A stretch of DNA of 64,000 bases from assembly GCF_028689785.1 (NCBI RefSeq), contig NZ_JAQVCN010000003.1:1-64000 (forward strand), in the 5' to 3' direction. The notes beneath the pieces were generated by a model that did not search any database, was not told where the DNA came from, and saw nothing but the letters and a program-made list of their open reading frames with translations. Position numbers and translations under genes: made by a program. Below are positions 1-64,000 of the stretch, one piece after another. Within the stretch, counting starts at the first letter, position 1, and the number at the start of each line of letters is the position of its first letter. The stretch comes from Zoogloea sp. (GTDB lineage: Bacteria; Pseudomonadota; Gammaproteobacteria; Burkholderiales; Rhodocyclaceae).

Positions 1-369
1 AAGCCCGGCCTGCTCTTCATCACCGCCCAAGGTGGTGAGCGCTTCCGCATCGTGGAGCAGACGACCCGCCCCGACCGCCTGCTCACCGCGCACATCACCC
101 TGCTGCCCGAACCGCCGGTGCAGCCCTTGCCGCAAGCCCTTGAGGATGTGCTGCCCCTGCTCCGGGCCATTGTGGCCGACGCGGGCGAGGAGGCCTTTCC
201 GCTGCCCCATCGTTTTGACGACGCCACCTGGGTGGGCTACCGCCTGGCCGAGATCCTGCCCATCCCGGTGCAGGCCCGCCAGCGCCTGCTGGAGCTCGAC
301 GACCCCATCTCGCGGCTGGAAATCATCCAGGCCTACCTGCGTCAGCACAAGCTGCTGGGGGACGACTGA
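1..369 (+). CDS. LON peptidase substrate-binding domain protein (3' part)
   Basis: The window opens inside this gene; 122 C-terminal residues and the stop are visible. The frame reads through position 1 without a start, so the N-terminus lies to the left. The visible part has the second half of a LON N-terminal (substrate-binding) domain: a short beta stretch followed by a helical bundle ending in LLELDDPISRLEII, a pattern seen in stand-alone LON-domain proteins of proteobacteria. No ATPase or Ser-Lys protease domain follows, so this is not Lon protease itself. The role of stand-alone LON-domain proteins is unclear; peptide or protein binding in the cytoplasm is a guess from the domain. Confidence 0.75.
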   Translation, partial: KPGLLFITAQGGERFRIVEQTTRPDRLLTAHITLLPEPPVQPLPQALEDVLPLLRAIVADAGEEAFPLPHRFDDATWVGYRLAEILPIPVQARQRLLELDDPISRLEIIQAYLRQHKLLGDD

Positions 370-418
370 GAGGGTATGAGAAACCCGCTTCCCTCCCTTC
401 GACCTTGAACCGGTGAGC

Positions 419-640
419 GCTTACGGACGGCTTTCCGTTGTACGACGTCACATTGGCCGGGGACTCGCCCCCGGCAGGCGACCTTCTTTCTTGTTGTACG
501 ACAAGAAAGAAGGCAAAGAAACGTACCCCGCTGTCGCGCCCCCTTCGGGGGTTCCCTCCTTCCGGCAATGCCGGGCGGGGTCTTCGCAAACTCGCCCTGC
601 GGGCTCAAACATGCGAAGCCCTCTTTCCGCCCGTCATCAC
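419..640 (+). repeat. intergenic repeat unit, copy A
   Basis: First of two inverted copies in a gene-free stretch of about 690 bp. From left to right it has a head ending in GGCCGGGGACTCGCCCCCGG, a perfect 12-bp hairpin (482-493 with 502-513, loop 494-501, arm CCTTCTTTCTTG), GGCAAAGAA, and a tail with AACTCGCCCTGCGGGCTC. Copy B at 770-979 reads the same on the other strand. Outer limits are approximate because similarity fades. Open frames over the repeat look like translated repeat, with no recognisable protein. Confidence 0.6.
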
Positions 641-769
641 CTCCAGTCGGCACGCCAGAGGGGAGAGGAAATGCAGGTGATCAACGGCCAGTGCCCGACT
701 CAAGTTCCGCAGGGGCTCGGTGCATCCGAAAAGCCCGTTCCGACCCCGCCGAGCAGCGCACCAGCAGGC

Positions 770-979
770 GGGGCCTTCCGGCGCGGCTGTCTGAGCCCGA
801 AGGGCGAGTTCCGCGCCGGCCGCCTGCTGGGAGCAGCGCAGGGCAGTCGGCCGTAGGCCGACCGGGGGTGGCGGGTCGCCTTCTTTGCCTCCTTTCTTGG
901 CGAAGCAAGAAAGGAGGTCGCCCGCCGGGGCGAAATCCCGGCCAACCTCACGCCAAGCAACGGAACGCCCGCAAGTAAG
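770..979 (-). repeat. intergenic repeat unit, copy B (inverted)
   Basis: Inverted partner of copy A. On the minus strand it has the same order: GGCCGGGATTTCGCCCCGG, a perfect 12-bp hairpin (888-899 with 906-917, loop 900-905), GGCAAAGAA, then AACTCGCCCTTCGGGCTC. The hairpin arm is CCTCCTTTCTTG here and CCTTCTTTCTTG in copy A; the opposite arm changes to match, which keeps the stem paired. The two copies point tail to tail with about 130 bp between them. No gene is supported between 370 and 1060. Confidence 0.6.
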
Positions 980-1037
980 GACTCAAGCCTTACCTGTCGG
1001 GGCGAAAACGCTTTCCACGCTCAACGCGAACATCACC

Positions 1038-1060
1038 AATGAATTCGACCCCACGGGCCT
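1038..1060 (+). repeat. dispersed gene-end palindrome, copy 1 (half)
   Basis: Contains TGAATTCGACCCCACGGGCC, the half-site of a palindrome that recurs at 5341, 11483, 35326 and 51520. It abuts the mutY stop codon on the minus strand and lies between convergent genes, where a bidirectional terminator would be expected. Confidence 0.6.
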
Positions 1061-2116
1061 TCAGTCCGCCCCGGCGAGCAGGTCGCGCTGGGTGAGCTGC
1101 AGCAGCAGCTTGCGCACTGGGGCGGGCAGGGCCGCCTCGTCGAGCCGGTCGAGGGGGTGCCACAGCAGGGTGGCTTCGTTGCAGGCGGAGGGTGTGTCCA
1201 CCTCCACCGCCTCGGGCTGCAGGTTCAGGGTGAAGTGGGTGAATACGTGCCTAAAGCCGGCCAGCCGCTCCACCTTGCGTACCGTCAGGCCGAAGCGGGT
1301 GCGCACCCAGCTGGCCGTGTCTGCATCTTCGGGCAGTTCCGGCAGGCTCTGCAGGCCGCCCCAGATGCCGGTCGAAGGGCGGCGCTCCAGCAGCACGGCG
1401 CCGTCGGCCAGGATCACCGCAAAGCGTCCGTCCCGCTCGCGAACCGCCTTTTTCGGGCGGGGTGTGGGCAGCTCGCCCACCCGGCCGTCGCGCAGGGCTA
1501 CGCAGCGCTCCGCCACCGGGCAGCGCCCGCAGGCCGGGCGGCCGCGGGTGCACACGGTGGCACCCAGATCCATCTGGGCCTGGGTATACACATCCACATC
1601 GCGGGTCGGCAGCAGGCTCTCGGCCAGAGCCCACAATGAGTTCTCCACGTTCTTGCTGCCTGGAAAACCGTCGATGCCGAAGCAGCGGGTCAGCACACGC
1701 TTGACGTTGCCATCAAGGATCGCCGCCCGGGTACCGTGGGAGAAAGCACTGATCGCCGCCGCCGTGGACCGGCCGATGCCCGGCAGCTCGGCCAGCACGG
1801 CCGGATCCACCGGAAACGTGCCCCCGTGGCGAGTCATCACCGCCTGGGCGCACTTGTGCAGGTTGCGGGCGCGGGCGTAGTAGCCGAGGCCGCTCCACAG
1901 GGTCAGCACATCCTCCACTGGCGCCGCGGCCAGGCTGGGCAGGTCAGGAAAGCGCGCGAGGAAACGGACGTAGTAGGGGATCACCGTGTCCACCTGGGTC
2001 TGCTGCAGCATGATCTCCGACAGCCACACCCGGTAGGCATCCCGCACCTGCCAGGGCAGGCCGTGGCGGCCGTGCCCGCGCTGCCAGGCGATCAGGGTTT
2101 CTGCAAATGTATTCAA
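1061..2116 (-). CDS. mutY: A/G-specific adenine glycosylase MutY
   Basis: Removes adenine mispaired with 8-oxoguanine in DNA; part of the GO repair system. The helix-hairpin-helix is seen as LPGIGRSTA followed by the catalytic Asp in ILDGNVKRV (residue 135), with the proton-donor Glu in LSEIMLQQTQ (residue 34). The 4Fe-4S cluster motif is C-x6-C-x2-C-x5-C at residues 189-205. The C-terminal third is the NUDIX-like domain that reads 8-oxoG. No ATG fits the family start: I chose TTG at 2116, which gives the usual NTFAETLIAW beginning and 351 residues. The frame extends to another TTG at 2203, but that would nearly reach the divergent gene at 2215. Confidence 0.93.
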   Translation of the reverse strand: MNTFAETLIAWQRGHGRHGLPWQVRDAYRVWLSEIMLQQTQVDTVIPYYVRFLARFPDLPSLAAAPVEDVLTLWSGLGYYARARNLHKCAQAVMTRHGGTFPVDPAVLAELPGIGRSTAAAISAFSHGTRAAILDGNVKRVLTRCFGIDGFPGSKNVENSLWALAESLLPTRDVDVYTQAQMDLGATVCTRGRPACGRCPVAERCVALRDGRVGELPTPRPKKAVRERDGRFAVILADGAVLLERRPSTGIWGGLQSLPELPEDADTASWVRTRFGLTVRKVERLAGFRHVFTHFTLNLQPEAVEVDTPSACNEATLLWHPLDRLDEAALPAPVRKLLLQLTQRDLLAGAD

Positions 2117-2214
2117 TCTCTTAACCCCTCGACGGTGGGGCCCCGCGCGGCGATAATGCGGGCCCCCTACAGGCTTCAGGCCCGCCCCGGTGGCGTGGCT
2201 CAACCGACTTCGAC

Positions 2215-2706
2215 ATGACTGTTCCCAAGAATGATCCGGCGGTCCGCGCCTTTCGCGACACGCTGGGCATGTTTCCCACCGGCGTTACGGTCATCACCGC
2301 CCGGGCCCCCAGCGGCGAACCCATCGGGCTCACCGTCAGCTCCTTCAACTCCGTGTCCCTGACGCCGCAGCTGATCGTCTGGAGCCTGTCCGGGCATTTG
2401 CCCAGTGTGCCCATCTTCGAGAACGCGGCAGTGTACGCGATCAACGTGCTCGCCGAAGACCAGCAGGACATGTCCCAGCGTTTTGCCAGCCGCCGCGACG
2501 ACAAGTTCGCCGGCCTGGATTACACCGAAGGCGTCGATGGCGTGCCCCTGCTGCCCGGCTGCGCTGCCTGGTTCCAGTGCCGCCAGTTTGCCCGTCATCC
2601 CGGCGGCGACCACGTCATCTTCATTGGCGAGGTGATCCGTTTCGAGTCCGGCGAGGCGCGCAAGCCCCTGGTCTTCCAGGGTGGTTCCTACCGCCGTCTC
2701 GCGTAA
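2215..2706 (+). CDS. flavin reductase family protein
   Basis: A 163-residue single-domain protein of the flavin reductase-like (FMN-binding split barrel) family, which uses NAD(P)H to reduce free FMN or FAD for partner monooxygenases. The N-terminal FPTGVTVIT and the GLTVSSFNSVSL segment are typical of HpaC/NtaB-like reductases and contact the flavin. No monooxygenase partner lies nearby; the next gene, an alpha/beta hydrolase, starts 4 bp after the stop, so the two are probably co-transcribed. The physiological partner cannot be named. Confidence 0.85.
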   Translation: MTVPKNDPAVRAFRDTLGMFPTGVTVITARAPSGEPIGLTVSSFNSVSLTPQLIVWSLSGHLPSVPIFENAAVYAINVLAEDQQDMSQRFASRRDDKFAGLDYTEGVDGVPLLPGCAAWFQCRQFARHPGGDHVIFIGEVIRFESGEARKPLVFQGGSYRRLA

Positions 2707-2709
2707 GGC

Positions 2710-3507
2710 ATGCATCCCCCGCGCTGGATCGAAACCGGTCGCGGCTCCCACGGGCTGGTGTTTCTGCATGGGGTGAGCGGCGGGGCCCTGGGGGCCAGCG
2801 ATCTGCTGCCGCGCATCACGCCGTCGGGATGGCGTGGCCTGGCCTGGGACATGCCCGGCTATGGCAGCAGTGCGCCCATCGATCCTTTTGATTTCGACGG
2901 CTTGGCCACCGCTCTGGTGGCACTCATCGATGCCGCGGGATTCGACCGGGTGGCGCTGGTGGGCCACAGCATGGGCGGCATGGTGGCCCTGCAGACGGCG
3001 GCTGCCTTTCCCAACCGGGTGTCCGGCCTGGTGCTGGCCTGCTGCACGCCCGCCTTCGGCGCCCGTGGTGGCCCTCAGCAGCAAGCCTTCCTGGCCCGCC
3101 GTGTCGGGCCGCTCGACGATGGCGCCTCCATGCGCGAACTGGCGGTTGAGCTGATCCCCACCATGGTCGGCCCTGGCGGTGACCCCCAGGTGGTGGGCGA
3201 CGCGGTGGACGTGATGGCCGCCATTCCGCCGGCCAGTTACCGGTCCGCCATGCGGGCGGTGGTGGGCTTCGACCAGCGCGCCGCGTTGGGTGGGCTGACC
3301 ATGCCGGCCCTGGTCCTAGCCGGCACCCACGACAAGGTGTCTCAGCCGCTGGTGTTGCAGCGCATGGCCGAGCGCATTCCCAATGCCTGCTACCGCGAGC
3401 TGGATGCCGGCCACCTCGCCCCCTTCGAGGAGCCCGAGGCCTTTGCCGAGGCAGTGCAGGCTTTCCTGGCGGGGCTGGATAGTGCCCCTGTCACTTTCGT
3501 GCTCTAG
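2710..3507 (+). CDS. alpha/beta fold hydrolase
   Basis: A 265-residue cytoplasmic hydrolase. The nucleophile elbow GHSMGG (Ser87), an acid in AGTHDKVSQP and the histidine in AGHLAPFEEP form the usual Ser-Asp-His triad. An oxyanion-hole region FLHGVSGG lies near the N-terminus. The closest broad match is the 3-oxoadipate enol-lactonase/haloperoxidase-like group, but sequence alone does not give the substrate. It begins 4 bp after the flavin reductase stop, which suggests a two-gene operon and a shared catabolic role (inference). Confidence 0.8.
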   Translation: MHPPRWIETGRGSHGLVFLHGVSGGALGASDLLPRITPSGWRGLAWDMPGYGSSAPIDPFDFDGLATALVALIDAAGFDRVALVGHSMGGMVALQTAAAFPNRVSGLVLACCTPAFGARGGPQQQAFLARRVGPLDDGASMRELAVELIPTMVGPGGDPQVVGDAVDVMAAIPPASYRSAMRAVVGFDQRAALGGLTMPALVLAGTHDKVSQPLVLQRMAERIPNACYRELDAGHLAPFEEPEAFAEAVQAFLAGLDSAPVTFVL

Positions 3508-3537
3508 GGTTCAACGCTTTTCAGGCCTATCGCCGCC

Positions 3538-3909
3538 ATGCAAGAAAGCCCCTTCAAAGGCAAGACCGGCCTCACCCGGGTGTGGAACGCCTTCCACTAT
3601 TCCATGGCCGGCCTGGCCGCCGCCTACCGCAACGAAGACGCCTTCCGTCAGGAGGCCTGGCTGGCAGCGGTGCTCATCCCGCTGGCCCTGTTCCTGCCCG
3701 TTTCCGCCCTCGGCAAGGCCCTGATGATCGCCAGCGTGCTGCTGGTGATCATCGTCGAGCTGGTCAATTCGGCCCTCGAAGCCACCGTGGACCGCATCTC
3801 CCTCGACCATCATCACCTGGCCAAGCGCGCCAAGGACATCGGCAGCGCCGCAGTCTTCGTCGCCCTGGTCAATGTGGTGGTAGTGTGGAGCCTCATTCTC
3901 TTTGCCTGA
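3538..3909 (+). CDS. dgkA: diacylglycerol kinase DgkA
   Basis: Small inner-membrane kinase that phosphorylates diacylglycerol to phosphatidic acid with ATP, recycling lipid released by envelope glucan or LPS modification. The 123 residues match the family length. Three membrane segments (about 43-58, 61-78, 102-122) and the signature ELVNSALEATVDRI (residues 74-87) with the catalytic Glu are seen, followed by AKDIGSAAV. Start ATG at 3538, 30 bp after the previous gene. Confidence 0.93.
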   Translation: MQESPFKGKTGLTRVWNAFHYSMAGLAAAYRNEDAFRQEAWLAAVLIPLALFLPVSALGKALMIASVLLVIIVELVNSALEATVDRISLDHHHLAKRAKDIGSAAVFVALVNVVVVWSLILFA

Positions 3910-3918
3910 GCACACGCC

Positions 3919-4122
3919 ATGACCTCTCCCTCCGGCAAGAAGCCCTGTGTCAATTGCACCTGCGCCACTACCGGCTTCTGCCCGCGAGGCGTGGGCGCCA
4001 ACATCCCGCCGGAGCTCGCCGCCCAGCAACCGCCAGTCCGGGCCAGGCCGCTTTCGGCCGGGCAGCAGCGTCGTGAACAGCTCCGCCAGCTGCCCGGAAA
4101 GCGCCGCGCCATGCGCTTCTGA
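3919..4122 (+). CDS. small cysteine-rich hypothetical protein
   Basis: A 67-residue frame beginning 9 bp after dgkA. Residues 10-21 carry four cysteines as C-x2-C-x-C-x6-C, followed by an RG-rich, strongly basic tail. No signal peptide or membrane segment. The spacing of the cysteines could hold a metal ion, but I recognise no family. The tight spacing behind dgkA and the lack of any other gene before 4218 favour a real gene; ribosome binding is not obvious. Treat as a conserved-looking small protein of unknown function. Confidence 0.45.
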   Translation: MTSPSGKKPCVNCTCATTGFCPRGVGANIPPELAAQQPPVRARPLSAGQQRREQLRQLPGKRRAMRF

Positions 4123-4217
4123 GCGCAGCCCCCGCAGCAGGGCCCGGCTTTGTGTCGAGCTGGCCGTTCTCCCGTGAGAGAATCGCGCCCCTCGTTTTTT
4201 CCCTCCCGGACCCTCCC

Positions 4218-5225
4218 ATGACCGAGTCGACCCACGCCATCTCAGGCCTTGTCATCCACCGGCTGATCCGCGCCGCCGAGGGCCCGTCCCAGGTAGAGCT
4301 ACGGCCCGCCGCCAACCCTCTCGACGAGCCCGCCGCGCGCCTGATGGAGCGCCTGTGCCGGCACTTCGCCGAGCGCCCGGGCAAGGGCTTCGGCTGGTTC
4401 GAGAAGGATGAGCGCAGCTTCCCCATGCCGCGCCTGGTGCGCGAGCATGCCATCGAGCAGAGCATGGATTTCGCCACCCTGTCGAAGGAGATGGTGACCC
4501 AGCTGCAGCAGCGGGTGGACGAGGACAAGATGGACGAGGGCGGCTACGTGCTCATCGCCCGCGCCACCGTGTTCGGCGCCGACTGCCTCTACGTTGCCCT
4601 GCTGCAGGAGACCCTCGGGACGGTGATCGGCGACGGCCTGAGCATCCAGGACAGCCCGCACCTGGATTTCTCGGCCCTGCAGGTGGCCGGGCGCATCGAC
4701 ATCAGTGCCTGGCAGGCTGGCGCCGAGCGCTACATCAGTTTCCTCAAGGGGCGCGGCGACGTGGCAGGCTGGTTCAAGCGCTTCCTCGGCTGCACGGACG
4801 TGGTCATCGCCCTCAAGGAAACCAAGAAGCTGGTGGAGACCCTCAGCCACTTCGCCGAAACCCAGCAGCTTGACGCTGCCGAGCGTGACGAACTGCTGGA
4901 GCGGGCCCACCTGGTGCTCGAAGAGATGGGCGACAGCGGTGCCGCCCTCAACCTGGAGGCCGTGGCCGGGCAGATCTTCCCCGACGCCCCGCAGAAACTC
5001 AGCGCCACCCTGCAGGACGAAGCCCTCGACCTGGCCAGCGGCTTCGTCCCCGACAAGCGCGCCCTGCGCCCCCTGATCCGCTTCAAGGCCAGCGCCGAAG
5101 ACTGGAAGCTCGAATTCGAACGCAGCGGCCTGCGCTCCGGTGCGGTGCAATACGACAAGGCCAGCAATACCCTGGTGCTCACCAACGTCCCGGAGAACCT
5201 GAAGAAGCTGCTGCTGGAAGAGTGA
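4218..5225 (+). CDS. nucleoid-associated protein, YejK family
   Basis: A 335-residue protein of the YejK/NdpA family, the same length as E. coli YejK. Family features include the N-terminal ISGLVIHRLIR, the helical MERLCRHFAERPGKGFG region, and a C-terminal half ending in NVPENLKKLL. YejK proteins are found with the nucleoid and affect DNA supercoiling in vitro. The ATG at 4218 was chosen over an upstream start at 4152 because the family begins at this point. Confidence 0.85.
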   Translation: MTESTHAISGLVIHRLIRAAEGPSQVELRPAANPLDEPAARLMERLCRHFAERPGKGFGWFEKDERSFPMPRLVREHAIEQSMDFATLSKEMVTQLQQRVDEDKMDEGGYVLIARATVFGADCLYVALLQETLGTVIGDGLSIQDSPHLDFSALQVAGRIDISAWQAGAERYISFLKGRGDVAGWFKRFLGCTDVVIALKETKKLVETLSHFAETQQLDAAERDELLERAHLVLEEMGDSGAALNLEAVAGQIFPDAPQKLSATLQDEALDLASGFVPDKRALRPLIRFKASAEDWKLEFERSGLRSGAVQYDKASNTLVLTNVPENLKKLLLEE

Positions 5226-5273
5226 GCCCGGAGGGCATTGAAACCGCGTGAGCTTGCTTGAGCGGGCCCGCCT

Positions 5274-5367
5274 TTGTGGGGGCGAATTCATCCTACCTCA
5301 CTCGCCCAAGTCATCGGCATGCCTTTAATCCGGGACCGCGGTCGAATGAATTCGACCCCACGGGCCT
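5274..5367. repeat. dispersed gene-end palindrome, copy 2 (split)
   Basis: Two halves of the gene-end palindrome. GTGGGGGCGAATTCAT sits at 5275-5290 and GTCGAATGAATTCGAC at 5341-5356, followed by CCCACGGGCCT. The second half is itself a perfect 6-bp hairpin with a TGAA loop and runs into the stop codon of the minus-strand rlmN-like gene. About 50 bp separate the halves, unlike the compact copies at 11483 and 51520. Lies between convergent genes. Confidence 0.6.
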
Positions 5368-6404
5368 CAGCTGCGCTGGCGTTTGATCACTCGGATCGGT
5401 GCTTCGCCGGCGATGGCGCGGGCGCGGAGCTGGCCGCAGCCGCCGTCCACGTCCTGCCCGGCGGAGTTGCGCAGCTTGGTGAGGATGCCGCGGCGGTGGA
5501 GCTGGCGGGCGATGTCGGCGGCCTTCTCCCAGGCCGGGCGGCGGTAGGGCAGGTCGGGGATGGTGTTGTAGGGGATCATGTTCATGATCGCGTACTTGCC
5601 CGACAGCAGGCGCACGATGCCGTCGAGCTCCTCCGGGGTGTCGTTGATTCCGTCCAGCAGGGTCCATTGGTACTGGATCGGATAGCCAGTGGCGCGGGCG
5701 TAGGCTTCACCGCGTTCGACGATCTCTTCCGGCGTCATCGGTGGTGCCTTGGGCAGCAGCTCGGCGCGCAGGTTGGCCCGGCTGGTGTGCAGGGACAGGG
5801 CCAGGGCCGGCTTGACCGGGCCCTCGGGCAGGCGCTCGAAGACGCGCGGGTCGCCCACCGTGGAGAACACCAGGTTCTTGTGGCCGATGCCGCCCTCGCT
5901 GCCGAGGAGCTGGATGGCCTCCAGCACGTTGTCCAGGTTGTGGGCGGGTTCGCCCATGCCCATGAAGACCACCTTCTTCACCGGCCGGCGGGCCCGGGCC
6001 AGCACCACCTGGGCGACGATCTCGGCGCTGCCCACCTGGCGCAGCAGGCCGTCGCGGCCGGTCATGCAGAACACGCAGCCCACCGCGCAGCCCACCTGGC
6101 TGGAGACGCACAGGCCGTCCCGGGGCAGCAGCACGCTTTCCACGGTCTGGCGGTCGCCCAGCTGCACCAGCAAGCGCGCCGAGCCGTCCTCGCCGGGGTG
6201 CTCGGCGTGTACCCGGGCCAGGCCGGCCAGTTCGGCCTCCAGGGCGGGGAGGGCGGCCACCACGCCAGCGGGCAGGGCCGGGCCGCGCCGGCTCGGGCCG
6301 GCATCGAGGGGCAGGGCGTGGGTCCAGGCGCGCAGCATGCGCTGGACATGGACAGGCTTGGCGCCGAGGTCGGCGAGCCGCTGGTGGAGGTGTTCGATGC
6401 GCAT
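5367..6404 (-). CDS. RlmN/Cfr-family radical SAM RNA methyltransferase
   Basis: Uses SAM and a 4Fe-4S cluster to methylate C2 of adenosine in RNA (23S rRNA A2503 and some tRNAs for RlmN). The radical SAM triad is C-x3-C-x2-C at residues 106, 110 and 113. The two catalytic cysteines of this family are also present: Cys99 in GLCVSSQVGC and Cys323 in DVDGGCGQL. MGMGEPAHN and SLHTS are SAM-contact segments. At 345 residues it is slightly shorter than standard RlmN. It lies outside the usual ndk-rlmN-ispG context, so it may be a second paralogue and the exact target is uncertain. Confidence 0.85.
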   Translation of the reverse strand: MRIEHLHQRLADLGAKPVHVQRMLRAWTHALPLDAGPSRRGPALPAGVVAALPALEAELAGLARVHAEHPGEDGSARLLVQLGDRQTVESVLLPRDGLCVSSQVGCAVGCVFCMTGRDGLLRQVGSAEIVAQVVLARARRPVKKVVFMGMGEPAHNLDNVLEAIQLLGSEGGIGHKNLVFSTVGDPRVFERLPEGPVKPALALSLHTSRANLRAELLPKAPPMTPEEIVERGEAYARATGYPIQYQWTLLDGINDTPEELDGIVRLLSGKYAIMNMIPYNTIPDLPYRRPAWEKAADIARQLHRRGILTKLRNSAGQDVDGGCGQLRARAIAGEAPIRVIKRQRS

Positions 6405-6543
6405 GAGGGGGCGAATGATAGGCCATTTCTGCCCTGTTTTCAGGGGGATGCATACGGCCGGGGGGGCCGCGGGGGACGGCTCCGGAAGGCGGGCCCGGGT
6501 GAGGTGGCTTCAGTTTGGCGTGATTGCGCCGTTATGACGGGCC

Positions 6544-9207
6544 ATGCCCTCGCGCCTTCGCCTTGGATACCCAGGCTTCTTCGTTCTTGTTGCCCTGGCT
6601 ATCGGCGCACCCCTGGTGTTCCTGCTAGTGTCGGTTCTTGGCGACCTGCATCGGCAGGCCGAGCGGGATGCCCGCAATGTGGTGGGGGTGCTTGAGGCCC
6701 GGCTGGAGGCCACCCTGCGGCGGGCCCAGGCGGGCCTTGAAGAGCTCGCCACCGACACCTCGCCGTCCGTCTTCGAGGCGGACGTATCCCCGACCCAGCG
6801 TCAGTTGCTGCAGCGCCATCTGGCACTCAAGGCCCGGCATTTTCCCGAGATCACCGGTTTCCGCCTGATCGACACCACTGGCGCCGTGCGCTATGCGTCG
6901 GAGATCGGGGAGCCCCGCGCATCGGCCGCCGGGCGCAGCTACTTCGAGGCCCTGCGGGCGAATCCGGCGCTGCCGCTGGTGTTCTCGGAGGTGGCGGTCG
7001 GCCGCATGGCGGGGCGGTCGCAGCTCTTCATGGCGGTGCCGATCCGCGATGGAGCGGGGCGTTTCGCCGGGGTCGCCATGGCACCGCTGGAGCTGGCCTA
7101 TCTGGAAAGCCTGTTCAATGCCGTCGATCTTGGGCCGGGCGGGGTGATCACCTTCCGGCGTTCCGACGATGGCCGCCTGGTGCTGCGCCGTCCGGCCGAG
7201 CCGGGGCGGGTCAATCAGACCCTCAGCAACAACCCCATGCATTTGCGGGTAGAGGCCGGTGAGCAGGAGGGGACCATCCGTTTCGAGGCCGCCATCGACA
7301 AGACCGAGAGGGTGTATGCCTTCAAGCGCGTCGGGAGCTATCCCTTCTATGTGGCCGCAGGGATTGCCCGCCGCGACTACCTGGTCCACTGGCAGCGCAA
7401 CGCCGTCGGTGTGCTTGGGGCGACAACGCTCTTCCTGGTGCTGCTGGGCCTGCTGCTGGGCCGTCTGTACTTCACCGAGCAGAACCGCCGCCGGGCTGAC
7501 CGGGAGTTGCAGGCCAGTGAAGACCGCTTCCAGCTACTGCTCAACTCGGTGGGTGAGGGTATCTGCGGCATGGATCGGGATGGGCGCCACCTGTTCTCCA
7601 ACCCGGCGGCGTTGCAGATCCTCGGCTACCACAGCGAGACCGAGCTGCAGGGGCAGAACATTCCGGCGCTGTTGCACACTCATGATGCGGTCGGCCGGCC
7701 CCTGGCCCCGGACGCCTGCGTGATCCGCAGGGCGGTGAGCGTGGGCACCGCCGTGCACAGCAATGACGGGCTGTTCACCCGGGCTGACGGCAGCTTGCTG
7801 CAGGTGCGTTTCGATGCCTATCCGCTGGTCAAGGACGGCGCCCAGATGGGTGCAGTGCTGCTGTTTTCCGACATCACCGAACGCCGTCGCAACGAGGCGC
7901 GGATCGAGTTCCTGGCCCATCATGACCCCCTCACCGCCCTGCCCAACCGCCTGCTGGCGGAAGATCGCTTCGAACAGGCCCGCGCCCAGGCGGCCCGGGC
8001 AGGCGAGCGGGTCGCCCTGCTGTTCCTGGATCTGGACGGCTTCAAGACCATCAATGACTCCCTCGGCCACGACGTGGGCGACGAGATGCTCAAGGCCCTG
8101 GCCACCCGGCTGCGCCAGCAGCTCCGGGAGGCGGACACGGTGTGCCGCCTGGGAGGAGACGAGTTCCTGGTGATCCTGCCCGGGGTGCGTGACCTGGACG
8201 GCCTGACCCTGCGTATCGGCCGTCTGCTGGCCAGCGTGGAGGCGCCTGTGGCGTTGCCGGGGCGCCAGCTATCCACCTCGGTGTCCATTGGAGTGGCATT
8301 GTTTCCGGGGGATGGGCGGGACTTCACCACCCTGATGAAGAAGGCCGACACGGCCATGTACCACGCCAAGGACGCGGGCCGGAACACCTATCGCCTGTTT
8401 GACGAGGCCATGAACCAGCATGTGCAGGAATCCCTGCGCCTGCGTTCCAACTTTCAGCGCGGTCTCGACAACCGGGAGTTCGTGCTGCACTTCCAGCCCC
8501 TGCTCGACCTGCGCAGCGGCCGGGTGGTCGGGGCCGAAGCCCTGCTGCGCTGGCAGGACCCGGAGCGCGGCCTGTTGCCGCCGGGGCTGTTCATCCCGGT
8601 GGCCGAAAGCAGCGGCATGATCGTGCCCCTGGGTGCCTGGGTGCTGGGCGAAGCTTGCCGCCAGGCAGCAGCATGGCGGGCCTCGGGGTTCGATCTGGTG
8701 GTGGCGGTGAATATCTCGGCCATCCAGTTCAAGCGTGGCGGCATCGAACGGACAGTGGCCGAGGCCCTGCGCGACAGCGGCCTGCCTGCCCACTTGCTGG
8801 AAGTCGAGCTGACCGAGAGCACCCTGCTGCACCAGACCGACGAGGTGCTGGCCACCCTTCACCAGCTGCGCGAGTCCGGCGTGCGCCTGTCCATCGACGA
8901 TTTTGGCACGGGCTACTCCAGCCTGGCCTATCTCAAGCGGCTGGCGGTGAACAAGCTCAAGATCGACCAGTCCTTCGTGCGCGATCTGACCAGCGACCCG
9001 GAAGACTCGGCCATCGTTCGGGCCATCATCGACATGGCCCACAGCCTCAATCTCAGCACCATCGCTGAAGGGGTGGAGAACGCCGAGGTGCTGGCCGTGC
9101 TGCGCCAGTTCGGCTGTGACGAGGTTCAGGGCTACTACTTCGCCCGCCCCCTGCCGGACGCCGAGTTCCGGCGTTACCTGGAGACCCGGGAGCAGGCGCT
9201 GGGGTAA
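6544..9207 (+). CDS. membrane GGDEF-EAL protein with periplasmic sensor and PAS domain
   Basis: An 887-residue c-di-GMP enzyme. Order: membrane segment (about 11-32), extracytoplasmic Cache-like sensor (35-285), second membrane segment (285-309), PAS (325-445), GGDEF domain with intact GGDEF near residue 537, and EAL domain with AEALLRW near 663. The inhibitory I-site RxxD (READ) sits five residues before GGDEF, so product feedback is likely. The EAL part keeps DFGTGYSSL and the IDQSFV lysine-type motif, so both synthesis and breakdown are possible. It ends 10 bp before arfB. The ligand of the sensor is unknown. Confidence 0.93.
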   Translation: MPSRLRLGYPGFFVLVALAIGAPLVFLLVSVLGDLHRQAERDARNVVGVLEARLEATLRRAQAGLEELATDTSPSVFEADVSPTQRQLLQRHLALKARHFPEITGFRLIDTTGAVRYASEIGEPRASAAGRSYFEALRANPALPLVFSEVAVGRMAGRSQLFMAVPIRDGAGRFAGVAMAPLELAYLESLFNAVDLGPGGVITFRRSDDGRLVLRRPAEPGRVNQTLSNNPMHLRVEAGEQEGTIRFEAAIDKTERVYAFKRVGSYPFYVAAGIARRDYLVHWQRNAVGVLGATTLFLVLLGLLLGRLYFTEQNRRRADRELQASEDRFQLLLNSVGEGICGMDRDGRHLFSNPAALQILGYHSETELQGQNIPALLHTHDAVGRPLAPDACVIRRAVSVGTAVHSNDGLFTRADGSLLQVRFDAYPLVKDGAQMGAVLLFSDITERRRNEARIEFLAHHDPLTALPNRLLAEDRFEQARAQAARAGERVALLFLDLDGFKTINDSLGHDVGDEMLKALATRLRQQLREADTVCRLGGDEFLVILPGVRDLDGLTLRIGRLLASVEAPVALPGRQLSTSVSIGVALFPGDGRDFTTLMKKADTAMYHAKDAGRNTYRLFDEAMNQHVQESLRLRSNFQRGLDNREFVLHFQPLLDLRSGRVVGAEALLRWQDPERGLLPPGLFIPVAESSGMIVPLGAWVLGEACRQAAAWRASGFDLVVAVNISAIQFKRGGIERTVAEALRDSGLPAHLLEVELTESTLLHQTDEVLATLHQLRESGVRLSIDDFGTGYSSLAYLKRLAVNKLKIDQSFVRDLTSDPEDSAIVRAIIDMAHSLNLSTIAEGVENAEVLAVLRQFGCDEVQGYYFARPLPDAEFRRYLETREQALG

Positions 9208-9217
9208 AGTGGCGGGC

Positions 9218-9619
9218 ATGCACGCCCCGCCACGCCTCTCCGAAGCCGACGTCGAGTTCACCGCCATCCGCGCCCAGGGGGCGGGCGGGCAGAACGTGAA
9301 CAAGGTGTCCAGCGCCGTGCATCTGCGTTTCGACATCGCCGCCTCGACACTGCCCGACGCCATCAAGGCACGTCTGCTCCTGCTGGGGGACCAGCGGGTC
9401 AGCAAGGACGGGGTGGTGGTCATCAAGGCCCAGGAATTCCGCAGCCTCGACAAGAACCGCGCCGAAGCCCTGCGCCGCTTGCAGGAGCTGGTGGACAGCG
9501 CTGCCCATGTGCCGAAAGCGCGTCGCCCGACCCGCCCGACCCGGGGCTCGGTCACCCGGCGCCTGGAGGGCAAGGCCCGCCGCAGCGCCGTCAAGGCCGG
9601 CCGCGGGCGGGTCGATTGA
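9218..9619 (+). CDS. arfB: peptidyl-tRNA hydrolase ArfB (YaeJ)
   Basis: Rescues stalled ribosomes by hydrolysing peptidyl-tRNA without a stop codon. The GGQ motif is at residues 23-25 within GAGGQNVNKVSSAVHLRF, the hallmark of class I release-factor catalytic domains, and no codon-recognition domain follows. The last 35 residues form the lysine/arginine-rich tail that enters the empty mRNA channel. Length is 133 residues, as usual. The ATG at 9218 was preferred to an in-frame start at 9116, which would overlap the preceding gene heavily and add nothing conserved. Confidence 0.92.
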   Translation: MHAPPRLSEADVEFTAIRAQGAGGQNVNKVSSAVHLRFDIAASTLPDAIKARLLLLGDQRVSKDGVVVIKAQEFRSLDKNRAEALRRLQELVDSAAHVPKARRPTRPTRGSVTRRLEGKARRSAVKAGRGRVD

Positions 9620-9706
9620 GGGCGTGAGGCGGCGGCCGGCCCAGCCGTCACCCAGCCATCACCTCCGCGTCACATCCGTGCAGCATGCCGCCGCAACACT
9701 GCATGC

Positions 9707-10921
9707 ATGGACCGCGCCGGACTCGTTTGCCAGGAAATCGCCCATCCACTGACCTACCTCCGGGTGGCCGTGGTGACGGAGACCTATCCACCTGAAATCA
9801 ACGGGGTGGCGATGACCACTGGCCGCATGGTGGAAGGCCTGGTGGCTGCCGGGCACCGGGTGGATCTGATCCGCCCCCGCCAGGCCCATGAGGGGGGGGC
9901 CATCCAGCTGCCGGACGGAGCCGAGGGGGTGGAGGAGATGCTCTCCCGCGGCATTCCGTTGCCCCGCTACGCCAACCTGCAGCTCGGCTTGCCGGCCCGA
10001 AAGGTGCTGCTGCGGCGCTGGTCGACCCAGCGCCCCGACGTGGTTCAGGTGGTGACCGAAGGCCCCTTGGGCTGGTCGGCGCTGACGGCGGCGCGCAAGC
10101 TGCGTCTGCCGGTGATCAGCGAGTTCCACACCAATTTCCATCGCTACAGCGGCCACTATGGGGTGGGCTGGCTGAAGCGCCCCATCGCCGCCTACCTGCG
10201 CAAGTTCCACAACCGTGCCGACCTCACCCTGGTGCCCACCCGGGCCCTGTGCGGTGAGCTGGCCGGGCAGGGCATCGCCCGGGTTGACGTCGTCTCCCGG
10301 GGTGTGGATACCACGTTGTTCGACCCGGCCCGGCGTAGCGCGTCCCTGCGCCGCAGCTGGGGGCTGGAAGAGGATGACCTGGCGGTGGTGTACGTGGGGC
10401 GCATCGCCCCCGAGAAGAACCTGGCCCTGCTGGAAAGGGCTTTCGAGGCAATCCGCGCCCGTCAGCCCCGGGCGAGGCTGATCCTGGTGGGCAGCGGCCC
10501 GGCCCAGCAGGCCTTGCAGGCGAGGCAGCCGGCGGCAGTGTTCTGCGGTTCCAGGACCGGCGCCTTCCTGGCCGAGCACTACGCCAGCGGTGACCTCTTC
10601 CTGTTTCCCAGCCTGACTGAGACTTACGGCAACGTGGTGGCCGAAGCTCTGGCCAGCGGCCTCCCGGTGGTCGCCTACCGGGACGCGGCGGCCCAGGAGT
10701 TGATTGCCCACCGGGAGCACGGCTGGCTGGCCGAGCCGGGTGATGAGGCCGCTTTCATCGCTGGCGCCGTGACCCTGGCCGAAGCCCCCGAGCTGCGCGC
10801 CCACCAGCGCCTGGCCGCGCGGGAGCGGGTGGCCAGCCTGGCCTGGCAGGCCATCGTCGAACGCCTGGTGGCGCTGCAGCGCCAGGTCATCCTGAGTTCC
10901 CCCGTCTCCGCCCGGAGGTAA
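9707..10921 (+). CDS. glycosyltransferase family 4 (GT-B)
   Basis: A 404-residue GT-B glycosyltransferase. The N-terminal VAVVTETYPPEINGVA is the donor-domain start typical of MgtA/SqdX/PimB-like enzymes that glycosylate diacylglycerol or phosphatidylinositol-type lipids. The retaining-enzyme E-x7-E motif is seen in TETYGNVVAEA, with VGRIAPEKNL and LVGSGP in the C-terminal domain. The conserved start is about residue 18, so the true N-terminus may be shorter. A PAP2 phosphatase begins 3 bp after the stop. The pair probably makes or remodels a membrane glycolipid (inference); the sugar and acceptor are unknown. Confidence 0.85.
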   Translation: MDRAGLVCQEIAHPLTYLRVAVVTETYPPEINGVAMTTGRMVEGLVAAGHRVDLIRPRQAHEGGAIQLPDGAEGVEEMLSRGIPLPRYANLQLGLPARKVLLRRWSTQRPDVVQVVTEGPLGWSALTAARKLRLPVISEFHTNFHRYSGHYGVGWLKRPIAAYLRKFHNRADLTLVPTRALCGELAGQGIARVDVVSRGVDTTLFDPARRSASLRRSWGLEEDDLAVVYVGRIAPEKNLALLERAFEAIRARQPRARLILVGSGPAQQALQARQPAAVFCGSRTGAFLAEHYASGDLFLFPSLTETYGNVVAEALASGLPVVAYRDAAAQELIAHREHGWLAEPGDEAAFIAGAVTLAEAPELRAHQRLAARERVASLAWQAIVERLVALQRQVILSSPVSARR

Positions 10922-10924
10922 GCC

Positions 10925-11449
10925 ATGTTTGCCCTGCCCGCCCGACTTCAGCTGCTCGATGATCGTCTGGCGGTGCGCTCCAACCGCCTCTCCCGTTACC
11001 GCGGCCTGCGCGACCTGATGCGTGCGGTGAGCCGGCTTGGTGACGGGGTGGCCTGGTACACCCTGGCCGCCTGTCTGTACGTGTTGTTTGGCGCCGAGGC
11101 CCTGCCGGCCCTGCGCCACATGCTGGTGGCCGGTGTGCTCGGGGTGGGGATCTACAAGCTGCTCAAGACCCACACCCTGCGCCCGCGCCCCTTCGAGGTG
11201 GTGAGCGACGTGGTGTGCACCGGTTGCCCTCTGGACAAGTTCAGCTTTCCCTCCGGCCACACCCTGCATGCGGTGAGCTTCTCCCTGATCCTCGCGCATC
11301 ACTTTCCGGCCCTGGCCCCCGCGGTCTTCGGCTTCGCCGTGCTGGTGGCCGCATCGCGTCCGGTACTGGGGCTGCACTACCCCAGCGACGTGCTGGCAGG
11401 TGCAGCGATCGGTGCCTGCCTGGGGCACGGGGTGATCGCCCTGCTGTAA
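10925..11449 (+). CDS. PAP2-family membrane phosphatase
   Basis: A 174-residue integral membrane lipid phosphatase. All three PAP2 motifs are intact: K81-x6-RP (KTHTLRPRP), PSGH at 109-112, and SR-x5-H-x3-D at 144-155. Hydrophobic stretches at about 45-56, 66-80, 117-143 and 155-173 place the active site at the periplasmic face, as is known for this family. It starts 3 bp after the glycosyltransferase and is surely co-transcribed. Likely substrates are phosphatidate or undecaprenyl-type phosphates. Confidence 0.88.
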   Translation: MFALPARLQLLDDRLAVRSNRLSRYRGLRDLMRAVSRLGDGVAWYTLAACLYVLFGAEALPALRHMLVAGVLGVGIYKLLKTHTLRPRPFEVVSDVVCTGCPLDKFSFPSGHTLHAVSFSLILAHHFPALAPAVFGFAVLVAASRPVLGLHYPSDVLAGAAIGACLGHGVIALL

Positions 11450-11482
11450 CTGGCGGCGTCGTAGGACGCTCGATACGGTCCT

Positions 11483-11512
11483 CCGTGGGGGCGACTTCAG
11501 TCGCCCCCACGG
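11483..11512. terminator. perfect palindrome between convergent genes (repeat copy 3)
   Basis: A 13-bp perfect inverted repeat, CCGTGGGGGCGAC at 11483-11495 and its complement at 11500-11512, with a TTCA loop. It is the most regular copy of the gene-end palindrome. It lies between the PAP2 gene and the convergent phospholipase-like gene. There is no T-run, so it is a hairpin or bidirectional transcription barrier rather than a classic intrinsic terminator. Confidence 0.6.
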
Positions 11513-11624
11513 GCGTAAGCCAATGGAAAGCCATCGGTTCAACGGGGCGCGGCCGAATGGCATGAACGGGCAACATTCGCGCCAGGCGTGGAAGGCGCTT
11601 CCCTCTCGCCGTCGGCATTTGCCC

Positions 11625-12485
11625 TCAGGCTCTCAGAAAGAGGTCTTCGGGCAGGGGCAGGCAGGCGCGCAGGATGCGGTCGGGGGTTGCGTCCAGGCGC
11701 GCCCGGGCTGCCAGCGGTTCCACTTCGGCGGTCCATCCCGGCAGCTCGCCCTCAAGCAGGCGGCCAAGCTGGCCCAGGCGGCGGCCGGTGTGGCTGAGGT
11801 AAAGGTTGAAGCGGCGCTGTACGCGTCGGTCCATCAGCCGGGCGGCGTGGTAGAGCCCGGTGTGGAGGTGGCTGCTGCGCAGCCAGCTTTCACCCCGGGT
11901 CAAGGTGTTCAGGGCTTGCCCGACCCGTTCGGGAGGGCACTGAAAGGCCCGTGACATCAGCGGGGTGAGAGTAGTGCCGGCGTCTTCAAGCAGGCGCGCG
12001 GGGCGGCTGAACAGGTGGCCTGCCACATGGCGGTCCATGGCCCATTCGACGGCCACGTGGGTGGTGATGTCCGATTCGAACCACAGACGCTCGTGGGCCG
12101 GTACGAAGTGGTTGTGGGCAATGATGTCGGCCATCAGGTGGCTGGCGTAGCCGAGCACGGCGGCGTGCTCGGCGTCGCTGCGGGCGGCCTCCATCAGGGC
12201 ATGCAACTGGGGCCAGCGGTGGCTGCTGGTGAGGGCCTCGGCGCCAGCGCTGCGGGCGGTCAGGGCCACATCGGGCAGGCAGGCGCCGGCCATCACCAGC
12301 TGTGGATGGCGTCGGGCCAGGCGGCGCAGGGCCGGGTCGGCGAGGGGGATGGCCCACAGCAGCAGTTGAGCGAAATAGACATGGGTGTACAGGCCCCAGG
12401 CCAGAGCGTCGGTGCTGCTCAGCAGCAGGGGCAGCAGCCACAGCAGCTTCCAGCGGGTATGGCGGGGCAGGGCGGGGGCATCCAT
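11625..12485 (-). CDS. secreted zinc-dependent phospholipase C-like protein
   Basis: A 286-residue protein with a signal peptide (hydrophobic 13-23, cleavage after Ala29). The predicted mature chain starts Trp-Gly-x-x-Thr-His. In zinc phospholipases C and S1/P1 nucleases the mature N-terminal Trp binds zinc through its backbone, and His residues follow as seen here in ASHLMADIIAHNH. This supports the zinc-dependent phospholipase C family, though the catalytic activity of this bacterial subgroup is not established. The ATG at 12485 gives the signal peptide; longer frames lack one. It is convergent with the glycosyltransferase/PAP2 pair. Confidence 0.75.
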   Translation of the reverse strand: MDAPALPRHTRWKLLWLLPLLLSSTDALAWGLYTHVYFAQLLLWAIPLADPALRRLARRHPQLVMAGACLPDVALTARSAGAEALTSSHRWPQLHALMEAARSDAEHAAVLGYASHLMADIIAHNHFVPAHERLWFESDITTHVAVEWAMDRHVAGHLFSRPARLLEDAGTTLTPLMSRAFQCPPERVGQALNTLTRGESWLRSSHLHTGLYHAARLMDRRVQRRFNLYLSHTGRRLGQLGRLLEGELPGWTAEVEPLAARARLDATPDRILRACLPLPEDLFLRA

Positions 12486-12716
12486 GCGGCGACTGTGCCC
12501 GGTGGCCGTGACAGGCACGTGCCAGGGAGGTGTCAGGCCGGTGACGCTGCGGGGTATGATCCATTGTCCGGTCTCCATCGGGGCACATGAAGTCGCCCGT
12601 GCGCGTTTGCCCACCGACCGGGATATCCCCATCTACAGACTCGCCAGCCTGCGCCGATAGCAAGTGATGTCTCCACGGTTTTTGCCCATGCCGGCAGCCC
12701 TTGTCCGAGCTGGAAC

Positions 12717-15700
12717 ATGAGCTCTTCACCCCCTGCGTCCGGCCTGTCTCCGCTTCCCTCCCCGCCGGGGCTGGAGCCCGAGGCAGCGCCGCGGTTCTGG
12801 CGCTTCGAACGGTTTCTCGTGCTGGCCGTGGTGCTCACCAACCTGGCTGCGGTCCAGCTTGCCTGGTTCAGTCTTGCCGAAGGTCGCCAGCGGGCCGAAG
12901 AGCTGGCCACCCTGAGTACCCGCAACCTCGTCCAGGTGCTCGACCATAGCCTGAGCGGTGTCGGGCGCACCATCGACGTGACCCTGCGGGCGATTGTGGA
13001 GGAGATCGAGCGGAGCGTCCGCACGGGGCACCTGCCCCCGCCAGACGAGGTGTTGGCTCTGCTGGCCCGCTACAAGGCGTGGTTGCCGGAGACCGAGACT
13101 TTGCGCGTCTTTGATGGCGATGGGCGGTCCCTGCGCGGCGCACAGGCTGCTGCCGGCAGCGAGGTCAGCGAAGCCGGACGTGACTACTTCAAGCGTCTGG
13201 CCGGCGAGTCCGAGCCGGGCATGGTGGTGTCACGCCCCTACTTCGACCGCAGCACAGGGAAGTGGGTGGTGTCTTTCGCGCGCCGGCTGGGGCTGCCTGA
13301 TGGCCGTTTCGGCGGTGTGGTGGCGGCAACGGTGTCGGTGGATTACATGGCCGAGATGCTTGCCCGGCCCGACCTGGGGCCGGGGGGGATGGCCATGCTG
13401 AGCTACGAGGATCTGGGCCTGATCAGCGTGCACCCGCCCCTGGCCGGGGGGCTCAAGGAGATAAGCAATGCCGCGATCTCCGATGAACTGCGCCAGTTGC
13501 TGGGCGCAGGGGGAGGGGCAGGCAGCCATCAACCCCGGCGCATGCTCGATGGGGTCGAGCGGATCAACTCGGTGCGCCGGGTAGAGGGGCTGCCTTTCAT
13601 GCTGGTGGTAGGGATGGCCAGCGAGAACTATCTGGTGGCGTGGCATCGCGACGTGGCCCATACCGGGGCTCTGCTGCTGGTGTTCGTGCTTACCAGCATC
13701 GGTTCTGCGATGTTGGTGAGCCGCTACTACCGGCGCCAGCAGGTCCATGCCGCGCGGCTCCGGGAGGCCCTGGCTGATCTGCGCGACCGGGACCAGGCGC
13801 TCGGCATCACCGAGCGGATCGGCGGGCTGGGTGTCTTCTCGATAGACCTGCGTACCGGCTTGTCCCACCGCTCTGCGCAGCTGATGGAGATTTTCGGGGC
13901 AGCCCCGGAGAAGGGCTTTCCCCTGGATGCTTGGCGTGCTGGTCTGCACCCGGACGACCGGGTCGAGACCCTGGCCCGCTTTGATGAGGGTACCTTGCAT
14001 GGGGGGCGGGCCTTTGATCACGTTTACCGTTTCATTCGTCCGGACGGAGAGGTGCGCTGGATCCACGGCCTGGCAGGGGCCGAGCGGGACGCATCCGGCG
14101 CGCCCGTGCGCATTCATGGTGCAGTGCAGGACGTGACTGACCGGCGGCAGGCCGAAGCCTCCCTCAAAGAGGCTTTCGAAGAGTACGAGCGCCTGGTGGC
14201 GAGCATTCCGGTAGGGGTCTTCAAGCTGCACTGGTGCCCCGCCGGAGGCAGCCGTTTCGAGTACGTGAGCCCGCGTTTCTGCGAGCAGCTCGGGCTGGAT
14301 GCGGCCACTGTGCTGGCGGACCCGCGGGTGCCTTACCGGCAGATACTCAAGGATGACCGGGCGTCGTTCAGACAGGCCCAGGCCAGGGTCGAGCGCAGCC
14401 TGAACTCCTTCGAGTGGGAGGGGCGCATCCGGATTCACGACCGGATTCGCTGGATTTCGGCCATTGCTCGGCCGAGCCTGCAGCCTGATGGCTCGGTGAT
14501 ATGGGAGGGCGTGCAATCGGACGTGACCGACCGCAAGATCGCCGAGATCGCCTTGCGGGAGAGCGAGGAGCACTACCGTCTGCTGCTCCAGCATTCGCCC
14601 GTGGGGATCGTGAAGTACGACACCCGGCTCAAGGTCAACTACTGCAACCAGCAGTTTGCCCAGATCATGACCGCGCCACTCGATTACATGCGCCAGCTCG
14701 ACTGCAGTACGCTCCGTGATACGCGGGTGGTGCCTGCCCTGCGGGATGCCATTGCTGGGCGCGTCGGGCGCTATGAGGGGCCCTACCAAACCACCTACGA
14801 CGGCCACAATCTCAACATCGCCATGAACTGCGCTCCCCTGCGTGACGAGGCCGGGCAGATCATCGGCGGCATTGCCATTCTCGAGGACATCACCGAGCGC
14901 CTGCTGAAGGACCGGGAACTGGCCCGCTATCGGGACAGCCTGGAAGAACTGGTGGCCGAGCGCCTGGCCCGCGTGAAGAGCGAGTTCCTGGCCAACATGA
15001 GCCACGAGATCCGCACTCCCCTCAACGGGGTGCTGGGCCTGGCCCACATCGGCTTCCGGGAGAGCCGCGGCCGCGACAGGGCGCGGGACACTTTCACTCG
15101 CATCCTGTCCTCGGGGCAGCTCCTGCTGGGCATCATCAACGACATTCTCGACTTCTCGAAGATCGAGGCTGGCAAGCTGCGCATCGAGGCCATCCCGGTG
15201 GATCTGGCCAAGGTCGTCGGCGATACCCTTGACCTGATGGAGGAGCGTGCCCAGGCCAAGGGCTTGGCCCTGCGTTTCCGGCGGGTTTCGGCCTTGCCCG
15301 AGTCCTGCATCACCGATCCGCTAAGGGTCGGGCAGGTGCTGCTCAACCTGCTTTCCAACGCCATCAAGTTCACCGAGCAGGGCAGCGTGACCCTGGCGGT
15401 CGGGCGGGAGGGCGAGCACCTGGTCTTTGAGGTCAGCGACACCGGGATCGGCATGAGTGAGGAAGAAGTGGCCAAGGTGTTTGCGCCTTTTGAGCAGGCC
15501 GATAACTCCACCACCCGCAAGTTCGGCGGCACCGGGCTCGGGCTCACCATCACCCACCGCATCGTCGAGTTGATGGGCGGCACCCTGCGGGCCCACAGCC
15601 GTCTCGGTGAAGGTAGTTGCTTTGAGGTGCGTCTGCCCTGTGTGGTGGTGGATGCGGTGGCCGTCCAGCACAGCCTGGCCGGGCCCGAAGCGTTGCCGGG

Positions 15701-16115
15701 CATCGATGGGGCAAGGCTGGCGGGCCTGCGTGTGCTGGTGGCCGAGGACAACGACGTGAACCAGATGGTGCTGGAGGAGCTGCTGGTCAGCGAGGGCGCC
15801 AAGGTGGTATTGACCGGCAACGGCCAGGAGGCGGTGGATTGCCTGCACGCCCAGGGGCCCCAGGCCTTTGACGTGGTGCTGATGGACGTGCAGATGCCGT
15901 TGATGGACGGCTACGCGGCGACCCGCGCGATCCTCGCCCTGGCGCCCCATCTTCCGGTGATCGGCCAGACCGCCCACGCCTTTGACGAGGAGCGGGCCCG
16001 CTGCGCCGAGGCCGGCATGATCGACCACCTGGCCAAGCCCATCGATCCGGAGGAAATGGTGCGGGTCATCCTGCGCCACACCACCGGGCGTCTGCCGGCG
16101 GGCCTGCCCGGCTAA
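12717..16115 (+). CDS. hybrid sensor histidine kinase/response regulator
   Basis: A 1132-residue membrane sensor kinase. Order: membrane segment (about 33-53), extracytoplasmic double-Cache-like sensor (60-300), membrane segment (315-338), three PAS domains (about 355-480, 488-610, 620-740), dimerisation domain with phospho-acceptor His763 in NMSHEIRTPLNG, ATPase domain with GTGLGLTI, and a receiver domain from about 1003 with phospho-acceptor Asp1057 in LMDVQMPLMDG. No Hpt domain is present, so a separate phosphotransfer protein is expected. No cognate DNA-binding regulator lies next to it. Its stop overlaps the stop of the convergent oxidoreductase by 4 bp. Confidence 0.94.
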   Translation: MSSSPPASGLSPLPSPPGLEPEAAPRFWRFERFLVLAVVLTNLAAVQLAWFSLAEGRQRAEELATLSTRNLVQVLDHSLSGVGRTIDVTLRAIVEEIERSVRTGHLPPPDEVLALLARYKAWLPETETLRVFDGDGRSLRGAQAAAGSEVSEAGRDYFKRLAGESEPGMVVSRPYFDRSTGKWVVSFARRLGLPDGRFGGVVAATVSVDYMAEMLARPDLGPGGMAMLSYEDLGLISVHPPLAGGLKEISNAAISDELRQLLGAGGGAGSHQPRRMLDGVERINSVRRVEGLPFMLVVGMASENYLVAWHRDVAHTGALLLVFVLTSIGSAMLVSRYYRRQQVHAARLREALADLRDRDQALGITERIGGLGVFSIDLRTGLSHRSAQLMEIFGAAPEKGFPLDAWRAGLHPDDRVETLARFDEGTLHGGRAFDHVYRFIRPDGEVRWIHGLAGAERDASGAPVRIHGAVQDVTDRRQAEASLKEAFEEYERLVASIPVGVFKLHWCPAGGSRFEYVSPRFCEQLGLDAATVLADPRVPYRQILKDDRASFRQAQARVERSLNSFEWEGRIRIHDRIRWISAIARPSLQPDGSVIWEGVQSDVTDRKIAEIALRESEEHYRLLLQHSPVGIVKYDTRLKVNYCNQQFAQIMTAPLDYMRQLDCSTLRDTRVVPALRDAIAGRVGRYEGPYQTTYDGHNLNIAMNCAPLRDEAGQIIGGIAILEDITERLLKDRELARYRDSLEELVAERLARVKSEFLANMSHEIRTPLNGVLGLAHIGFRESRGRDRARDTFTRILSSGQLLLGIINDILDFSKIEAGKLRIEAIPVDLAKVVGDTLDLMEERAQAKGLALRFRRVSALPESCITDPLRVGQVLLNLLSNAIKFTEQGSVTLAVGREGEHLVFEVSDTGIGMSEEEVAKVFAPFEQADNSTTRKFGGTGLGLTITHRIVELMGGTLRAHSRLGEGSCFEVRLPCVVVDAVAVQHSLAGPEALPGIDGARLAGLRVLVAEDNDVNQMVLEELLVSEGAKVVLTGNGQEAVDCLHAQGPQAFDVVLMDVQMPLMDGYAATRAILALAPHLPVIGQTAHAFDEERARCAEAGMIDHLAKPIDPEEMVRVILRHTTGRLPAGLPG

Positions 16116-17224
16116 CGCTGCCCGATCCGTGCGCCCTTGAACAGATCGGCCTGCCCCCGGGGCTGGCAGCGCCAGTACTGGGGCGCCGCGTCCACCTGGG
16201 CGCCCAGCCTGGCGGCTGCGTGCCAGGGCCAGCGGGGTTCGTACACCATGGCCCGGGCCACGCCGACCAGGTCGGCCTGGCCGGTGGCGACGATGGCCTC
16301 GGCCTGCTCGGCCTCGGTGATCAGGCCCACGGCGATGGTCGGCAGCCCGGTTGCGGCTCGGATGCGCTCGGCGAAGGGCAGCTGGTAGCCGGGGCCAAGG
16401 GCGATCTTCTGCAGGGGCGAGAGGCCCCCCGTGGATACGTGGATGAAGTCGCAGCCCCGCGCCTTGAGGGCCTCGGCCAGCACCACGCTCTGCTCCAGAT
16501 CCCAACCACCCTCCACCCAGTCGGTGGCGGAGATGCGCATGCCCACCGGCTTGCCCGCCGGGAAGGCGGCGCGCACCGCGTCGAAGACTTCCAGCGGAAA
16601 GCGCAGGCGATTCTCCAGGCTGCCGCCGTAGGCATCGTCGCGCTGATTGGCCAGGGGCGACAGGAACTCATGCAGCAGATAGCCATGGGCGCCGTGCACC
16701 TCGATGGCGTCCAGGCCGATGCGCGCAGCACGCAGGGTGGCGGCCACGAAGGCCTCGCGGATCCGCCGCAGCCCCGCCGCATCCAGGGCCAGCGGCGAGC
16801 GTTCGCCCGGGGCGTAGGCCAGACCCGACGGTGCGGCCGTCTCCCAGCCCCCGTCGGCCAGGGGGATCAGCTGGCCGCCTTCCCAGGGCACATGGCTGGA
16901 GGCCTTGCGCCCGGCGTGGGCCAATTGCACCGCCACCGGCATGGTCGAATAGCGGCGGATGGATTCCAGCACCCCGGCGAGGGCGGCTGCGTTGTCGTCC
17001 GACCACAGGCCCAGGTCGGCCGGCGAGATGCGCCCGATGGCTTCGACGGCGGTGGCTTCGATGATCAGCAGGCCCGCACCGGACAGGGCCAGGTTGCCCA
17101 GGTGGATGCGGTGCCAGTCGGTGGCGTTGCCGTCCACGGCCGAGTACTGGCACATGGGGGGAATGACGATGCGGTTGGCGAGGGGCAGGGTGCCAAGGGT
17201 GTAGGGCGAGAACAGGGCTGACAT
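16112..17224 (-). CDS. NADH:flavin oxidoreductase, YqjM-like Old Yellow Enzyme
   Basis: A 370-residue FMN-dependent TIM-barrel ene-reductase. PPMCQYSA near the N-terminus carries the redox-modulating Cys that marks the YqjM class, and VHGAHGYLLHEFLSP and RDDAYGGSLENR are family signatures. These enzymes reduce activated C=C bonds of enals, enones and nitro compounds with NADPH, often in detoxification. It sits divergent to ahpC across a 245-bp gap, so a shared link to oxidative or electrophile stress is plausible but not shown. Confidence 0.9.
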   Translation of the reverse strand: MSALFSPYTLGTLPLANRIVIPPMCQYSAVDGNATDWHRIHLGNLALSGAGLLIIEATAVEAIGRISPADLGLWSDDNAAALAGVLESIRRYSTMPVAVQLAHAGRKASSHVPWEGGQLIPLADGGWETAAPSGLAYAPGERSPLALDAAGLRRIREAFVAATLRAARIGLDAIEVHGAHGYLLHEFLSPLANQRDDAYGGSLENRLRFPLEVFDAVRAAFPAGKPVGMRISATDWVEGGWDLEQSVVLAEALKARGCDFIHVSTGGLSPLQKIALGPGYQLPFAERIRAATGLPTIAVGLITEAEQAEAIVATGQADLVGVARAMVYEPRWPWHAAARLGAQVDAAPQYWRCQPRGQADLFKGARIGQR

Positions 17225-17351
17225 GGGAGGCTCCGGTTTTTCGGGACCCGGGGATGATAGCGCTGCGGATGGGGTGGCGGACCCTTGATTCAGGTCGGGC
17301 TTTCCCGGCCCGGGGTGGCGCAGAATGCGGCGCTGCGGGGTCTTGATGCCC

Positions 17352-17382
17352 GATAGGCACCTTGTATCGACTTCATTCCATC
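17352..17382 (+). promoter_or_regulatory. candidate OxyR site upstream of ahpC
   Basis: ATAGGCACCTTGTAT (17353-17367) agrees with most of the OxyR half-operator ATAG-n-T-n3-A-n-CTAT. A weaker half follows after the expected 7-bp spacer. The site lies just before the likely -35, where OxyR would activate. Agreement is partial, so this is a candidate only. Confidence 0.35.
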
Positions 17383-17388
17383 AATCAA

Positions 17389-17418
17389 TTAGACCAATTT
17401 CCCGGGGTTTTCTAATAT
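17389..17418 (+). promoter_or_regulatory. likely ahpC promoter
   Basis: TTAGAC (17389-17394) and TAATAT (17413-17418) are separated by 18 bp in an AT-rich patch of an otherwise G+C-rich region. The start point would give a leader of about 45 nt before ahpC. The -35 is imperfect, as expected for an activator-dependent promoter. Confidence 0.45.
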
Positions 17419-17469
17419 TCGTTCTGTCTTCTCCAGATCCATTCCGACAACCACTTGGGAGCACATCAC

Positions 17470-18033
17470 ATGGCCATCATCAACAGCACCGTCAAACCCT
17501 TTGCTGCCACCGCCTACCTCAACGGCAAATTCGTCCCCGTGACCGACGCCGACCTGAAGGGCAAGTGGTCCATCTTCTTCTTCTACCCGGCTGACTTCAC
17601 CTTCGTGTGCCCCACCGAGCTGGGCGACATGGCCGACTTGTACCCGGAGTTCCAGAAGCTGGGCGTCGAGGTGTATTCCGTCTCCACCGACACCCACTTC
17701 ACCCACAAGGCCTGGCACGACGCCTCCGATACCATCAAGAAGATCAATTACCCGATGATCGGCGACCCCACCGGCGCCATCACTCGCGGTTTTGACGTGA
17801 TGATCGAAGAAGAAGGCCTGGCCCTGCGCGGTACTTTCGTGGTGAACCCGGAAGGCCAGATCAAGGTCGCCGAGATCCACGACCTGGGCATCGGCCGTGA
17901 CGCCTCGGAGCTGCTGCGCAAGGTGAAGGCAGCCCAGTATGTGGCCTCCCACCCGGGTGAAGTCTGCCCCGCCAAGTGGCAGGAAGGCGACGCCACCCTG
18001 GCTCCGTCCCTGGACCTGGTCGGCAAGATCTGA
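17470..18033 (+). CDS. ahpC: alkyl hydroperoxide reductase subunit C (peroxiredoxin)
   Basis: Typical 2-Cys peroxiredoxin of 187 residues that reduces H2O2, organic peroxides and peroxynitrite. The peroxidatic Cys47 lies in DFTFVCPTE and the resolving Cys166 in [11 protein letters not shown] at 17470 is preceded by GGGAG at a good distance; an upstream in-frame start at 17455 lacks one. ahpF, its reductase, follows 90 bp later in the same direction. Confidence 0.96.
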
Positions 18034-18123
18034 GCCACCGGAATTCCGGCGTCAGGCGCTTTCCCCGAGAGCGCCTGGCGACGCGATTCAACCCGAATCC
18101 CTCGTTAGAGAAAGGACACCACC

Positions 18124-19677
18124 ATGCTCGACGCTACCATCAAGACCCAGCTCAAGGCCTACCTCGAAAAGCTCCAGCGCCCGATTGAACTGGTTGCCTC
18201 CCTGGACGAAAGCGCCAAGGCGGAAGAACTGCGCGGCCTGCTCAAGGACATCGCCGAGCTCTCGCCCAAGGTGGCCCTGCGCGACAACGGCACCCACACC
18301 CTGCGCCCGTCATTCGGCGTGGCCGAGCCGGGTGAGGCACCGCGCATCCACTTTGCCGGCATCCCCATGGGGCACGAGTTCACCTCCCTGGTGCTGGCCC
18401 TGTTGCAGACCGGCGGCCACCCGCCCAAGGTGGACCAGGCGGTGATCGACCAGATCAAGGCCCTGCCTGGCAAGTTCGCCTTTGAGACCTTCATCTCCTT
18501 GTCCTGCCACAACTGCCCGGACGTGGTGCAGGCTCTCAACCTGATGGCGGTGCTCAACCCCGGCGTGACCAGCACCATGATCGACGGTGCCCTGTTCCAG
18601 GACGTGGTCAATGAACGCAAGATCATGGCCGTGCCCACCGTCTTTCTCAACGGCGAGAGCTTCGGCCAGGGGCGCATGACCATCGAGGAGATCCTCGCCA
18701 AGGTGGATACCGGCGCCGCGGCCCGGGCTGCCGAAGAGATCTGCGCCAAGGAGGCCTTCGACGTGCTGGTGGTGGGTGGTGGCCCGGCCGGCGCGGCGGC
18801 GGCGATCTACGCCGCCCGCAAAGGCATCCGCACCGGCGTGGTGGCCGAGCGCTTTGGTGGCCAGGTGATGGACACTCTGGGCATCGAGAACTTCATCTCG
18901 GTGAAGGAGACCGAAGGGCCCAAGCTCGCCGCGGCGCTGGAGCAGCACGTGAAGCAGTACGAGGTGGACCTGATGACCCTGCAGAAGGCCACCAAGCTGG
19001 TGGCCGGGGATCTGATCGAGATCCAGCTGGAGAACGGCGCAACCCTGAAGAGCAAGTCGGTGATCCTGTCCACCGGGGCCCGCTGGCGCGAGATGAACGT
19101 GCCCGGCGAGAAGGAATACAAGGCTAAGGGCGTGTGCTTCTGCCCCCACTGCGACGGCCCCCTGTTCAAGGGCAAGCGCGTGGCGGTGATCGGTGGCGGT
19201 AACTCCGGTGTGGAAGCGGCCATCGACCTGGCCGGCATCGTAGCCCACGTGACCTTGCTGGAGTTTGCCGACACCCTGCGTGCCGACGCGGTGCTGCAGA
19301 AGAAGCTCTACAGCCTGCCCAATGTCACGGTGATCAAGTCGGCCCTGACTACCGAGGTGACCGGCGACGGCCAGAAGGTGACTGGCATCCGCTACAAGGA
19401 TAGGGTGAGCGGTGCCGAGCAGCTGGTGGAACTGGAAGGCATCTTCGTGCAGATCGGGCTGCTTCCCAACACCGACTGGCTGAAGGGCGCCATCGAGCTG
19501 TCCGACCGGGGCGAGGTCATCATCGACGCCAAGGGTGCGACTTCCCTTCCGGGGGTGTTTGCGGCGGGGGACTGCACCACCGTGCCCTACAAGCAGATCA
19601 TCATCGCCATGGGGGCGGGGGCCACTGCGTCCTTGAGTGCCTTCGATCACCTCATCCGTAGCTCGGCCCCGGCCTGA
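18124..19677 (+). CDS. ahpF: alkyl hydroperoxide reductase subunit F
   Basis: FAD-dependent NADH:disulfide oxidoreductase that recharges AhpC. The N-terminal double thioredoxin-like domain carries Cys128-x2-Cys131 (SCHNCPDV), and the C-terminal thioredoxin reductase-like part carries Cys340-x2-Cys343 (CPHCDGP) with [10 protein letters not shown] and [10 protein letters not shown] dinucleotide folds. Length of 517 residues is standard. AGAAAGGA lies 8 nt before the ATG. It forms an operon with ahpC. Confidence 0.96.
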
Positions 19678-19704
19678 GCCAGCGGAAAAAAACGGGGAGG
19701 GGGC

Positions 19705-19732
19705 TTGTCATGCGGCTTTCGGGCCGTATAAT
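19705..19732 (+). promoter_or_regulatory. promoter of tRNA-Val
   Basis: TTGTCA (19705-19710), 16-bp spacer, TATAAT (19727-19732), a near-consensus sigma-70 promoter about 60 bp before the tRNA. Confidence 0.75.
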
Positions 19733-19795
19733 CCGCCCCCTTCTTTCCCCGCCGCCGGGCAGCCTCTGGCACGGATGGCATTCAGGGAAAGGCGT

Positions 19796-19872
19796 GCGTC
19801 CTTAGCTCAGCTGGTTAGAGCGCCACGTTGACATCGTGGAGGTCGGCGGTTCGATTCCGTCAGGACGCACCA
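19796..19872 (+). tRNA. tRNA-Val (GAC)
   Basis: A complete 77-nt cloverleaf with encoded CCA. The acceptor arm GCGTCCT pairs with AGGACGC; the anticodon arm is CCACG-TTGACAT-CGTGG, anticodon GAC, reading the GUC valine codon. The T-arm has GGTTCGATTCC. It has its own promoter upstream and a hairpin terminator downstream. Confidence 0.95.
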
Positions 19873-19884
19873 GTCCCCATTCCG

Positions 19885-19909
19885 AAACCCGCCCTGGTGG
19901 CGGGTTTTT
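19885..19909 (+). terminator. intrinsic terminator of tRNA-Val
   Basis: AAACCCGCC (19885-19893) pairs with GGCGGGTTT (19899-19907) across a 5-nt loop, and the right arm runs into five Ts. It starts 13 nt after the tRNA and lies just before the 3' end of the convergent methyltransferase gene. Confidence 0.8.
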
Positions 19910-19934
19910 GCTGTCTGCCCGGTGCGCAGCCGGA

Positions 19935-20855
19935 TCAGTCTGGCGCCTTGTACACCAGCACCTTCAGCGCCCGGTCGCTGGACACATCCACAAAGGCGGG
20001 CGGGTTGGGCAGGCGCTCTACAAAGGCGAGCCCGGGGGCCAGGGCCTGCATCTGCTCCTGCAGAAAGGCCACCCCCAGCTTGGGCGAGTTGAGGCACAGC
20101 AGGGCGTGGCCGCCGGGGGCCAGCAGATCGGGCAGGCGGCGCATCAGGCGGGCGTAGTCCTTTTCCGCCACGAAGCTGCCCTTCTGGTAGCTGGGCGGGT
20201 CCAGCACGATCAGATCGTAGGGGCCGCCGCGGCTGATCTTGCCCCAGGACGCAAAGATGTCATGGGGCAGGAAGCCCGCCCCGCCCTTGATCCCGTTGAG
20301 CAGGTGGTTGCGCTTGCCGATGGCCAGGGCTCCGTCGGCCATGTCCATGTTGGTCACCTGTTGCGCGCCGCCCAGCAGGGCTGCTACCGAGAACGAGCAG
20401 GTGTAGGCGAAGAGGTTGAGCACCTTCTGCCCGGGGCGGGCGGCCATGTGCTCCCGCACCCAGCGCCGGCCCTCGGCCATGTCCAGGAAAAAGCCGTGGT
20501 TGAGGCCGCGCAGCAGGTGCACCGCAAAGCGTGCGCCGTTCTCGGTGATCACATGGGGCTCGGGCACGCTGCCGGCCATCAGACGCGTTTCGGCCCGGGC
20601 CTCGAAGCGGTACTGATAGACCCAGTTGAGAGGCTCGGTGGGCTTCAGCTCGGCCCAGCGGGCTTTGAGTGCGGCGTCGATGGAAGCCAGTTCGGCCTCT
20701 GTGGCCGGCAGAAAGCTGGTCAGCAGCCAGACGGGCGGAAAGGCATCCAGCGTCCATTGCTCGCAGCCGGGGTACATCCCGCCGCGACCGTGGAACACGC
20801 GTCGGGCGTCGCTGGGCAGGGGCAGGCTGGCTATGGCTTCGAGGAGGGCTTGCAT
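19935..20855 (-). CDS. class I SAM-dependent rRNA methyltransferase (RlmI-like)
   Basis: A 306-residue methyltransferase. NLFAYTCSFSVAALLGGA is the SAM-binding motif and VLDPPSYQKGS the catalytic-side DPPxY motif of the RlmI/RlmK-type m5C/m7G rRNA methyltransferase group. It lacks the N-terminal PUA domain of RlmI, so target and base are uncertain. I chose ATG 20855, which leaves MQALLEAIASLP as the start; the frame extends 16 residues upstream without conserved sequence. Confidence 0.78.
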   Translation of the reverse strand: MQALLEAIASLPLPSDARRVFHGRGGMYPGCEQWTLDAFPPVWLLTSFLPATEAELASIDAALKARWAELKPTEPLNWVYQYRFEARAETRLMAGSVPEPHVITENGARFAVHLLRGLNHGFFLDMAEGRRWVREHMAARPGQKVLNLFAYTCSFSVAALLGGAQQVTNMDMADGALAIGKRNHLLNGIKGGAGFLPHDIFASWGKISRGGPYDLIVLDPPSYQKGSFVAEKDYARLMRRLPDLLAPGGHALLCLNSPKLGVAFLQEQMQALAPGLAFVERLPNPPAFVDVSSDRALKVLVYKAPD

Positions 20856-21128
20856 GGGGGCGCGACATTGTTTGAGCGGCCCGCAATTTACCAGACAAGG
20901 CACTCCCGCCCGGAGGTGGGGCGCATCGCCATCCTTGATCGACTGTCTCGCGCCGGCACCGTATCAGGCCCGCGAGCAGCAGGGCATGGCGGCGGGGCGG
21001 GGTAACCGAGGCGCTTGCCGGGGGCCGGTTGCAATCGCCGGCCCTGGCTAATGTTCCCGGCCCGCAGGTCGTTATCTTGCTGACCTTCTGTACCGGCACG
21101 CCTTTTCTGGCGGCTTCGAGGAACACGC

Positions 21129-23273
21129 ATGAAAAAGCTGACGATCGGCAAGCGCCTGGCACTGGGTTTCGGGTTTGTCCTAGCCCTGGGCATCTCCGTT
21201 GCCGGCATTGCCTTGTACAACCTGTTTGAACTGCGGCAGCAGTTCAGCGATTACGAAACCCGGATGCTGGTTCGGGAACGCCTGGCTTTCCGTGGCCAGG
21301 TGGAACTTGGCAACGGTATTCACTACTTCAAGAACACCGTGCTGCGCGGGGGCACCGATTACCCGGCCAGGTTCACAGCCAGCATGGACGCCATCGACAA
21401 GCTGATGCAGGAGTATCGGGCCGTCGGTCCCCTGTCGCCGGAAGCCGACGCGGCGCTGGACGAGATCGGCAGTGGCGGGCAGAAGTACCGTTCTGTCATC
21501 GCCCGCGTGGTCGAACTGAAGGCGAGTGGCGCATCGGTGACCGAGGTGGACAAATCCATCGCTGGCGCTGACAAGCCCATCGGTGTGGCCCTTGGCAAAC
21601 TGTTGGCCCAGCAAGCGGTGGAAACCCTGGCGGCCTGTGAGGCCTTCGATGCGGCGGTGTCCCGAGCCGCGCAGATGCTCGGTTTGCTGGCGGCCGGTAT
21701 GGTGGTGGTGGGGGCACTGGCGGCCTGGCTGATCAGCCGCAGCGTCAGTCGCCCACTGGCCCAGGCCGTGGAGATCAGTCAGGCCGTGGCGGCAGGCCGC
21801 TTGCCGGAGCACATCGAGATCACTGCCGAGGATGAAACCGGCCAGCTGCTGCAGGCCATGCAGCGCATGGTCGACACCTTCCGGGATTTTGCCGATGCCC
21901 AGCGCGACAATGCCCATCAGCATGAACTGGGTTTCATCGACCACCAGATCGACGGTCAGCGTTTCCCGGGGGTGTAAGGGGAAATGGCACGCACGATCAA
22001 CGGGCTGGTGCAGGCCCATATTGCCGTGAAGATGCGCATCGTCGATGTGGTCAAGCGCTACTCCATTGGTGATCTATCGGTGGATATGGACCGCTTGCCC
22101 GGCAAGAAGGCCCAGATCACCGCGGTCATCGATGGGGTCAAGCACAGCCTGCAAGGGATGAGCGGGCAGATCCGCGCCCTGGTGGATGCCGCAGCCAGCG
22201 GCAATTTCGCCGTGCGTGGTGATGCGGAGGCCTTCCAGTACGAGTTCAAGGCCATGGTTCAGGGGCTGAACCGCTTGATGGAGGTTAGCGACCAGGGGCT
22301 GGGTGACGTCTCGCGGATCCTTGAGGCCCTTGCCCGGGGTGACCTGACCCAGCAGATGGCCGGTAGCTACCAGGGCACTTTTGCGCGCCTGCGTGACGAC
22401 GCCAACACCACGGTGGCACACCTGCAGACGCTGGTGGCCGGGCTGCAGGGGGCTGCCCGCTCCATCAACAGCGCCGCCCGGGAAATCGCCGCCGGCAACG
22501 CCAACCTCTCCAGCCGCACCGAAGAGCAGGCCAGCAGCCTGGAAGAAACCGCCAGCTCCATGGAGGAGATCAGCGGAACGGTGAAGCAGAACGCTGACAA
22601 CGCCCAGCGGGCCAGCGCCCTGGCCAGGCAGTCCTGCGACGTGGTGAGCCAGGGCGGCGAAGCCGTCAAGCGGGTGGTGGTGACCATGGCCGACATACGC
22701 GAAAGCTCCCGCACCATCTCCGACATCATCGGCGTCATTGACAGCATCGCCTTCCAGACCAATATCCTGGCTCTCAATGCTGCGGTGGAGGCCGCACGGG
22801 CCGGCGAGCAGGGGCGAGGCTTTGCCGTCGTCGCCAACGAGGTGCGCCAACTGGCCCAGCGCAGCGCCGTTGCCGCCCGGGAGATCCGGGCGCTGATCGC
22901 GATTTCGGTCGGCCAGGTTGAAAACGGCGCAACCCTGGCCGATGAAGCCGGCGCAGTAATGGATGAGGTTGTGACGGTGTTCGGCCAGGTCACCGAGCTG
23001 GTCACCGAGATCAGCGGAGCCAGCCGGGAGCAGAGCCTGGGTATCGAACAGGTGAGCGTTGCCGTAGGCAGGATGGACGAGACCACCCAGCAGAACGCCG
23101 CCCTTGTGGAGGAAGCTGCCGCCGCCGCCGAAAGCCTGGAGGTCCAGGCCGAGCGCCTGGTCGAGGCCATCTCCCAGTTCAAGCTACCAAACGCTAGCAC
23201 CGCCCTGCCAGACATGAGCCGGGCAGCCCCCCTCGCCATGGTCAAAGCGCCGGGGCGCAAACGGGCCGGCTAG
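21129..23273 (+). pseudogene. methyl-accepting chemotaxis protein interrupted by an in-frame TAA
   Basis: One reading frame encodes a 714-residue receptor, but TAA at 21975-21977 splits it after residue 282. Before the stop: membrane segment (about 9-30), periplasmic four-helix-type sensor, second membrane segment (about 188-206) and HAMP. After it the same frame continues with [11 protein letters not shown], a tandem HAMP-like region and the full signalling domain with the hairpin tip [20 protein letters not shown]. Related receptors have a Tyr at the stop position (from memory), so one base change from TAC or TAT explains it. No frame slip or other damage is seen. An ATG at 21984 could restart a soluble signalling part. 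Confidence 0.8.
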
Positions 23274-23411
23274 CTCCTTGTCTCTCCAAGGTCCTGAAAT
23301 CAAAAGGCGGTGTTCCGGGTGCTTGGACGGCAACACGGCTCAGCCATTGGGCAGCGACGACCTCGCCATGTGCCAGGATTTCGCCCCCTGGTGAGGCTGT
23401 CCGTTTTGTGC

Positions 23412-23440
23412 TTGACGCGCTATGGAGCACATTGTATAGT
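23412..23440 (+). promoter_or_regulatory. promoter of the tetR-type gene
   Basis: TTGACG (23412-23417), 17-bp spacer, TATAGT (23435-23440): a strong sigma-70 promoter. The start point would fall inside the palindromic operator at 23445-23458, as expected for autorepression. Confidence 0.7.
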
Positions 23441-23444
23441 TTTT

Positions 23445-23458
23445 GGAACGATCGTTCC
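23445..23458. promoter_or_regulatory. operator 1, GGAACGATCGTTCC
   Basis: A perfect 14-bp palindrome just after the -10 of the tetR-type gene. The identical sequence lies at 24114-24127 before the dehydrogenase. Two exact copies in 700 bp around a TetR-family gene make it the probable binding site of that regulator. Confidence 0.75.
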
Positions 23459-23473
23459 TGATGAGTAAGTGCC

Positions 23474-24055
23474 ATGCGTAGCAAGGAGTTTGAGCCTGAC
23501 GAGATCGCCGACGCTGCGATGCGCGTGTTCTGGCAGCGCGGCTATGCTGCGACCTCGATCCAGGATTTGGTCGAAGGCACCGGATTGTCGCGTAGCAGCC
23601 TTTACAGCACTTTCGAGAACAAGCAGGGGCTGTACCAACAGGCGCTGCGCCGCTACGAGGCAGTGACCACGGCCAACGTTGAATTGCTGTCCGGCGCCGG
23701 CTCCCCCAGGGACTTGATCCGCCAATTGCTGGTGAGTGTTGCCGAGGACGAACTGGGCGATCCACAGCGGCGTGGTTGCCTCGTCGCCAACGCCACGCTG
23801 GAGTTGGCCGGCCACGACGCGGCCGTAGCCGAGTTGGTGGCGCACAACTTCCTGCGTCTGCAAAAGGCACTGGAAAAGCTGATTCTGCGTGGACAGCAAT
23901 CGGGCGAGGTTGCCGCCGCCAGAAACCCCCGAGCCTTGGCGCGGTTCTTCGTCAACACTTTGCAGGGGATGCGGGTGCTCGGCAAAGGCAGTCCACTGAC
24001 GCAGCGCAGTCAGTGCCTGATGGATGTGATCGACGTAGCGCTCGACACGCTATAG
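23474..24055 (+). CDS. TetR/AcrR-family transcriptional regulator
   Basis: A 193-residue repressor-type protein. The N-terminal helix-turn-helix reads IADAAMRVFWQRGY ... TSIQDLVEGTGLSRSSLYSTF, with the family's KQGLY after the recognition helix. The C-terminal ligand domain includes RRGCLVANATLEL, a pattern of the TetR_C subgroup that often controls reductases and efflux genes. It is expected to bind the two GGAACGATCGTTCC palindromes and so control itself and the dehydrogenase-MFS pair downstream. The inducer is unknown. Confidence 0.9.
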   Translation: MRSKEFEPDEIADAAMRVFWQRGYAATSIQDLVEGTGLSRSSLYSTFENKQGLYQQALRRYEAVTTANVELLSGAGSPRDLIRQLLVSVAEDELGDPQRRGCLVANATLELAGHDAAVAELVAHNFLRLQKALEKLILRGQQSGEVAAARNPRALARFFVNTLQGMRVLGKGSPLTQRSQCLMDVIDVALDTL

Positions 24056-24113
24056 TTGCCAACCCGACGTTGTGGCGTGTTTGCACGGAGCGTCGATTTT
24101 TTTGGCCTGAATG

Positions 24114-24127
24114 GGAACGATCGTTCC
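24114..24127. promoter_or_regulatory. operator 2, GGAACGATCGTTCC
   Basis: Second exact copy of the 14-bp palindrome, 41 bp before the dehydrogenase start. No clear -10/-35 pair is visible beside it, so how it blocks transcription is not evident. Confidence 0.72.
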
Positions 24128-24168
24128 GTTTTGGTCCTGTTTGTTTCCTTTTGATAGCAAGGATTTTC

Positions 24169-25062
24169 ATGAGCACAGACACATCGCCCACCATCGCTGT
24201 TCTTGGCACCGGCCTGATCGGTGCCCCGGTTGCCCGCAACCTGCGCAAGCGGGGATTCACCGTACGCGCTTGGAATCGCACTGCAGCCAAGGCGCAGGCT
24301 CTGGCTGCTGATGGCGTCGAAGCCTGCGCCAGCCCTGCCGAAGCGGTGCGCGGTGCCGGCATCATCGTGACGGTGCTCAAGGATGGCCCGAGCGTGCAGG
24401 AGGCGATGCAAGCTGCCGCGCCCGCCTTGCGTCAGGGGGCGATCTGGCTGCAATTGAGCACGGTGGGTATCGAGGGTGTCAGCACCCTGGCCGGGTGGGC
24501 CGAGCAGCTTGGTCTGGTGTTTTACGACGCCCCGGTGCAAGGCTCCCGGCAACCGGCGGAAATGGCTCAACTGCTCATCCTGGCGTCCGGCCCCATCGCC
24601 CAGCGCGAAGCCGTGCGCCCCGTTTTTGATGCTATTGGCAAGCGCACCCTGTGGGTGTCGGAGCAGGTGGGCGCAAGCAGCCGCTTGAAACTCTCGCTCA
24701 ACAACTGGGTGTTCGCGTTGACGCACGGTCTGGCCGAAAGCCTGGCATTGGCCAAGGGGCTGGGCGTTGATCCGGCGTTGGTTGTGGATGTGGTCACGGG
24801 CGGCCCAATGGACAGTGGCTACTTCCAGGCCAAGGCGGCCGCCATTCTCGCAGACGACTACGGCACCAGTTTCTCGATTGCAAATGCGGTGAAGGACGCT
24901 CGCTTGGTGGTTGATGCCGCTGCCCAGGCCGGCGTGCAGGTGGACGTGGCACAGGCGGGTCTCTGGCGTTTCGAGCGCGCCCTGGCTGCAGGATACGGCG
25001 ACAAAGACATGGCTGCCTCCTATCTCGCCAGCGACAATCATGCCGGAGTCATTGCCGAATGA
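24169..25062 (+). CDS. NAD(P)-dependent oxidoreductase, 3-hydroxyisobutyrate dehydrogenase family
   Basis: A 297-residue beta-hydroxyacid dehydrogenase-type protein. The N-terminal Rossmann fold starts VLGTGLIGAPVARNL, and the active-site helix carries the family lysine in LKLSLNNW. The DAPVQGSRQPAE segment corresponds to the substrate loop. The family includes 3-hydroxyisobutyrate and succinic semialdehyde reductases and imine reductases; the substrate here is unknown. The ATG at 24169 was chosen; the frame runs back into the tetR-type gene without conserved sequence. Its stop overlaps the MFS start (ATGA), so the two are translationally coupled. Confidence 0.87.
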   Translation: MSTDTSPTIAVLGTGLIGAPVARNLRKRGFTVRAWNRTAAKAQALAADGVEACASPAEAVRGAGIIVTVLKDGPSVQEAMQAAAPALRQGAIWLQLSTVGIEGVSTLAGWAEQLGLVFYDAPVQGSRQPAEMAQLLILASGPIAQREAVRPVFDAIGKRTLWVSEQVGASSRLKLSLNNWVFALTHGLAESLALAKGLGVDPALVVDVVTGGPMDSGYFQAKAAAILADDYGTSFSIANAVKDARLVVDAAAQAGVQVDVAQAGLWRFERALAAGYGDKDMAASYLASDNHAGVIAE

Positions 25063-26270
25063 GCGCCTCCAACACCCCCACCGCCGCGCCTGCAATGCAG
25101 GCTGATGACCTGCCGGTCTGGAAGCTGCTTGCTTTCACGATGGCGGGCTTCCTTGCCATCATGACCGAAACCATGCCCGCCGGGCTGCTGCCGCAGATCG
25201 GAAATGGCCTGGGCGTCTCCGAGGCGCTGGCGGGACAACTGGTGACGCTGTATGCCTTGGGTTCGGTGCTGGCGGCCATCCCGATCATCGCTGTGACGCG
25301 CGGATGGAATCGCCGAACGCTGTTCTTGGTGGCGATTGGCGGCCTGCTGGTGTTCAACACCATCACGGCGCTGTCCGCCCATTACGGATTGACGTTGGCC
25401 GCGCGCTTCCTTGCGGGCATGGCCGCTGGCGTGGTGTGGGGGCTGCTGGCCGGCTATGCCAGGCGGCTGGTGCCACCCCGCTTGCAGGGGCGGGCGCTGG
25501 CGGTTGCGGGGGTCGGGCAGCCCATTGCATTGGCCATCGGCGTCCCACTGGGAACGTGGCTGGGCACCTTGTTCGACTGGCGCGGCGTGTTCTGGATCAT
25601 GTCGGCGCTGGCCTTGCTGTTGTTCGTGTGGGTGCGAATGGTGGTGCCGGATTTTGCGGGCCAGTCGGCCGGGCAGCGGCTTCCCATTCGGCGCGTCTTC
25701 ACGATGCCGGGTATTCGCCCGGTACTGTTGGCCCTGTTCGCCTGGATATTGGCGCATAACACCCTCTACACCTACATCGCGCCCTATCTGGCGGTCGTGG
25801 AGTTGGGGCAGCGTGTCGATGGGGTACTGCTGCTGTTCGGCGTGGCGTCCATCGCGGGGATCTGGTTCACCGGGCTGCTGGTGGATCGTTGTCTGCGTGC
25901 GCTCATTCTGGTGAGTCTTGCCGTGTTCGCTATCGCTGCTCTGGTGCTTGGCTTTGCGGGTGATTCCATCGTCGCCGTTCTCGTCGGTGTGGTTGCCTGG
26001 GGCTTGACCTTCGGCGGTGCGCCAACGCTGCTGCAAACCGCGCTGGCGGATGCGGCGGGCGAAGCGGCAGACGTGGCGCAATCCATGCTGGTGACTGTCT
26101 TCAATCTGGCTGTCGCCGGTGGCGGCGTGGTCGGCGGTGTGCCTCTGGAGCGCCGGGGAGCGGCCTCGTTGCCGTGGGCTCTGGCGGTGTTGGCGTTGCT
26201 GGCCCTGGCCGTGGCCTGGTCGGCCCGGGCGCATGGGTTCCGGCCTGGTCATCGGATCTCAGTGGCCTGA
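25059..26270 (+). CDS. MFS transporter, DHA1-like (first copy)
   Basis: A 403-residue permease with about 12 membrane segments and the MFS loop motif seen as GWNRRTLFLVAIG. It resembles AraJ/NepI-type drug:proton antiporters. It overlaps the dehydrogenase by 4 bp, so export of that enzyme's substrate or product is a reasonable guess. It is a paralogue of the transporter at 28906: both share AHN-x-LYTYIAP and WGLTFGGA-x-TL-x-QTALA. An IS-type end begins 5 bp after its stop. Confidence 0.88.
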   Translation: MSASNTPTAAPAMQADDLPVWKLLAFTMAGFLAIMTETMPAGLLPQIGNGLGVSEALAGQLVTLYALGSVLAAIPIIAVTRGWNRRTLFLVAIGGLLVFNTITALSAHYGLTLAARFLAGMAAGVVWGLLAGYARRLVPPRLQGRALAVAGVGQPIALAIGVPLGTWLGTLFDWRGVFWIMSALALLLFVWVRMVVPDFAGQSAGQRLPIRRVFTMPGIRPVLLALFAWILAHNTLYTYIAPYLAVVELGQRVDGVLLLFGVASIAGIWFTGLLVDRCLRALILVSLAVFAIAALVLGFAGDSIVAVLVGVVAWGLTFGGAPTLLQTALADAAGEAADVAQSMLVTVFNLAVAGGGVVGGVPLERRGAASLPWALAVLALLALAVAWSARAHGFRPGHRISVA

Positions 26271-26275
26271 CGGGT

Positions 26276-26314
26276 GAAGTGTCCTATCAATAATGGACAC
26301 TCCTGCTTCAAGCG
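26276..26314 (+). repeat. left IS3-type terminal sequence
   Basis: A 39-bp sequence starting TGAAGTGTCC and ending CTGCTTCAAGC. An inverted copy matching at 35 of 39 positions lies at 32895-32933. Starting with TGA fits IS3-family ends. No transposase sequence is attached on this side. Confidence 0.65.
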
Positions 26315-26337
26315 GAGGCGGCAGCGACCACGCCTCG

Positions 26338-27264
26338 TTATCGACTGCGCTGACCTTTGGCGCCGGGTGCGTTGCTCTTCGCGGCCGGAAATACCCGCGC
26401 AGACAGGAAATCCACCAGCGCTCGAACCTTGGGCGAAGGGTGCTTGCTCGCCGGCCACAGAACATGGAAGACGCCGGTGCGCCCGACTTCGGCCAGCAGC
26501 GGCACCAGCCGCCCATCGGCCAGGGGTTCGCGGATGGCGAAGTCCGGCAGGGAGGCGATCCCCAGCCCTTGCAACGCAAAACACACGCGCGTTTCGATGT
26601 TGTTGCAGATCATCGAGTTGGGCAGTGGGAGGTCGGGTTCGGCCTGTGATTGCCGCGGTACCCAAGCCTCCAACTTGCCACTACTCGGAAAGCGATAGTG
26701 CAAGCAGCTGTGCTGCCGCAATTCGGCTGTGCTGTGCGGTGTCCCTCTGCGCACGAGATAGTCTGGTGACGCCACCAGCAGTGTCCGGAAGGTTCCCAGA
26801 CGGCGGGCCGACAGGCGCGAGTCGGCCGGTTCGCCCGTGCGCACCACGGCATCGAAACCTTCCTCGACCACATCGACCAGCCGGTCGGTGAAATCCAGGT
26901 CCAACTCGATCTCGGGGTACTCGCGCATGAAGTCGCCGAGTACCGGCAGCACCAGCGAGCTGACCAGCGGCAGGCTCACGCGCAGGCGCCCGCGCGGTGC
27001 GGCGGCGGCTTGCGACAGCTCCAGTTCCGCCGCCTCGATCTCGGCCAGGATACGGCGGCTGCGCTCCAGGAACAGCGTGCCCTCGGCGGTCAACGTGACG
27101 CTGCGCGTGCTGCGGTGAAACAGGCGTACGCCCAGTTTCTCTTCCAGCCGCGCCACGCTCTTGCCGACCGCCGAGGCCGACACGCCCAGCAGCCGGCCGG
27201 TGGCGACGAAGCTGCGCGTCTCGGCGACCTGCACGAACACCACGAAGCCATTCAGGCTGTCCAT
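26338..27264 (-). CDS. LysR-family transcriptional regulator
   Basis: A 308-residue regulator. The winged helix-turn-helix is FVVFVQVAETRSFVATGRLLGVSASAVGKSVARLEE, followed by LFHRSTRSVTLT; the rest is the two-lobed effector domain. It is divergent from the serine hydrolase gene across 122 bp that hold an inverted repeat, so it probably controls that hydrolase-MFS unit and itself. It resembles the subgroup often found next to dehydrogenase and MFS genes. The effector is unknown. Confidence 0.9.
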   Translation of the reverse strand: MDSLNGFVVFVQVAETRSFVATGRLLGVSASAVGKSVARLEEKLGVRLFHRSTRSVTLTAEGTLFLERSRRILAEIEAAELELSQAAAAPRGRLRVSLPLVSSLVLPVLGDFMREYPEIELDLDFTDRLVDVVEEGFDAVVRTGEPADSRLSARRLGTFRTLLVASPDYLVRRGTPHSTAELRQHSCLHYRFPSSGKLEAWVPRQSQAEPDLPLPNSMICNNIETRVCFALQGLGIASLPDFAIREPLADGRLVPLLAEVGRTGVFHVLWPASKHPSPKVRALVDFLSARVFPAAKSNAPGAKGQRSR

Positions 27265-27283
27265 GATCGAAACTCCTCACAAT

Positions 27284-27303
27284 TGCGGACATTTTTCTCC
27301 GCA
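27284..27303. promoter_or_regulatory. candidate LysR-type operator
   Basis: Inverted repeat TGCGGA-N8-TCCGCA, 20 bp before the LysR start codon and 84 bp before the divergent hydrolase. Position and dyad symmetry suit a LysR-type recognition site, but there is no second copy to compare. Confidence 0.4.
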
Positions 27304-27386
27304 CATCAAGGAAAGGTAGCCTACTTTTTCGTTAATAGAGAGATTTTTATCATCAAGGCATTGCCCATTGAATCGAGGTATTTGCC

Positions 27387-28577
27387 ATGACGAATCTCCA
27401 CTGCCCCCTGCGCAAAAGTGTTCCGCCCGCGCACTTGTCCGCCCATGTTCAGGCGGTCGTACAGCAAGCCCTGGACGACCGCCGCCTTGTCGGTGCCGTC
27501 GTCCTGATTGCCTGCGACGGCGAGCTGATCCATCAGCAGGCCTCCGGTTTCGCCGACCGCGAAAGCGCGCGACCGATGACGCTGGACACGGTGTTCCGGC
27601 TGGCCTCCGTCAGCAAGCCCATCGTCTCCACCGCGGCCCTGGCGCTGGTGGCACAAGGCCGGCTTGACCTAGATGCGAGCATTGAGCGTTGGCTGCCCGA
27701 ATTCCGGCCCCGGCTGGCCGATGGCCGACCGGCGCGCATCACTGCGCGGCAACTGCTCAGCCATACGGCAGGCCTGGGCTATCGCTTCTTCGAGGCCGAT
27801 GCAGATGGCCCCTATGCGCGGGCTGGTGTTTCGGATGGTATGGATGCCGCTGGCATCACCCTTGCAGAGAGCCTGCGCCGCCTCGCCAGCGTGCCCCTGC
27901 TGTACGTGCCGGGTACGGCCTGGGGCTACTCGCTGGCGACCGACGTACTGGGTGCGCTGATCGCGCGCATTCACGGCACGTCGCTGGGCGAAGCGGTGCG
28001 GCAGTGGGTGACTGGCCCCTTGGGCATGACCGACACGGGCTTCGTCGCCCATGATGCGCGGCGTATGGCCAGCGCCTATGTCAACGACGTGCCGCAGCCG
28101 CACCCGCTGGCAGAGGGCGAGACCGTTTCGGCCTTCGAGGGCACCGTCGGCATCGTCTACAGCCCGGCCCGCATCTTCGATGCACAGGCTTTCCCGTCGG
28201 GGGGCGCTGGCATGGCCGGCACCGCCGGGGATCTCCTGTGCCTGCTGGAAGTCCTGCGCCAGGGGGGCGGCGCGTTGCTGCCCGGCGACCTGGTCGAGGA
28301 AATGGGACGCGACCAGACCGGTGGCCTTGAACTGGCAGCAGCACCGGGCTTCGGTTTTGGCCTGGGCTTTTCGGTATTGCGCGACCCTCGGCTGGCCGAT
28401 TCGCCGGAATCGGTCGGCACCTGGCGCTGGGGTGGCGCCTACGGCCACGCGTGGTTCGTGGACCGGGTGCAGGGCCTGAGTGTCGTCGCCTTCACCAACA
28501 CGCTGTACGAAGGCATGTCCGGCCGCTTCGTCACCGACCTGCGCGATGCCGTCTACGGCGCGCTGGAGGTGCGCTGA
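27387..28577 (+). CDS. serine hydrolase, class C beta-lactamase-like
   Basis: A 396-residue protein of the beta-lactamase/transpeptidase-like family. The SxxK motif is Ser74-Val-Ser-Lys77 (RLASVSKP), a Tyr-x-x motif follows in GTAWGYSLATD, and the third-box position reads GGAYGHAWFV rather than KTG. No signal peptide is present, so it is probably a cytoplasmic esterase (EstB-like) rather than a penicillin-hydrolysing enzyme. It heads a unit with a dehydrogenase remnant and an MFS exporter, under the divergent LysR regulator. The substrate is unknown. Confidence 0.85.
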   Translation: MTNLHCPLRKSVPPAHLSAHVQAVVQQALDDRRLVGAVVLIACDGELIHQQASGFADRESARPMTLDTVFRLASVSKPIVSTAALALVAQGRLDLDASIERWLPEFRPRLADGRPARITARQLLSHTAGLGYRFFEADADGPYARAGVSDGMDAAGITLAESLRRLASVPLLYVPGTAWGYSLATDVLGALIARIHGTSLGEAVRQWVTGPLGMTDTGFVAHDARRMASAYVNDVPQPHPLAEGETVSAFEGTVGIVYSPARIFDAQAFPSGGAGMAGTAGDLLCLLEVLRQGGGALLPGDLVEEMGRDQTGGLELAAAPGFGFGLGFSVLRDPRLADSPESVGTWRWGGAYGHAWFVDRVQGLSVVAFTNTLYEGMSGRFVTDLRDAVYGALEVR

Positions 28578-28909
28578 TGACGAGCGCATCTGCCCGCATG
28601 GCGGCCATTGCGTTTCGCTGCGGTTCCACGCTGGTCGATCAGGATTGCTTGACCGACATCAACACCGAGCACCCGGCGCCAGGGCTGCACGACCTGCTTG
28701 TGGTGGTTCGCGCGGGTTTGGTCAATCCGGTGGATACCACGATCCGGGCTGGGCTGGTCGCTGCTTCCGATGCTGTCCGTTCCGTGGGCTGGAATGCAGA
28801 CGGGGTCGTCGAGGCCGCCGGTGAAGCGGTCACGCTGTTTCGTGCGCCGGACATGATCGGGCAGCATCGTATCCCAGGGGAATTGGCGGCGCGGGAGGGC
28901 GGACGATGA
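28577..28909 (+). pseudogene. remnant of a zinc-type alcohol dehydrogenase/quinone reductase
   Basis: Only 110 residues remain of a family normally about 340 long. Residues 8-95 match the N-terminal GroES-like part: AIAFRCGSTL, PGLHDLLVVVRAGLVNPVDT and GWNADGVVEAAGEAVTLF. After that comes an unrelated short tail and a stop, so the nucleotide-binding domain is gone. Both junctions with neighbours are tight: its ATG overlaps the hydrolase stop (TGATG) and its stop overlaps the MFS start (ATGA). The deletion therefore kept translational coupling. It cannot be an active dehydrogenase. Confidence 0.75.
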
Positions 28910-30105
28910 GCGCTGTTGCCGATGACCGCCTGCCCTTGGCGCCGTTGCTGGCACTGGCCATGGCAGCCTTTATCACCATACTGACCGAGGCGTTACCGGC
29001 CGGCCTGCTGTCGCAGATGGCGCAGGGCCTGGCGGTGTCGGAGGCCTGGGTCGGACAGACCGTCACCATCTATGCCATCGGCTCGCTGATGGTGGCCATT
29101 CCGCTGACCGCCGCCACGCAAGGCGTGCGCCGACGCCCCTTGCTGCTGGCGGCCATCGCGGGCTTCGTCGTCGCCAATACCGTCATGACGTTTTCCAGTA
29201 GCTATGCTCTTATCATGGTGGCGCGCTTCCTGGCGGGCGTGTCGGCCGGGCTGCTGTGGGCCTTGCTGGCAGGATGTGCCTCCCGCATGGTGCCTGATCA
29301 CCAGAAGGGTCGGGCCATAGCCGTTGCGATGGTCGGCACGCCATTGGCGCTGTCATTTGGCGTGCCGGCGGGCACCTTCCTCGGCAATCTGATCGGCTGG
29401 CGGGCGTGCTTCGGCATCATGAGCGGACTGGCGCTGGGGCTCATGGTGTGGGTGCGCATCACGCTGCCGGACTTCACCGGACAGGTGGCAGGTAGGCGCT
29501 TGGCGCTGGGGCAGGTGTTCACAGCGCCCGGCGTGCGCCCGGTACTGTTCGTGGTGCTGGCCTTTGTGCTGGCACACAATATTCTCTACACCTACATCGC
29601 GCCGTTCCTGTCAGCAGTGGGCATGGCCGAACGGACGGATCTGGTGCTCCTGGTGTTCGGCGTCTCGTCGCTGCTGGGCATCTGGATCGTTGGGGTGCTG
29701 ATCGACCGCCACCTGCGTGCGCTGACGCTTGCCAGCACGGTCCTGTTCGGCCTGGCCGCGTTGGCACTCGGCGTGGCGGGCGATGCCCCCGGCGTGGTTT
29801 ATTCGGCGGTGGCCGCCTGGGGCCTGACCTTCGGCGGCGCGGCGACGCTATTCCAGACTGCGCTGGCCAAAACAGCAGGTGATGCCGCGGATGTCGCGCA
29901 GTCCATGCTGGTCACTGCCTGGAACACGGCGATTGCCGGTGGCGGCATCGTCGGCGGCGTGCTGCTTGAACGGCTGGGCGTCGGCGCCTTTGCACCAGTC
30001 TTGCTGGTGTTGCTGGCGGCAACGCTCGTGGTGGTGTGGTTTGCCAGGCGGCAGGGCTTTCCTGCCCTGATGGGGGGCGACCGGCGCATGCTCGACGACG
30101 CCTGA
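28906..30105 (+). CDS. MFS transporter, DHA1-like (second copy)
   Basis: A 399-residue, 12-segment permease that is clearly paralogous to the transporter at 25059. Shared stretches include MARFLAG/VARFLAG, HNILYTYIAPF, WGLTFGGA and AADVAQSMLVT. Divergence is wide enough that this is not a recent tandem copy. It starts 4 bp inside the dehydrogenase remnant. Likely role: efflux of a small molecule handled by the same unit. Confidence 0.88.
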   Translation: MSAVADDRLPLAPLLALAMAAFITILTEALPAGLLSQMAQGLAVSEAWVGQTVTIYAIGSLMVAIPLTAATQGVRRRPLLLAAIAGFVVANTVMTFSSSYALIMVARFLAGVSAGLLWALLAGCASRMVPDHQKGRAIAVAMVGTPLALSFGVPAGTFLGNLIGWRACFGIMSGLALGLMVWVRITLPDFTGQVAGRRLALGQVFTAPGVRPVLFVVLAFVLAHNILYTYIAPFLSAVGMAERTDLVLLVFGVSSLLGIWIVGVLIDRHLRALTLASTVLFGLAALALGVAGDAPGVVYSAVAAWGLTFGGAATLFQTALAKTAGDAADVAQSMLVTAWNTAIAGGGIVGGVLLERLGVGAFAPVLLVLLAATLVVVWFARRQGFPALMGGDRRMLDDA

Positions 30106-30678
30106 TCGACAGACCGAGTCGCGGCCATGAACGGTATCCGCCCGCTGTGCTTCATCGCACTGGGTTTGTTTTGTCTTCCGTCCAGTTCGGCGTGGTTGGG
30201 CTCTTGCCGGCCGTCGTCCAGCGACATGGCATCCTGTGTGGCCCAGGCCGGTTGGCTGGTTTGAAGGCGCGGGTGATCTGTTTCAGGCTGGTTTGCCGCC
30301 TCACCTCCAAGGACAGCTTGCGATGTGCCAGCCACTGCCCGTAGACGGCCTCGGATGTGTGTTCGCCCGCCAGCACGATCCCGTGGCGCTTGCGCTTGGG
30401 TTCGGTGCGTAGCTTGCCGCCCTTGGCAGACCGGCATCTGCAACTTGTATGAGGCGGCCCGTTCGCAGAGGAGTCTTCGCTCGGACCATCCTGTGGATGC
30501 GTTCGGTCTTGGTCTACCATAGACCGTTCCTCTGCCAGAGAAGTCTCTCGACACGATCCCGTTGTAACGCGTTTTCCCGCCGCTCCGGCTGCCGGCACAC
30601 GTGCAGCTTCAGAGCACTTCCCTCTCGGGCACGGATGTGCGCGGATCGAAAGCAGAGGGCAGCAAATAGGAGAATCGC
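30106..30678. other. 573-bp stretch without a recognisable gene
   Basis: No protein I recognise is encoded. On the minus strand an open frame from about 30519 down to 30152 has basic segments such as KRKRHGIVLAGEHTSEAVYG that look protein-like, but it has no family match that I can name and no ribosome-binding site. It may be a relic of a mobile-element gene. A perfect dyad, GGTCTACCATAGACC, lies at 30511-30525, within reach of the BCCT gene as a control site. Confidence 0.4.
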
Positions 30679-32658
30679 GTGGCAAAAGCCGAAAACTCAA
30701 AGCTGAACACCGGCGGCATCCTTCCGCAGGTGTTCTACCCTTCTGCCGGTTTGGTGCTGGCGTTGGTGTCACTGTCCGTCCTCGCTCCTGCAACGACACA
30801 GGCACTATTCAGCGCCGCAAAGTCGTGGGCTGCAAATGAAGCCGGCTGGTTCACAGTGCTGTCCGTCGCCGCCTTCCTGGTGTTCGTCGTTGCATTGGGC
30901 TTCAGCAAGCTGGGACTGCTGAAATTGGGCCCGGACCACAGCACGCCCGACTATAGCTACGGCACATGGTTCGCCATGCTGTTCGCGGCAGGCATGGGCA
31001 TTGGCCTCATGTATTTCGGCGTTGCCGAGCCGGTAATGCATTTCGCCAAACCACCCGTCGGCAATCCAGAGAGCATTGCGTCGGCCAGGCAGGCCATGCG
31101 CATCACGTTCTTCCACTGGGGCATACATGCCTGGGCCATCTACGCAGTGGTCGCGCTGTCTCTGGCCTACTTCGGTTATCGACACGGCTTGCCGCTGCGT
31201 ATTCGCTCCGCACTCTATCCATTGATTGGCGAACGCATCCATGGCCCGATCGGCCACGCGGTGGACACCTTTGCGGTGCTGGGCACGATCTTCGGCCTGG
31301 CGACGTCTTTGGGCTTGGGCGTCATCCAGATCAATTCAGGGCTGCAATATCTGTTCGGAACGCCAGTATCGACGAGCGTGCAGGTGGCTCTGATCGCGGG
31401 CATCACGTCGGTCGCCACCGTCTCGGTGTTCACCGGTTTAGATCGTGGCGTGCGCCGGCTGTCTGAATTCAACATGATCTTGGCCGCTGCGCTGCTGCTG
31501 TTTGTTCTCGCAACCGGTCCCACCGTGCATCTGCTCCAAGCCTTCGTGCAAAACACTGGCATGTACGTGTCCAACGTGTTTGGCATGACCTTCAACCTCT
31601 ACGCTTACGAGCCCACTGACTGGATTGGTGGCTGGACACTCTTCTATTGGGGCTGGTGGATTGCTTGGTCGCCATTCGTGGGTATGTTCATCGCGCGTAT
31701 TTCGCGCGGCCGAACAGTCCGCGAATTCGTGGTCGGCGTACTGTTGGTGCCTCTGGGTTTCACGTTCCTGTGGATGACGATTTACGGCAACGCCGCGCTG
31801 CACATGATCCTCACCGACGGCGCCACGGATCTGATGAGTGCCGTCTCTGCCGACAGTTCGGTCGCGATCTACAGTTTCCTTGAAAGGCTTCCCCTGCCAA
31901 GCGTTACGTCCGCCGTGGCCACGCTGCTGGTGATAGTCTTCTTCGTAACGTCTGCCGACTCGGGGGCTCTGGTCATCGACATGCTCTCGTCCAGGGACGG
32001 CGGCGAGTCGCCTGTGTGGCAGCGGATCTTCTGGGCACTGCTTGTGGGCGCCATCGCGATCGCTTTGCTTATCGCTGGTGGCCTCACAGCGCTGCAGGCC
32101 GCCACCATTGCGTCCGCACTGCCGTTCACTGTGGTCATGATCCTTGCCTGCGTGGGCTTGCTGCGCGCTATGCGCTTAGACGTCGCTAAGCGCGAGGCTA
32201 TCCGCACCGCTCGCATGGCGCCAGGGAGCTTGGCCGGAACGGATTGGAAGGGGAGACTCCGCGCATTGGTGCACCAGCCCCGCGAGCAAGAGGTGATTGC
32301 ATACCTTCGAGACAAGGTGCGGTTTGCACTGGACGAAGTGGCCACGGAGTTGGTCAAGCAAGGTCTGGCGGCGCGCACGGATGCGGGTGCCGATGGAAGG
32401 GTGTGGCTGGAGGTGGGGCATGGCCAGGAAATGGACTTCTTCTATTCCGTACGCCCGCGACCTTACAACCCGCCATCCTTTGTGATGGAGGATCTTCGCC
32501 GTGGACGCCCTGATGGGGATCGTTTCTACCGTGCCGAGGTGCACCTGCGCGAAGGCGGGCAGGACTACGACATCATGGGCTGGACCAGAGAGGAGGTCAT
32601 TCACGACGTCCTCGACCAATATCACCGCCACCTGCACTTTCTAGACGCCGTGCGATAA
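30679..32658 (+). CDS. BCCT-family transporter (choline/betaine type)
   Basis: A 659-residue sodium- or proton-coupled carrier. Twelve membrane segments, the BCCT signature WTLFYWGWWIAWSPFVGMF, and AGMGIGLMYFGVAEPV near the start place it with BetT/BetP-like uptake systems for choline, glycine betaine or carnitine. About 150 cytoplasmic residues follow the last segment, as in BetT proteins with a regulatory tail. The start is GTG at 30679 with AGGAG 6 nt upstream. Base composition is visibly less G+C-rich than the core genes. It is the last full gene of the accessory region. Confidence 0.92.
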   Translation: MAKAENSKLNTGGILPQVFYPSAGLVLALVSLSVLAPATTQALFSAAKSWAANEAGWFTVLSVAAFLVFVVALGFSKLGLLKLGPDHSTPDYSYGTWFAMLFAAGMGIGLMYFGVAEPVMHFAKPPVGNPESIASARQAMRITFFHWGIHAWAIYAVVALSLAYFGYRHGLPLRIRSALYPLIGERIHGPIGHAVDTFAVLGTIFGLATSLGLGVIQINSGLQYLFGTPVSTSVQVALIAGITSVATVSVFTGLDRGVRRLSEFNMILAAALLLFVLATGPTVHLLQAFVQNTGMYVSNVFGMTFNLYAYEPTDWIGGWTLFYWGWWIAWSPFVGMFIARISRGRTVREFVVGVLLVPLGFTFLWMTIYGNAALHMILTDGATDLMSAVSADSSVAIYSFLERLPLPSVTSAVATLLVIVFFVTSADSGALVIDMLSSRDGGESPVWQRIFWALLVGAIAIALLIAGGLTALQAATIASALPFTVVMILACVGLLRAMRLDVAKREAIRTARMAPGSLAGTDWKGRLRALVHQPREQEVIAYLRDKVRFALDEVATELVKQGLAARTDAGADGRVWLEVGHGQEMDFFYSVRPRPYNPPSFVMEDLRRGRPDGDRFYRAEVHLREGGQDYDIMGWTREEVIHDVLDQYHRHLHFLDAVR

Positions 32659-32732
32659 ATGCCCATCCACCCTGAGCTAGCCTGACAAAGATAGACACTA
32701 CCCGACTGGTACATTCCCAAGAGAGAGGAAGC

Positions 32733-32933
32733 ATGGAGCGGGACACGATCAAGCCGACTTCTGGAGGTGTCGCGCAGCGGCTTCTACGCTTGGCAGGGCA
32801 CAGGCCACCTTCCCGCCGCCAGCGGCGTCACTCACGCCTTGGCTATCTGGCGCCGGCAGTGTTTGCACAAGATTTCCGCGGACAGCCGGCTGTCGCTTGA
32901 AGCAGGGGTGTCCATTATTGGCAGGACACCTCA
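32733..32933 (+). mobile_element. IS3-family remnant: OrfB scrap plus right terminal sequence
   Basis: A frame over 32751-32850 reads LLEVSRSGFYAWQ, the hallmark N-terminal segment of IS3-family OrfB transposases. It has lost its start and runs into unrelated sequence, and no DDE domain follows. The 39-bp end at 32895-32933 is the inverted partner of 26276-26314. The element is therefore a deleted remnant and cannot move by itself. Confidence 0.75.
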
Positions 32934-32989
32934 GTTGGGACGAACTTGATGGGTCTAGACCACTCCCTACCCGGCTCCGACCCGACAAC

Positions 32990-33021
32990 AAAAAGGCCAA
33001 TCCCTAGAGGTTGGCCTTTTT
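32990..33021. terminator. bidirectional terminator beside tRNA-Gly
   Basis: AAAAAGGCCAA (32990-33000) and TTGGCCTTTTT (33011-33021) form an 11-bp stem with a 10-nt loop. Read on the minus strand it ends the tRNA-Gly transcript 33 nt after the tRNA; on the plus strand it would close the accessory region. Confidence 0.8.
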
Positions 33022-33053
33022 GCTCGCAGATCAACGACCTGCCGGAATCCGGT

Positions 33054-33127
33054 GGAGCGGGCGATGGGAATCGAACCCACGGCTCTAGCTTGGGAAGCTA
33101 GGGTATTACCATTATACGACGCCCGCT
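33054..33127 (-). tRNA. tRNA-Gly (CCC)
   Basis: A complete 74-nt cloverleaf on the minus strand with encoded CCA. The acceptor arm GCGGGCG pairs with CGCCCGC; the anticodon arm is CTAGC-TTCCCAA-GCTAG, anticodon CCC, reading GGG. The T-arm has GGGTTCGATTCCC. The IS remnant ends 120 bp from its 3' end, a position typical for inserted DNA. Confidence 0.95.
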
Positions 33128-33140
33128 CGGAGAGCCGGGA

Positions 33141-33169
33141 TTGTACGCAGGGCGGAGGCGGAGGGCAAC
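33141..33169 (-). promoter_or_regulatory. promoter of tRNA-Gly
   Basis: On the minus strand, TTGCCC (33169-33164), 17-bp spacer, TACAAT (33146-33141), ending 13 bp before the tRNA. It lies within the short gap to thiS. Confidence 0.65.
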
Positions 33170-33193
33170 CGGTGGGCGTGGTAAACTCGCGCT

Positions 33194-33424
33194 ATGTCTG
33201 CCCAAGCCACTTCTTCCGCATCCCTTTCCGTCACCGTCAATGGCGAGGCCCGTGCCCTTGTGAGGCCTGTTTCCGTGGCGGGTCTGCTCGACCAGATGGG
33301 CCTCACCGGCAAGCGGCTGGCCGTAGAGCGTAATGGCGAGATCGTGCCCAGGGGGCTGCATGCCGCGACGCAGCTGGCGGAGGGCGACACCCTCGAGATC
33401 GTCGTTGCCGTGGGTGGTGGCTAG
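33194..33424 (+). CDS. thiS: sulfur carrier protein ThiS
   Basis: A 76-residue ubiquitin-like protein ending in Val-Gly-Gly-Gly, whose terminal GG is adenylated and thiocarboxylated to carry sulfur for the thiazole of thiamine. The first 10 residues are an extra, unstructured-looking extension; the core begins SVTVNGEAR. No TPP riboswitch fits in the short gap to the tRNA. thiG follows 72 bp later. Confidence 0.9.
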
Positions 33425-33496
33425 GCTCCGTAACGGGGTTTCCGGGGCGGCGGGTGGCCCCTTCATTCTTCCCTTCTATTTCAGACTGGCGCTTCG

Positions 33497-34282
33497 ATGG
33501 ACGATTTGCTGACGATTGCAGGCAAGGCCTATTCCTCCCGGCTGCTGGTGGGCACCGGCAAGTACAAGGATTTCACCGAGACCCGCGAGGCGGTGCTGGC
33601 CAGCGGGGCGCAGATCGTCACCGTGGCGATCCGTCGGACCAACATCGGGCAGGACCGGAACGCGCCCAGCCTGCTGGATGCGCTGCCCCCGTCCGAATTC
33701 ACCTACCTGCCCAACACGGCAGGCTGTTATTCGGCCGATGACGCGGTGCGCACCCTGCGCCTGGCGCGGGAGCTGCTGGACGACCACAAGTTGGTGAAGC
33801 TGGAAGTGCTGGGCGATCCGCACACCCTTTTCCCCAACATGCCGGAAACCCTCAAGGCCGCCCAGGTGCTGGTGAAGGAGGGTTTCGAGGTGATGGTGTA
33901 CTGCTCCGACGACCCCATCCAGGCCAAGATGCTGGAGGACATCGGCTGTGTGGCGGTGATGCCCCTGGCGAGCCTTATCGGCTCCGGCATGGGCGTGCTC
34001 AACCCCTGGAACGTGCAGTTGGTGCGGGACGCGGTAAAGGTGCCGGTGTTGCTGGATGCGGGGGTGGGCACGGCTTCGGACGCGGCCATCGCCATGGAGC
34101 TGGGCTGTGACGGGGTGTTGATGAACACCGCTATCGCCCTGGCCCGGGATCCGGTGAAGATGGCCGGCGCCATGAAGAAGGGTGTCGAAGCCGGCCGTGA
34201 GGCCTTCCTGGCGGGTCGCATGCCCCGCAAGTTCTACACCGCCAGCCCGAGCTCGCCCACGACGGGCATGATCGGCAGCTGA
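33497..34282 (+). CDS. thiG: thiazole synthase ThiG
   Basis: A 261-residue TIM-barrel enzyme that joins deoxyxylulose phosphate, dehydroglycine and ThiS-borne sulfur to give thiazole phosphate. The Schiff-base lysine lies in [30 protein letters not shown] and MNTAIA are phosphate- and active-site signatures. Partner of ThiS directly upstream; the dehydroglycine source (ThiO or ThiH) is not in the window. Confidence 0.95.
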
Positions 34283-34325
34283 TCGGGGCGCGGACGCGCT
34301 GCTTTTTTGGTTTGACGGATTTTTC

Positions 34326-35051
34326 ATGAGTGACGAACAACAGCCGCCGGTGTCCGGCGATGAAGCGCAGCCGGCTGGCCGCCTGACCTCCCAGTCCATT
34401 CGCAGCTTCGTGCTGCGCCAGGGTCGCATGTCGGACGCGCAGCACCGCTTTCTGGACGAGATGATGCCCAAGGTCGGTATCGATTTTCGTCCCGAGCCCA
34501 TCGATCTGGCCCAGGTATTCGGCCGCAAGGCGCCGCAGATCGTGGAGATCGGCTTTGGCATGGGGCAGGCCACGGCCCAGATCGCCCAGGCGCGGCCGGG
34601 TGACGACTTCGTCGGCATCGAGGTGCATGCGCCGGGCGTCGGTGGCCTGTGCAAGCTGATCGAGGAGGGCGGCATCACCAACCTGCGCATCGTCCAGCAC
34701 GATGCGGTGGAGGTGTTGCGCGACATGATTCCCGAGGGCTCGCTGGCCGGTGTGCATATCTACTTCCCCGATCCCTGGCCCAAGAAGCGCCACCACAAGC
34801 GCCGCCTGGTGCAGGGGCCCTTCGTCAAGCTGATTGCCTCGCGCCTGGCGCCGGGGGGCTACCTGCACTGCGCCACCGACTGGGAGGAGTATGCCCAGCA
34901 GATGCTGGAGGTGCTGTCCGCCGAGCCGATGCTGGCCAATACGGCGGAGGGCTTTGCGCCCAAGCCCGACTACCGCCCCCTCACCAAGTTCGAGAACCGC
35001 GGCATCAAGCTGGGCCACGGGGTGTGGGACGTGGTTTTCCGCAAGGTCTGA
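34326..35051 (+). CDS. trmB: tRNA (guanine-N7)-methyltransferase TrmB
   Basis: A 241-residue SAM-dependent enzyme that makes m7G46 in t[17 protein letters not shown] is the SAM-binding motif and [16 protein letters not shown] the family's catalytic/tRNA-binding signature. The thiS-thiG-trmB order is common in beta- and gammaproteobacteria. It ends 2 bp before the next small gene. Confidence 0.95.
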
Positions 35052-35053
35052 GC

Positions 35054-35281
35054 GTGGCCCTCAAGCGCTTGCCGGCCGGTGCCTGGCTGCTGGGGGTTCC
35101 CGGCCTGCTGTGCCTGATCGCCGGGGGCCTGCTGCTGGCGGGTCTGGGGGTGGATCTGCATCCCCTGCTGCAGGAGTCCGGCGCCGGGCTGGTGCTGCTG
35201 GTGTCGGGCGTGGCGCTGGTGGGGAGCGCGGCCTTTCCGCTGGTGCTGGCGGAGCTGGCAGCGAAGGACGAGCAGGGCTGA
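35054..35281 (+). CDS. small two-helix membrane protein
   Basis: A 75-residue frame from a GTG 2 bp after the trmB stop. Two hydrophobic stretches (about 9-28 and 39-61) suggest two membrane helices with short ends. No family is recognised. The tight link to trmB and lack of an alternative gene support it as real; the GTG start and absence of a clear ribosome-binding site leave doubt. Confidence 0.5.
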   Translation: MALKRLPAGAWLLGVPGLLCLIAGGLLLAGLGVDLHPLLQESGAGLVLLVSGVALVGSAAFPLVLAELAAKDEQG

Positions 35282-35325
35282 GGGCTGCTCCTTTCGGTAT
35301 GGGCATGCCTGTGCCCGGCGTCCGC

Positions 35326-35381
35326 GGGCGAATGAATTCGCCCCTACAGGAAGATCCCCGCGGCTCGTGGGGGCGACTTCA
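35326..35381. repeat. dispersed gene-end palindrome, copy 4 (split)
   Basis: GGGCGAATGAATTCGCCC (35326-35343) is a perfect 7-bp hairpin with a TGAA loop. The other half, CGTGGGGGCGACTTCAT, lies at 35365-35381. As in copy 2, the halves are separated, here by about 20 bp. It sits between convergent genes. Confidence 0.6.
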
Positions 35382-35449
35382 TTTGCACTGCGTAGCTTGA
35401 CGCACCGGCCGGCCGTCGCCGAAAGCCCGGTGATGTCGGCCCTCAGCCC

Positions 35450-36322
35450 TCAATACACCTTCGCCTCGCCCTCCGGCCGGGTCTTGAAGCGGCGGTGCAC
35501 CCAGTAGTACTGGGCCGGCATGGTGCGGACCAGGTCTTCGATGGCGGCGTTCATGCGATGCACGTCGGCCTCCACGTCGCCACTCGGGAAGTCCGTCCAT
35601 GGTTCGCTCAGGGTCACCACATAGCCCTGGCCGCCCGGGAGCATGCGGGTCACGCAGGTCACCACCACCGCGCCGCCCAGGCGGGTGAGGCGGGGCAGGG
35701 CGGAGAGGGTGGCGGCCTGCACGCCGAAGAAGGGCGAGAAGATGGAGTCTTCGATGCCATTGTCCATGTCCGGCAGGTAGTAGAAGGGCCGCATTTCCTT
35801 CATGGCCTTGATGGAGGCGCGCACGCTTTCGTCCCGGCGCAGCAGCACCTGGCTGCCAAAGCGGCTGCGCCCGTGAAACAGCCACTGGTCGATCACCGGG
35901 TCGCGCTGGCGGGCGTAGATGCTCACGCAGTCAAAGCTGGCGGCCAGCCGGGTGCCGCCCAGATCCAGGCCGAGGAAGTGAGGTGTCAGCATGATCACCG
36001 GCTGGCGTTGCGCGATCAGGCGGGCCAGGATTTCCTCGCCTTCCACGCGCACGATCCGGCGCACCCGCGCCTCCGGGGCAAACCAGGCCAGGCCGCGTTC
36101 GATCAGGCTGCGCCCGGCCAGGGCGAAGTGTTCCCTGGCCAGGGCTCGGCGTTGGGCTTCGGGCAGATCGGGAAAGCACAGGCGCAGGTTGGTGTGCACC
36201 ACCCGGCGGCGGGGCGCGATGATCCAGTACAGCAGCAGGCCGATGCTGCGGCCGATGGGGGCCTGGATGGACAGGGGCAGCCAGTGGAGCAGCCACAGCA
36301 GGGCAACGATGATTCGACTCAT
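35450..36322 (-). CDS. LpxL/HtrB-family lipid A acyltransferase (first)
   Basis: A 290-residue inner-membrane late acyltransferase that adds a secondary acyl chain to the lipid A precursor. The catalytic H-x4-D is at His115-Asp120 (TPHFLGLDLG), and an N-terminal hydrophobic anchor spans about 3-36. It lies 9 bp after the paralogue at 36332, so the two are co-transcribed. Which secondary position each acylates cannot be read from sequence. Could also be an ornithine- or glycolipid acyltransferase of the same fold. Confidence 0.85.
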   Translation of the reverse strand: MSRIIVALLWLLHWLPLSIQAPIGRSIGLLLYWIIAPRRRVVHTNLRLCFPDLPEAQRRALAREHFALAGRSLIERGLAWFAPEARVRRIVRVEGEEILARLIAQRQPVIMLTPHFLGLDLGGTRLAASFDCVSIYARQRDPVIDQWLFHGRSRFGSQVLLRRDESVRASIKAMKEMRPFYYLPDMDNGIEDSIFSPFFGVQAATLSALPRLTRLGGAVVVTCVTRMLPGGQGYVVTLSEPWTDFPSGDVEADVHRMNAAIEDLVRTMPAQYYWVHRRFKTRPEGEAKVY

Positions 36323-36331
36323 GAACGGGGA

Positions 36332-37192
36332 TTACCGGGTTGCAGGTGCGGGCGGTGCGCCGGATGGGCGCTTGTAGCGGTTGTAGCCCCACAGGTACTG
36401 GGCAGGATTCTCGCGGATCTGGGCCTCGAGTTCCCGGTTGATTGCGGTGGCCCGGGCGGAGGTGTCGCCGCCGAGGGGCGTCAGCGCCGGGCGCAGGTGC
36501 AGGTGAAAGCCCTTGCCGCCGGGCAGGCGCTCGGCCCAGGCGAAGAGGGTGGAGACACCGGCGACTTCCGACAGGCGCGCCGCCAGCGTCATGGTATAGG
36601 CCGGCCGGCCGAAGAAGGGCAGCCAGGCACCTTCACCGCCGCCGGGCACCTGGTCGGGCAGCATGCCCACCGCTTCACCGGCGCGCAGGGCCTTGATCAG
36701 GCGGCGCACGCCGCTCACGTCGGCGGGCGCCAGGTGCATGTTGCCGCGGCGACGGCCGGCATTGATCACCGGCTGCAGCACGGCTTTCTTGGGGGCCCGG
36801 TAGAGCACGGTGATCGGTTTGTGCATGGAAAAATACTGGGCCGAGATCTCGAAGCAGCCCAGGTGCGGGGTGATGAAGAGGATCCCGCCACCGCTGGCTT
36901 CGGCGGCCTCCACGTGCTCCCAGCCCGTCACCTGCACCACCTTGGCGGTGATCTCGGCCTGGGGGCGCAGCAGCACCCAGGGCAGCTCCAGGGCCTGCTT
37001 GCCGATCTCGCCGACGCAGCGCCGCCAGAGGCGCCCGGCCTCGTCGTGGCCGAGGGCCAGCTCAAGATTGGCGCGCAGGCGCCGTCGATAGGTGGGTGAC
37101 AGGGCGTAGGTGAGCCAGCCGGCGAGAACGCCCAGGGACTGGAGGAGTCCGAGGGGAAGACCGGCAAGAAACTTGAATATCAGGGACGCCAT
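36332..37192 (-). CDS. LpxL/LpxM-family lipid A acyltransferase (second)
   Basis: A 286-residue paralogue of the downstream acyltransferase with H-x4-E at His110-Glu115 (TPHLGCFEIS), an N-terminal membrane anchor (about 5-30) and the conserved DQVPGGGEGAWLPFFG loop. ATG 37192 was chosen because the anchor begins there; the open frame runs further upstream across the metK promoter. First gene of a two-gene operon, divergent from metK. Confidence 0.87.
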   Translation of the reverse strand: MASLIFKFLAGLPLGLLQSLGVLAGWLTYALSPTYRRRLRANLELALGHDEAGRLWRRCVGEIGKQALELPWVLLRPQAEITAKVVQVTGWEHVEAAEASGGGILFITPHLGCFEISAQYFSMHKPITVLYRAPKKAVLQPVINAGRRRGNMHLAPADVSGVRRLIKALRAGEAVGMLPDQVPGGGEGAWLPFFGRPAYTMTLAARLSEVAGVSTLFAWAERLPGGKGFHLHLRPALTPLGGDTSARATAINRELEAQIRENPAQYLWGYNRYKRPSGAPPAPATR

Positions 37193-37217
37193 CAGCCAGT
37201 GCCGGGTTGCGGCCGAA

Positions 37218-37245
37218 TTGACGGCCGGGTGCGCAAAGTTATAAT
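37218..37245 (+). promoter_or_regulatory. metK promoter
   Basis: TTGACG (37218-37223), 16-bp spacer, perfect TATAAT (37240-37245). The start near 37252 would give a leader of about 155 nt before metK, unusually long for a housekeeping gene. Confidence 0.72.
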
Positions 37246-37332
37246 TGTGATTCCGCCGAGTTAATCCGACAACTTGCAGGGCGGGGGCACCGCGCAGCCA
37301 GGCTGCCAGGGCGCCCAAAAAATACTGCTAAA

Positions 37333-37395
37333 GCGTCGCCGCTCCGAAGATCCCCAGAGACGGCAACGCCGAACTACTGGGGATTTTTGCTTTTT
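37333..37395 (+). promoter_or_regulatory. structured metK leader: terminator-like hairpin or H-type pseudoknot
   Basis: ATCCCCAG (37350-37357) pairs perfectly with CTGGGGAT (37377-37384), which runs into TTTTGCTTTTT, as in an intrinsic terminator. A short hairpin CGGC-AAC-GCCG (37361-37371) fits inside it. A second stem, GCGTCGCCG (37333-37341) with CGGCAACGC (37361-37369), 8 of 9 pairs, is exclusive with that inner hairpin. It leaves ATCCCCAG in its loop, so both stems together make an H-type pseudoknot with loops of 8, 3 and 7 nt. The metK ribosome-binding site follows 12 nt later. This suggests control of metK by attenuation or a ligand-sensing RNA; I know no described class that it matches. 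Confidence 0.55.
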
Positions 37396-37407
37396 GAGGA
37401 GCGTTGC

Positions 37408-38574
37408 ATGGCCCGTGAATTCCTGTTTACTTCTGAGTCCGTCTCCGAAGGTCATCCGGACAAGGTCGCCGACCAGATTTCCGATGCGGTGCTCGACGCC
37501 ATCCTGGCCCAGGACCCCCGTGGCCGGGTGGCCTGCGAGACTCTGGTGTCCACCGGCTTGGTGGTCATCTCCGGCGAGATCACCACCCGCGCCGACATCA
37601 ACTACATGGATCTCGCCCGCGAGACCATCAAGCGCATCGGCTACGACGATTCCGACATCGGTTTCGACTACAAGAGCTGCGCGGTGCTCACCGCCATCAA
37701 CCGCCAGTCTTCCGACATCGCCCAGGGCGTGAACGAGGGCGAAGGCCTCGACCTGGACCAGGGTGCCGGCGACCAAGGCCTGATGTTCGGCTACGCCACC
37801 AACGAAACGCCGAGCCTGATGCCCTTCCCCATCTACTATGCCCACCGCATCATGCAGCGGCAGGCCGAGGTGCGGAAGGACGGCCGCCTGCCCTGGCTGC
37901 GCCCCGACGCCAAGAGTCAGCTCACCGTGAAGTACGTGGACGGCAAGCCGGTGGCCATCGACACCGTGGTGGTGTCCACCCAGCATCACCCGGACATCTC
38001 CCACGCCGACCTCACCGAGGCGGTGATCGAGGAAGTCATCAAGCCGGTGTTGCCGAAGGAACTCCTCGCCGCCAATACCCGCTTCCTGATCAATCCCACC
38101 GGCCGCTTCGTGATTGGTGGCCCGAATGGCGATTGTGGCCTCACCGGCCGCAAGATCATCGTCGACACCTACGGCGGCGCAGCCCACCACGGTGGCGGCG
38201 CCTTCTCGGGCAAGGATCCGTCCAAGGTGGATCGCTCTGCCGCCTACGCCGGCCGTTACGTGGCCAAGAACATCGTGGCTGCCGGCCTGGCCGACAAGTG
38301 CGAAGTGCAGGTGGCCTACGCCATCGGCGTGGCCCAGCCGGTGAGCCTGATGGTGGAAACCTTCGGCACGGGCAAGATCTCCGAAGACCGCATCGTCGAG
38401 CTGGTGCGCGCCCACTTCGACCTGCGCCCGAAGGGCATCATCGCGGCCCTCGACCTGCTGCGCCCGATCTACTCCCGCACCGCCGCCTACGGTCACTTTG
38501 GCCGTGACGAGGTGGATTTCACCTGGGAGAACACCGATAAGGCCGCCGCGCTGCGGGCCGACGCGGGTCTGTAA
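37408..38574 (+). CDS. metK: S-adenosylmethionine synthetase
   Basis: A 388-residue enzyme that makes SAM from methionine and ATP. Signatures are [12 protein letters not shown] at the start, [12 protein letters not shown] and [19 protein letters not shown], which hold the ATP, Mg2+ and K+ sites. Start ATG 37408 with GAGGAG 6 nt upstream; an earlier in-frame ATG at 37387 lies in the terminator hairpin region and is unlikely. The leader upstream looks regulatory. A strong hairpin terminator follows. Confidence 0.97.
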
Positions 38575-38591
38575 GCCGGCTCTGACCGGAC

Positions 38592-38627
38592 ATGCAAAAG
38601 GGCGACCCTCGGGTCGCCCTTTTGCAT
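38592..38627. terminator. bidirectional terminator after metK
   Basis: A perfect 17-bp stem, ATGCAAAAGGGCGACCC, with its complement across a 2-nt TC spacer. It has an A-run on one side and a T-run on the other, so it can end both metK and the convergent hydrolase gene. Confidence 0.88.
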
Positions 38628-38644
38628 GGATGCGCGAAAACGAT

Positions 38645-39622
38645 TTACTTGTCGCTGCGCAGGGGGCTGAACTCCACCGGCACCCAGGCGTAGCCCTTGC
38701 CTTCGGCGCGCACGTGGCCAAGGCCCGGGAAGGGCAGGTGCATGCCGGCGAGGGCCAGCTTCTCCTTGGCGGCACGGGCGAAGAGCTTCTTGCGGGCCGC
38801 CACGGCCTTCTTCTTGTCGCTGTCGAACTCGATGGCGACTTCCGGCCGGGCGAACTGCACGGCGTGGCTGTGCACCGCATCGCCGACGATCAGCAGGCGC
38901 TGGCCCTTCGATTCGATCAGGTAGGCCGTGTGGCCGGGGGTGTGGCCGTTGGCGTCGACGGCGGTGATGCTCGGGGCCACCTCGACTTCACCGGCAAAGG
39001 GCTTCCAGCGGCCGGCGGCCTGGTAGGGGGCGGCAGCGTCCCGGGCCAGCTTGAAGAAGGGCTTGAAGCCGTCCGGCGCCTTGGCGGCGATCTCTTCCGA
39101 CAGCCAGAAGTCGTGGTCGGCCTGGGCGACCCGAACCTGGGCGTTGGGGAACAGGGGCTTGCCGTCGGCGCCGAGGAGGCCGGCGGCGTGGTCGGCGTGC
39201 AGGTGGGTGAGCAGCACCACGTCGACCTGATCCGGGCTGTAGCCGGCGGCTTTCAGATTGTCGCCGATGTAGCCGAGGGTCGGCCCGAAGGCCTTGGCGG
39301 CGCCGGCATCCACGAGGATCAGTTTGCCACCCGCGTTGACCAGGAAGGCATTGACGGCGGTCTGGACCTTTTGACCACCCAGGAACATGCGCGCCAGCAG
39401 GCGCTGGACTTCGGCCGGGCTGGCATTGCTGAGGATCTTGGTGTCGAGATCGATGAAGCCGTCGTAGAGGGCGGTCACTTCCACGTCGCCTACGGCGAGG
39501 CGATAGAAGCCGGGCACCTGGGTGCGCACGGCCGGGGCTTCGGCCAGTGCCGGGGTGGCGGGCAGGAGAGCCGTGCCAAGGACGAGGGCGAGGGCCAGGC
39601 GGGTGAGGCTATGACGGATCAT
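38645..39622 (-). CDS. secreted MBL-fold metallo-hydrolase
   Basis: A 325-residue periplasmic protein. A signal peptide (hydrophobic 8-22, cleavage after Ala27) precedes a metallo-beta-lactamase fold with the metal motif THLHADHAAG, DANGHTPGHT and GDAVHSHAVQF. These ligands support a two-zinc site. The closest broad groups are quorum-quenching lactonase-like and AttM-like hydrolases, but the substrate is unknown. ATG 39622 was chosen because it starts the signal peptide. Confidence 0.87.
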   Translation of the reverse strand: MIRHSLTRLALALVLGTALLPATPALAEAPAVRTQVPGFYRLAVGDVEVTALYDGFIDLDTKILSNASPAEVQRLLARMFLGGQKVQTAVNAFLVNAGGKLILVDAGAAKAFGPTLGYIGDNLKAAGYSPDQVDVVLLTHLHADHAAGLLGADGKPLFPNAQVRVAQADHDFWLSEEIAAKAPDGFKPFFKLARDAAAPYQAAGRWKPFAGEVEVAPSITAVDANGHTPGHTAYLIESKGQRLLIVGDAVHSHAVQFARPEVAIEFDSDKKKAVAARKKLFARAAKEKLALAGMHLPFPGLGHVRAEGKGYAWVPVEFSPLRSDK

Positions 39623-39684
39623 GGGTTGGGGCTCCAGCGCGTAAAAGGACAAGAGAGTACCCAAATATCCGCCCGCTGCGGAGT

Positions 39685-40002
39685 TCAGGGTGCCATGTGG
39701 ATGGCCAGCCAGACGGTATCCGGGCCCGTGGCAGCAACCCGATGGCGCCGCCCGGCCGGGATCAGCAGCCAGTCGCCGGGGGCCAGTGCCTGGAGTTCGC
39801 CATCGTCGAACTCCAGTTCGGCGCTGCCCTGGGCCAGCATCACCCACTCGTCGTCGGTCTGCTCATACCAGAAGCCCGGTGGGCTGGCGTGGCGGTGGGA
39901 TACGATGCGTTCGATGCGCAAGCCGGGCCGGCTCAGCAGGGGCTCGAAGTGTTCTTCCGGGCCGACGGGTGGGAGCGGGGAGAAAAGGTTGTGGCGAGAC
40001 AA
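39685..40002 (-). CDS. cupin-domain protein
   Basis: A 105-residue single-domain cupin. The conserved barrel segments read YEQTDDEWVMLAQGSAELEFD and GDWLLIPAGRRHRV; the last His and an upstream Glu could bind a metal, though the first-motif HxH is missing. Such small cupins are common and mostly uncharacterised. It lies upstream of the metallo-hydrolase on the same strand, 62 bp apart, and may be co-transcribed. Confidence 0.8.
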   Translation of the reverse strand: MSRHNLFSPLPPVGPEEHFEPLLSRPGLRIERIVSHRHASPPGFWYEQTDDEWVMLAQGSAELEFDDGELQALAPGDWLLIPAGRRHRVAATGPDTVWLAIHMAP

Positions 40003-40310
40003 GGGGCTTGGCGGGCAGGCTGGGAGCGAGGCGGGAAAAAGGCTGCGCCGGGATGAAGTCTCTGTGGGGTTTCTGGGGGTCTTTGTTGTGCCCCGGCGCG
40101 CCGCTCAAGCACGTTCCGGATGCCCCGGAGGGCAGCAAAAACGTGGACTGATCATACGTTGCGCAGGCGGTTGCAGCCAATTGAAAGTGGGCATGCTCCG
40201 GATAGTCCATTCCTATCATGCCATCGCCAATCATGTGCCCGAAATGGGTTTTGACGTGACCCGTACGGGGGGGTAAGGGCTTACCCTGAGCGCAGGAGGT
40301 GGGATCAAGC
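40003..40310. other. 308-bp gap without a gene
   Basis: No gene or RNA family is recognisable. A perfect dyad, GGGTAAG-GG-CTTACCC (40271-40286), lies just before the ribosome-binding site AGGAGG (40294-40299) of the downstream cyclase and could act on its transcription or translation. I looked for a c-di-GMP riboswitch and found none. Confidence 0.4.
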
Positions 40311-42851
40311 ATGGTGACTCTGAAGTCGTGCATGGGCACAGCATTCAAGCTCTTGTCCACATCCCTGCGTCTGCGCGTGGCTGCCGGCGTGTTGGCTGGG
40401 GTGATGGTGGCGTTGTGGCTGACCACGCTGGCGCTGATGTACTCCCTGGAGCAGGAAATGCTGGGGATCCTGTCAACGCAGCAGTTTTCGGTGGTGTCCC
40501 TGCTTGCCGACGATATCGACCGTTCTGTTGCCGAGCGACTCAGGGCTCTGGAGGTGCTGGCCGCCAGCATCGACGCGCCGCTGCTGGCGCAACCCGAACG
40601 TCTTGATGCATCCATCCGCAGCCAGGCTGTGTTGCTGACGCTCTTCAACTGGGGCGTGCTGGTCACCGACCGCCACGGGACGGCACTGCTCAGCCTGCCG
40701 TACGAACATCGCCGCCAGGGGGTGAATTACGCCGACGTCCCGGCCGTTACCCGGACCCTGGAAACCGGCCGCGCCGGGGTGGGCGCTGCCCAGGTGGGCA
40801 AGACCACCCATCAGCCGGTGGTGCCGATGATCGTTCCCATCCGGGATGCAGACGGGGGTGTCGTCGGTAGCCTGATCGGACTGACAAATCTGGCAGAGCC
40901 CAACTTTCTTGACGAGATCGGGGCCAATCGCTTTGGCCGCCAGGGAGGCTATCTGATCACCGATCCGGTGCAGCGCATCTTCATTGCCGGCACCGACAAG
41001 TCCCGGGTCATGCAGCCGGGGCCATCGGTGGGCATCAACCCGGTGTACGACCGCTACGTCGACGGCTACGAGGGTTCCGGCCTGGCACGCAGTTCGCGGG
41101 GCGTGGTGGAGCTGTCGTCCAGCCGCAAGGTGCGCTCGACGGGCTGGCTGATGCAGTCGGTGTTGCCGGCCGACGAGGCCTTTGCCCCTTTCTATGCCTT
41201 GCGCTGGCGTCTGCTGGTCTCGTCGCTGGTCCTCAGTGTGCTGGCCGCTGGCGTTGGCGGGTGGTGGTTGCGGCGGGAGCTCCGGCCCCTGGGGGAGGCG
41301 GTGGGCCTGCTGGGGGCCATGCGCGATGGGGCCATTCCCCGTCAGCCCCTGCCCGTGCGCCGGGATGACGAGATCGGGGCGCTGGCCGGGGCATTCAATG
41401 GGTTGCTGCGGACGATCATAGAAGGCGAGGCGCGGGCTGCGGAGCATGGCTTCAACCAGCGTCTGCGAGTCATTGTGTCGCAGATCCCCGGGGTGGTCTT
41501 CCAGTACCGGGTGGGGGCCGACGGGCATCACAGCCTGCCTTTTGTCAGCGATGCGGCCCGGGAGGTGTGGGGGCTCGCCCCCGATACCCTGGCGAGCGCG
41601 GCCGACGGGCTTGTGGATGCGTTGCACAAAGACGACCGGGCGGGCTTTGCGGCATCCCTACAGACCTCTGCTTCCACCCTGGAGCCGTGGCACCTGGAGT
41701 GCCGCATCCGTCATCCCCGGCGCGGCCTGCGCTGGATGCACATGGATGCCGTCCCCGAAGCCGCGGCCGACGGCAGCCTGACCTGGCAGGGCTTTGCCAT
41801 GGACATCACCGAGGCCAAGAACGCCGAGAGCGAACTACGCATTGCCGCGGCCACTTTCGAGACCCAGGAGGGCATCTTCATCACCGATGCCGACGAGCAT
41901 ATCGTGCGGGTCAATCAGGCCTTCACCACGATGACCGGCTACACCCCCCACGAGGCGATCGGACAGACGCCGCGCCTGCTCCGCTCCGGCCGTCACGAAG
42001 GGGAGTTCTACCGGAGCCTTCGCGAGGGTCTGGCACGGGATGGGTTCTGGCAGGGGGAGATCTGGAATCGCCGCAAGTCGGGTGAGATCTATGCCGAGTG
42101 GGTCACCATTTCGGCGGTGCGCGACCGTGCTGGGCGGATCACCCATTACGTGGCAGCGTTTTCGGACATCACCGAGCACAAGCGGGCCGAGGAGCAGATC
42201 CAGCAGCTCGCCTTTTACGACCCCCTGACCCGTTTGCCCAACCGACGGCTCTTCCATGACCGCTTCGATCAGGCCCTGGCGGCAAGTGCCCGCAACAATA
42301 CTCGGGGAGCGCTGATGTTCCTCGACCTGGATGGTTTCAAGGGCCTCAACGATCAGCACGGCCACGTCATGGGCGATGCCTTGTTGCTGGAGGTGGCCCG
42401 GCGCCTGAGCGCCTCCGTACGCGAGACGGACACGGTGGCGCGCCTGGGCGGTGATGAGTTTGTGGTGGTGCTCGAAGGCCTCGACGAGGGGCCGGAGGCG
42501 GCCGCTGCCCATGCCGGGCGGGTCGCCGAGAAGCTGCGCCTGGCATTGGCCGAGCCTTATCTGCTGGTGCTGCCCTCCGGCGATGTAGCGGTGAGTCACT
42601 ACTGTACCGCGAGCATCGGGGTGTGCCTGTTCAACAGGCACGGAGAAACCCGCGATGAACTTCTGAAACAGGCTGATATCGCGATGTACCGGGCCAAGGC
42701 AGCAGGGCGAAACGCCATTTGTTTCTTCAGACACAGGCCGGAGGCGGAGGAAAGCTCCGCGCCGGCCGAGCCACCGCCGCCCGGGCCAGCTTCAGGGCAG
42801 GATCTTGTCGATGACGACCTTCAGGTCGGTGGCGCCGGGCTTCACGGGTGA
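40311..42851 (+). CDS. membrane diguanylate cyclase with Cache-like, HAMP and PAS domains
   Basis: An 846-residue c-di-GMP synthase. Order: membrane segment (about 21-43), extracytoplasmic sensor (45-290), membrane segment (295-318), HAMP (318-370), two PAS domains (about 385-505 and 510-635), GGDEF domain (650-815) with GGDEF at about 713-717. The I-site RETD lies five residues before it, so feedback inhibition is likely. No EAL domain. ATG 40311 was chosen; a GTG at 40299 is in frame but overlaps the AGGAGG. The last 60 bp overlap the end of ccmI on the other strand, and the proline-rich tail there looks non-conserved. Confidence 0.92.
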   Translation: MVTLKSCMGTAFKLLSTSLRLRVAAGVLAGVMVALWLTTLALMYSLEQEMLGILSTQQFSVVSLLADDIDRSVAERLRALEVLAASIDAPLLAQPERLDASIRSQAVLLTLFNWGVLVTDRHGTALLSLPYEHRRQGVNYADVPAVTRTLETGRAGVGAAQVGKTTHQPVVPMIVPIRDADGGVVGSLIGLTNLAEPNFLDEIGANRFGRQGGYLITDPVQRIFIAGTDKSRVMQPGPSVGINPVYDRYVDGYEGSGLARSSRGVVELSSSRKVRSTGWLMQSVLPADEAFAPFYALRWRLLVSSLVLSVLAAGVGGWWLRRELRPLGEAVGLLGAMRDGAIPRQPLPVRRDDEIGALAGAFNGLLRTIIEGEARAAEHGFNQRLRVIVSQIPGVVFQYRVGADGHHSLPFVSDAAREVWGLAPDTLASAADGLVDALHKDDRAGFAASLQTSASTLEPWHLECRIRHPRRGLRWMHMDAVPEAAADGSLTWQGFAMDITEAKNAESELRIAAATFETQEGIFITDADEHIVRVNQAFTTMTGYTPHEAIGQTPRLLRSGRHEGEFYRSLREGLARDGFWQGEIWNRRKSGEIYAEWVTISAVRDRAGRITHYVAAFSDITEHKRAEEQIQQLAFYDPLTRLPNRRLFHDRFDQALAASARNNTRGALMFLDLDGFKGLNDQHGHVMGDALLLEVARRLSASVRETDTVARLGGDEFVVVLEGLDEGPEAAAAHAGRVAEKLRLALAEPYLLVLPSGDVAVSHYCTASIGVCLFNRHGETRDELLKQADIAMYRAKAAGRNAICFFRHRPEAEESSAPAEPPPPGPASGQDLVDDDLQVGGAGLHG

Positions 42852-44015
42852 GATCTCGCCGCTCAGATCGCCCGGTTTGGCGATGGCATCACCGCCCTTG
42901 GAGATGCGCGCTTCGATGCGCAGCTCGCTGGCTGAGGACAGTTTGGCATCGGGGCTCATGGCCATGCTGTCGTCCAGGGTGAAGTCTCTGGGCAGGTCGG
43001 CAACGCGGATGCGCAGCACGGCCAGGGGCATGCGTGGCCCGCTGACTGGCCGGGCGAAGATGAAGACCACGTCGTCCGGGCCGGCCTTGTCCTTGAGGGC
43101 CGGCGCCAGGCTGACCCGTCCGCTGACCGCGGCGGCCTTGCCGGTGGCAGCAGGTTTGGCGGTCGGTGCAGCGGTGGGCGTGCCCTGGCCCATCATGCTG
43201 CGCACCTTTTCGATACCCGCGCCCAGGTTACGGGCGTCTTCGGAATCTGGCGGGACCTGGGCCAGCACCCGCTCCCAGTGGCGCAGGGCGGCGGGGTAGT
43301 CCTGGCGGAAATAGGCGTCGGTGCCGGCCAGCACCAGGGCCTGGGGGTTGTCGGGCTGGGTCTGCAGCACCTTCTTGAGCAGCACCGCGCCGCGGCCTTC
43401 GATTTTGCCCTGGTTGAGTTCGGCCGATAGTTCGGCCACTTCCAGCATCAGTTCGGGCTCTGACTCCATGATCGCACCGGCCTTGTCAAAGGCCTTGCCG
43501 GCCTCTTCGAGGCGGCCCATGACCTTGTAGCTCCTCCCCAGCATGGCCCAACCCTGTTGGTTTTCCGGGTTCTTTTCGAGCTTGGCGGCCAGGGTGGCAA
43601 CCATCTGTTCGACCTCGGCCTGGCTCGGCATGCCGCCTCGCTGGGCCGCAGGGTCCAGTGCGGCAGGGTTGCCCAGGACCATGTACAGGGCCACGGCGGC
43701 GGCCGGCAGGCTGAGGCCCAGCCCGATGGCTGTGCGGGGCAGACGCCTGGCCGTCCCGGCGGTGGTGGTGCCATCGTCGGCCACGTCTTCGAGGACGCGT
43801 CGTTCCAGCTCGTCGCGAGCGGTGGCGTAATCGGCCTGGGACAGGGTGCCGGCGGCCAGGTCACGCTCCAGGTCGTTCATCTGATCACGGAAAATGGCTG
43901 CATTGATGGCGCGCCGGGAGGCGCTGGTGTTTTCCCGGCGGCGCAGCAGTGGCCAGCACAGTACGGCAAGGGCAAGGGCGGTGAGCAGCCCGGCGGCGAT
44001 CCAGAAGGCGGTCAT
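42792..44015 (-). CDS. ccmI: cytochrome c maturation protein CcmI
   Basis: A 407-residue inner-membrane protein that binds the C-terminus of apocytochrome c and presents it to the haem ligation complex. Two membrane segments (about 4-20 and 95-113), a leucine-rich cytoplasmic loop between them (FRDQMNDLERDLAAGTLS) and periplasmic TPR repeats (NQQGWAMLGRSYKVMGRLEEA) are visible. Last gene of the ccm operon; its start overlaps the ccmH stop (ATGA). Confidence 0.92.
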   Translation of the reverse strand: MTAFWIAAGLLTALALAVLCWPLLRRRENTSASRRAINAAIFRDQMNDLERDLAAGTLSQADYATARDELERRVLEDVADDGTTTAGTARRLPRTAIGLGLSLPAAAVALYMVLGNPAALDPAAQRGGMPSQAEVEQMVATLAAKLEKNPENQQGWAMLGRSYKVMGRLEEAGKAFDKAGAIMESEPELMLEVAELSAELNQGKIEGRGAVLLKKVLQTQPDNPQALVLAGTDAYFRQDYPAALRHWERVLAQVPPDSEDARNLGAGIEKVRSMMGQGTPTAAPTAKPAATGKAAAVSGRVSLAPALKDKAGPDDVVFIFARPVSGPRMPLAVLRIRVADLPRDFTLDDSMAMSPDAKLSSASELRIEARISKGGDAIAKPGDLSGEISPVKPGATDLKVVIDKILP

Positions 44016-44512
44016 GCGGGGTCTTTCGGGCGGGGAGGCGTGTCGGCGAGGAGGGCTTCGGCAGAGGCCCTGTCGGCGGCGGATAGGTGGCTGGGCTCAA
44101 CGCGGGTGGCGCGTCGGCGCAGATAGAGGATCAGGCCGATGACGGCGCCGCCCATCAGGGCGAAGGGGCCGAACCACAGCAGCCAGGTGGTGGGCTTGAC
44201 CGGCGGGCGGTAGAGAACGAAGTCGCCGTAGCGGGCCACCAGGTAATCTTTGATTTCAGGGTCGGTCTTGCCGTCCTGGATCAGCTTGCGTACCTCACGG
44301 CGCAGATCTTCGGCCAGCTCGGCGCGGGAGCCCGCCAGGCTTTCGTTCTGGCATACCAGGCAGCGCAACTCTTCGGAAATGGCAATCAGGCGGGCCTCGA
44401 CGACCGGATTCTCGGCCATCGGCGTGGCTTCGCCGGCGTGGGTGACGGGGGCAAGGGGCCCCAGCAGCAGGGCGGTGGCGCAGGTGGTGAGGGTGCGGCG
44501 AAGTGCCTTCAT
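44012..44512 (-). CDS. ccmH: cytochrome c maturation thiol oxidoreductase CcmH
   Basis: A 166-residue protein that reduces the haem-binding cysteines of apocytochrome c. The LRCLVCQN motif has Cys51 and Cys54. A signal sequence (about 5-26) and a C-terminal membrane segment (about 108-130) place the domain in the periplasm. In E. coli CcmH is fused to the CcmI part; here the two are separate, as in most proteobacteria. Confidence 0.95.
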   Translation of the reverse strand: MKALRRTLTTCATALLLGPLAPVTHAGEATPMAENPVVEARLIAISEELRCLVCQNESLAGSRAELAEDLRREVRKLIQDGKTDPEIKDYLVARYGDFVLYRPPVKPTTWLLWFGPFALMGGAVIGLILYLRRRATRVEPSHLSAADRASAEALLADTPPRPKDPA

Positions 44513-44513
44513 G

Positions 44514-45104
44514 TCAGGACTCCGCGGCCAGCTGGCGGGCCAGGGGCAGGATCTTCTTCTCCAGTGCCTCGGGGGTGATGGGGCCGATTTGCTTGAAGCG
44601 GATCACGCCCTTTTTGTCGATGAGATAGGTTTCGGGCACGCCATACACGCCGTAGTCGATGCCGACCCGGCCATCCATGTCGAGCACCGACAGGGTGTAA
44701 GGGTCGCCATGCTGGCTCAGCCAGGCGCCGGCGCGCTGGCGGGTCAGACTGGTCTCGTCGGCGAGGGACAGCTTCTTGGCGTCGATGCCGCCGTCGCCAC
44801 GCACTTCCTTGTAGTTGAGGCCGACAATGGGCAGCCCGCCCTGTTTGGAAAAGGCGACCAGCAGCGGGTGTTCGGCCCGGCACGACACGCACCAGGACGC
44901 CCACACGTTGAGCAGCCACACCTGGCCTTGCATGTCTGCAGGCGAGAAGGTCTTGCCGGGCTCGGCGAGCTTTTCCAGGCTGAAGGCCGGGGCGGGCTTG
45001 CCCACCAGGGGGGAGGGGACTTCGTGGGGGTCGCGGTTGAGGCCGATGGCCAGGAACACGACCAGCGTCAGGAAGAGGCCAAGGGGAATCAGGAAACGTT
45101 TCAA
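44514..45104 (-). CDS. ccmG: thiol:disulfide interchange protein CcmG/DsbE
   Basis: A 196-residue membrane-anchored thioredoxin-like protein that keeps apocytochrome c or CcmH reduced. Membrane anchor about 4-22; active site W-Cys72-V-S-Cys75; cis-proline loop GVPETYLID. Between NYKE and AGAWL (about residues 101-121) there are about 20 residues more than I recall in E. coli CcmG. It overlaps the ccmF stop by 4 bp. Confidence 0.93.
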   Translation of the reverse strand: MKRFLIPLGLFLTLVVFLAIGLNRDPHEVPSPLVGKPAPAFSLEKLAEPGKTFSPADMQGQVWLLNVWASWCVSCRAEHPLLVAFSKQGGLPIVGLNYKEVRGDGGIDAKKLSLADETSLTRQRAGAWLSQHGDPYTLSVLDMDGRVGIDYGVYGVPETYLIDKKGVIRFKQIGPITPEALEKKILPLARQLAAES

Positions 45105-47056
45105 GATGCGGCTCCCTGGGCCGCCAGCTTGCCGGCCCGTGCTGCGGTGGATTTGAGGCGATAGCGCCGGTCGCTGGCGGCAAGCAGCCCGCCCAGGGCC
45201 ATCAGGACGGCACCGCCCCAGATCCAGCTGACGAAGGGCTTGTAATACACGCGGACACTCCAGGCGCCGTCGCCGCCTTCCAGCGGATCTCCGAGGGACA
45301 CATAGACGTCGCGGGTCAGACCCGGGTCGATGAAGGCTTCGGTCATGGGCATGGCCGATGAGAAGTACTTACGCTTCTCCGGGTGCAGGGACATGACCAG
45401 CGTGCCGTCCTTGAGCAGCTCCAGGTTGCCCCGCGCCGCGTTGTAGTTGGGGCCGCTGATGCCCTCCACGCCCAGGAAGCGGATCTGGTACTCGCCGGTC
45501 TTCACGGTGTCGCCGGGAGCCATGCGCACGTCCCGCTCGGATTCGTATTGAGTGACCATGACGATGCCGACAACGGTCACGGCCACACCCATGTGGGCCA
45601 GGTGCATGCCCCAGAAGGCGCGGGGCGGCAGGCTGCTGCGGGCGCGGCTGATGATCTGCAACACCGAGGCGCCAACGATCCAGATCGCCAGCCCCAAGCC
45701 CAGGGCTACGCTGCCCGACCAGCCTCCGTAGAAGAACGGGATGCTGACGCCGGCGGCCACGGCAACGCCGAAAGCCCAGCGCAGGGGGCGGGCGATCTCC
45801 GCCAGGCTGGCCTGCTTCCAGCGCGCCACCGGCCCCACCGCCATCAGGAACAGCAAGGGCACCATCAGTGGGGTGAACACGGCGTTGAAGTAGGGGGGGC
45901 CAACGGACAGCTTGCCCAGGTTGAGGGCGTCAATCACCAGGGGGTAGAGGGTGCCCAGCAGCACTGCACCGGCTGCGGACAGCAGCAACACGTTGTTGAT
46001 CAGCAACAGGGTTTCCCGGGATACCAGGGCGAAGGCGCCCCCCAGGCTGACTTTCGGTGCTCGCCAGGCGAAGAGTGTCAAGGACGCGCCCACCACCACG
46101 GCCAGGAAGAGCAGGATGAAGATGCCGCGCTTGGGGTCGGAGGCGAAGGCATGCACCGAACTCAGCACCCCGGAACGGACCAGGAAGGTGCCGAGCAGGG
46201 ACAGGGAGAAGGCGCCGATGGCCAGCAGTACCGTCCAGTTCTTGAAGCTGCCGCGCTTCTCGGTGACGGCCAGGGAGTGGATCAGCGCCGTGCCCACCAG
46301 CCAGGGCAGGAAGGAGGCGTTTTCCACCGGATCCCAGAACCACCAGCCACCCCAGCCCAGCTCGTAATAGGCCCAGATCGAGCCTAGGCCGATGCCCAGA
46401 GTCAGGAAGATCCACGCGGCGGTCGTCCAGGGGCGAGACCAGCGCGCCCAGGCTGCATCCAGACGGCCCGACAGCAGTGCGGCGATGGCAAAGGCAAAGG
46501 CCACCGAGAAGCCTACGTAGCCCATGTAGAGCATCGGCGGGTGGAAGATCAGCCCTGGGTCCTGCAGCAAGGGGTTCAGGTCGCGGCCATCTTCGGCGCC
46601 GGGGAGCAGGCGTTCGAAGGGGCTGGAGGTGAGCAGGATGAACAGGATGAAGCCGGCAGCCACCAGGCCCAGCACGCCCTGCACCCGGGCCACCATGTCG
46701 TCGGGCAGGCTGCGGGAGAAGGCCGCCACCGCCAGGGACCACAGGGACAGCATCAGCACCCACAGCAGCAGTGAGCCCTCATGGCCGCCCCACACGCCGG
46801 AGATGCGGTATTCCAGCGGAAGGCGCGAGTTGGAGTGCTGGGCGACATACACCACGGAGAAGTCGTTGTTGATGAAGCTCGCGGTCAGGCAGGCGAAGGC
46901 CACGGCGATGAGCAGGAACAGCATCGACGAGGCCGGACGGGCCAGACCGATCCAGGCGGGCACCCCGCGCTGGGCACCGATCAGGGGCAGGGTGCCCTGG
47001 ACGAGAGCCACCAGCAGGGCGAGGACGAGGGCAAAACTGCCGATTTCCGGGATCAT
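45101..47056 (-). CDS. ccmF: haem lyase subunit CcmF
   Basis: A 651-residue polytopic protein that ligates haem to apocytochrome c with CcmH/I. The periplasmic haem-handling WWD domain is GWGGWWFWDPVENASFLPWL, and the His-bearing WGGHEGSLLLW and other conserved periplasmic His residues are present. About 15 membrane segments. Length is standard. Confidence 0.95.
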   Translation of the reverse strand: MIPEIGSFALVLALLVALVQGTLPLIGAQRGVPAWIGLARPASSMLFLLIAVAFACLTASFINNDFSVVYVAQHSNSRLPLEYRISGVWGGHEGSLLLWVLMLSLWSLAVAAFSRSLPDDMVARVQGVLGLVAAGFILFILLTSSPFERLLPGAEDGRDLNPLLQDPGLIFHPPMLYMGYVGFSVAFAFAIAALLSGRLDAAWARWSRPWTTAAWIFLTLGIGLGSIWAYYELGWGGWWFWDPVENASFLPWLVGTALIHSLAVTEKRGSFKNWTVLLAIGAFSLSLLGTFLVRSGVLSSVHAFASDPKRGIFILLFLAVVVGASLTLFAWRAPKVSLGGAFALVSRETLLLINNVLLLSAAGAVLLGTLYPLVIDALNLGKLSVGPPYFNAVFTPLMVPLLFLMAVGPVARWKQASLAEIARPLRWAFGVAVAAGVSIPFFYGGWSGSVALGLGLAIWIVGASVLQIISRARSSLPPRAFWGMHLAHMGVAVTVVGIVMVTQYESERDVRMAPGDTVKTGEYQIRFLGVEGISGPNYNAARGNLELLKDGTLVMSLHPEKRKYFSSAMPMTEAFIDPGLTRDVYVSLGDPLEGGDGAWSVRVYYKPFVSWIWGGAVLMALGGLLAASDRRYRLKSTAARAGKLAAQGAAS

Positions 47057-47072
47057 GGGGGAGCCTCCGGGC

Positions 47073-47513
47073 TTACTGCTTGAGGGTACGGGTAGCTTCG
47101 TGGGCCTTGTCTACAGCGGCTTGTGCTTCCGGCGGCATGTAGTTTTCGTCGTGCTTGGCAAGCACCTCGGTGGCGGTGAATTTGCCGTCCGCGCCCAGCA
47201 CGCCCTGGGCCACCACGCCTTTGCCCTCGCTGAAGAGGTCCGGCAGGATGCCTTGATAGGAAACCGGGATTTCCTTGGCGGTGTCGGTGACGACGAAACG
47301 GGCAACGATGTCGCTGCGTTGCAGGCTGCCTTCCTTGACCAGTCCGCCGATGCGGAAAGCACGCTCCTTGGGGGCTTCACCGTTGGCCACCTGGGTGGGT
47401 GTGAAGAAGAACACCAGGTTGCTCTGGAAGGCGTTGAGGATGAGGGTGGCGGCAATGCCGAGGGCGGCAAGCCCACCGACGATGATGGCGAGGCGTTTCT
47501 GACGTGGTTTCAT
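47073..47513 (-). CDS. ccmE: haem chaperone CcmE
   Basis: A 146-residue periplasmic haem chaperone with an N-terminal membrane anchor (about 8-27). The haem-binding His121 and the nearby Tyr sit in the HDENY motif, followed by MPPE and a flexible tail. It carries haem covalently from CcmCD to CcmF. It starts 3 bp after ccmD. Confidence 0.95.
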
Positions 47514-47516
47514 GGT

Positions 47517-47699
47517 TCAGTCCTGAGTGTCCCGGTCGGCGGCGAGTTCCCGGCGCAGGCCGCGCCGCACGGCAGCAAGGCGGTGGCGCACCAGCACCAC
47601 CTCGATCAGGAGCGCCGCAGCGGTGACGCCGAAGCTGCCCCACACATAAAGGCCGTAGCCTCCCATGGCGAAGAATTCGCCTGCACTGCCCCAGTTCAT
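47517..47699 (-). CDS. ccmD: CcmD, small subunit of haem export
   Basis: A 60-residue protein with one membrane helix (about 17-37) and a basic cytoplasmic tail, the usual CcmD form. It helps release holo-CcmE from CcmC and the ABC transporter. FFAMGGYGLYVWGSF is the family pattern. Its ATG overlaps the ccmC stop (ATGA). Confidence 0.92.
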   Translation of the reverse strand: MNWGSAGEFFAMGGYGLYVWGSFGVTAAALLIEVVLVRHRLAAVRRGLRRELAADRDTQD

Positions 47700-48445
47700 C
47701 GTTGCATCTCCGGCAGTTCGGCCACCCAGGTGGCGTGGCGTTCCCGTTCGAGAATGATGGCCCGCACCCGGTAGAGGGCGATGGCGATGCTGTACATCCA
47801 GAAGGCCAGGGCCATGATCAGCATGCCCCACAACATGGTGGTGGCCATGGTCGGCGCCTTGGTCATCGATACGGATGCACCCTGGTGCAGGGTGTTCCAC
47901 CACTTCACCGAGAAATAGATGATGGGCACATTCACCACGCCCACCAGAGCGACGATGGCGCCGGCCTTGTCGGCCCGGCGCGGGTCATCAATGGCGGCGG
48001 TGAGGGCGATGTAGCCGATGTAGAGGAAGAACAGGATCAGCTCGGAGGTGAGACGGGCATCCCACACCCACCAGGCGCCCCACATGGGCTTGCCCCACAG
48101 GGCCCCGGTCCACAGGGACAGAAAGGCGAACAGCGCGCCGGTGGGGGCCAGGGCGGAGCTCATCATGCCCGACAGGCGGGTGTTGAAGGTGATGCCGATG
48201 GCCGCCCAGAAGGCCATCACGCAGTAGATGAACATGGACATCCACGAGGCTGGCACGTGGATAAAGATGATCCGATAGCCCTCGCCCTGCTGGAAGTCGG
48301 TGGGCGCGACGAAGAAGCTGATCCACAGCCCCGCGGCAGCAAGAGCGGTGCCCAGGGCTGCAAACCAGGGCCACATCTTTCCTGCCAGGGGGTAGAAGCT
48401 GGCCGGCGAGGCGAACTTGAACCAGTTGATGAGACGCTGACTCAT
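47696..48445 (-). CDS. ccmC: CcmC, haem-attachment membrane protein
   Basis: A 249-residue, six-segment protein that loads haem onto CcmE. The WWD domain reads WGAWWVWDARLT; two conserved periplasmic His residues lie in FIHVPASW and NTLHQG. ATG 48445 was chosen because the frame upstream overlaps the ccmB end with no conserved sequence. Confidence 0.95.
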   Translation of the reverse strand: MSQRLINWFKFASPASFYPLAGKMWPWFAALGTALAAAGLWISFFVAPTDFQQGEGYRIIFIHVPASWMSMFIYCVMAFWAAIGITFNTRLSGMMSSALAPTGALFAFLSLWTGALWGKPMWGAWWVWDARLTSELILFFLYIGYIALTAAIDDPRRADKAGAIVALVGVVNVPIIYFSVKWWNTLHQGASVSMTKAPTMATTMLWGMLIMALAFWMYSIAIALYRVRAIILERERHATWVAELPEMQR

Positions 48446-48476
48446 GGATGAATCCGGTTGATTGGATCGGACCGCC

Positions 48477-49142
48477 CTATTCGAGGGCGATGCGCAGGGC
48501 TGCCGTGGCCGCCCAGGGAGCAAAGAACACGCCCAGGGCCAACAGGGCCCCGAGCAGGGACAGGTGACCGCCTGCGCCGAGGCCGGCCACGTCGGCCTCT
48601 ACTGCCCCGGCCCCGAAAATGAGTGCCGGAATATACAGGGGCAGCACCAGCAGGGACAGCAGCACGCCGCCACCGCGCACCCCCAGCGTGAGAGCGGCGC
48701 CGATGGCACCCACCAAGGATAGTACCGGCGTGCCCAGCAACAGGCTGATCATCAGTACCCCCAGGGCCCGGGCAGACAAGTCGAACTGCAGCCCGATCAC
48801 CGGCGCCAGTAGCACCAGCGGCAGCCCGGCCGTCAGCCAGTGGGCCAGCACCTTGCCACTCACCAGCACGGCCAGCGGAGTGGGAGACAGGCTCATCTGC
48901 TCGAGAGTTCCGTCCTGGTGGTCGGCCGCGAACAGGCGGTTGAGGGACAGCATGGCGGCCAGCAGCGCGGCGACCCACAGCACGCCGGGGGCGATGCGCC
49001 GGAGCATGGCGGTTTCCGGCCCGATCCCCAGGGGAAACAGGCTGACCACGATCATGAAGAAGAACAGGGCGGTGAACACCTCGCTCTTGCGTCGGGCGGC
49101 GAGCAGCAGGTCACGGCGGACGATGGCGATGAAGGCGTTCAT
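48477..49142 (-). CDS. ccmB: CcmB, permease subunit of the haem-release ABC transporter
   Basis: A 221-residue protein with six membrane segments. The N-terminal IVRRDLLLAARRKSE and the DGTLEQMSLSP region are typical. With CcmA and CcmC/D it drives release of haem-loaded CcmE by ATP hydrolysis. Its ATG overlaps the ccmA stop (ATGA). Confidence 0.94.
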   Translation of the reverse strand: MNAFIAIVRRDLLLAARRKSEVFTALFFFMIVVSLFPLGIGPETAMLRRIAPGVLWVAALLAAMLSLNRLFAADHQDGTLEQMSLSPTPLAVLVSGKVLAHWLTAGLPLVLLAPVIGLQFDLSARALGVLMISLLLGTPVLSLVGAIGAALTLGVRGGGVLLSLLVLPLYIPALIFGAGAVEADVAGLGAGGHLSLLGALLALGVFFAPWAATAALRIALE

Positions 49143-49798
49143 GCGGCCACCTCCCGGGCCTCGGCGCCCGCCCGCGGAGGCGTGGCTGCGCTCAGCTTGA
49201 GGGTGGTGCCGCTGCCGGCCAGCTGCACCGCCTGGTGGCTGGTGAAGATCAGCATGCCGCCCCGGGCCAGGTGTTCGTCGAGGATGCCGCACAGCTGGGT
49301 GACCGCCGCCACGTCGAGGGCCACGAAGGGTTCGTCGAGGATCCACAGGCGGGCTTGGCTGCACAGCAGGCGGGCCAGGGCCACCCGACGTTTCTGGCCC
49401 TGGGACAACACCCGGGCGGGCAGATCCTCGCGGCCTTTCAGGCCGATGCGGCGCAGGGCAGCGATGGCGGTGGCCTCGTCCAGGGGGCGACCGGCCACGG
49501 CGGCGGCGGTCTGCAGGTTTTCCAGGGCGGAGAGGTCTTCCTTGATGGCCGGGGCGTGGCCCAGGTAAAGCAGGCGGGCGTGGTAGTCGTCGCGGGCCTC
49601 GCCGATTGGCTGGCCCTCCCATTCGATGTGCCCGTCGGCAGCTGGTGACAGGCCGGCAAGCATGCGCAGCAGGCTGGTCTTGCCGGCTCCGTTGGCGCCC
49701 TCGACCTGCAGCCATTCGCCGGGGGACACGGACAGGTCCACGGCAGAAAACAGGCGGCGATCACCGCGGTCGCAGGCCAGGCCGTGGGCACTGAGCAT
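49139..49798 (-). CDS. ccmA: CcmA, ATPase subunit of the haem-release ABC transporter
   Basis: A 219-residue ABC ATPase. Walker A is GANGAGKT (residues 34-41), the signature is LSQGQKRRVALARL, and Walker B is LWILDEPFVALD. First gene of the ccmABCDEFGHI operon. ATG 49798 fits the family beginning MLSAHGLACDRG; another in-frame start lies four codons upstream at 49810. Confidence 0.95.
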   Translation of the reverse strand: MLSAHGLACDRGDRRLFSAVDLSVSPGEWLQVEGANGAGKTSLLRMLAGLSPAADGHIEWEGQPIGEARDDYHARLLYLGHAPAIKEDLSALENLQTAAAVAGRPLDEATAIAALRRIGLKGREDLPARVLSQGQKRRVALARLLCSQARLWILDEPFVALDVAAVTQLCGILDEHLARGGMLIFTSHQAVQLAGSGTTLKLSAATPPRAGAEAREVAA

Positions 49799-49893
49799 CA
49801 GGGGGCACACCGGGAAGTCAAAGGTCGGCGCATTCTGCCCGACCCACCGGGGTGGGTAAACCGCCTAGGTCAAGTAAAGGGGGCTGAGGTTTC

Positions 49894-50601
49894 TCAGTGG
49901 TGGGCCGTGCTGGCGTAGCCTTCGGGCAACACGGAGGGGGGCGGGGTGGTGGCGCGCTCTGCCTGCTCGTCGGTCTGGGGGTCGTGGGGGGCGCCATCCC
50001 CAATCTCCACGACCTCCATCACCTGCCTCGCCAGCGCCCGGCAGGCGTTGCCCACATTGGAGGGCAGGCCATCCGGGATGCTTTTCTGGAGCAGTAGTTT
50101 GGATGCCGACAGGCTCGCCACCGGGTGGAGCAGGCGGTTGCGGTGGGCGCCGAGCATCTGGGCCACGCTGCGGTCGGCGGCGTCCCGGGCCCAGGCGTTG
50201 GTGGGCCACTGGGAGGGCAGGGCGTAGGCGTGGGGGAAGGCTTCGAGGTCGGCCAGCACGGTGCGCAGGTCTTCGTGAGAGTCACGGAAGGGCAGGATAA
50301 CGATGTCGGCGAGGCCACCCAGCATGCGGTCCACGTCGGCACGGTTGCCGCCGCCGTCGATGACGCCGATCCAGCCGTTCATGGTGCGCAGTTTGCCGAC
50401 CACCTTGTGCAGGGCTTCGGGGGTGCGGGCGTCGGCGGTGACATAGCGGCGGCCGTCCGGGCTTAGGGGCTCCCGGGAGGTGTCGGTGAGGACGCAGGCG
50501 GAGCGCTGGCCGAGCAGGCCGAGGCCCTGGCAGAGCATGTGGGACAGGGTGGTTTTGCCGGTGCCGCCCTTGTTGCCGATGATGCAGATGATCCGGGACA
50601 T
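49894..50601 (-). CDS. orphan ParA-like ATPase
   Basis: A 235-residue P-loop protein. The deviant Walker A is NKGGTGKTT (residues 10-18), and a DGGGNRAD segment stands at the Walker B position in place of the usual D-x-PP. No parB, parS or partitioning partner is nearby, and it is neither the chromosomal parA nor in a plasmid context. It may position a cellular cargo or be a regulator. It lies upstream of ccmA on the same strand with a 95-bp gap. Confidence 0.75.
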   Translation of the reverse strand: MSRIICIIGNKGGTGKTTLSHMLCQGLGLLGQRSACVLTDTSREPLSPDGRRYVTADARTPEALHKVVGKLRTMNGWIGVIDGGGNRADVDRMLGGLADIVILPFRDSHEDLRTVLADLEAFPHAYALPSQWPTNAWARDAADRSVAQMLGAHRNRLLHPVASLSASKLLLQKSIPDGLPSNVGNACRALARQVMEVVEIGDGAPHDPQTDEQAERATTPPPSVLPEGYASTAHH

Positions 50602-50685
50602 GGTGGGAATCCTCTCGCTGAACGCCAGGCGCGATGGCGCCATTATTCGGGCATTAACGGCCGCAGGAGGGGCGGAATTGAGGGG

Positions 50686-51468
50686 CTATCTGCCTGTAAT
50701 TCCGGATTTCTGCTGATAGGCCGGCCCGGCGGGGCGGTAGCAGTAGAGGCGGGTGCGGCGGCGGTCGCCCACCTCGATGACCTGTTCCGGTTCGATGCCG
50801 TCCACGGGAAAGCTGTTGCTGACCAGCAGGGCGCCCGGGCGCAGTTCGGCGCTGGCCTTGCGCCACACCTCAGCCATGGGGACGGGCGAGAGGAAGGCGT
50901 AGACGAGGTCGTAGTCGGTCCACGGGATCTCGAAGAAATTGCCCCGGGCCAGGGCGATGGTGGGTTGCCGGCGTGACAGCAGGACCGACAGGGCGTAGGG
51001 CGCAGGGGCCGATTCGATGCCTTCGAGGCGGCAGTCCGGGCGCATCCGGGCCAGGGGGCGGAGCAGGGAGCCCGTGCCGCTGCCCAGGTCGAGGAGGCGG
51101 GCGGGACGTTGCCGGGGGAGCAACTCGGCGACGGCGGCGGCGGTGCTGGGGTTGGACAGAAACAGGGGCACCTGGGTGCGGAAGCTGCTCCAGAAGACCA
51201 GGGCGAAGCCGATGAAGGCCGCCAGATACCAACCCGGGGCGATGTGCAGCTGCAGGGCGGCCAGGACCAGGGGCGCGAAACCCAGGTGGATCCAGCGCCA
51301 CCAGGGGGCGCTGCCGAGGGCGGTGGCTGCGCCCGCGGCAGCCACCGCCTGGACTACGGCCACCGGCCACAGCCCGCCCGGCAGCACGCCGCTGCGGGCC
51401 ACGGCCAGCGCCGCGGCCGTGCCGACGAGCTGGGCCAGCAGGGCTTTGAGGGCGGGGGGCAGTTTCAT
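50686..51468 (-). CDS. membrane-anchored class I methyltransferase
   Basis: A 260-residue protein in two parts. Residues 1-100 have about four hydrophobic helices. The rest is a Rossmann methyltransferase fold with motif I LLDLGSGTGSLLRPLA and an acidic end of strand 2 in LEGIESAP. The catalytic motif does not match any methyltransferase I can name; substrate could be a lipid or membrane quinone. Downstream of the DUF2059 gene on the same strand. Confidence 0.72.
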   Translation of the reverse strand: MKLPPALKALLAQLVGTAAALAVARSGVLPGGLWPVAVVQAVAAAGAATALGSAPWWRWIHLGFAPLVLAALQLHIAPGWYLAAFIGFALVFWSSFRTQVPLFLSNPSTAAAVAELLPRQRPARLLDLGSGTGSLLRPLARMRPDCRLEGIESAPAPYALSVLLSRRQPTIALARGNFFEIPWTDYDLVYAFLSPVPMAEVWRKASAELRPGALLVSNSFPVDGIEPEQVIEVGDRRRTRLYCYRPAGPAYQQKSGITGR

Positions 51469-51519
51469 CCTGCTTTCCTCAGTTTGAAGTCGTCTGCCAC
51501 CTCGGGCTCCGTGGCGTTT

Positions 51520-51550
51520 CCCGTGGGGTCGAGTGAATTCGACCCACGGG
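51520..51550. repeat. dispersed gene-end palindrome, copy 5
   Basis: CCCGTGGGGTCGA (51520-51532) pairs with TCGACCCACGGG (51539-51550) with one bulged base, leaving a small loop. It lies downstream of the DUF2059 gene and matches the sequence at the mutY and rlmN-like gene ends. Confidence 0.6.
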
Positions 51551-51595
51551 CCGTCAGTTGCCGTTGGTGCATCCGTTGTGCCGGGAGGCGTGGGC

Positions 51596-52093
51596 TTACT
51601 TGGCCGTCTTGGCGTCCTGGACGGTTTTGGCCATGGAGGCCTTGAGCTTTTCCACCAGAGGACCGATGCGTTGCTGGGTGATGGCAGCGGACTTCTGGGT
51701 CACGATCGGCATCTTCTCCAGCAGGGCCACGCCGGCGGGGCTGCGGTAGAAGGCCAGCAGGCCATCCACTTCCTCCTGGGTGAAGGTTTCGGCGTAGAGC
51801 TTGATGTAGGCACTCTTGAGATCGGCCCAGTTGATCTCCTTGCGGATGATGGTGCCGGCCTCTGCGGTGAAGGTGTCGATCACCTTCCGGCCCTGGGGGG
51901 TGAGGGTCTTGCCCTGCAGGCCCTGGGCGATGGAGTTGCGCACGGCCTGGTCCAGGCTTTGTTGGGCAACGCTGACCGAGCGCTCCATGCGGGTGGCGAC
52001 CAGAAGCTGGGAGATGGATTCATTGCTGGGCGGGGCGGCAAAGGCGGAGCTGCCGATGAGCAGGGTTGTGACCAGCAGGGACAGGTGTTTCAT
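51596..52093 (-). CDS. exported DUF2059-domain protein
   Basis: A 165-residue protein with a clear signal peptide (MKHLSLLVTTLLIGSSAFAA). The mature part is helical; FTQEEVDGLLAFYRSPAG is the DUF2059 signature. Function is unknown in the family. ATG 52093 was chosen because it begins the signal peptide; the longer frame has no conserved sequence. Confidence 0.85.
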   Translation of the reverse strand: MKHLSLLVTTLLIGSSAFAAPPSNESISQLLVATRMERSVSVAQQSLDQAVRNSIAQGLQGKTLTPQGRKVIDTFTAEAGTIIRKEINWADLKSAYIKLYAETFTQEEVDGLLAFYRSPAGVALLEKMPIVTQKSAAITQQRIGPLVEKLKASMAKTVQDAKTAK

Positions 52094-52271
52094 GGAAGGC
52101 TTTCGTGACCGGGATGGCAAGGATGTGCCCGGATGATGAAGCCATTTCGGGGCGCTGCAAAGCCCGCCACCGGGCTGGCGGGGCGTGGGCAGGTGAGATT
52201 GCGTTTCGAGCGTGACGAAATGGACGGATGCCGCCCCGGCGCCGTGCACCGGAAGCGGCATCCCGTGCCGT

Positions 52272-55200
52272 TCAGGCGGCCTGGCTGGCCTTGGCGGCTT
52301 TGTCCGACCAACGACCGAGCAGGGTCTGGCGTTGCCCTGCCACCTGGCGGATCGCCGCCGCCTTCACATGGCCATAGCCGCGGATGCCTTCGGGCAGGCT
52401 GGCGATCTCTGTCGCCAGGGGCAGGCGGCCGGTATCCAGGGTGGCCAGCAGCAGGGTGATGTCCTGCTCGTACTCCAGAATCAAGGCTCGCTCGGCGCGG
52501 CGTTCCGGGTGGTAGCCGAACACGTCTAAGGGTGTGCCGCGCAGGCGGCGCAGGCGGGCCAGCCATTTGAAGGCGCTGAGCATCCACGGGCCGAAGACGA
52601 GTTTGCGGATGCGTCCGGAAGCCGGGTCGGGGCGGGCCAGGAAGGTGGGGGCAAGGTGGAAGTGAAGCTGGAAGTCGCCCTCGAACTGGCGCGCCAGGGC
52701 GTCCTGGAAGGCCGGGTCGGTATACAGGCGGGCGACTTCGTATTCATCCTTGTAGGCCAGCAGCTTGAAGTAGTTGCGGGCCACCGCCTCGCTCAGTTGC
52801 GTGCTGCCCAGCGGAGCCTCGGCAGCACGTACGCGGGCCAGCAGCCCGGTGTAGCGCCGGGCGTAGGCGGCGTCCTGATAGTCGGTGAGGATGGCGGCCC
52901 GGCGGGCAATGCGCTCGTCCAGGGTTTCGGGGCGGATGGGGATCACCGGGGCCGGGGTGACTTCCCGCTCCACCGCGTGCAGGTCCACCGCCGCCCGGCG
53001 GCCCCACAGCAAGGCCTGCCGGTTCATGTCCACCGCTGCGCCATTGAGTTCGATGGCCTTGTGCAGGCTGGTCTCGCTGATGGGCACCCAGCCCTTCTGC
53101 CAGGCGTAGCCGAGCAAAAAGAGGTTGGTGGCGATGGCGTCGCCGAGCAGGCGGGTGGCCAGGTGCTGGGCGTCGAGAAAGTCGCAGCCCTCCTTGCCCA
53201 CCGCCTCGACGATGGCGGCCTGCATCTTGTCGAGAGGGAACTGCCAGTCGGGGTTGCGGGTGAATTCCGAGGTGGGGGTTTCGGCGCAGTTGACCACGCC
53301 CCGGGTGCGGCCGGTGGACATCTTGGCCAGGGCGTCCACGCTGGCGGTGACCACCACGTCGCCACCGATCACGGCGTTGGCCTCACCCGCGGCGATGCGC
53401 ACGGCGTGCAGGTCTTCGGGCCGGTCGGCGATGCGTACGTGACTGAACACCGAGCCGCCCTTCTGGGCCAGGCCGGTCATGTCGAGCACGGTGACGCCCT
53501 TGCCGTCCAGGTGGGCGGCCATGCCGATCAGGGCGCCGATGGTGACCACCCCGGTGCCGCCCACGCCGGTGACCAGGATGCCCCAGGGCTCGCGGGTGGA
53601 GGGCAGCCGGGGGGCGGGCAGGGGGGCAAAACGGCTGTCGTCGCCCTGCAGGCCACGCCCCTTGCGCACCCTGCCGCCAGCAACGGTGACGAAGCTCGGG
53701 CAGAAGCCGTTCATGCACGAGAAATCCTTGTTGCAGGCCGACTGGTCGATCTGGCGCTTGCGCCCGAACTCGGTCTCCACCGGCAGGATGGCCATGCAGT
53801 TGGATTCCCGGCCGCAGTCGCCACAGCCTTCGCATACCGCCTCGTTGATGAAGACACGGGTCTGCGGGTCGGGGTAGGTGCCGCGTTTGCGTCGGCGGCG
53901 CTTCTCGGCGGCACAGGTCTGGTCGAAGACCAGGGCCGACACGCCGGCGGTGCTGCGCAGCTCGCGCTGGATCACCTCCAGTTCGTCCCGGTGGCGGATC
54001 GGGATGCCGTGGGGGATGTCGGCCACGTGCCAGGGGCGGTCGGTGCCGTCGGTGACCAGCACGATGGTGTTCACCCCTTCTCCCTGCAGCTGGCGCAGCA
54101 GCTTGGGCACGCTCAGATCGCCGTCCACCGGCTGGCCGCCGGTCATGGCCACGGCATCGTTGTAGAGGATCTTGTAGGTGATGCCACTGCCCTGCGGCCC
54201 GCTGCCGCCGGGCCGGTTGAAGGCCGCCACCGCCTGGCGGATGGCCAGCAGGCCGGAGTGGAAGTAGGTGCCGTCGCCCAGGTTGGCAAAGATGTGCGCT
54301 TCGTTCAGGAAGGGCGCCTGGCCGACCCAGGGCACGCCCTCGCCGCCCATGTGGGTGAAGGTGCCGGTCTTGCGGTCGGGCATGAAGGTGGCCATGTAGT
54401 GGCAGCCGATGCCGGCCATGGCGCGGCTGCCTTCGGGCACCACCGTGGAGGTGTTGTGGGGGCAGCCGGGGCAGAAGGTGGGCACCCGGTCGATGGCGAA
54501 GACGCGGCGGCCGAGGGTGGCCTCCTTGGCCTGCAGGAAGGCCAGGCGGGCCTCAATGCGTTCCGAGGTGAAGAAGCGCCCGATGCGCGCGGCGATGACC
54601 CGGGCGATCATGGCCGGGGTCAGCTCACCAGCGGCGGGGAGCAGCCATTCGCCGTGGTCTACGGTGGTGCGGCCGTCGGGGCCGAGAGTGGTGAGCAGCG
54701 ACCACTCGCCCTTCTCGTCAAACTTGCCGACAACGCGGGGGCGCACGTCCTCGCGCCAGTTGTAGAGTTCTTCCTTGAGCTGGTATTCGATCAGCTGGCG
54801 TTTCTCCTCGATCACCAGGATCTCGTCCAGACCCTCGGCGAAGTGGCGCACGCCCTCGGCCTCCAGGGGCCACACCATGCCCACCTTGTACAGGCGGATG
54901 CCGATCTCGGCGGCGAGCTGCGCGTCGATGCCCAGGTCGTCGAAGGCCTGGCGCACGTCCAGATAGCTCTTGCCGCTGGTGATGATGCCCAGGCGGGGCT
55001 GGGGCGAGTCGATGACGATGCGGTTTAGGCCGTTGGCCCGGCAGTAGGCCAGGGCAGCGTAGAGCTTGGCGTGGAGCAGGCGCTTCTCCTGCACCAGGGG
55101 CGGGTCGGGCCAGCGGATGTTGAGGCCATCGGGAGGCAGGGCGAAGTCGTCGGGGATCTTCGTGGTGACCCGCAGCGGGTCCACGTCCACCGAGGCCGAG

Positions 55201-55859
55201 GTCTCCACTGTATCGGCCAGGGCCTTGAAGGCCACCCAGCAGCCGGAATAGCGCGACAGGGCCCAGCCATGCACGCCGAAGTCGAGATAGTCCTGCACCC
55301 CGGCCGGGGCCAGCACCGGCATCATCATCGACTTGAAGAAGTGGTCGGTCTGGTGGGGCAAGGTGGAGGATTTGGCGGCGTGGTCGTCACCGGCGATCAC
55401 CAGCACCCCGCCGTATTGCGCGCTGCCGGCGGCGTTGGCGTGGCGGAAGACGTCACCGCAGCGGTCCACCCCCGGCCCCTTGCCGTACCACATGCCGAAC
55501 ACGCCCTGGACGCGGGCATTGGGTGACAGGGACACCTGCTGGCTGCCCCACACGGCAGTGGCCGCCATGTCTTCGTTGATGCCGGGCTGGAAGACGATGT
55601 CGTGGTTGGCCAGGTGGGCCTTGGCCTTCCACAGGGTCTGGTCGAGCCCGCCCAGGGGCGAGCCCCGGTAGCCGGAGACAAAGCCGGCGGTGTCGAGCCC
55701 GGCGGCCCGGTCGCGCTCGCGCTGAATCAGCAGCAGGCGCACCAGGGCCTGATAGCCGGTGAGATAGACGCGCCCTGAGGGCGTGGCGTACTTGTCGTCG
55801 AGTAGCGTGCTACCCGATATGGGGGCGCTTAGGGCGCGGACGGGGTCCTGCTCGGCCAT
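52272..55859 (-). CDS. indolepyruvate ferredoxin oxidoreductase, fused alpha-beta type
   Basis: A 1195-residue cytoplasmic enzyme that oxidatively decarboxylates aryl-pyruvates from aromatic amino acids (indolepyruvate, phenylpyruvate) to acyl-CoA, passing electrons to ferredoxin. The N-terminal pyrimidine-binding part (GYRGSPLGGLD), a TPP-binding region (CPGCPHNTS, GDGTYFHSG), a ferredoxin-like cysteine cluster (CEGCGDC, CNKDFSC) and the C-terminal gamma-type domain (TGVGGTGVVTIG) are in the usual order. Length matches the fused form typical of proteobacteria. Monocistronic, divergent from the pigment cluster. Confidence 0.94.
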   Translation of the reverse strand: MAEQDPVRALSAPISGSTLLDDKYATPSGRVYLTGYQALVRLLLIQRERDRAAGLDTAGFVSGYRGSPLGGLDQTLWKAKAHLANHDIVFQPGINEDMAATAVWGSQQVSLSPNARVQGVFGMWYGKGPGVDRCGDVFRHANAAGSAQYGGVLVIAGDDHAAKSSTLPHQTDHFFKSMMMPVLAPAGVQDYLDFGVHGWALSRYSGCWVAFKALADTVETSASVDVDPLRVTTKIPDDFALPPDGLNIRWPDPPLVQEKRLLHAKLYAALAYCRANGLNRIVIDSPQPRLGIITSGKSYLDVRQAFDDLGIDAQLAAEIGIRLYKVGMVWPLEAEGVRHFAEGLDEILVIEEKRQLIEYQLKEELYNWREDVRPRVVGKFDEKGEWSLLTTLGPDGRTTVDHGEWLLPAAGELTPAMIARVIAARIGRFFTSERIEARLAFLQAKEATLGRRVFAIDRVPTFCPGCPHNTSTVVPEGSRAMAGIGCHYMATFMPDRKTGTFTHMGGEGVPWVGQAPFLNEAHIFANLGDGTYFHSGLLAIRQAVAAFNRPGGSGPQGSGITYKILYNDAVAMTGGQPVDGDLSVPKLLRQLQGEGVNTIVLVTDGTDRPWHVADIPHGIPIRHRDELEVIQRELRSTAGVSALVFDQTCAAEKRRRRKRGTYPDPQTRVFINEAVCEGCGDCGRESNCMAILPVETEFGRKRQIDQSACNKDFSCMNGFCPSFVTVAGGRVRKGRGLQGDDSRFAPLPAPRLPSTREPWGILVTGVGGTGVVTIGALIGMAAHLDGKGVTVLDMTGLAQKGGSVFSHVRIADRPEDLHAVRIAAGEANAVIGGDVVVTASVDALAKMSTGRTRGVVNCAETPTSEFTRNPDWQFPLDKMQAAIVEAVGKEGCDFLDAQHLATRLLGDAIATNLFLLGYAWQKGWVPISETSLHKAIELNGAAVDMNRQALLWGRRAAVDLHAVEREVTPAPVIPIRPETLDERIARRAAILTDYQDAAYARRYTGLLARVRAAEAPLGSTQLSEAVARNYFKLLAYKDEYEVARLYTDPAFQDALARQFEGDFQLHFHLAPTFLARPDPASGRIRKLVFGPWMLSAFKWLARLRRLRGTPLDVFGYHPERRAERALILEYEQDITLLLATLDTGRLPLATEIASLPEGIRGYGHVKAAAIRQVAGQRQTLLGRWSDKAAKASQAA

Positions 55860-56036
55860 GATGGTTTCCTCGCAAAAATCGTGTTTTTGATCCGCTCGCG
55901 GGAGGCGCCTTGTGGGTGCCGCCGCGGAGGTGTTGCAAGGCGAGTCTGGCCGCCGGGGGGTGGCAGCTCAATACTTGGATACCCTGATGGCCTGCCGGTT
56001 CCGGTGCGTTCGGGGTATGTCGGATGTCAGGTGCTC

Positions 56037-56066
56037 TTGTCGGTCTCCGTGATCGCGTAATATAGG
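56037..56066 (+). promoter_or_regulatory. likely promoter of the pigment-cluster plus-strand genes
   Basis: TTGTCG (56037-56042), 18-bp spacer, TATAGG (56061-56066). The start near 56073 fits translation from TTG 56131 better than from TTG 56077. Confidence 0.45.
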
Positions 56067-56130
56067 GCGCTGAAAATTGTCGATTCACGCTGCGATCTAC
56101 AATCTGCCGACTCTGCCTGGAGCGCGATCC

Positions 56131-56868
56131 TTGGAACCACACCCGCTGCCGGTCGATGAGCCGGCGTCCCGTGCCGTGCCGGAAACGGCCGACGATACGC
56201 CACGGCTCCTGGCCCGGATCGGCGCACGCCTGCGGCATTGGTGGTGGTTCAAGGGCCTCGGCACCAGTCTCTTCATGTATGTGTTCTTCCAGGCTTACCT
56301 GGAGTTGCTCCATCACCCGCTGAGACCGGTGTTCGAGATGCCTCTGACCTGGGTGGATCGACAGGTGGGCTTTCAGCCCTGGGCGCTGGCGGTATATGCC
56401 TCCCTGTGGATCTACGTGTCCCTCCCCGCGGCATTGGCCCCGGGCTTCAAGCGTCTGTTCAGCCTGGGCCTGCACATGGGGTGCCTGTGCGGGGTGGGGC
56501 TGCTCTGTTACGTTTTCTGGCCCACAGCTGTACCGCCAGCCGACGTGGACTGGGGGCTCTACCCGGGCTATTCGCTGCTCAAGGGGATCGACCCCGGGGG
56601 CAATGCTTGCCCGTCCCTGCACGTGGCGGCAGCCCTGTATTCAGCGGTCTGGCTGGGGCGTGAGCTGCGTGAGCTGCGCTGCGGCCTGGCCTGGCACTGG
56701 GGCAACTGGCTGTGGAGCGGCCTGATCGTGTTTTCGACGCTGGCAACGAAGCAGCATGTCCTGCTGGATGTGCTTGCCGGCAGTGTTCTTGCCGCGGTTG
56801 CGGCGGCCCTTTCACCCGGCCTGTGGCGCGGCAGCCACGGTGGCGGGAGGGGAAGGATTACGGTATAA
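56131..56868 (+). CDS. PAP2-superfamily membrane protein
   Basis: A 245-residue protein with about six hydrophobic segments. The PAP2 core motifs appear as ACPSLHVAA (PSxH variant) and TKQHVLLDVLAG (H-x3-D); the KxxxxxxRP motif is not clear, as in PAP2-like enzymes related to inositolphosphotransferases. TTG 56131 has GGAG 8 nt upstream; a TTG at 56077 is also in frame. First gene on the plus strand of the pigment cluster; its task there is unknown, perhaps lipid anchoring of the product. Confidence 0.75.
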   Translation: MEPHPLPVDEPASRAVPETADDTPRLLARIGARLRHWWWFKGLGTSLFMYVFFQAYLELLHHPLRPVFEMPLTWVDRQVGFQPWALAVYASLWIYVSLPAALAPGFKRLFSLGLHMGCLCGVGLLCYVFWPTAVPPADVDWGLYPGYSLLKGIDPGGNACPSLHVAAALYSAVWLGRELRELRCGLAWHWGNWLWSGLIVFSTLATKQHVLLDVLAGSVLAAVAAALSPGLWRGSHGGGRGRITV

Positions 56869-56906
56869 CCGCGCCGCCGTCCTGGCGCTGGATGCGAGGA
56901 AACGAA

Positions 56907-58259
56907 ATGGTGGAGCCTGCACGCGGGGAAGACCCGCAGACTGCAATGGGCACGTGCGATGTGCTGGTGATTGGAGGTGGTCCGGCGGGCAGCACGGTTG
57001 CGCCGCTGCTGGCCCGCCAGGGCTACAAGGTGGTGCTGCTCGAGAAGGCCCATCACCCCCGCTTCCATATCGGTGAATCCCTGCTGCCGGCCAACATGCC
57101 GTTGCTTGAGACCCTGGGTGTGGCTGAAGAGGTCAGGGCCATCGGCATGGAAAAGTGGGGGGCGGAGTTCGTCTCCCCGTGGCATGAGCACGGCCAGGAA
57201 TTCCGCTTTGCCGACGCCCTCAACAAGTCGCTGCCCATGGCCTATCAGGTCAAGCGCGCCGACTTCGATCATGTCCTGATCCGCAATGCGGCCCGCGAGG
57301 GCGTCGAGGTTATCGAAGGCTGCAAGGTGGGGGCGGTGGATTTTCAGTCGGACACGCAGGGCGCGGTGGTCCGGGCTACCCATGATGACGGGCGAGAGCA
57401 GCGCTGGCAGGCGCGCTTCGTAGTCGACGCGTCGGGTCGCGACACCTTCCTGGCCAACCGTTTCCAGATCAAGCACCGAAATCCGCGCCATAACAGTTCG
57501 GCCATGTATGCCCACTTTGCTGGCGCTCGCCGTCACCAGGGCCAGGCGGAAGGCAACATCACCATTTTCTGGTTCGACCACGGCTGGTTCTGGTTCATCC
57601 CCCTTTCCGACGGGCTGACCAGCGTGGGTGCCACCGTGTGGCCCTACTACATGAAGACCCGGGCCGGGCGGAGCCTGACCCAGTTCCTGCTTGACACCAT
57701 CGCCAGCTGCCCGGCCCTGGCCGAGCGCTTGAAGGATGCGCAGATGGTCACCGACGCCGAGGCCACCGGCAACTTCTCCTACGTGTCGGAGCGTAACCAC
57801 GGTTCCAACTACCTGATGCTGGGCGATGCCTTCGCCTTCATTGATCCGGTGTTCTCGTCCGGGGTGATGCTGGCCATGAACAGCGGCTTCGCCGGGGCCA
57901 AGGCGATCGACACCTGTCTGTCCCGCCCGGCCGAGGCAGGTGCTGCGCTGGCGGAGTTCGACCGGGTCGTGCGACATGGGCCCGAGGTGTTTTCCTGGTT
58001 CATCTACCGCATCACCAACCCCACCATGCGCGATATGTTCATGGGGCCGCGCAACATCTTCCGGGTCCAGGAGGCGCTGCTCTCGGTGCTCGCCGGCGAT
58101 ATCTACGGCAGCACCCCGATCTGGTGGCCGCTGCGCATCTTCAAGGTCATCTACTACCTGTCTTTCCTGGGCAATCTGCGCCAATCCCTCCGGGGCTGGC
58201 GCAACCGCCGGATCAACATCCGGCCCGTGGATGAAGCCGGCCTGGGGGCCGGCCAGTGA
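56907..58259 (+). CDS. flavin-dependent halogenase-like oxidoreductase
   Basis: A 450-residue FAD protein. The dinucleotide fold is IGGGPAGST (22-30), then FHIGESLLP (53-61), and the halogenase signature W-x-W-x-I-P is intact at 227-232 (GWFWFIPL). Lys83 in EKWGAEF stands where phenol/pyrrole halogenases have their catalytic lysine (from memory). Next to a XanB2-type gene, a role in halogenating the aryl head of a polyene pigment is plausible, since xanthomonadins are brominated. The same family includes non-halogenating oxidoreductases, so activity is unproven. ATG 56907 has GAGGA upstream. Confidence 0.83.
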   Translation: MVEPARGEDPQTAMGTCDVLVIGGGPAGSTVAPLLARQGYKVVLLEKAHHPRFHIGESLLPANMPLLETLGVAEEVRAIGMEKWGAEFVSPWHEHGQEFRFADALNKSLPMAYQVKRADFDHVLIRNAAREGVEVIEGCKVGAVDFQSDTQGAVVRATHDDGREQRWQARFVVDASGRDTFLANRFQIKHRNPRHNSSAMYAHFAGARRHQGQAEGNITIFWFDHGWFWFIPLSDGLTSVGATVWPYYMKTRAGRSLTQFLLDTIASCPALAERLKDAQMVTDAEATGNFSYVSERNHGSNYLMLGDAFAFIDPVFSSGVMLAMNSGFAGAKAIDTCLSRPAEAGAALAEFDRVVRHGPEVFSWFIYRITNPTMRDMFMGPRNIFRVQEALLSVLAGDIYGSTPIWWPLRIFKVIYYLSFLGNLRQSLRGWRNRRINIRPVDEAGLGAGQ

Positions 58260-59275
58260 CGGGCATGCAGCATGATCTGCACCGCTTTCTTTCCGGTGCC
58301 GTGCTTGCCGGCGGGCAGCCCGATCCGGCCCTGCTCGGCCTGTCCTGGATAGGGCTGGTCGAGCCCACCTGCGTGCCCCAGGGCCTGCCGTGCCAGCAAT
58401 TGCATGCCCCCTGTCTGCTCGGTGAGCCCGTCGAGGCCTGGTTTGGTGCCAGGCCGGCCGAGGCCGGGGCCCTTCACGGCGTGCGCTACCGGCACGACGG
58501 CGAGCTGATGTTCGGCGTCATTGAGGTCGTGGAGGACGTCGCCGCCCTGGACTGCAGCAGCGGCCCGGGGCTGCAGCGGGCCGGCCAGCATGCCTATGAA
58601 TCGGTGTTCAGGCTCCTCGCCGACGAGGGCTACCCCCATCTGTGGCGCATCTGGAACTACCTGCCTCGCATCAACGAGGAGACCGACGGCCTGGAACGCT
58701 ACCGGCAGTTCAACATCGGGCGCCACCTGGCCTTCGAAGCGGCGGGGCGCCTGGTGATGGACAGCATCCCCGCGGCCAGCGCGCTGGGGGTGCAGGGCGG
58801 GCCGTTGAGCGTGGCTTTCCTGGCCGGGCGCGCACCTACCCGCTCCATCGAGAATCCGCGTCAGCTCAGCGCCTTCCGCTATCCGGCGGACTACGGCCCG
58901 TGCAGCCCGACCTTCTCCCGGGCTGCACTCGGGCGGCACGCCGACTCCGAGTGGCTGTTCGTGTCGGGGACGGCCAGCATCGTCGGTCACCAGAGTGTGC
59001 ATCCCGGCGATCCGGTGGCCCAGACCCGGGAGATCGTGACCAACCTGGACGCCCTTCTGGCCGAGGCCAGCCGCTGCAGTGCCGGCCCGGCCTATCACCT
59101 GTCCGAGCTCGGCGCACGGGTGTATGTGCGCCACCCCGAGCACCTGGCCCCGGTGCAGGCCGAGCTGACCCGGGCCCTGGGGGCCGCGGCGCAGCTCGTC
59201 TATCTCCAGGCCGATGTGTGCCGTGCCGATCTGCTGGTCGAAGTCGAGGCCCAGGCCTGCCACCTACTGAGTTGA
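58256..59275 (+). CDS. XanB2-type chorismatase (hydroxybenzoate-forming)
   Basis: A 339-residue protein of the chorismatase family (FkbO/Hyg5/XanB2), which cleaves chorismate to pyruvate and 3- or 4-hydroxybenzoate or a dihydrodiol. Conserved parts include HLWRIWNYLPRIN, RYRQFNIGRH and RSIENPRQLSAFRYP-x2-YGP, then GTASIVGHQSVH. In Xanthomonas XanB2 gives 3-hydroxybenzoate for xanthomonadin and 4-hydroxybenzoate for ubiquinone. GTG 58256 overlaps the preceding stop (GTGA); an ATG at 58265 is an alternative. Confidence 0.9.
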   Translation: MTGMQHDLHRFLSGAVLAGGQPDPALLGLSWIGLVEPTCVPQGLPCQQLHAPCLLGEPVEAWFGARPAEAGALHGVRYRHDGELMFGVIEVVEDVAALDCSSGPGLQRAGQHAYESVFRLLADEGYPHLWRIWNYLPRINEETDGLERYRQFNIGRHLAFEAAGRLVMDSIPAASALGVQGGPLSVAFLAGRAPTRSIENPRQLSAFRYPADYGPCSPTFSRAALGRHADSEWLFVSGTASIVGHQSVHPGDPVAQTREIVTNLDALLAEASRCSAGPAYHLSELGARVYVRHPEHLAPVQAELTRALGAAAQLVYLQADVCRADLLVEVEAQACHLLS

Positions 59276-59282
59276 GTTTTTC

Positions 59283-60122
59283 ATGAGATTGTTTTCATCT
59301 GCCTGCGTCGTGCTGGGGTGTGCGGCACAGCTGGTCAGTGGCGCCGCGGCCGCCGCCGACAAGCCCCTGTGGGAGGCCGGTGCCGGCCTGGGGGTAATGC
59401 ATCTGCCGGCCTGGCGCGGTGCGGCGGAGTCCCGCGAGCTGGTCTTGCCGGTACCTTATTTCATCTACCACGGGCGTTACCTGCGCGCTGATCGTCAAGG
59501 CGTGCGCGGGGTGCTCTTCGATTCCGACCGCGTGGATCTGGGGGTCAGTCTCGGCGCCTCGCCGCCGGTGAGCAAAGACAGCAGTACCGCCCGAGCCGGG
59601 ATGGCCGAGCTGGACGCCACCGTCGAGATCGGCCCGCAGCTCGACCTCACCCTGTGGCGCAGCCCGGACCGGGCCAGCCAGCTCAAACTGATCCTCCCGG
59701 TGCGCAGCGCCTTCACCCTGAGCAGTAGCCCCCACCATGCCGGCTGGGTGTTTTCGCCGGCCTTCAACCTGGATCTGGTCGATCCCCCCGGCCTGGCCGG
59801 CTGGCGCCTCGGCCTGCGCAGCGGCCCCATTTTTGCAACCCGCCGCCAGCACGCCTACTACTACCAGGTGAGCCCCACCGAGGCCCGGCCGGATCGCCCG
59901 GCCTACACGGCCAGCGGCGGCTACAGCGGCACCCAGGTGCTGGCTTCCCTGTCGCGGCGCTATCCGCGCCATTGGGTCGGAGCCTTTGTCCGCTACGATA
60001 TGCTGCAGCACGCGGCCTTCGACGACAGCCCGCTGGTGGCCCGTGACCACTACCTGGCCGCGGGTGTGGCGGTGGCGTGGATCTTCGGTGAGTCGAGCGA
60101 GCGGGTGAATGTCGATGACTAG
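59283..60122 (+). CDS. MipA/OmpV-family outer-membrane protein
   Basis: A 279-residue protein with a signal peptide (cleaved near residue 25) and alternating beta strands ending in an aromatic terminal strand region (VAVAWIFGESSERV). WEAGAGLGVMHLPAWRGA and LRADRQGVRGVLF are family features. MipA proteins link murein synthases in E. coli, but the family is broad and may form barrels. Found inside the pigment cluster; it overlaps the next gene by 14 bp. Confidence 0.85.
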   Translation: MRLFSSACVVLGCAAQLVSGAAAAADKPLWEAGAGLGVMHLPAWRGAAESRELVLPVPYFIYHGRYLRADRQGVRGVLFDSDRVDLGVSLGASPPVSKDSSTARAGMAELDATVEIGPQLDLTLWRSPDRASQLKLILPVRSAFTLSSSPHHAGWVFSPAFNLDLVDPPGLAGWRLGLRSGPIFATRRQHAYYYQVSPTEARPDRPAYTASGGYSGTQVLASLSRRYPRHWVGAFVRYDMLQHAAFDDSPLVARDHYLAAGVAVAWIFGESSERVNVDD

Positions 60123-60921
60123 TCCGCTGGCCCGCTGTGGCAAGCTGCTGTGGACCGCCTACGAGTATGTGGCGATGGTGCTGGGGCTGGGGGCGCTGGC
60201 GCTGATCTGCCTGGTGTGGCTGCCGTTTGCGCTGCTCTGCAGCGTGCTGCCGCGCCGCCTGGGCAGCTTTGTCGGGCGGCTGGCCATCATGATCGGCTTT
60301 CGCCTGTACCTGCATTTCCTGACCGTGTTCTGTGCCTGCCGCTTCGATCTGAAGGCACTGGACGCCCTGCGCCAGGGGCCTTCCCTAGTGGTGGTGGCCA
60401 ATCACCCGTCACTGCTGGACGTGGTGCTGATCGCCTCGCGCCTGCCCAATGCGGTGTGCATCATGAAGGCTGCGCTGATGGACAACATCCTCCTGGGAGC
60501 CGCGGCCCGGCTGGCCCGCTACATCCACAATGACAAGCCGGTGCGGATGGTCCGCCGGGCAACCCGGGAGCTGCACGCCGGTGCGCACCTGGTGATCTTT
60601 CCTGAGGGGTCGCGCACTTCGAACTTCCCCTTTGACGGCTGTACCAGCGCGGCAAGCCTCATTGCCCGGCATGCGCAGACTCCTGTTCAGACCCTGTTCA
60701 TCGACTTCAGCTCTCCCTATCTGGGCAAAGCCTGGCCCCTGTTCCGCAAGCCTGAGCTGCCCCTGCGTTTCGGCATCCGGCTGGGGCGGCGTTTCGACCC
60801 GCCGACGCGGGTGCTGGCCTTTACCGCCGAACTGGGCGACTACTACCGCAGCAGCCTGAGCCAGCCTCCGGCGGCCAGCGCAGGCACAGCCCGCACTCCC
60901 GAAGAAAGCACGGCATCGTGA
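60109..60921 (+). CDS. PlsC-like lysophospholipid acyltransferase
   Basis: A 270-residue membrane acyltransferase. A hydrophobic N-terminus (about 22-48) anchors the PlsC fold with His99-x4-Asp104 (NHPSLLD) and FPEGSRT (164-170). In aryl-polyene clusters such enzymes are thought to join the polyene acyl chain to a glycerol or sugar head (inference). The start at 60109 overlaps the MipA-like gene; a second ATG lies two codons later. Confidence 0.88.
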   Translation: MSMTSPLARCGKLLWTAYEYVAMVLGLGALALICLVWLPFALLCSVLPRRLGSFVGRLAIMIGFRLYLHFLTVFCACRFDLKALDALRQGPSLVVVANHPSLLDVVLIASRLPNAVCIMKAALMDNILLGAAARLARYIHNDKPVRMVRRATRELHAGAHLVIFPEGSRTSNFPFDGCTSAASLIARHAQTPVQTLFIDFSSPYLGKAWPLFRKPELPLRFGIRLGRRFDPPTRVLAFTAELGDYYRSSLSQPPAASAGTARTPEESTAS

Positions 60922-61679
60922 TGCAAGCCTCCTCGTCCCACCTGGTCATGATCCCCAGCTACAACCCCGGCCCGAAGGTCGACGTCACCGTCCGGGAGGC
61001 CCGTGCCTGCTGGAATCCGGTGTGGGTGGTGATCGACGGCAGCACTGACGGCAGCGCGGCCCGCCTGCACGCCATGGCCGCGGCCGACCCCGGCCTGCGC
61101 ATCATTGAACTGCCCGAGAACCGGGGCAAGGGGGCGGCGGTGCTGGAGGGGCTGCGGGCCGCTGCGGCCGCGGGCTTCACCCACGTGCTGACGATGGATT
61201 CCGACGGCCAGCATCCGGCGCACTGCATTCCCGAGTTCATGCAGGTCTCAGCCCGCAATCCGGGGTGCATGGTGCTGGGCAAACCGGTGTTCGATGCCGC
61301 GGCGCCTCAATTGCGGGTAAAGGGGCGGGAGATCTCCAACTGGTGGGCTAACCTGGAAACCTTGTGGATGGGCATCGGTGACTCCCTGTTCGGCTTCCGG
61401 GTCTACCCCGTAGCGCCGCTGGAGCGGATCATGGCCCGTCAGCGTTGGATGCGGCGCTTCGACTTCGACCCCGAGGCGGTGGTGCGCCTCGCCTGGGCCG
61501 GAGTGCGCCCGATCAATCTGCCCGCTCCGGTGCGCTACTTCCGCAGCGACGAGGGCGGGGTGTCCCACTTCCGCTATTTTCGTGACAACCGCTTGCTCAC
61601 CTGGATGCACACCCGGCTGTTCATCGGCTTTCTGCTGCGCTTGCCGCGCCTGGCCGTACGCCGCCTGAGTGGCCGGTGA
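60921..61679 (+). CDS. family 2 glycosyltransferase
   Basis: A 252-residue GT-A enzyme. MIPSYNPG starts the nucleotide-binding fold and MDSDGQH holds the metal-binding DxD; the ENRGKGAAVLEGL segment is that of polyprenol-phosphate and lipid glycosyltransferases. With the acyltransferase before it, this pair resembles the fused acyltransferase-glycosyltransferase of some aryl-polyene clusters. ATG 60921 overlaps the previous stop by one base; a GTG lies one codon upstream. Confidence 0.88.
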   Translation: MQASSSHLVMIPSYNPGPKVDVTVREARACWNPVWVVIDGSTDGSAARLHAMAAADPGLRIIELPENRGKGAAVLEGLRAAAAAGFTHVLTMDSDGQHPAHCIPEFMQVSARNPGCMVLGKPVFDAAAPQLRVKGREISNWWANLETLWMGIGDSLFGFRVYPVAPLERIMARQRWMRRFDFDPEAVVRLAWAGVRPINLPAPVRYFRSDEGGVSHFRYFRDNRLLTWMHTRLFIGFLLRLPRLAVRRLSGR

Positions 61680-61699
61680 GCGGCCCGTCGGGCTCTGTC

Positions 61700-62986
61700 T
61701 CAGCGGCCGGCCAGGCCCATGCGGGGTAGCCAGAGGCGCAGCCCCGGCGTGGTGACCACGGTGCTGACGATGGCCATCAGCACCAGCATGGTGAACATGT
61801 CCTGGGAGATCACGCCCAGGTCGTAGCCCACGTTGATGACGATCAGCTCCATCAGGGCCCGGGTGTTCATCATGATGCCCAGCACGCTGGAAGCCGCATG
61901 ATCGAGCCCGCAGCTGCGGGCCGCCACATAGGTGCCACCGAACTTGCCCAGGGTGGCCAGGGCGATGGTCAGCAGGCACCAGCCCCACAGCACGAGGCTG
62001 TCCAGCCCGCCGATGTTGGTGCGCAGGCCGGTGTAGGTGAAGAAGATGGGCAGGAAGAACACGGTCACGAAGTGGCCGATGCGCTCCTTCCAGGCCTCCA
62101 CCAGCTCCGGCTCGTCGTGTACCAGCACCCCCATCACGAAGCCCCCGAAGATGGCGAAGATGCCGAGCTTGTAAGTGATCATCGCGCACAGGAAGATGGC
62201 CGCCAGCAGCAGACCCATCAGGTGCGGAGAGAGGTGGCCGTCATGGCGGGTACGCCGTATCGCCCATTTGATGAGGGGGCGGATGAGAAACCAGGCCGCC
62301 AACATGAACACCATCACCAGCACGACTTTCAGGGTGAAGTCGGCCGGGTTGAAATGGGACAGGGTCAGCGTGGTCACCAGGGCCAGCAGCAACCACCCCA
62401 CCACGTCATTGACGGCGGCAGCGCTGATGGCGATCACGCCGATGGGGCGGCGGGTAAGCTCGAACTCGATCATGATCCGCCCGAGAATGGGGAGGGCGGT
62501 GATCGAGAAGGCCGTGGCGATGAACAGCCCGGATGCCACGCGGTTGGCCTGGGGTGACAGCTCCGGTGCGACCAGCCAGCCAAAACCCAGACCCAGGATG
62601 AAGGGCGCCACCAGCCCGGCGAAAGCGACCCGGCGCACCGTCTTGCGGTGCTGGCGTTCCGACAGGTGGGAGAAATCGAACTCGATCCCGATCTGGAACA
62701 TCAGCAGGATCAGGCCGACCTGGGACAGGATCTGCATGGGCTCCGGAGGGCCGGAGCGGAAGACGTGGTCGAAGATGTCGGGAAACAGCAACCCGAAAAG
62801 CGACGGCCCCAGCAGGATGCCGATGATGATCTCGCCAACGGCAGATGACTGCCCCACCCGGCGTGCGGCAATGCTGCCGATACGGCCCGCCAGCACGATC
62901 ACGGTGAGCTGCAGGAGGGCGAAGAAAAGGACGGCCTCGGCCTTATGGACCGACACCTGGCCGGCCAGTTGGGAGGTGGTGCTCAC
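61700..62986 (-). CDS. CPA2-type cation:proton antiporter
   Basis: A 428-residue membrane protein with about 12 segments. GEIIIGILLGPSLFG, FQIGIEFDFSHL, AAAVNDVVGWLLLAL (with the ion-binding ND) and LGKFGGTYVAA identify the KefB/NhaS3-like CPA2 family. No TrkA-N regulatory domain follows. It lies downstream of the FabG-like gene on the same strand with 72 bp between, and convergent to the glycosyltransferase. Its link to the pigment is unknown. Confidence 0.9.
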   Translation of the reverse strand: MSTTSQLAGQVSVHKAEAVLFFALLQLTVIVLAGRIGSIAARRVGQSSAVGEIIIGILLGPSLFGLLFPDIFDHVFRSGPPEPMQILSQVGLILLMFQIGIEFDFSHLSERQHRKTVRRVAFAGLVAPFILGLGFGWLVAPELSPQANRVASGLFIATAFSITALPILGRIMIEFELTRRPIGVIAISAAAVNDVVGWLLLALVTTLTLSHFNPADFTLKVVLVMVFMLAAWFLIRPLIKWAIRRTRHDGHLSPHLMGLLLAAIFLCAMITYKLGIFAIFGGFVMGVLVHDEPELVEAWKERIGHFVTVFFLPIFFTYTGLRTNIGGLDSLVLWGWCLLTIALATLGKFGGTYVAARSCGLDHAASSVLGIMMNTRALMELIVINVGYDLGVISQDMFTMLVLMAIVSTVVTTPGLRLWLPRMGLAGR

Positions 62987-63058
62987 GCGGGGCTCCTGTT
63001 GTTGCGTGTCATGCCGGGCCTGGTGAGCCCATGCAGCGGTGATCGGATGGGGGCGTGC

Positions 63059-63778
63059 TCAGACCATGCCACCATTGACCGAGATGATCTGCCCGGTGAT
63101 GTAGGTGGCCTGCTCCGAGGCCAGGAAGGCCACGAGATCGGCGACCTCTTCGGGTCTGCCGGCCCGCTTCATGGGGACCAGGCGCTCGATGCTGGCCTGA
63201 TCGAAGCTGCCTTCTATCATCCCCGTGGCGATGATGCCGGGTGCCACCGCGTTGACGGTGATGCCCCGGCTGGCCAGCTCAAGGGCGAGGGACTTGGTGG
63301 CGGCGTGCAGGGCACCCTTGGCCGCGGCGTAGTTGACCTGCCCCCGGTTGCCCACCAGGCCCGCCACCGAGGTGATGGTGATGATGCGGCCCCAGCGGCC
63401 GCGGATCATCGGCATGGTGAGGGGCTGGGTGACGTTGTAGAAGCCGTTGAGGTTCACATCCATCACCTGCTGCCACTTTTCCGGGCTCATGCCGGGAAAC
63501 ACGGCATCGGCATGGAGGCCGGCATTGTTCACCAGAATGGAGACCGGGCCGGCTTCGAGCATGGCATTGACTGCGGCGGCGGTGGCGGCTGCGTCGGTGA
63601 GGTCGAAGCACACGACCTCGGCCGAGCCGCCCGCCGCCTGGATGTCCGCCTGCACGGCGGCGGCGCGCTCGGGGTTGCGGTTGGCGTGGATCAGCACATG
63701 GTGGCCGTCTGCACCCAGCCGCCGGGCGATGGCCGCCCCGATGCCGCCGCTGGCGCCGGTGACGAGGGCGCGCCTCAT
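63059..63778 (-). CDS. 3-ketoacyl-ACP reductase, FabG/ApeQ-like
   Basis: A 239-residue short-chain dehydrogenase. The cofactor loop is TGASGGIG (7-14), and the catalytic set is Ser137, Tyr150 and Lys154 (YAAAK). The C-terminal ITGQIISVNGGMV is typical of FabG. Its start overlaps the stop of the dehydratase gene (ATGA). In aryl-polyene clusters a dedicated ketoreductase (ApeQ) lies directly after the dehydratase ApeP, the same order as here. Confidence 0.9.
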   Translation of the reverse strand: MRRALVTGASGGIGAAIARRLGADGHHVLIHANRNPERAAAVQADIQAAGGSAEVVCFDLTDAAATAAAVNAMLEAGPVSILVNNAGLHADAVFPGMSPEKWQQVMDVNLNGFYNVTQPLTMPMIRGRWGRIITITSVAGLVGNRGQVNYAAAKGALHAATKSLALELASRGITVNAVAPGIIATGMIEGSFDQASIERLVPMKRAGRPEEVADLVAFLASEQATYITGQIISVNGGMV

Positions 63779-64000
63779 GACAGGGCCCCGGCGTCGAGGA
63801 TCACCGCCGCGCGGCCGTCCAGCACCGGCGTGTCACCGCTGCTGAGGGTGAAGCGGTAGAGCACCTGGGTGGCATCGCCGGACAGGCGTTCGGCGGCGAT
63901 CTGCAGCGCGCCGGGCAGATCGTCCAGCCGGGGGACATGGAACTGCACCTGGCGGACGCTGGCCAGGTAGCCCTGGCGTGGGGGCGTTGCCTGTTCAGCC
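63775..64000 (-). CDS. ApeP-like 3-hydroxyacyl-ACP dehydratase (C-terminal part)
   Basis: The right window edge cuts this gene; about 75 C-terminal residues are visible, ending LDGRAAVILDAGALS. The part reading GYLASVRQVQFHVPRLDD and LQIAAERLSGDATQVLYRF fits the last strands of a hot-dog fold of the ApeP/ApeI-type dehydratase family. It removes water from the 3-hydroxyacyl intermediate to leave the polyene double bond. It is coupled to the ketoreductase gene by a 4-bp overlap. Confidence 0.7.
   Translation of the reverse strand, partial: AEQATPPRQGYLASVRQVQFHVPRLDDLPGALQIAAERLSGDATQVLYRFTLSSGDTPVLDGRAAVILDAGALS

Follow-up and report, generated by a model that had tools for sequence, protein, structure and literature searches.

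A probable SAM-sensing riboswitch of the SAM-II/SAM-V superfamily in the metK leader of Zoogloea

Results

A near-consensus promoter and a long leader precede metK

In the 64,000-nucleotide stretch of Zoogloea DNA that we analysed (hereafter the window), metK occupies positions 37408–38574 of the plus strand, starts with an ATG at 37408, and encodes a SAM synthetase of 388 aa (TIGR01034, 617 bits, cut-off 309). Among the matches listed, the closest named MetK proteins come from Zoogloea (99% for L134, 94% for L143). Upstream of metK, on the same strand as all features of the leader described below, lies a sigma-70-type promoter, TTGACG-16-TATAAT (37218–37245), which matches the consensus at 11 of 12 positions, against a shuffle mean of 0.0; TTGACG is kept in 20 of 21 leaders from the genus, the window's own included, and is TTGACT in the remaining one. 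Transcription is predicted to start at ~37252, which gives a leader of ~156 nt up to the metK ATG. The near-consensus promoter and the leader of about 155 nt reported in a preliminary description of this locus are thus both recovered. The leader is flanked by metK on one side and by a divergent lipid A acyltransferase gene (PF03279) on the other. Two adjoining genes of the latter family, divergent from metK, occupy window positions 35450–37192 on the minus strand, and the nearer of the two seems to begin only ~25 bp upstream of the metK promoter.

The leader contains a SAM-II-type core

A SAM-II-type core begins at the predicted transcription start and comprises, in order, helix P1, a third strand, helix P2, a hairpin P3 within loop L3, an A-tract, and the sequence GCUAAAG. 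The 5' strand of P1, CCGCC (37253–37257), pairs with the 3' strand, GGCGG (37280–37284), and both are supported by covariation. The third strand, GAGUUAA (37258–37264), is identified by alignment; U37261 and U37262 are the counterparts of the conserved triple-helix uridines of SAM-II and SAM-V, and G37260 stands where SAM-II and SAM-V usually have U. A possible further helix, P2a, would pair CGAC (37267–37270) with GUCG (37335–37338), the latter assigned by alignment and pairing. The segment 37274–37279 comprises the UU of the U:A.U triples, present in 100 of 100 aligned leaders, and the P2 5' strand GCAG, which pairs with 37325–37328. The P3 hairpin (37285–37316), inserted in L3 and hypervariable in sequence, is followed by the A-rich tract AAAAAAUA (37317–37324), which in the genus alignment takes the place of the L3 minor-groove strand, and then by the P2 3' strand CUGC together with UAAAG (37325–37333), in which U, A, A, and A are each present in 100 of 100 aligned leaders. 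By analogy with U47 and A48–A50 of SAM-V, U37329 and A37330–A37332 are candidate ligand-site positions.

The most conserved stretches of the genus leaders, 37244–37284 and 37325–37342, lie mostly upstream of the two stems on which the preliminary description had centred. Of two blocks, CTGCTAAAGCGTCGCCGC never varies and TGATTCCGCCGAGTTAATCCGACAACTTGCAGGGCGG does so only by a single T-to-A substitution, in one genome; between the two blocks, 40–66 nt of L3 vary freely except for the closing A-rich tract. Across relatives, L3 ranges from 10 to 66 nt in length. In 100 aligned leaders, eight pocket bases never vary: both U of the third strand, the UU in L1, and the U, A, A, and A that follow the P2 3' strand. 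A ninth pocket base, at 37260 in the third strand, is G in 98 of these leaders, and the other two have the usual U, a frequency obtained with a leader set drawn with a model and patterns favouring G. The two U-bearing rows (L121 and L139) are GGTTTAA cores misplaced by the alignment, and U stands at this position in four more metK leaders, three with GGTTTAA and one with GATTTAA, among 20 weaker model matches. G37260 as a strict metK signature was rejected on these grounds.

P1, P2, and P3 covary

The covariation alignment comprised 101 matches, 98 of them distinct, to a covariance model, R1, built from 21 genus leaders; one match was spurious (L184, minus strand) and was excluded from the pocket-base counts. 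In this alignment, 100% of cells in P1 and P2 are paired, with both-sided changes in three of five P1 pairs and one of four P2 pairs. Pair 5 of P1 is C-G in 86, U-A in 44, G-C in 3, and A-U in 1 of 134 cores. In the 134 standard-register cores, pair 3 of P2 is A-U in 105, G-C in 22, G-U in 3, and otherwise in 4, and pair 4 is G-C in 119, A-U in 10, and otherwise in 5; the P2 variants GCAG/CUGC, GCGG/CCGC, and GCGA/UCGC can be read directly. The covariation score, the number of paired cells, and the number of double-change cells exceed those of all 500 shuffles and of slid controls, and the number of pairs with both-sided change and the number of further pair types are ordinary (counts reached in 95 and 422 of 500 shuffles, respectively). 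These permutation tests ignore relatedness among sequences, and the leader sets were gathered with models and patterns derived from the element itself.

P3 shows both-sided changes in eight of nine pairs counted, with 79–82% of cells paired. When 12 L3 inserts were folded singly, each formed one or two hairpins, with z from −0.3 to −5.0 (−1.77 for the window); seven of the 12 were clearly stronger than shuffles (z −1.99 or lower). In P2a, 83.7% of cells are paired and changes are mostly one-sided (of four pairs, one is invariant, two change on one side only, and one changes on both), which points weakly to a helix.

A terminator and a candidate antiterminator lie downstream of the core

The sequence ATCCCCAG (37350–37357) is the perfect complement of CTGGGGAT (37377–37384), and the T-rich sequence TTTTGCTTTTT comes next; the 8-bp terminator stem with its tail, as described in the preliminary account, therefore stands. 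The full intrinsic terminator (37350–37395) consists of AUCCCCAG pairing with CUGGGGAU, a nested hairpin CGGC AAC GCCG, and then UUUUGCUUUUU. The 71-nt segment 37325–37395 folds at −28 kcal/mol (z −3.84), and none of 200 shuffles is equally stable. A simple terminator scan listed no terminator at the metK leader, presumably because the hairpin loop here, at 19 nt, exceeds the scan's loop limit of 8.

The second stem of the preliminary description, between 37333–37341 and 37361–37369, was likewise found with eight of nine pairs, the mismatch being C37337-A37365; the stem has an energy of −10.8 kcal/mol, and its 5' arm is a candidate antiterminator with 37361–37369. All 21 genus leaders (the window's included) have the CCCC/GGGG hairpin with a T-rich run and conserve the 5' arm of the second stem; the 3' arm, CGGCAACGC, is in place in 18 of 21, with one further copy within a P3 hairpin. 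Among 130 distinct metK leaders, 69 have a terminator-like hairpin and 61 have none detected by the same criterion, our own. The second stem shows no covariation: native complementarity in the 130 distinct leaders is 12.78, against 12.75 for permuted leaders. The tetranucleotide ACGC occurs in 86 of 130 middle regions, compared with 22.7 in plain shuffles, and GCGT opens 125 of 130 tails.

In the equilibrium fold of the window leader, the terminator has pair probability 1.0 and the antiterminator 0.0. Because the terminator is always favoured on energy alone, switching would have to be kinetic, occurring during transcription, and the second stem is at best a transient antiterminator. P2a and the second stem both use 37335–37338, so that competition between them is possible. 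We conclude that the two stems first proposed are real, but that a larger element includes them as its output part, at the downstream end.

The leader may mask the metK Shine-Dalgarno sequence

The strand CGCUCC (37340–37345) is complementary to the Shine-Dalgarno sequence GGAGCG (37398–37403), which complementarity and folding make a candidate partner for masking. In 130 distinct leaders, the native anti-Shine-Dalgarno pairing score is 15.8, versus 13.28 (sd 0.20) when upstream and downstream parts are reshuffled between species, and 0 of 2000 permutations match the native score; an earlier count with 102 leaders agrees (both 102 and 130 being the numbers left after removal of identical sequences). 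The exact register has a probability of 0.26 in the window's equilibrium fold, where most of the stretch pairs in a register that is shifted from it.

The core is associated with metK across the order

Within the genus, metK was found in 22 of 23 genomes, and every one of the 21 loci that extend as far as the metK start, among them the window's own, has the core before metK (of loci L001–L024, L020, L022, and L023 stop short of it). In the order, R1 matches 174 of 399 genomes at E up to 0.01. The core precedes metK at 38 of 50 model-match loci examined: at 27 of the best 30, and at 11 of 20 weaker loci, hand-picked from the matches listed rather than drawn at random, with four of the 11 metK placements read from coordinates. 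Of the other weaker loci, eight have the core before something else and one lies at a contig edge. R1 also matches 100 of 100 metK-leader loci chosen for having the core, a few of them from the genus used to build the model.

An exact pattern for the G-type core, which misses the window leader because the loop there is too long, matches 73 of 399 genomes of the order and three of 369 of the class; one of the three class matches belongs to the same order, and no metK was seen with the other two. All 30 order loci fetched from the 73 lie 55–115 nt before metK. A reverse-read control pattern gave no matches among the rows listed. In a scan of named genomes that did not require metK and yielded at least 119 loci, the core lies 52–96 nt before metK in 77 of the 119 matches listed; 35 have no acceptable core (some of them chance-like, for example in Bacillus and archaea), and seven have a core with no metK seen. 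Named carriers of the core before metK include Thauera, Azoarcus, Aromatoleum, Parazoarcus, Accumulibacter, Comamonas, Delftia, Ramlibacter, Sterolibacterium, and Hydrogenophilus.

Some G-type cores are not followed by metK, namely those at L073 (1512; HD-domain gene, Pfam), L240 (minus strand, 1540; AAA-type ATPase, Pfam), L230 (69; ATPase, by eye), and L241 (minus strand, 1580).

Rfam models score the element below threshold

In a search of the window with Rfam 15, only two tRNAs reach gathering score. The window leader is absent from the matches to SAM-II (RF00521; gathering threshold 36 bits) in a single-family search to E 0.1, and at 20 related metK-leader loci no SAM family exceeds its threshold at the leader, two SAH riboswitches being found elsewhere. 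The preliminary statement that the leader shows none of the SAM-II consensus is not supported: the SAM-II core is present upstream of the two stems, and three of 13 metK-leader elements with a short L3 match RF00521, at 20.4–20.9 bits, at the leader and on the right strand, with single-family E of 0.015–0.046 per genome. (The 13 elements come from 14 loci, L063 and L211 being the same place.) The other 10 are unlisted for RF00521 at E up to 3, and the other six of nine short-loop genomes searched give no RF00521 match at the leader at E up to 0.1. Some relatives, including ones located before metK, lack the P3 insert. RF00521 exceeds its cut-off of 36 in four of 21 genomes searched.

A SAM-II core with its own terminator-like hairpin lies before metX in the same genome (C7:13381–13460, L041) and scores 29.9 bits, below the same cut-off. 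When the metK leader is compared with this core, the parts follow in the same order. P1 comes first, then a third strand that contains two U and two A; a run with CUUGC at its end precedes the P1 3' strand, after which an A-rich tract leads to GCUAAAG. The metK leader departs from this core in having the P3 hairpin in L3, a longer L1, and G in place of U at 37260. Among 15 unique GATTTGA cores, nine precede metX, two precede metZ, and four precede something else; two reference proteins behind such cores are MetX and MetZ by NCBIfam. It was also observed that the RF00521 threshold loses many beta-proteobacterial members.

Other candidates were considered. The SAM-II long-loop family (RF01726), a SAM-II variant with the same core letters, differs from the metK leader in that its model places pairs within the loop of P1 and keeps L3 short; at a threshold of 44 bits it gives sub-threshold matches in relatives, none of the matches at E up to 10 falls on the window leader, and it was rejected as the family. 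The part of Weinberg et al. 2010 (PMC2864571) that covers it lists this family from Bacteroidetes and marine DNA. The SAM/SAH riboswitch (RF01727) and SAM-VI resemble the metK element in being small and in controlling a SAM synthetase gene (PMC2864571; PMC12190640), but have other folds and occur in other lineages, and the Rfam search found no match to either in the window leader. The only SAM-related listing for the window leader at E up to 10 is a partial match to the SAH riboswitch (RF01057) at the metK start, 14.1 bits over 31 of 78 positions, against a threshold of 37 bits. The sequence GAGGAGCGTTGCA there (window 37390–37420) is the same as the SAH riboswitch's best-conserved 5' block; most other genus leaders are without GAGGAGCGTTGCA, the candidate was rejected, and the likeness is probably chance. 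Several relatives (L063, L079, L058, L097, and L151) do have SAH riboswitches over gathering score at a distance of up to ~3 kb from the metK leader. Matches to Mir, Alpha_RBS, and IRES families in the Rfam search were rejected as chance.

Discussion

Comparison of leaders supports the aptamer core, P1, P2, P3, the anti-Shine-Dalgarno helix, and the association with metK. From these comparisons we consider it very probable that the metK leader acts as an OFF riboswitch that senses SAM and belongs to the SAM-II/SAM-V superfamily, in a variant that Rfam 15 does not recognise; within this reading, SAM as the ligand, the OFF direction, and the antiterminator step are what we infer. The suggestion of a SAM-responsive element of a class undescribed for this group survives in that the element is probably SAM-responsive, is conserved, and is not in Rfam here; it does not survive as to independence, since the core is of SAM-II type.

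According to the hypothesis of a SAM-sensing OFF switch, the aptamer would comprise 37253–37338, with P1, the third strand in the major groove of P2, P3 plugged into L3, the A-tract, and GCUAAAG. When SAM is plentiful, P2 and P2a would be stabilised and GUCG (37335–37338) would be held in P2a; the antiterminator-like pairing of 37333–37341 with 37361–37369 would be blocked, and the terminator hairpin would form behind the polymerase. In transcripts that read through, the Shine-Dalgarno sequence would be covered by 37340–37345. When SAM is low, 37333–37341 would pair transiently with 37361–37369 during transcription, and this pairing would delay both the terminator and the Shine-Dalgarno mask, so that metK would be made.

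The element shares with SAM-II (RF00521, SAM_alpha) an H-type pseudoknot of P1 and P2, two invariant third-strand U, UUGC before the P1 3' strand, GCUAAAG, an A-rich L3, and, often, a possible P2a helix and a terminator. It differs from SAM-II in that most of the members found have P3 in L3, and in that it has a longer L1 with ACAAC before UUGC, usually has G at 37260, serves metK, adds a Shine-Dalgarno mask, and scores below gathering score. With SAM-V it shares the P3 hairpin between the P1 3' strand and the A stretch. Parts of the SAM-V crystal-structure article (PMC6061858) describe the bases that match the invariant ones of our core as surrounding SAM, and describe a P3 hairpin after the P1 3' strand, followed by stacked A residues, in a riboswitch that acts on translation. 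Unlike the metK leader, SAM-V is found in marine alpha-proteobacteria and Bacteroidetes and is translational; it was not listed for the window leader in the search with all Rfam 15 families. The element would therefore work like SAM-II and SAM-V, yet we do not assign it to RF00521, because it falls below that family's threshold.

Other explanations can be weighed against a SAM-sensing switch. The ligand or selectivity of the same scaffold might have shifted, for example to SAH or another adenosyl compound, through G37260: G stands there in 98 of 100 R1-aligned metK leaders, versus U in 11 of 11 metX/metZ cores collected (GATTTGA), and the SAM-V counterpart, U8, bonds to U47, the reader of adenine, according to part of the structural report (PMC6061858). 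We regard such a shift as unlikely, since some metK leaders keep U (the five GGTTTAA and one GATTTAA cores described above), since the counterparts of the two SAM-V uridines that lie opposite the sulfonium and confer selectivity between SAM and SAH never vary here, and since the gene product makes SAM. Alternatively, the leader might bind no metabolite and be a plain attenuator or a post-transcriptional element to which a protein or an sRNA binds, since the terminator and the Shine-Dalgarno mask alone could serve any regulator. The lack of variation in the SAM-II pocket bases, together with the presence of a homologous element before metX and metZ, points instead to a ligand-binding RNA and makes this account very unlikely.

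The aptamer originally proposed, a new small pseudoknot formed by 37333–37341/37361–37369 and the terminator stem and independent of SAM-II, is extremely unlikely. Both of its stems exist, the loop lengths are permissive, and the arms of the second stem are kept in 21 (5') and 18 (3') of 21 genus leaders, but the second stem does not covary in the 130 leaders, the terminator is undetected in 61 of the 130, and the upstream core is both kept and covarying. The aptamer pseudoknot is likely P1/P2, upstream of both stems.

It is possible, and we suggest it only tentatively, that the element is a distinct subclass of the SAM-II/SAM-V superfamily, mostly for metK, with a SAM-V-like P3, usually a third-strand G, and a terminator and a Shine-Dalgarno mask that are both under the control of a single aptamer, and with related tandem cores before an M(F/Y)DC protein and a MATE transporter. 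If so, the subclass would merit a separate class name, as was the case for SAM-V. In the portions of Leyn et al. 2014 (PMC4239095) that concern these genes, beta-proteobacterial metK is under no known regulator, the authors' search for one having failed, and a metXZ RNA element of beta-proteobacteria, a pseudoknot with a terminator/antiterminator before metX or metZ, is described without a link to SAM-II. A widespread metK switch would fill this regulator gap for many members of a large order, including Zoogloea, Thauera, Azoarcus, Accumulibacter, Comamonas, Delftia, and others; it would also reveal a whole branch that the RF00521 model misses, and would form a natural bridge from the SAM-II to the SAM-V architecture. 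Cores before metX and metZ score as SAM-II, mostly below cut-off, and we infer from the textual description in part of that article that they are the metXZ element, which would thus probably be connected to SAM-II. Among the titles and abstracts of the literature matches listed, in a search whose scope mostly excludes subscription journals and which is not proof of absence, no such beta-proteobacterial metK element appeared.

SAM-II-like cores also precede a small M(F/Y)DC protein of 85–114 aa at seven loci: L065 (minus strand, 1608), L176 (minus strand, 3006), L242 (1611), L243 (minus strand, 1691), L246 (1685), L248 (1653), and L249 (1618). One full-length small protein of this type matched no Pfam or NCBIfam family, and a MATE transporter lies downstream at all seven loci by eye, with Pfam MatE in the two tested. 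The cores are in tandem at at least five of the seven, a GATTTGA-like core being followed by GAGTTAA or GATTTAA; for SAM-II, 44 tandem pairs are counted in part of a review of tandem riboswitches (PMC9481103).
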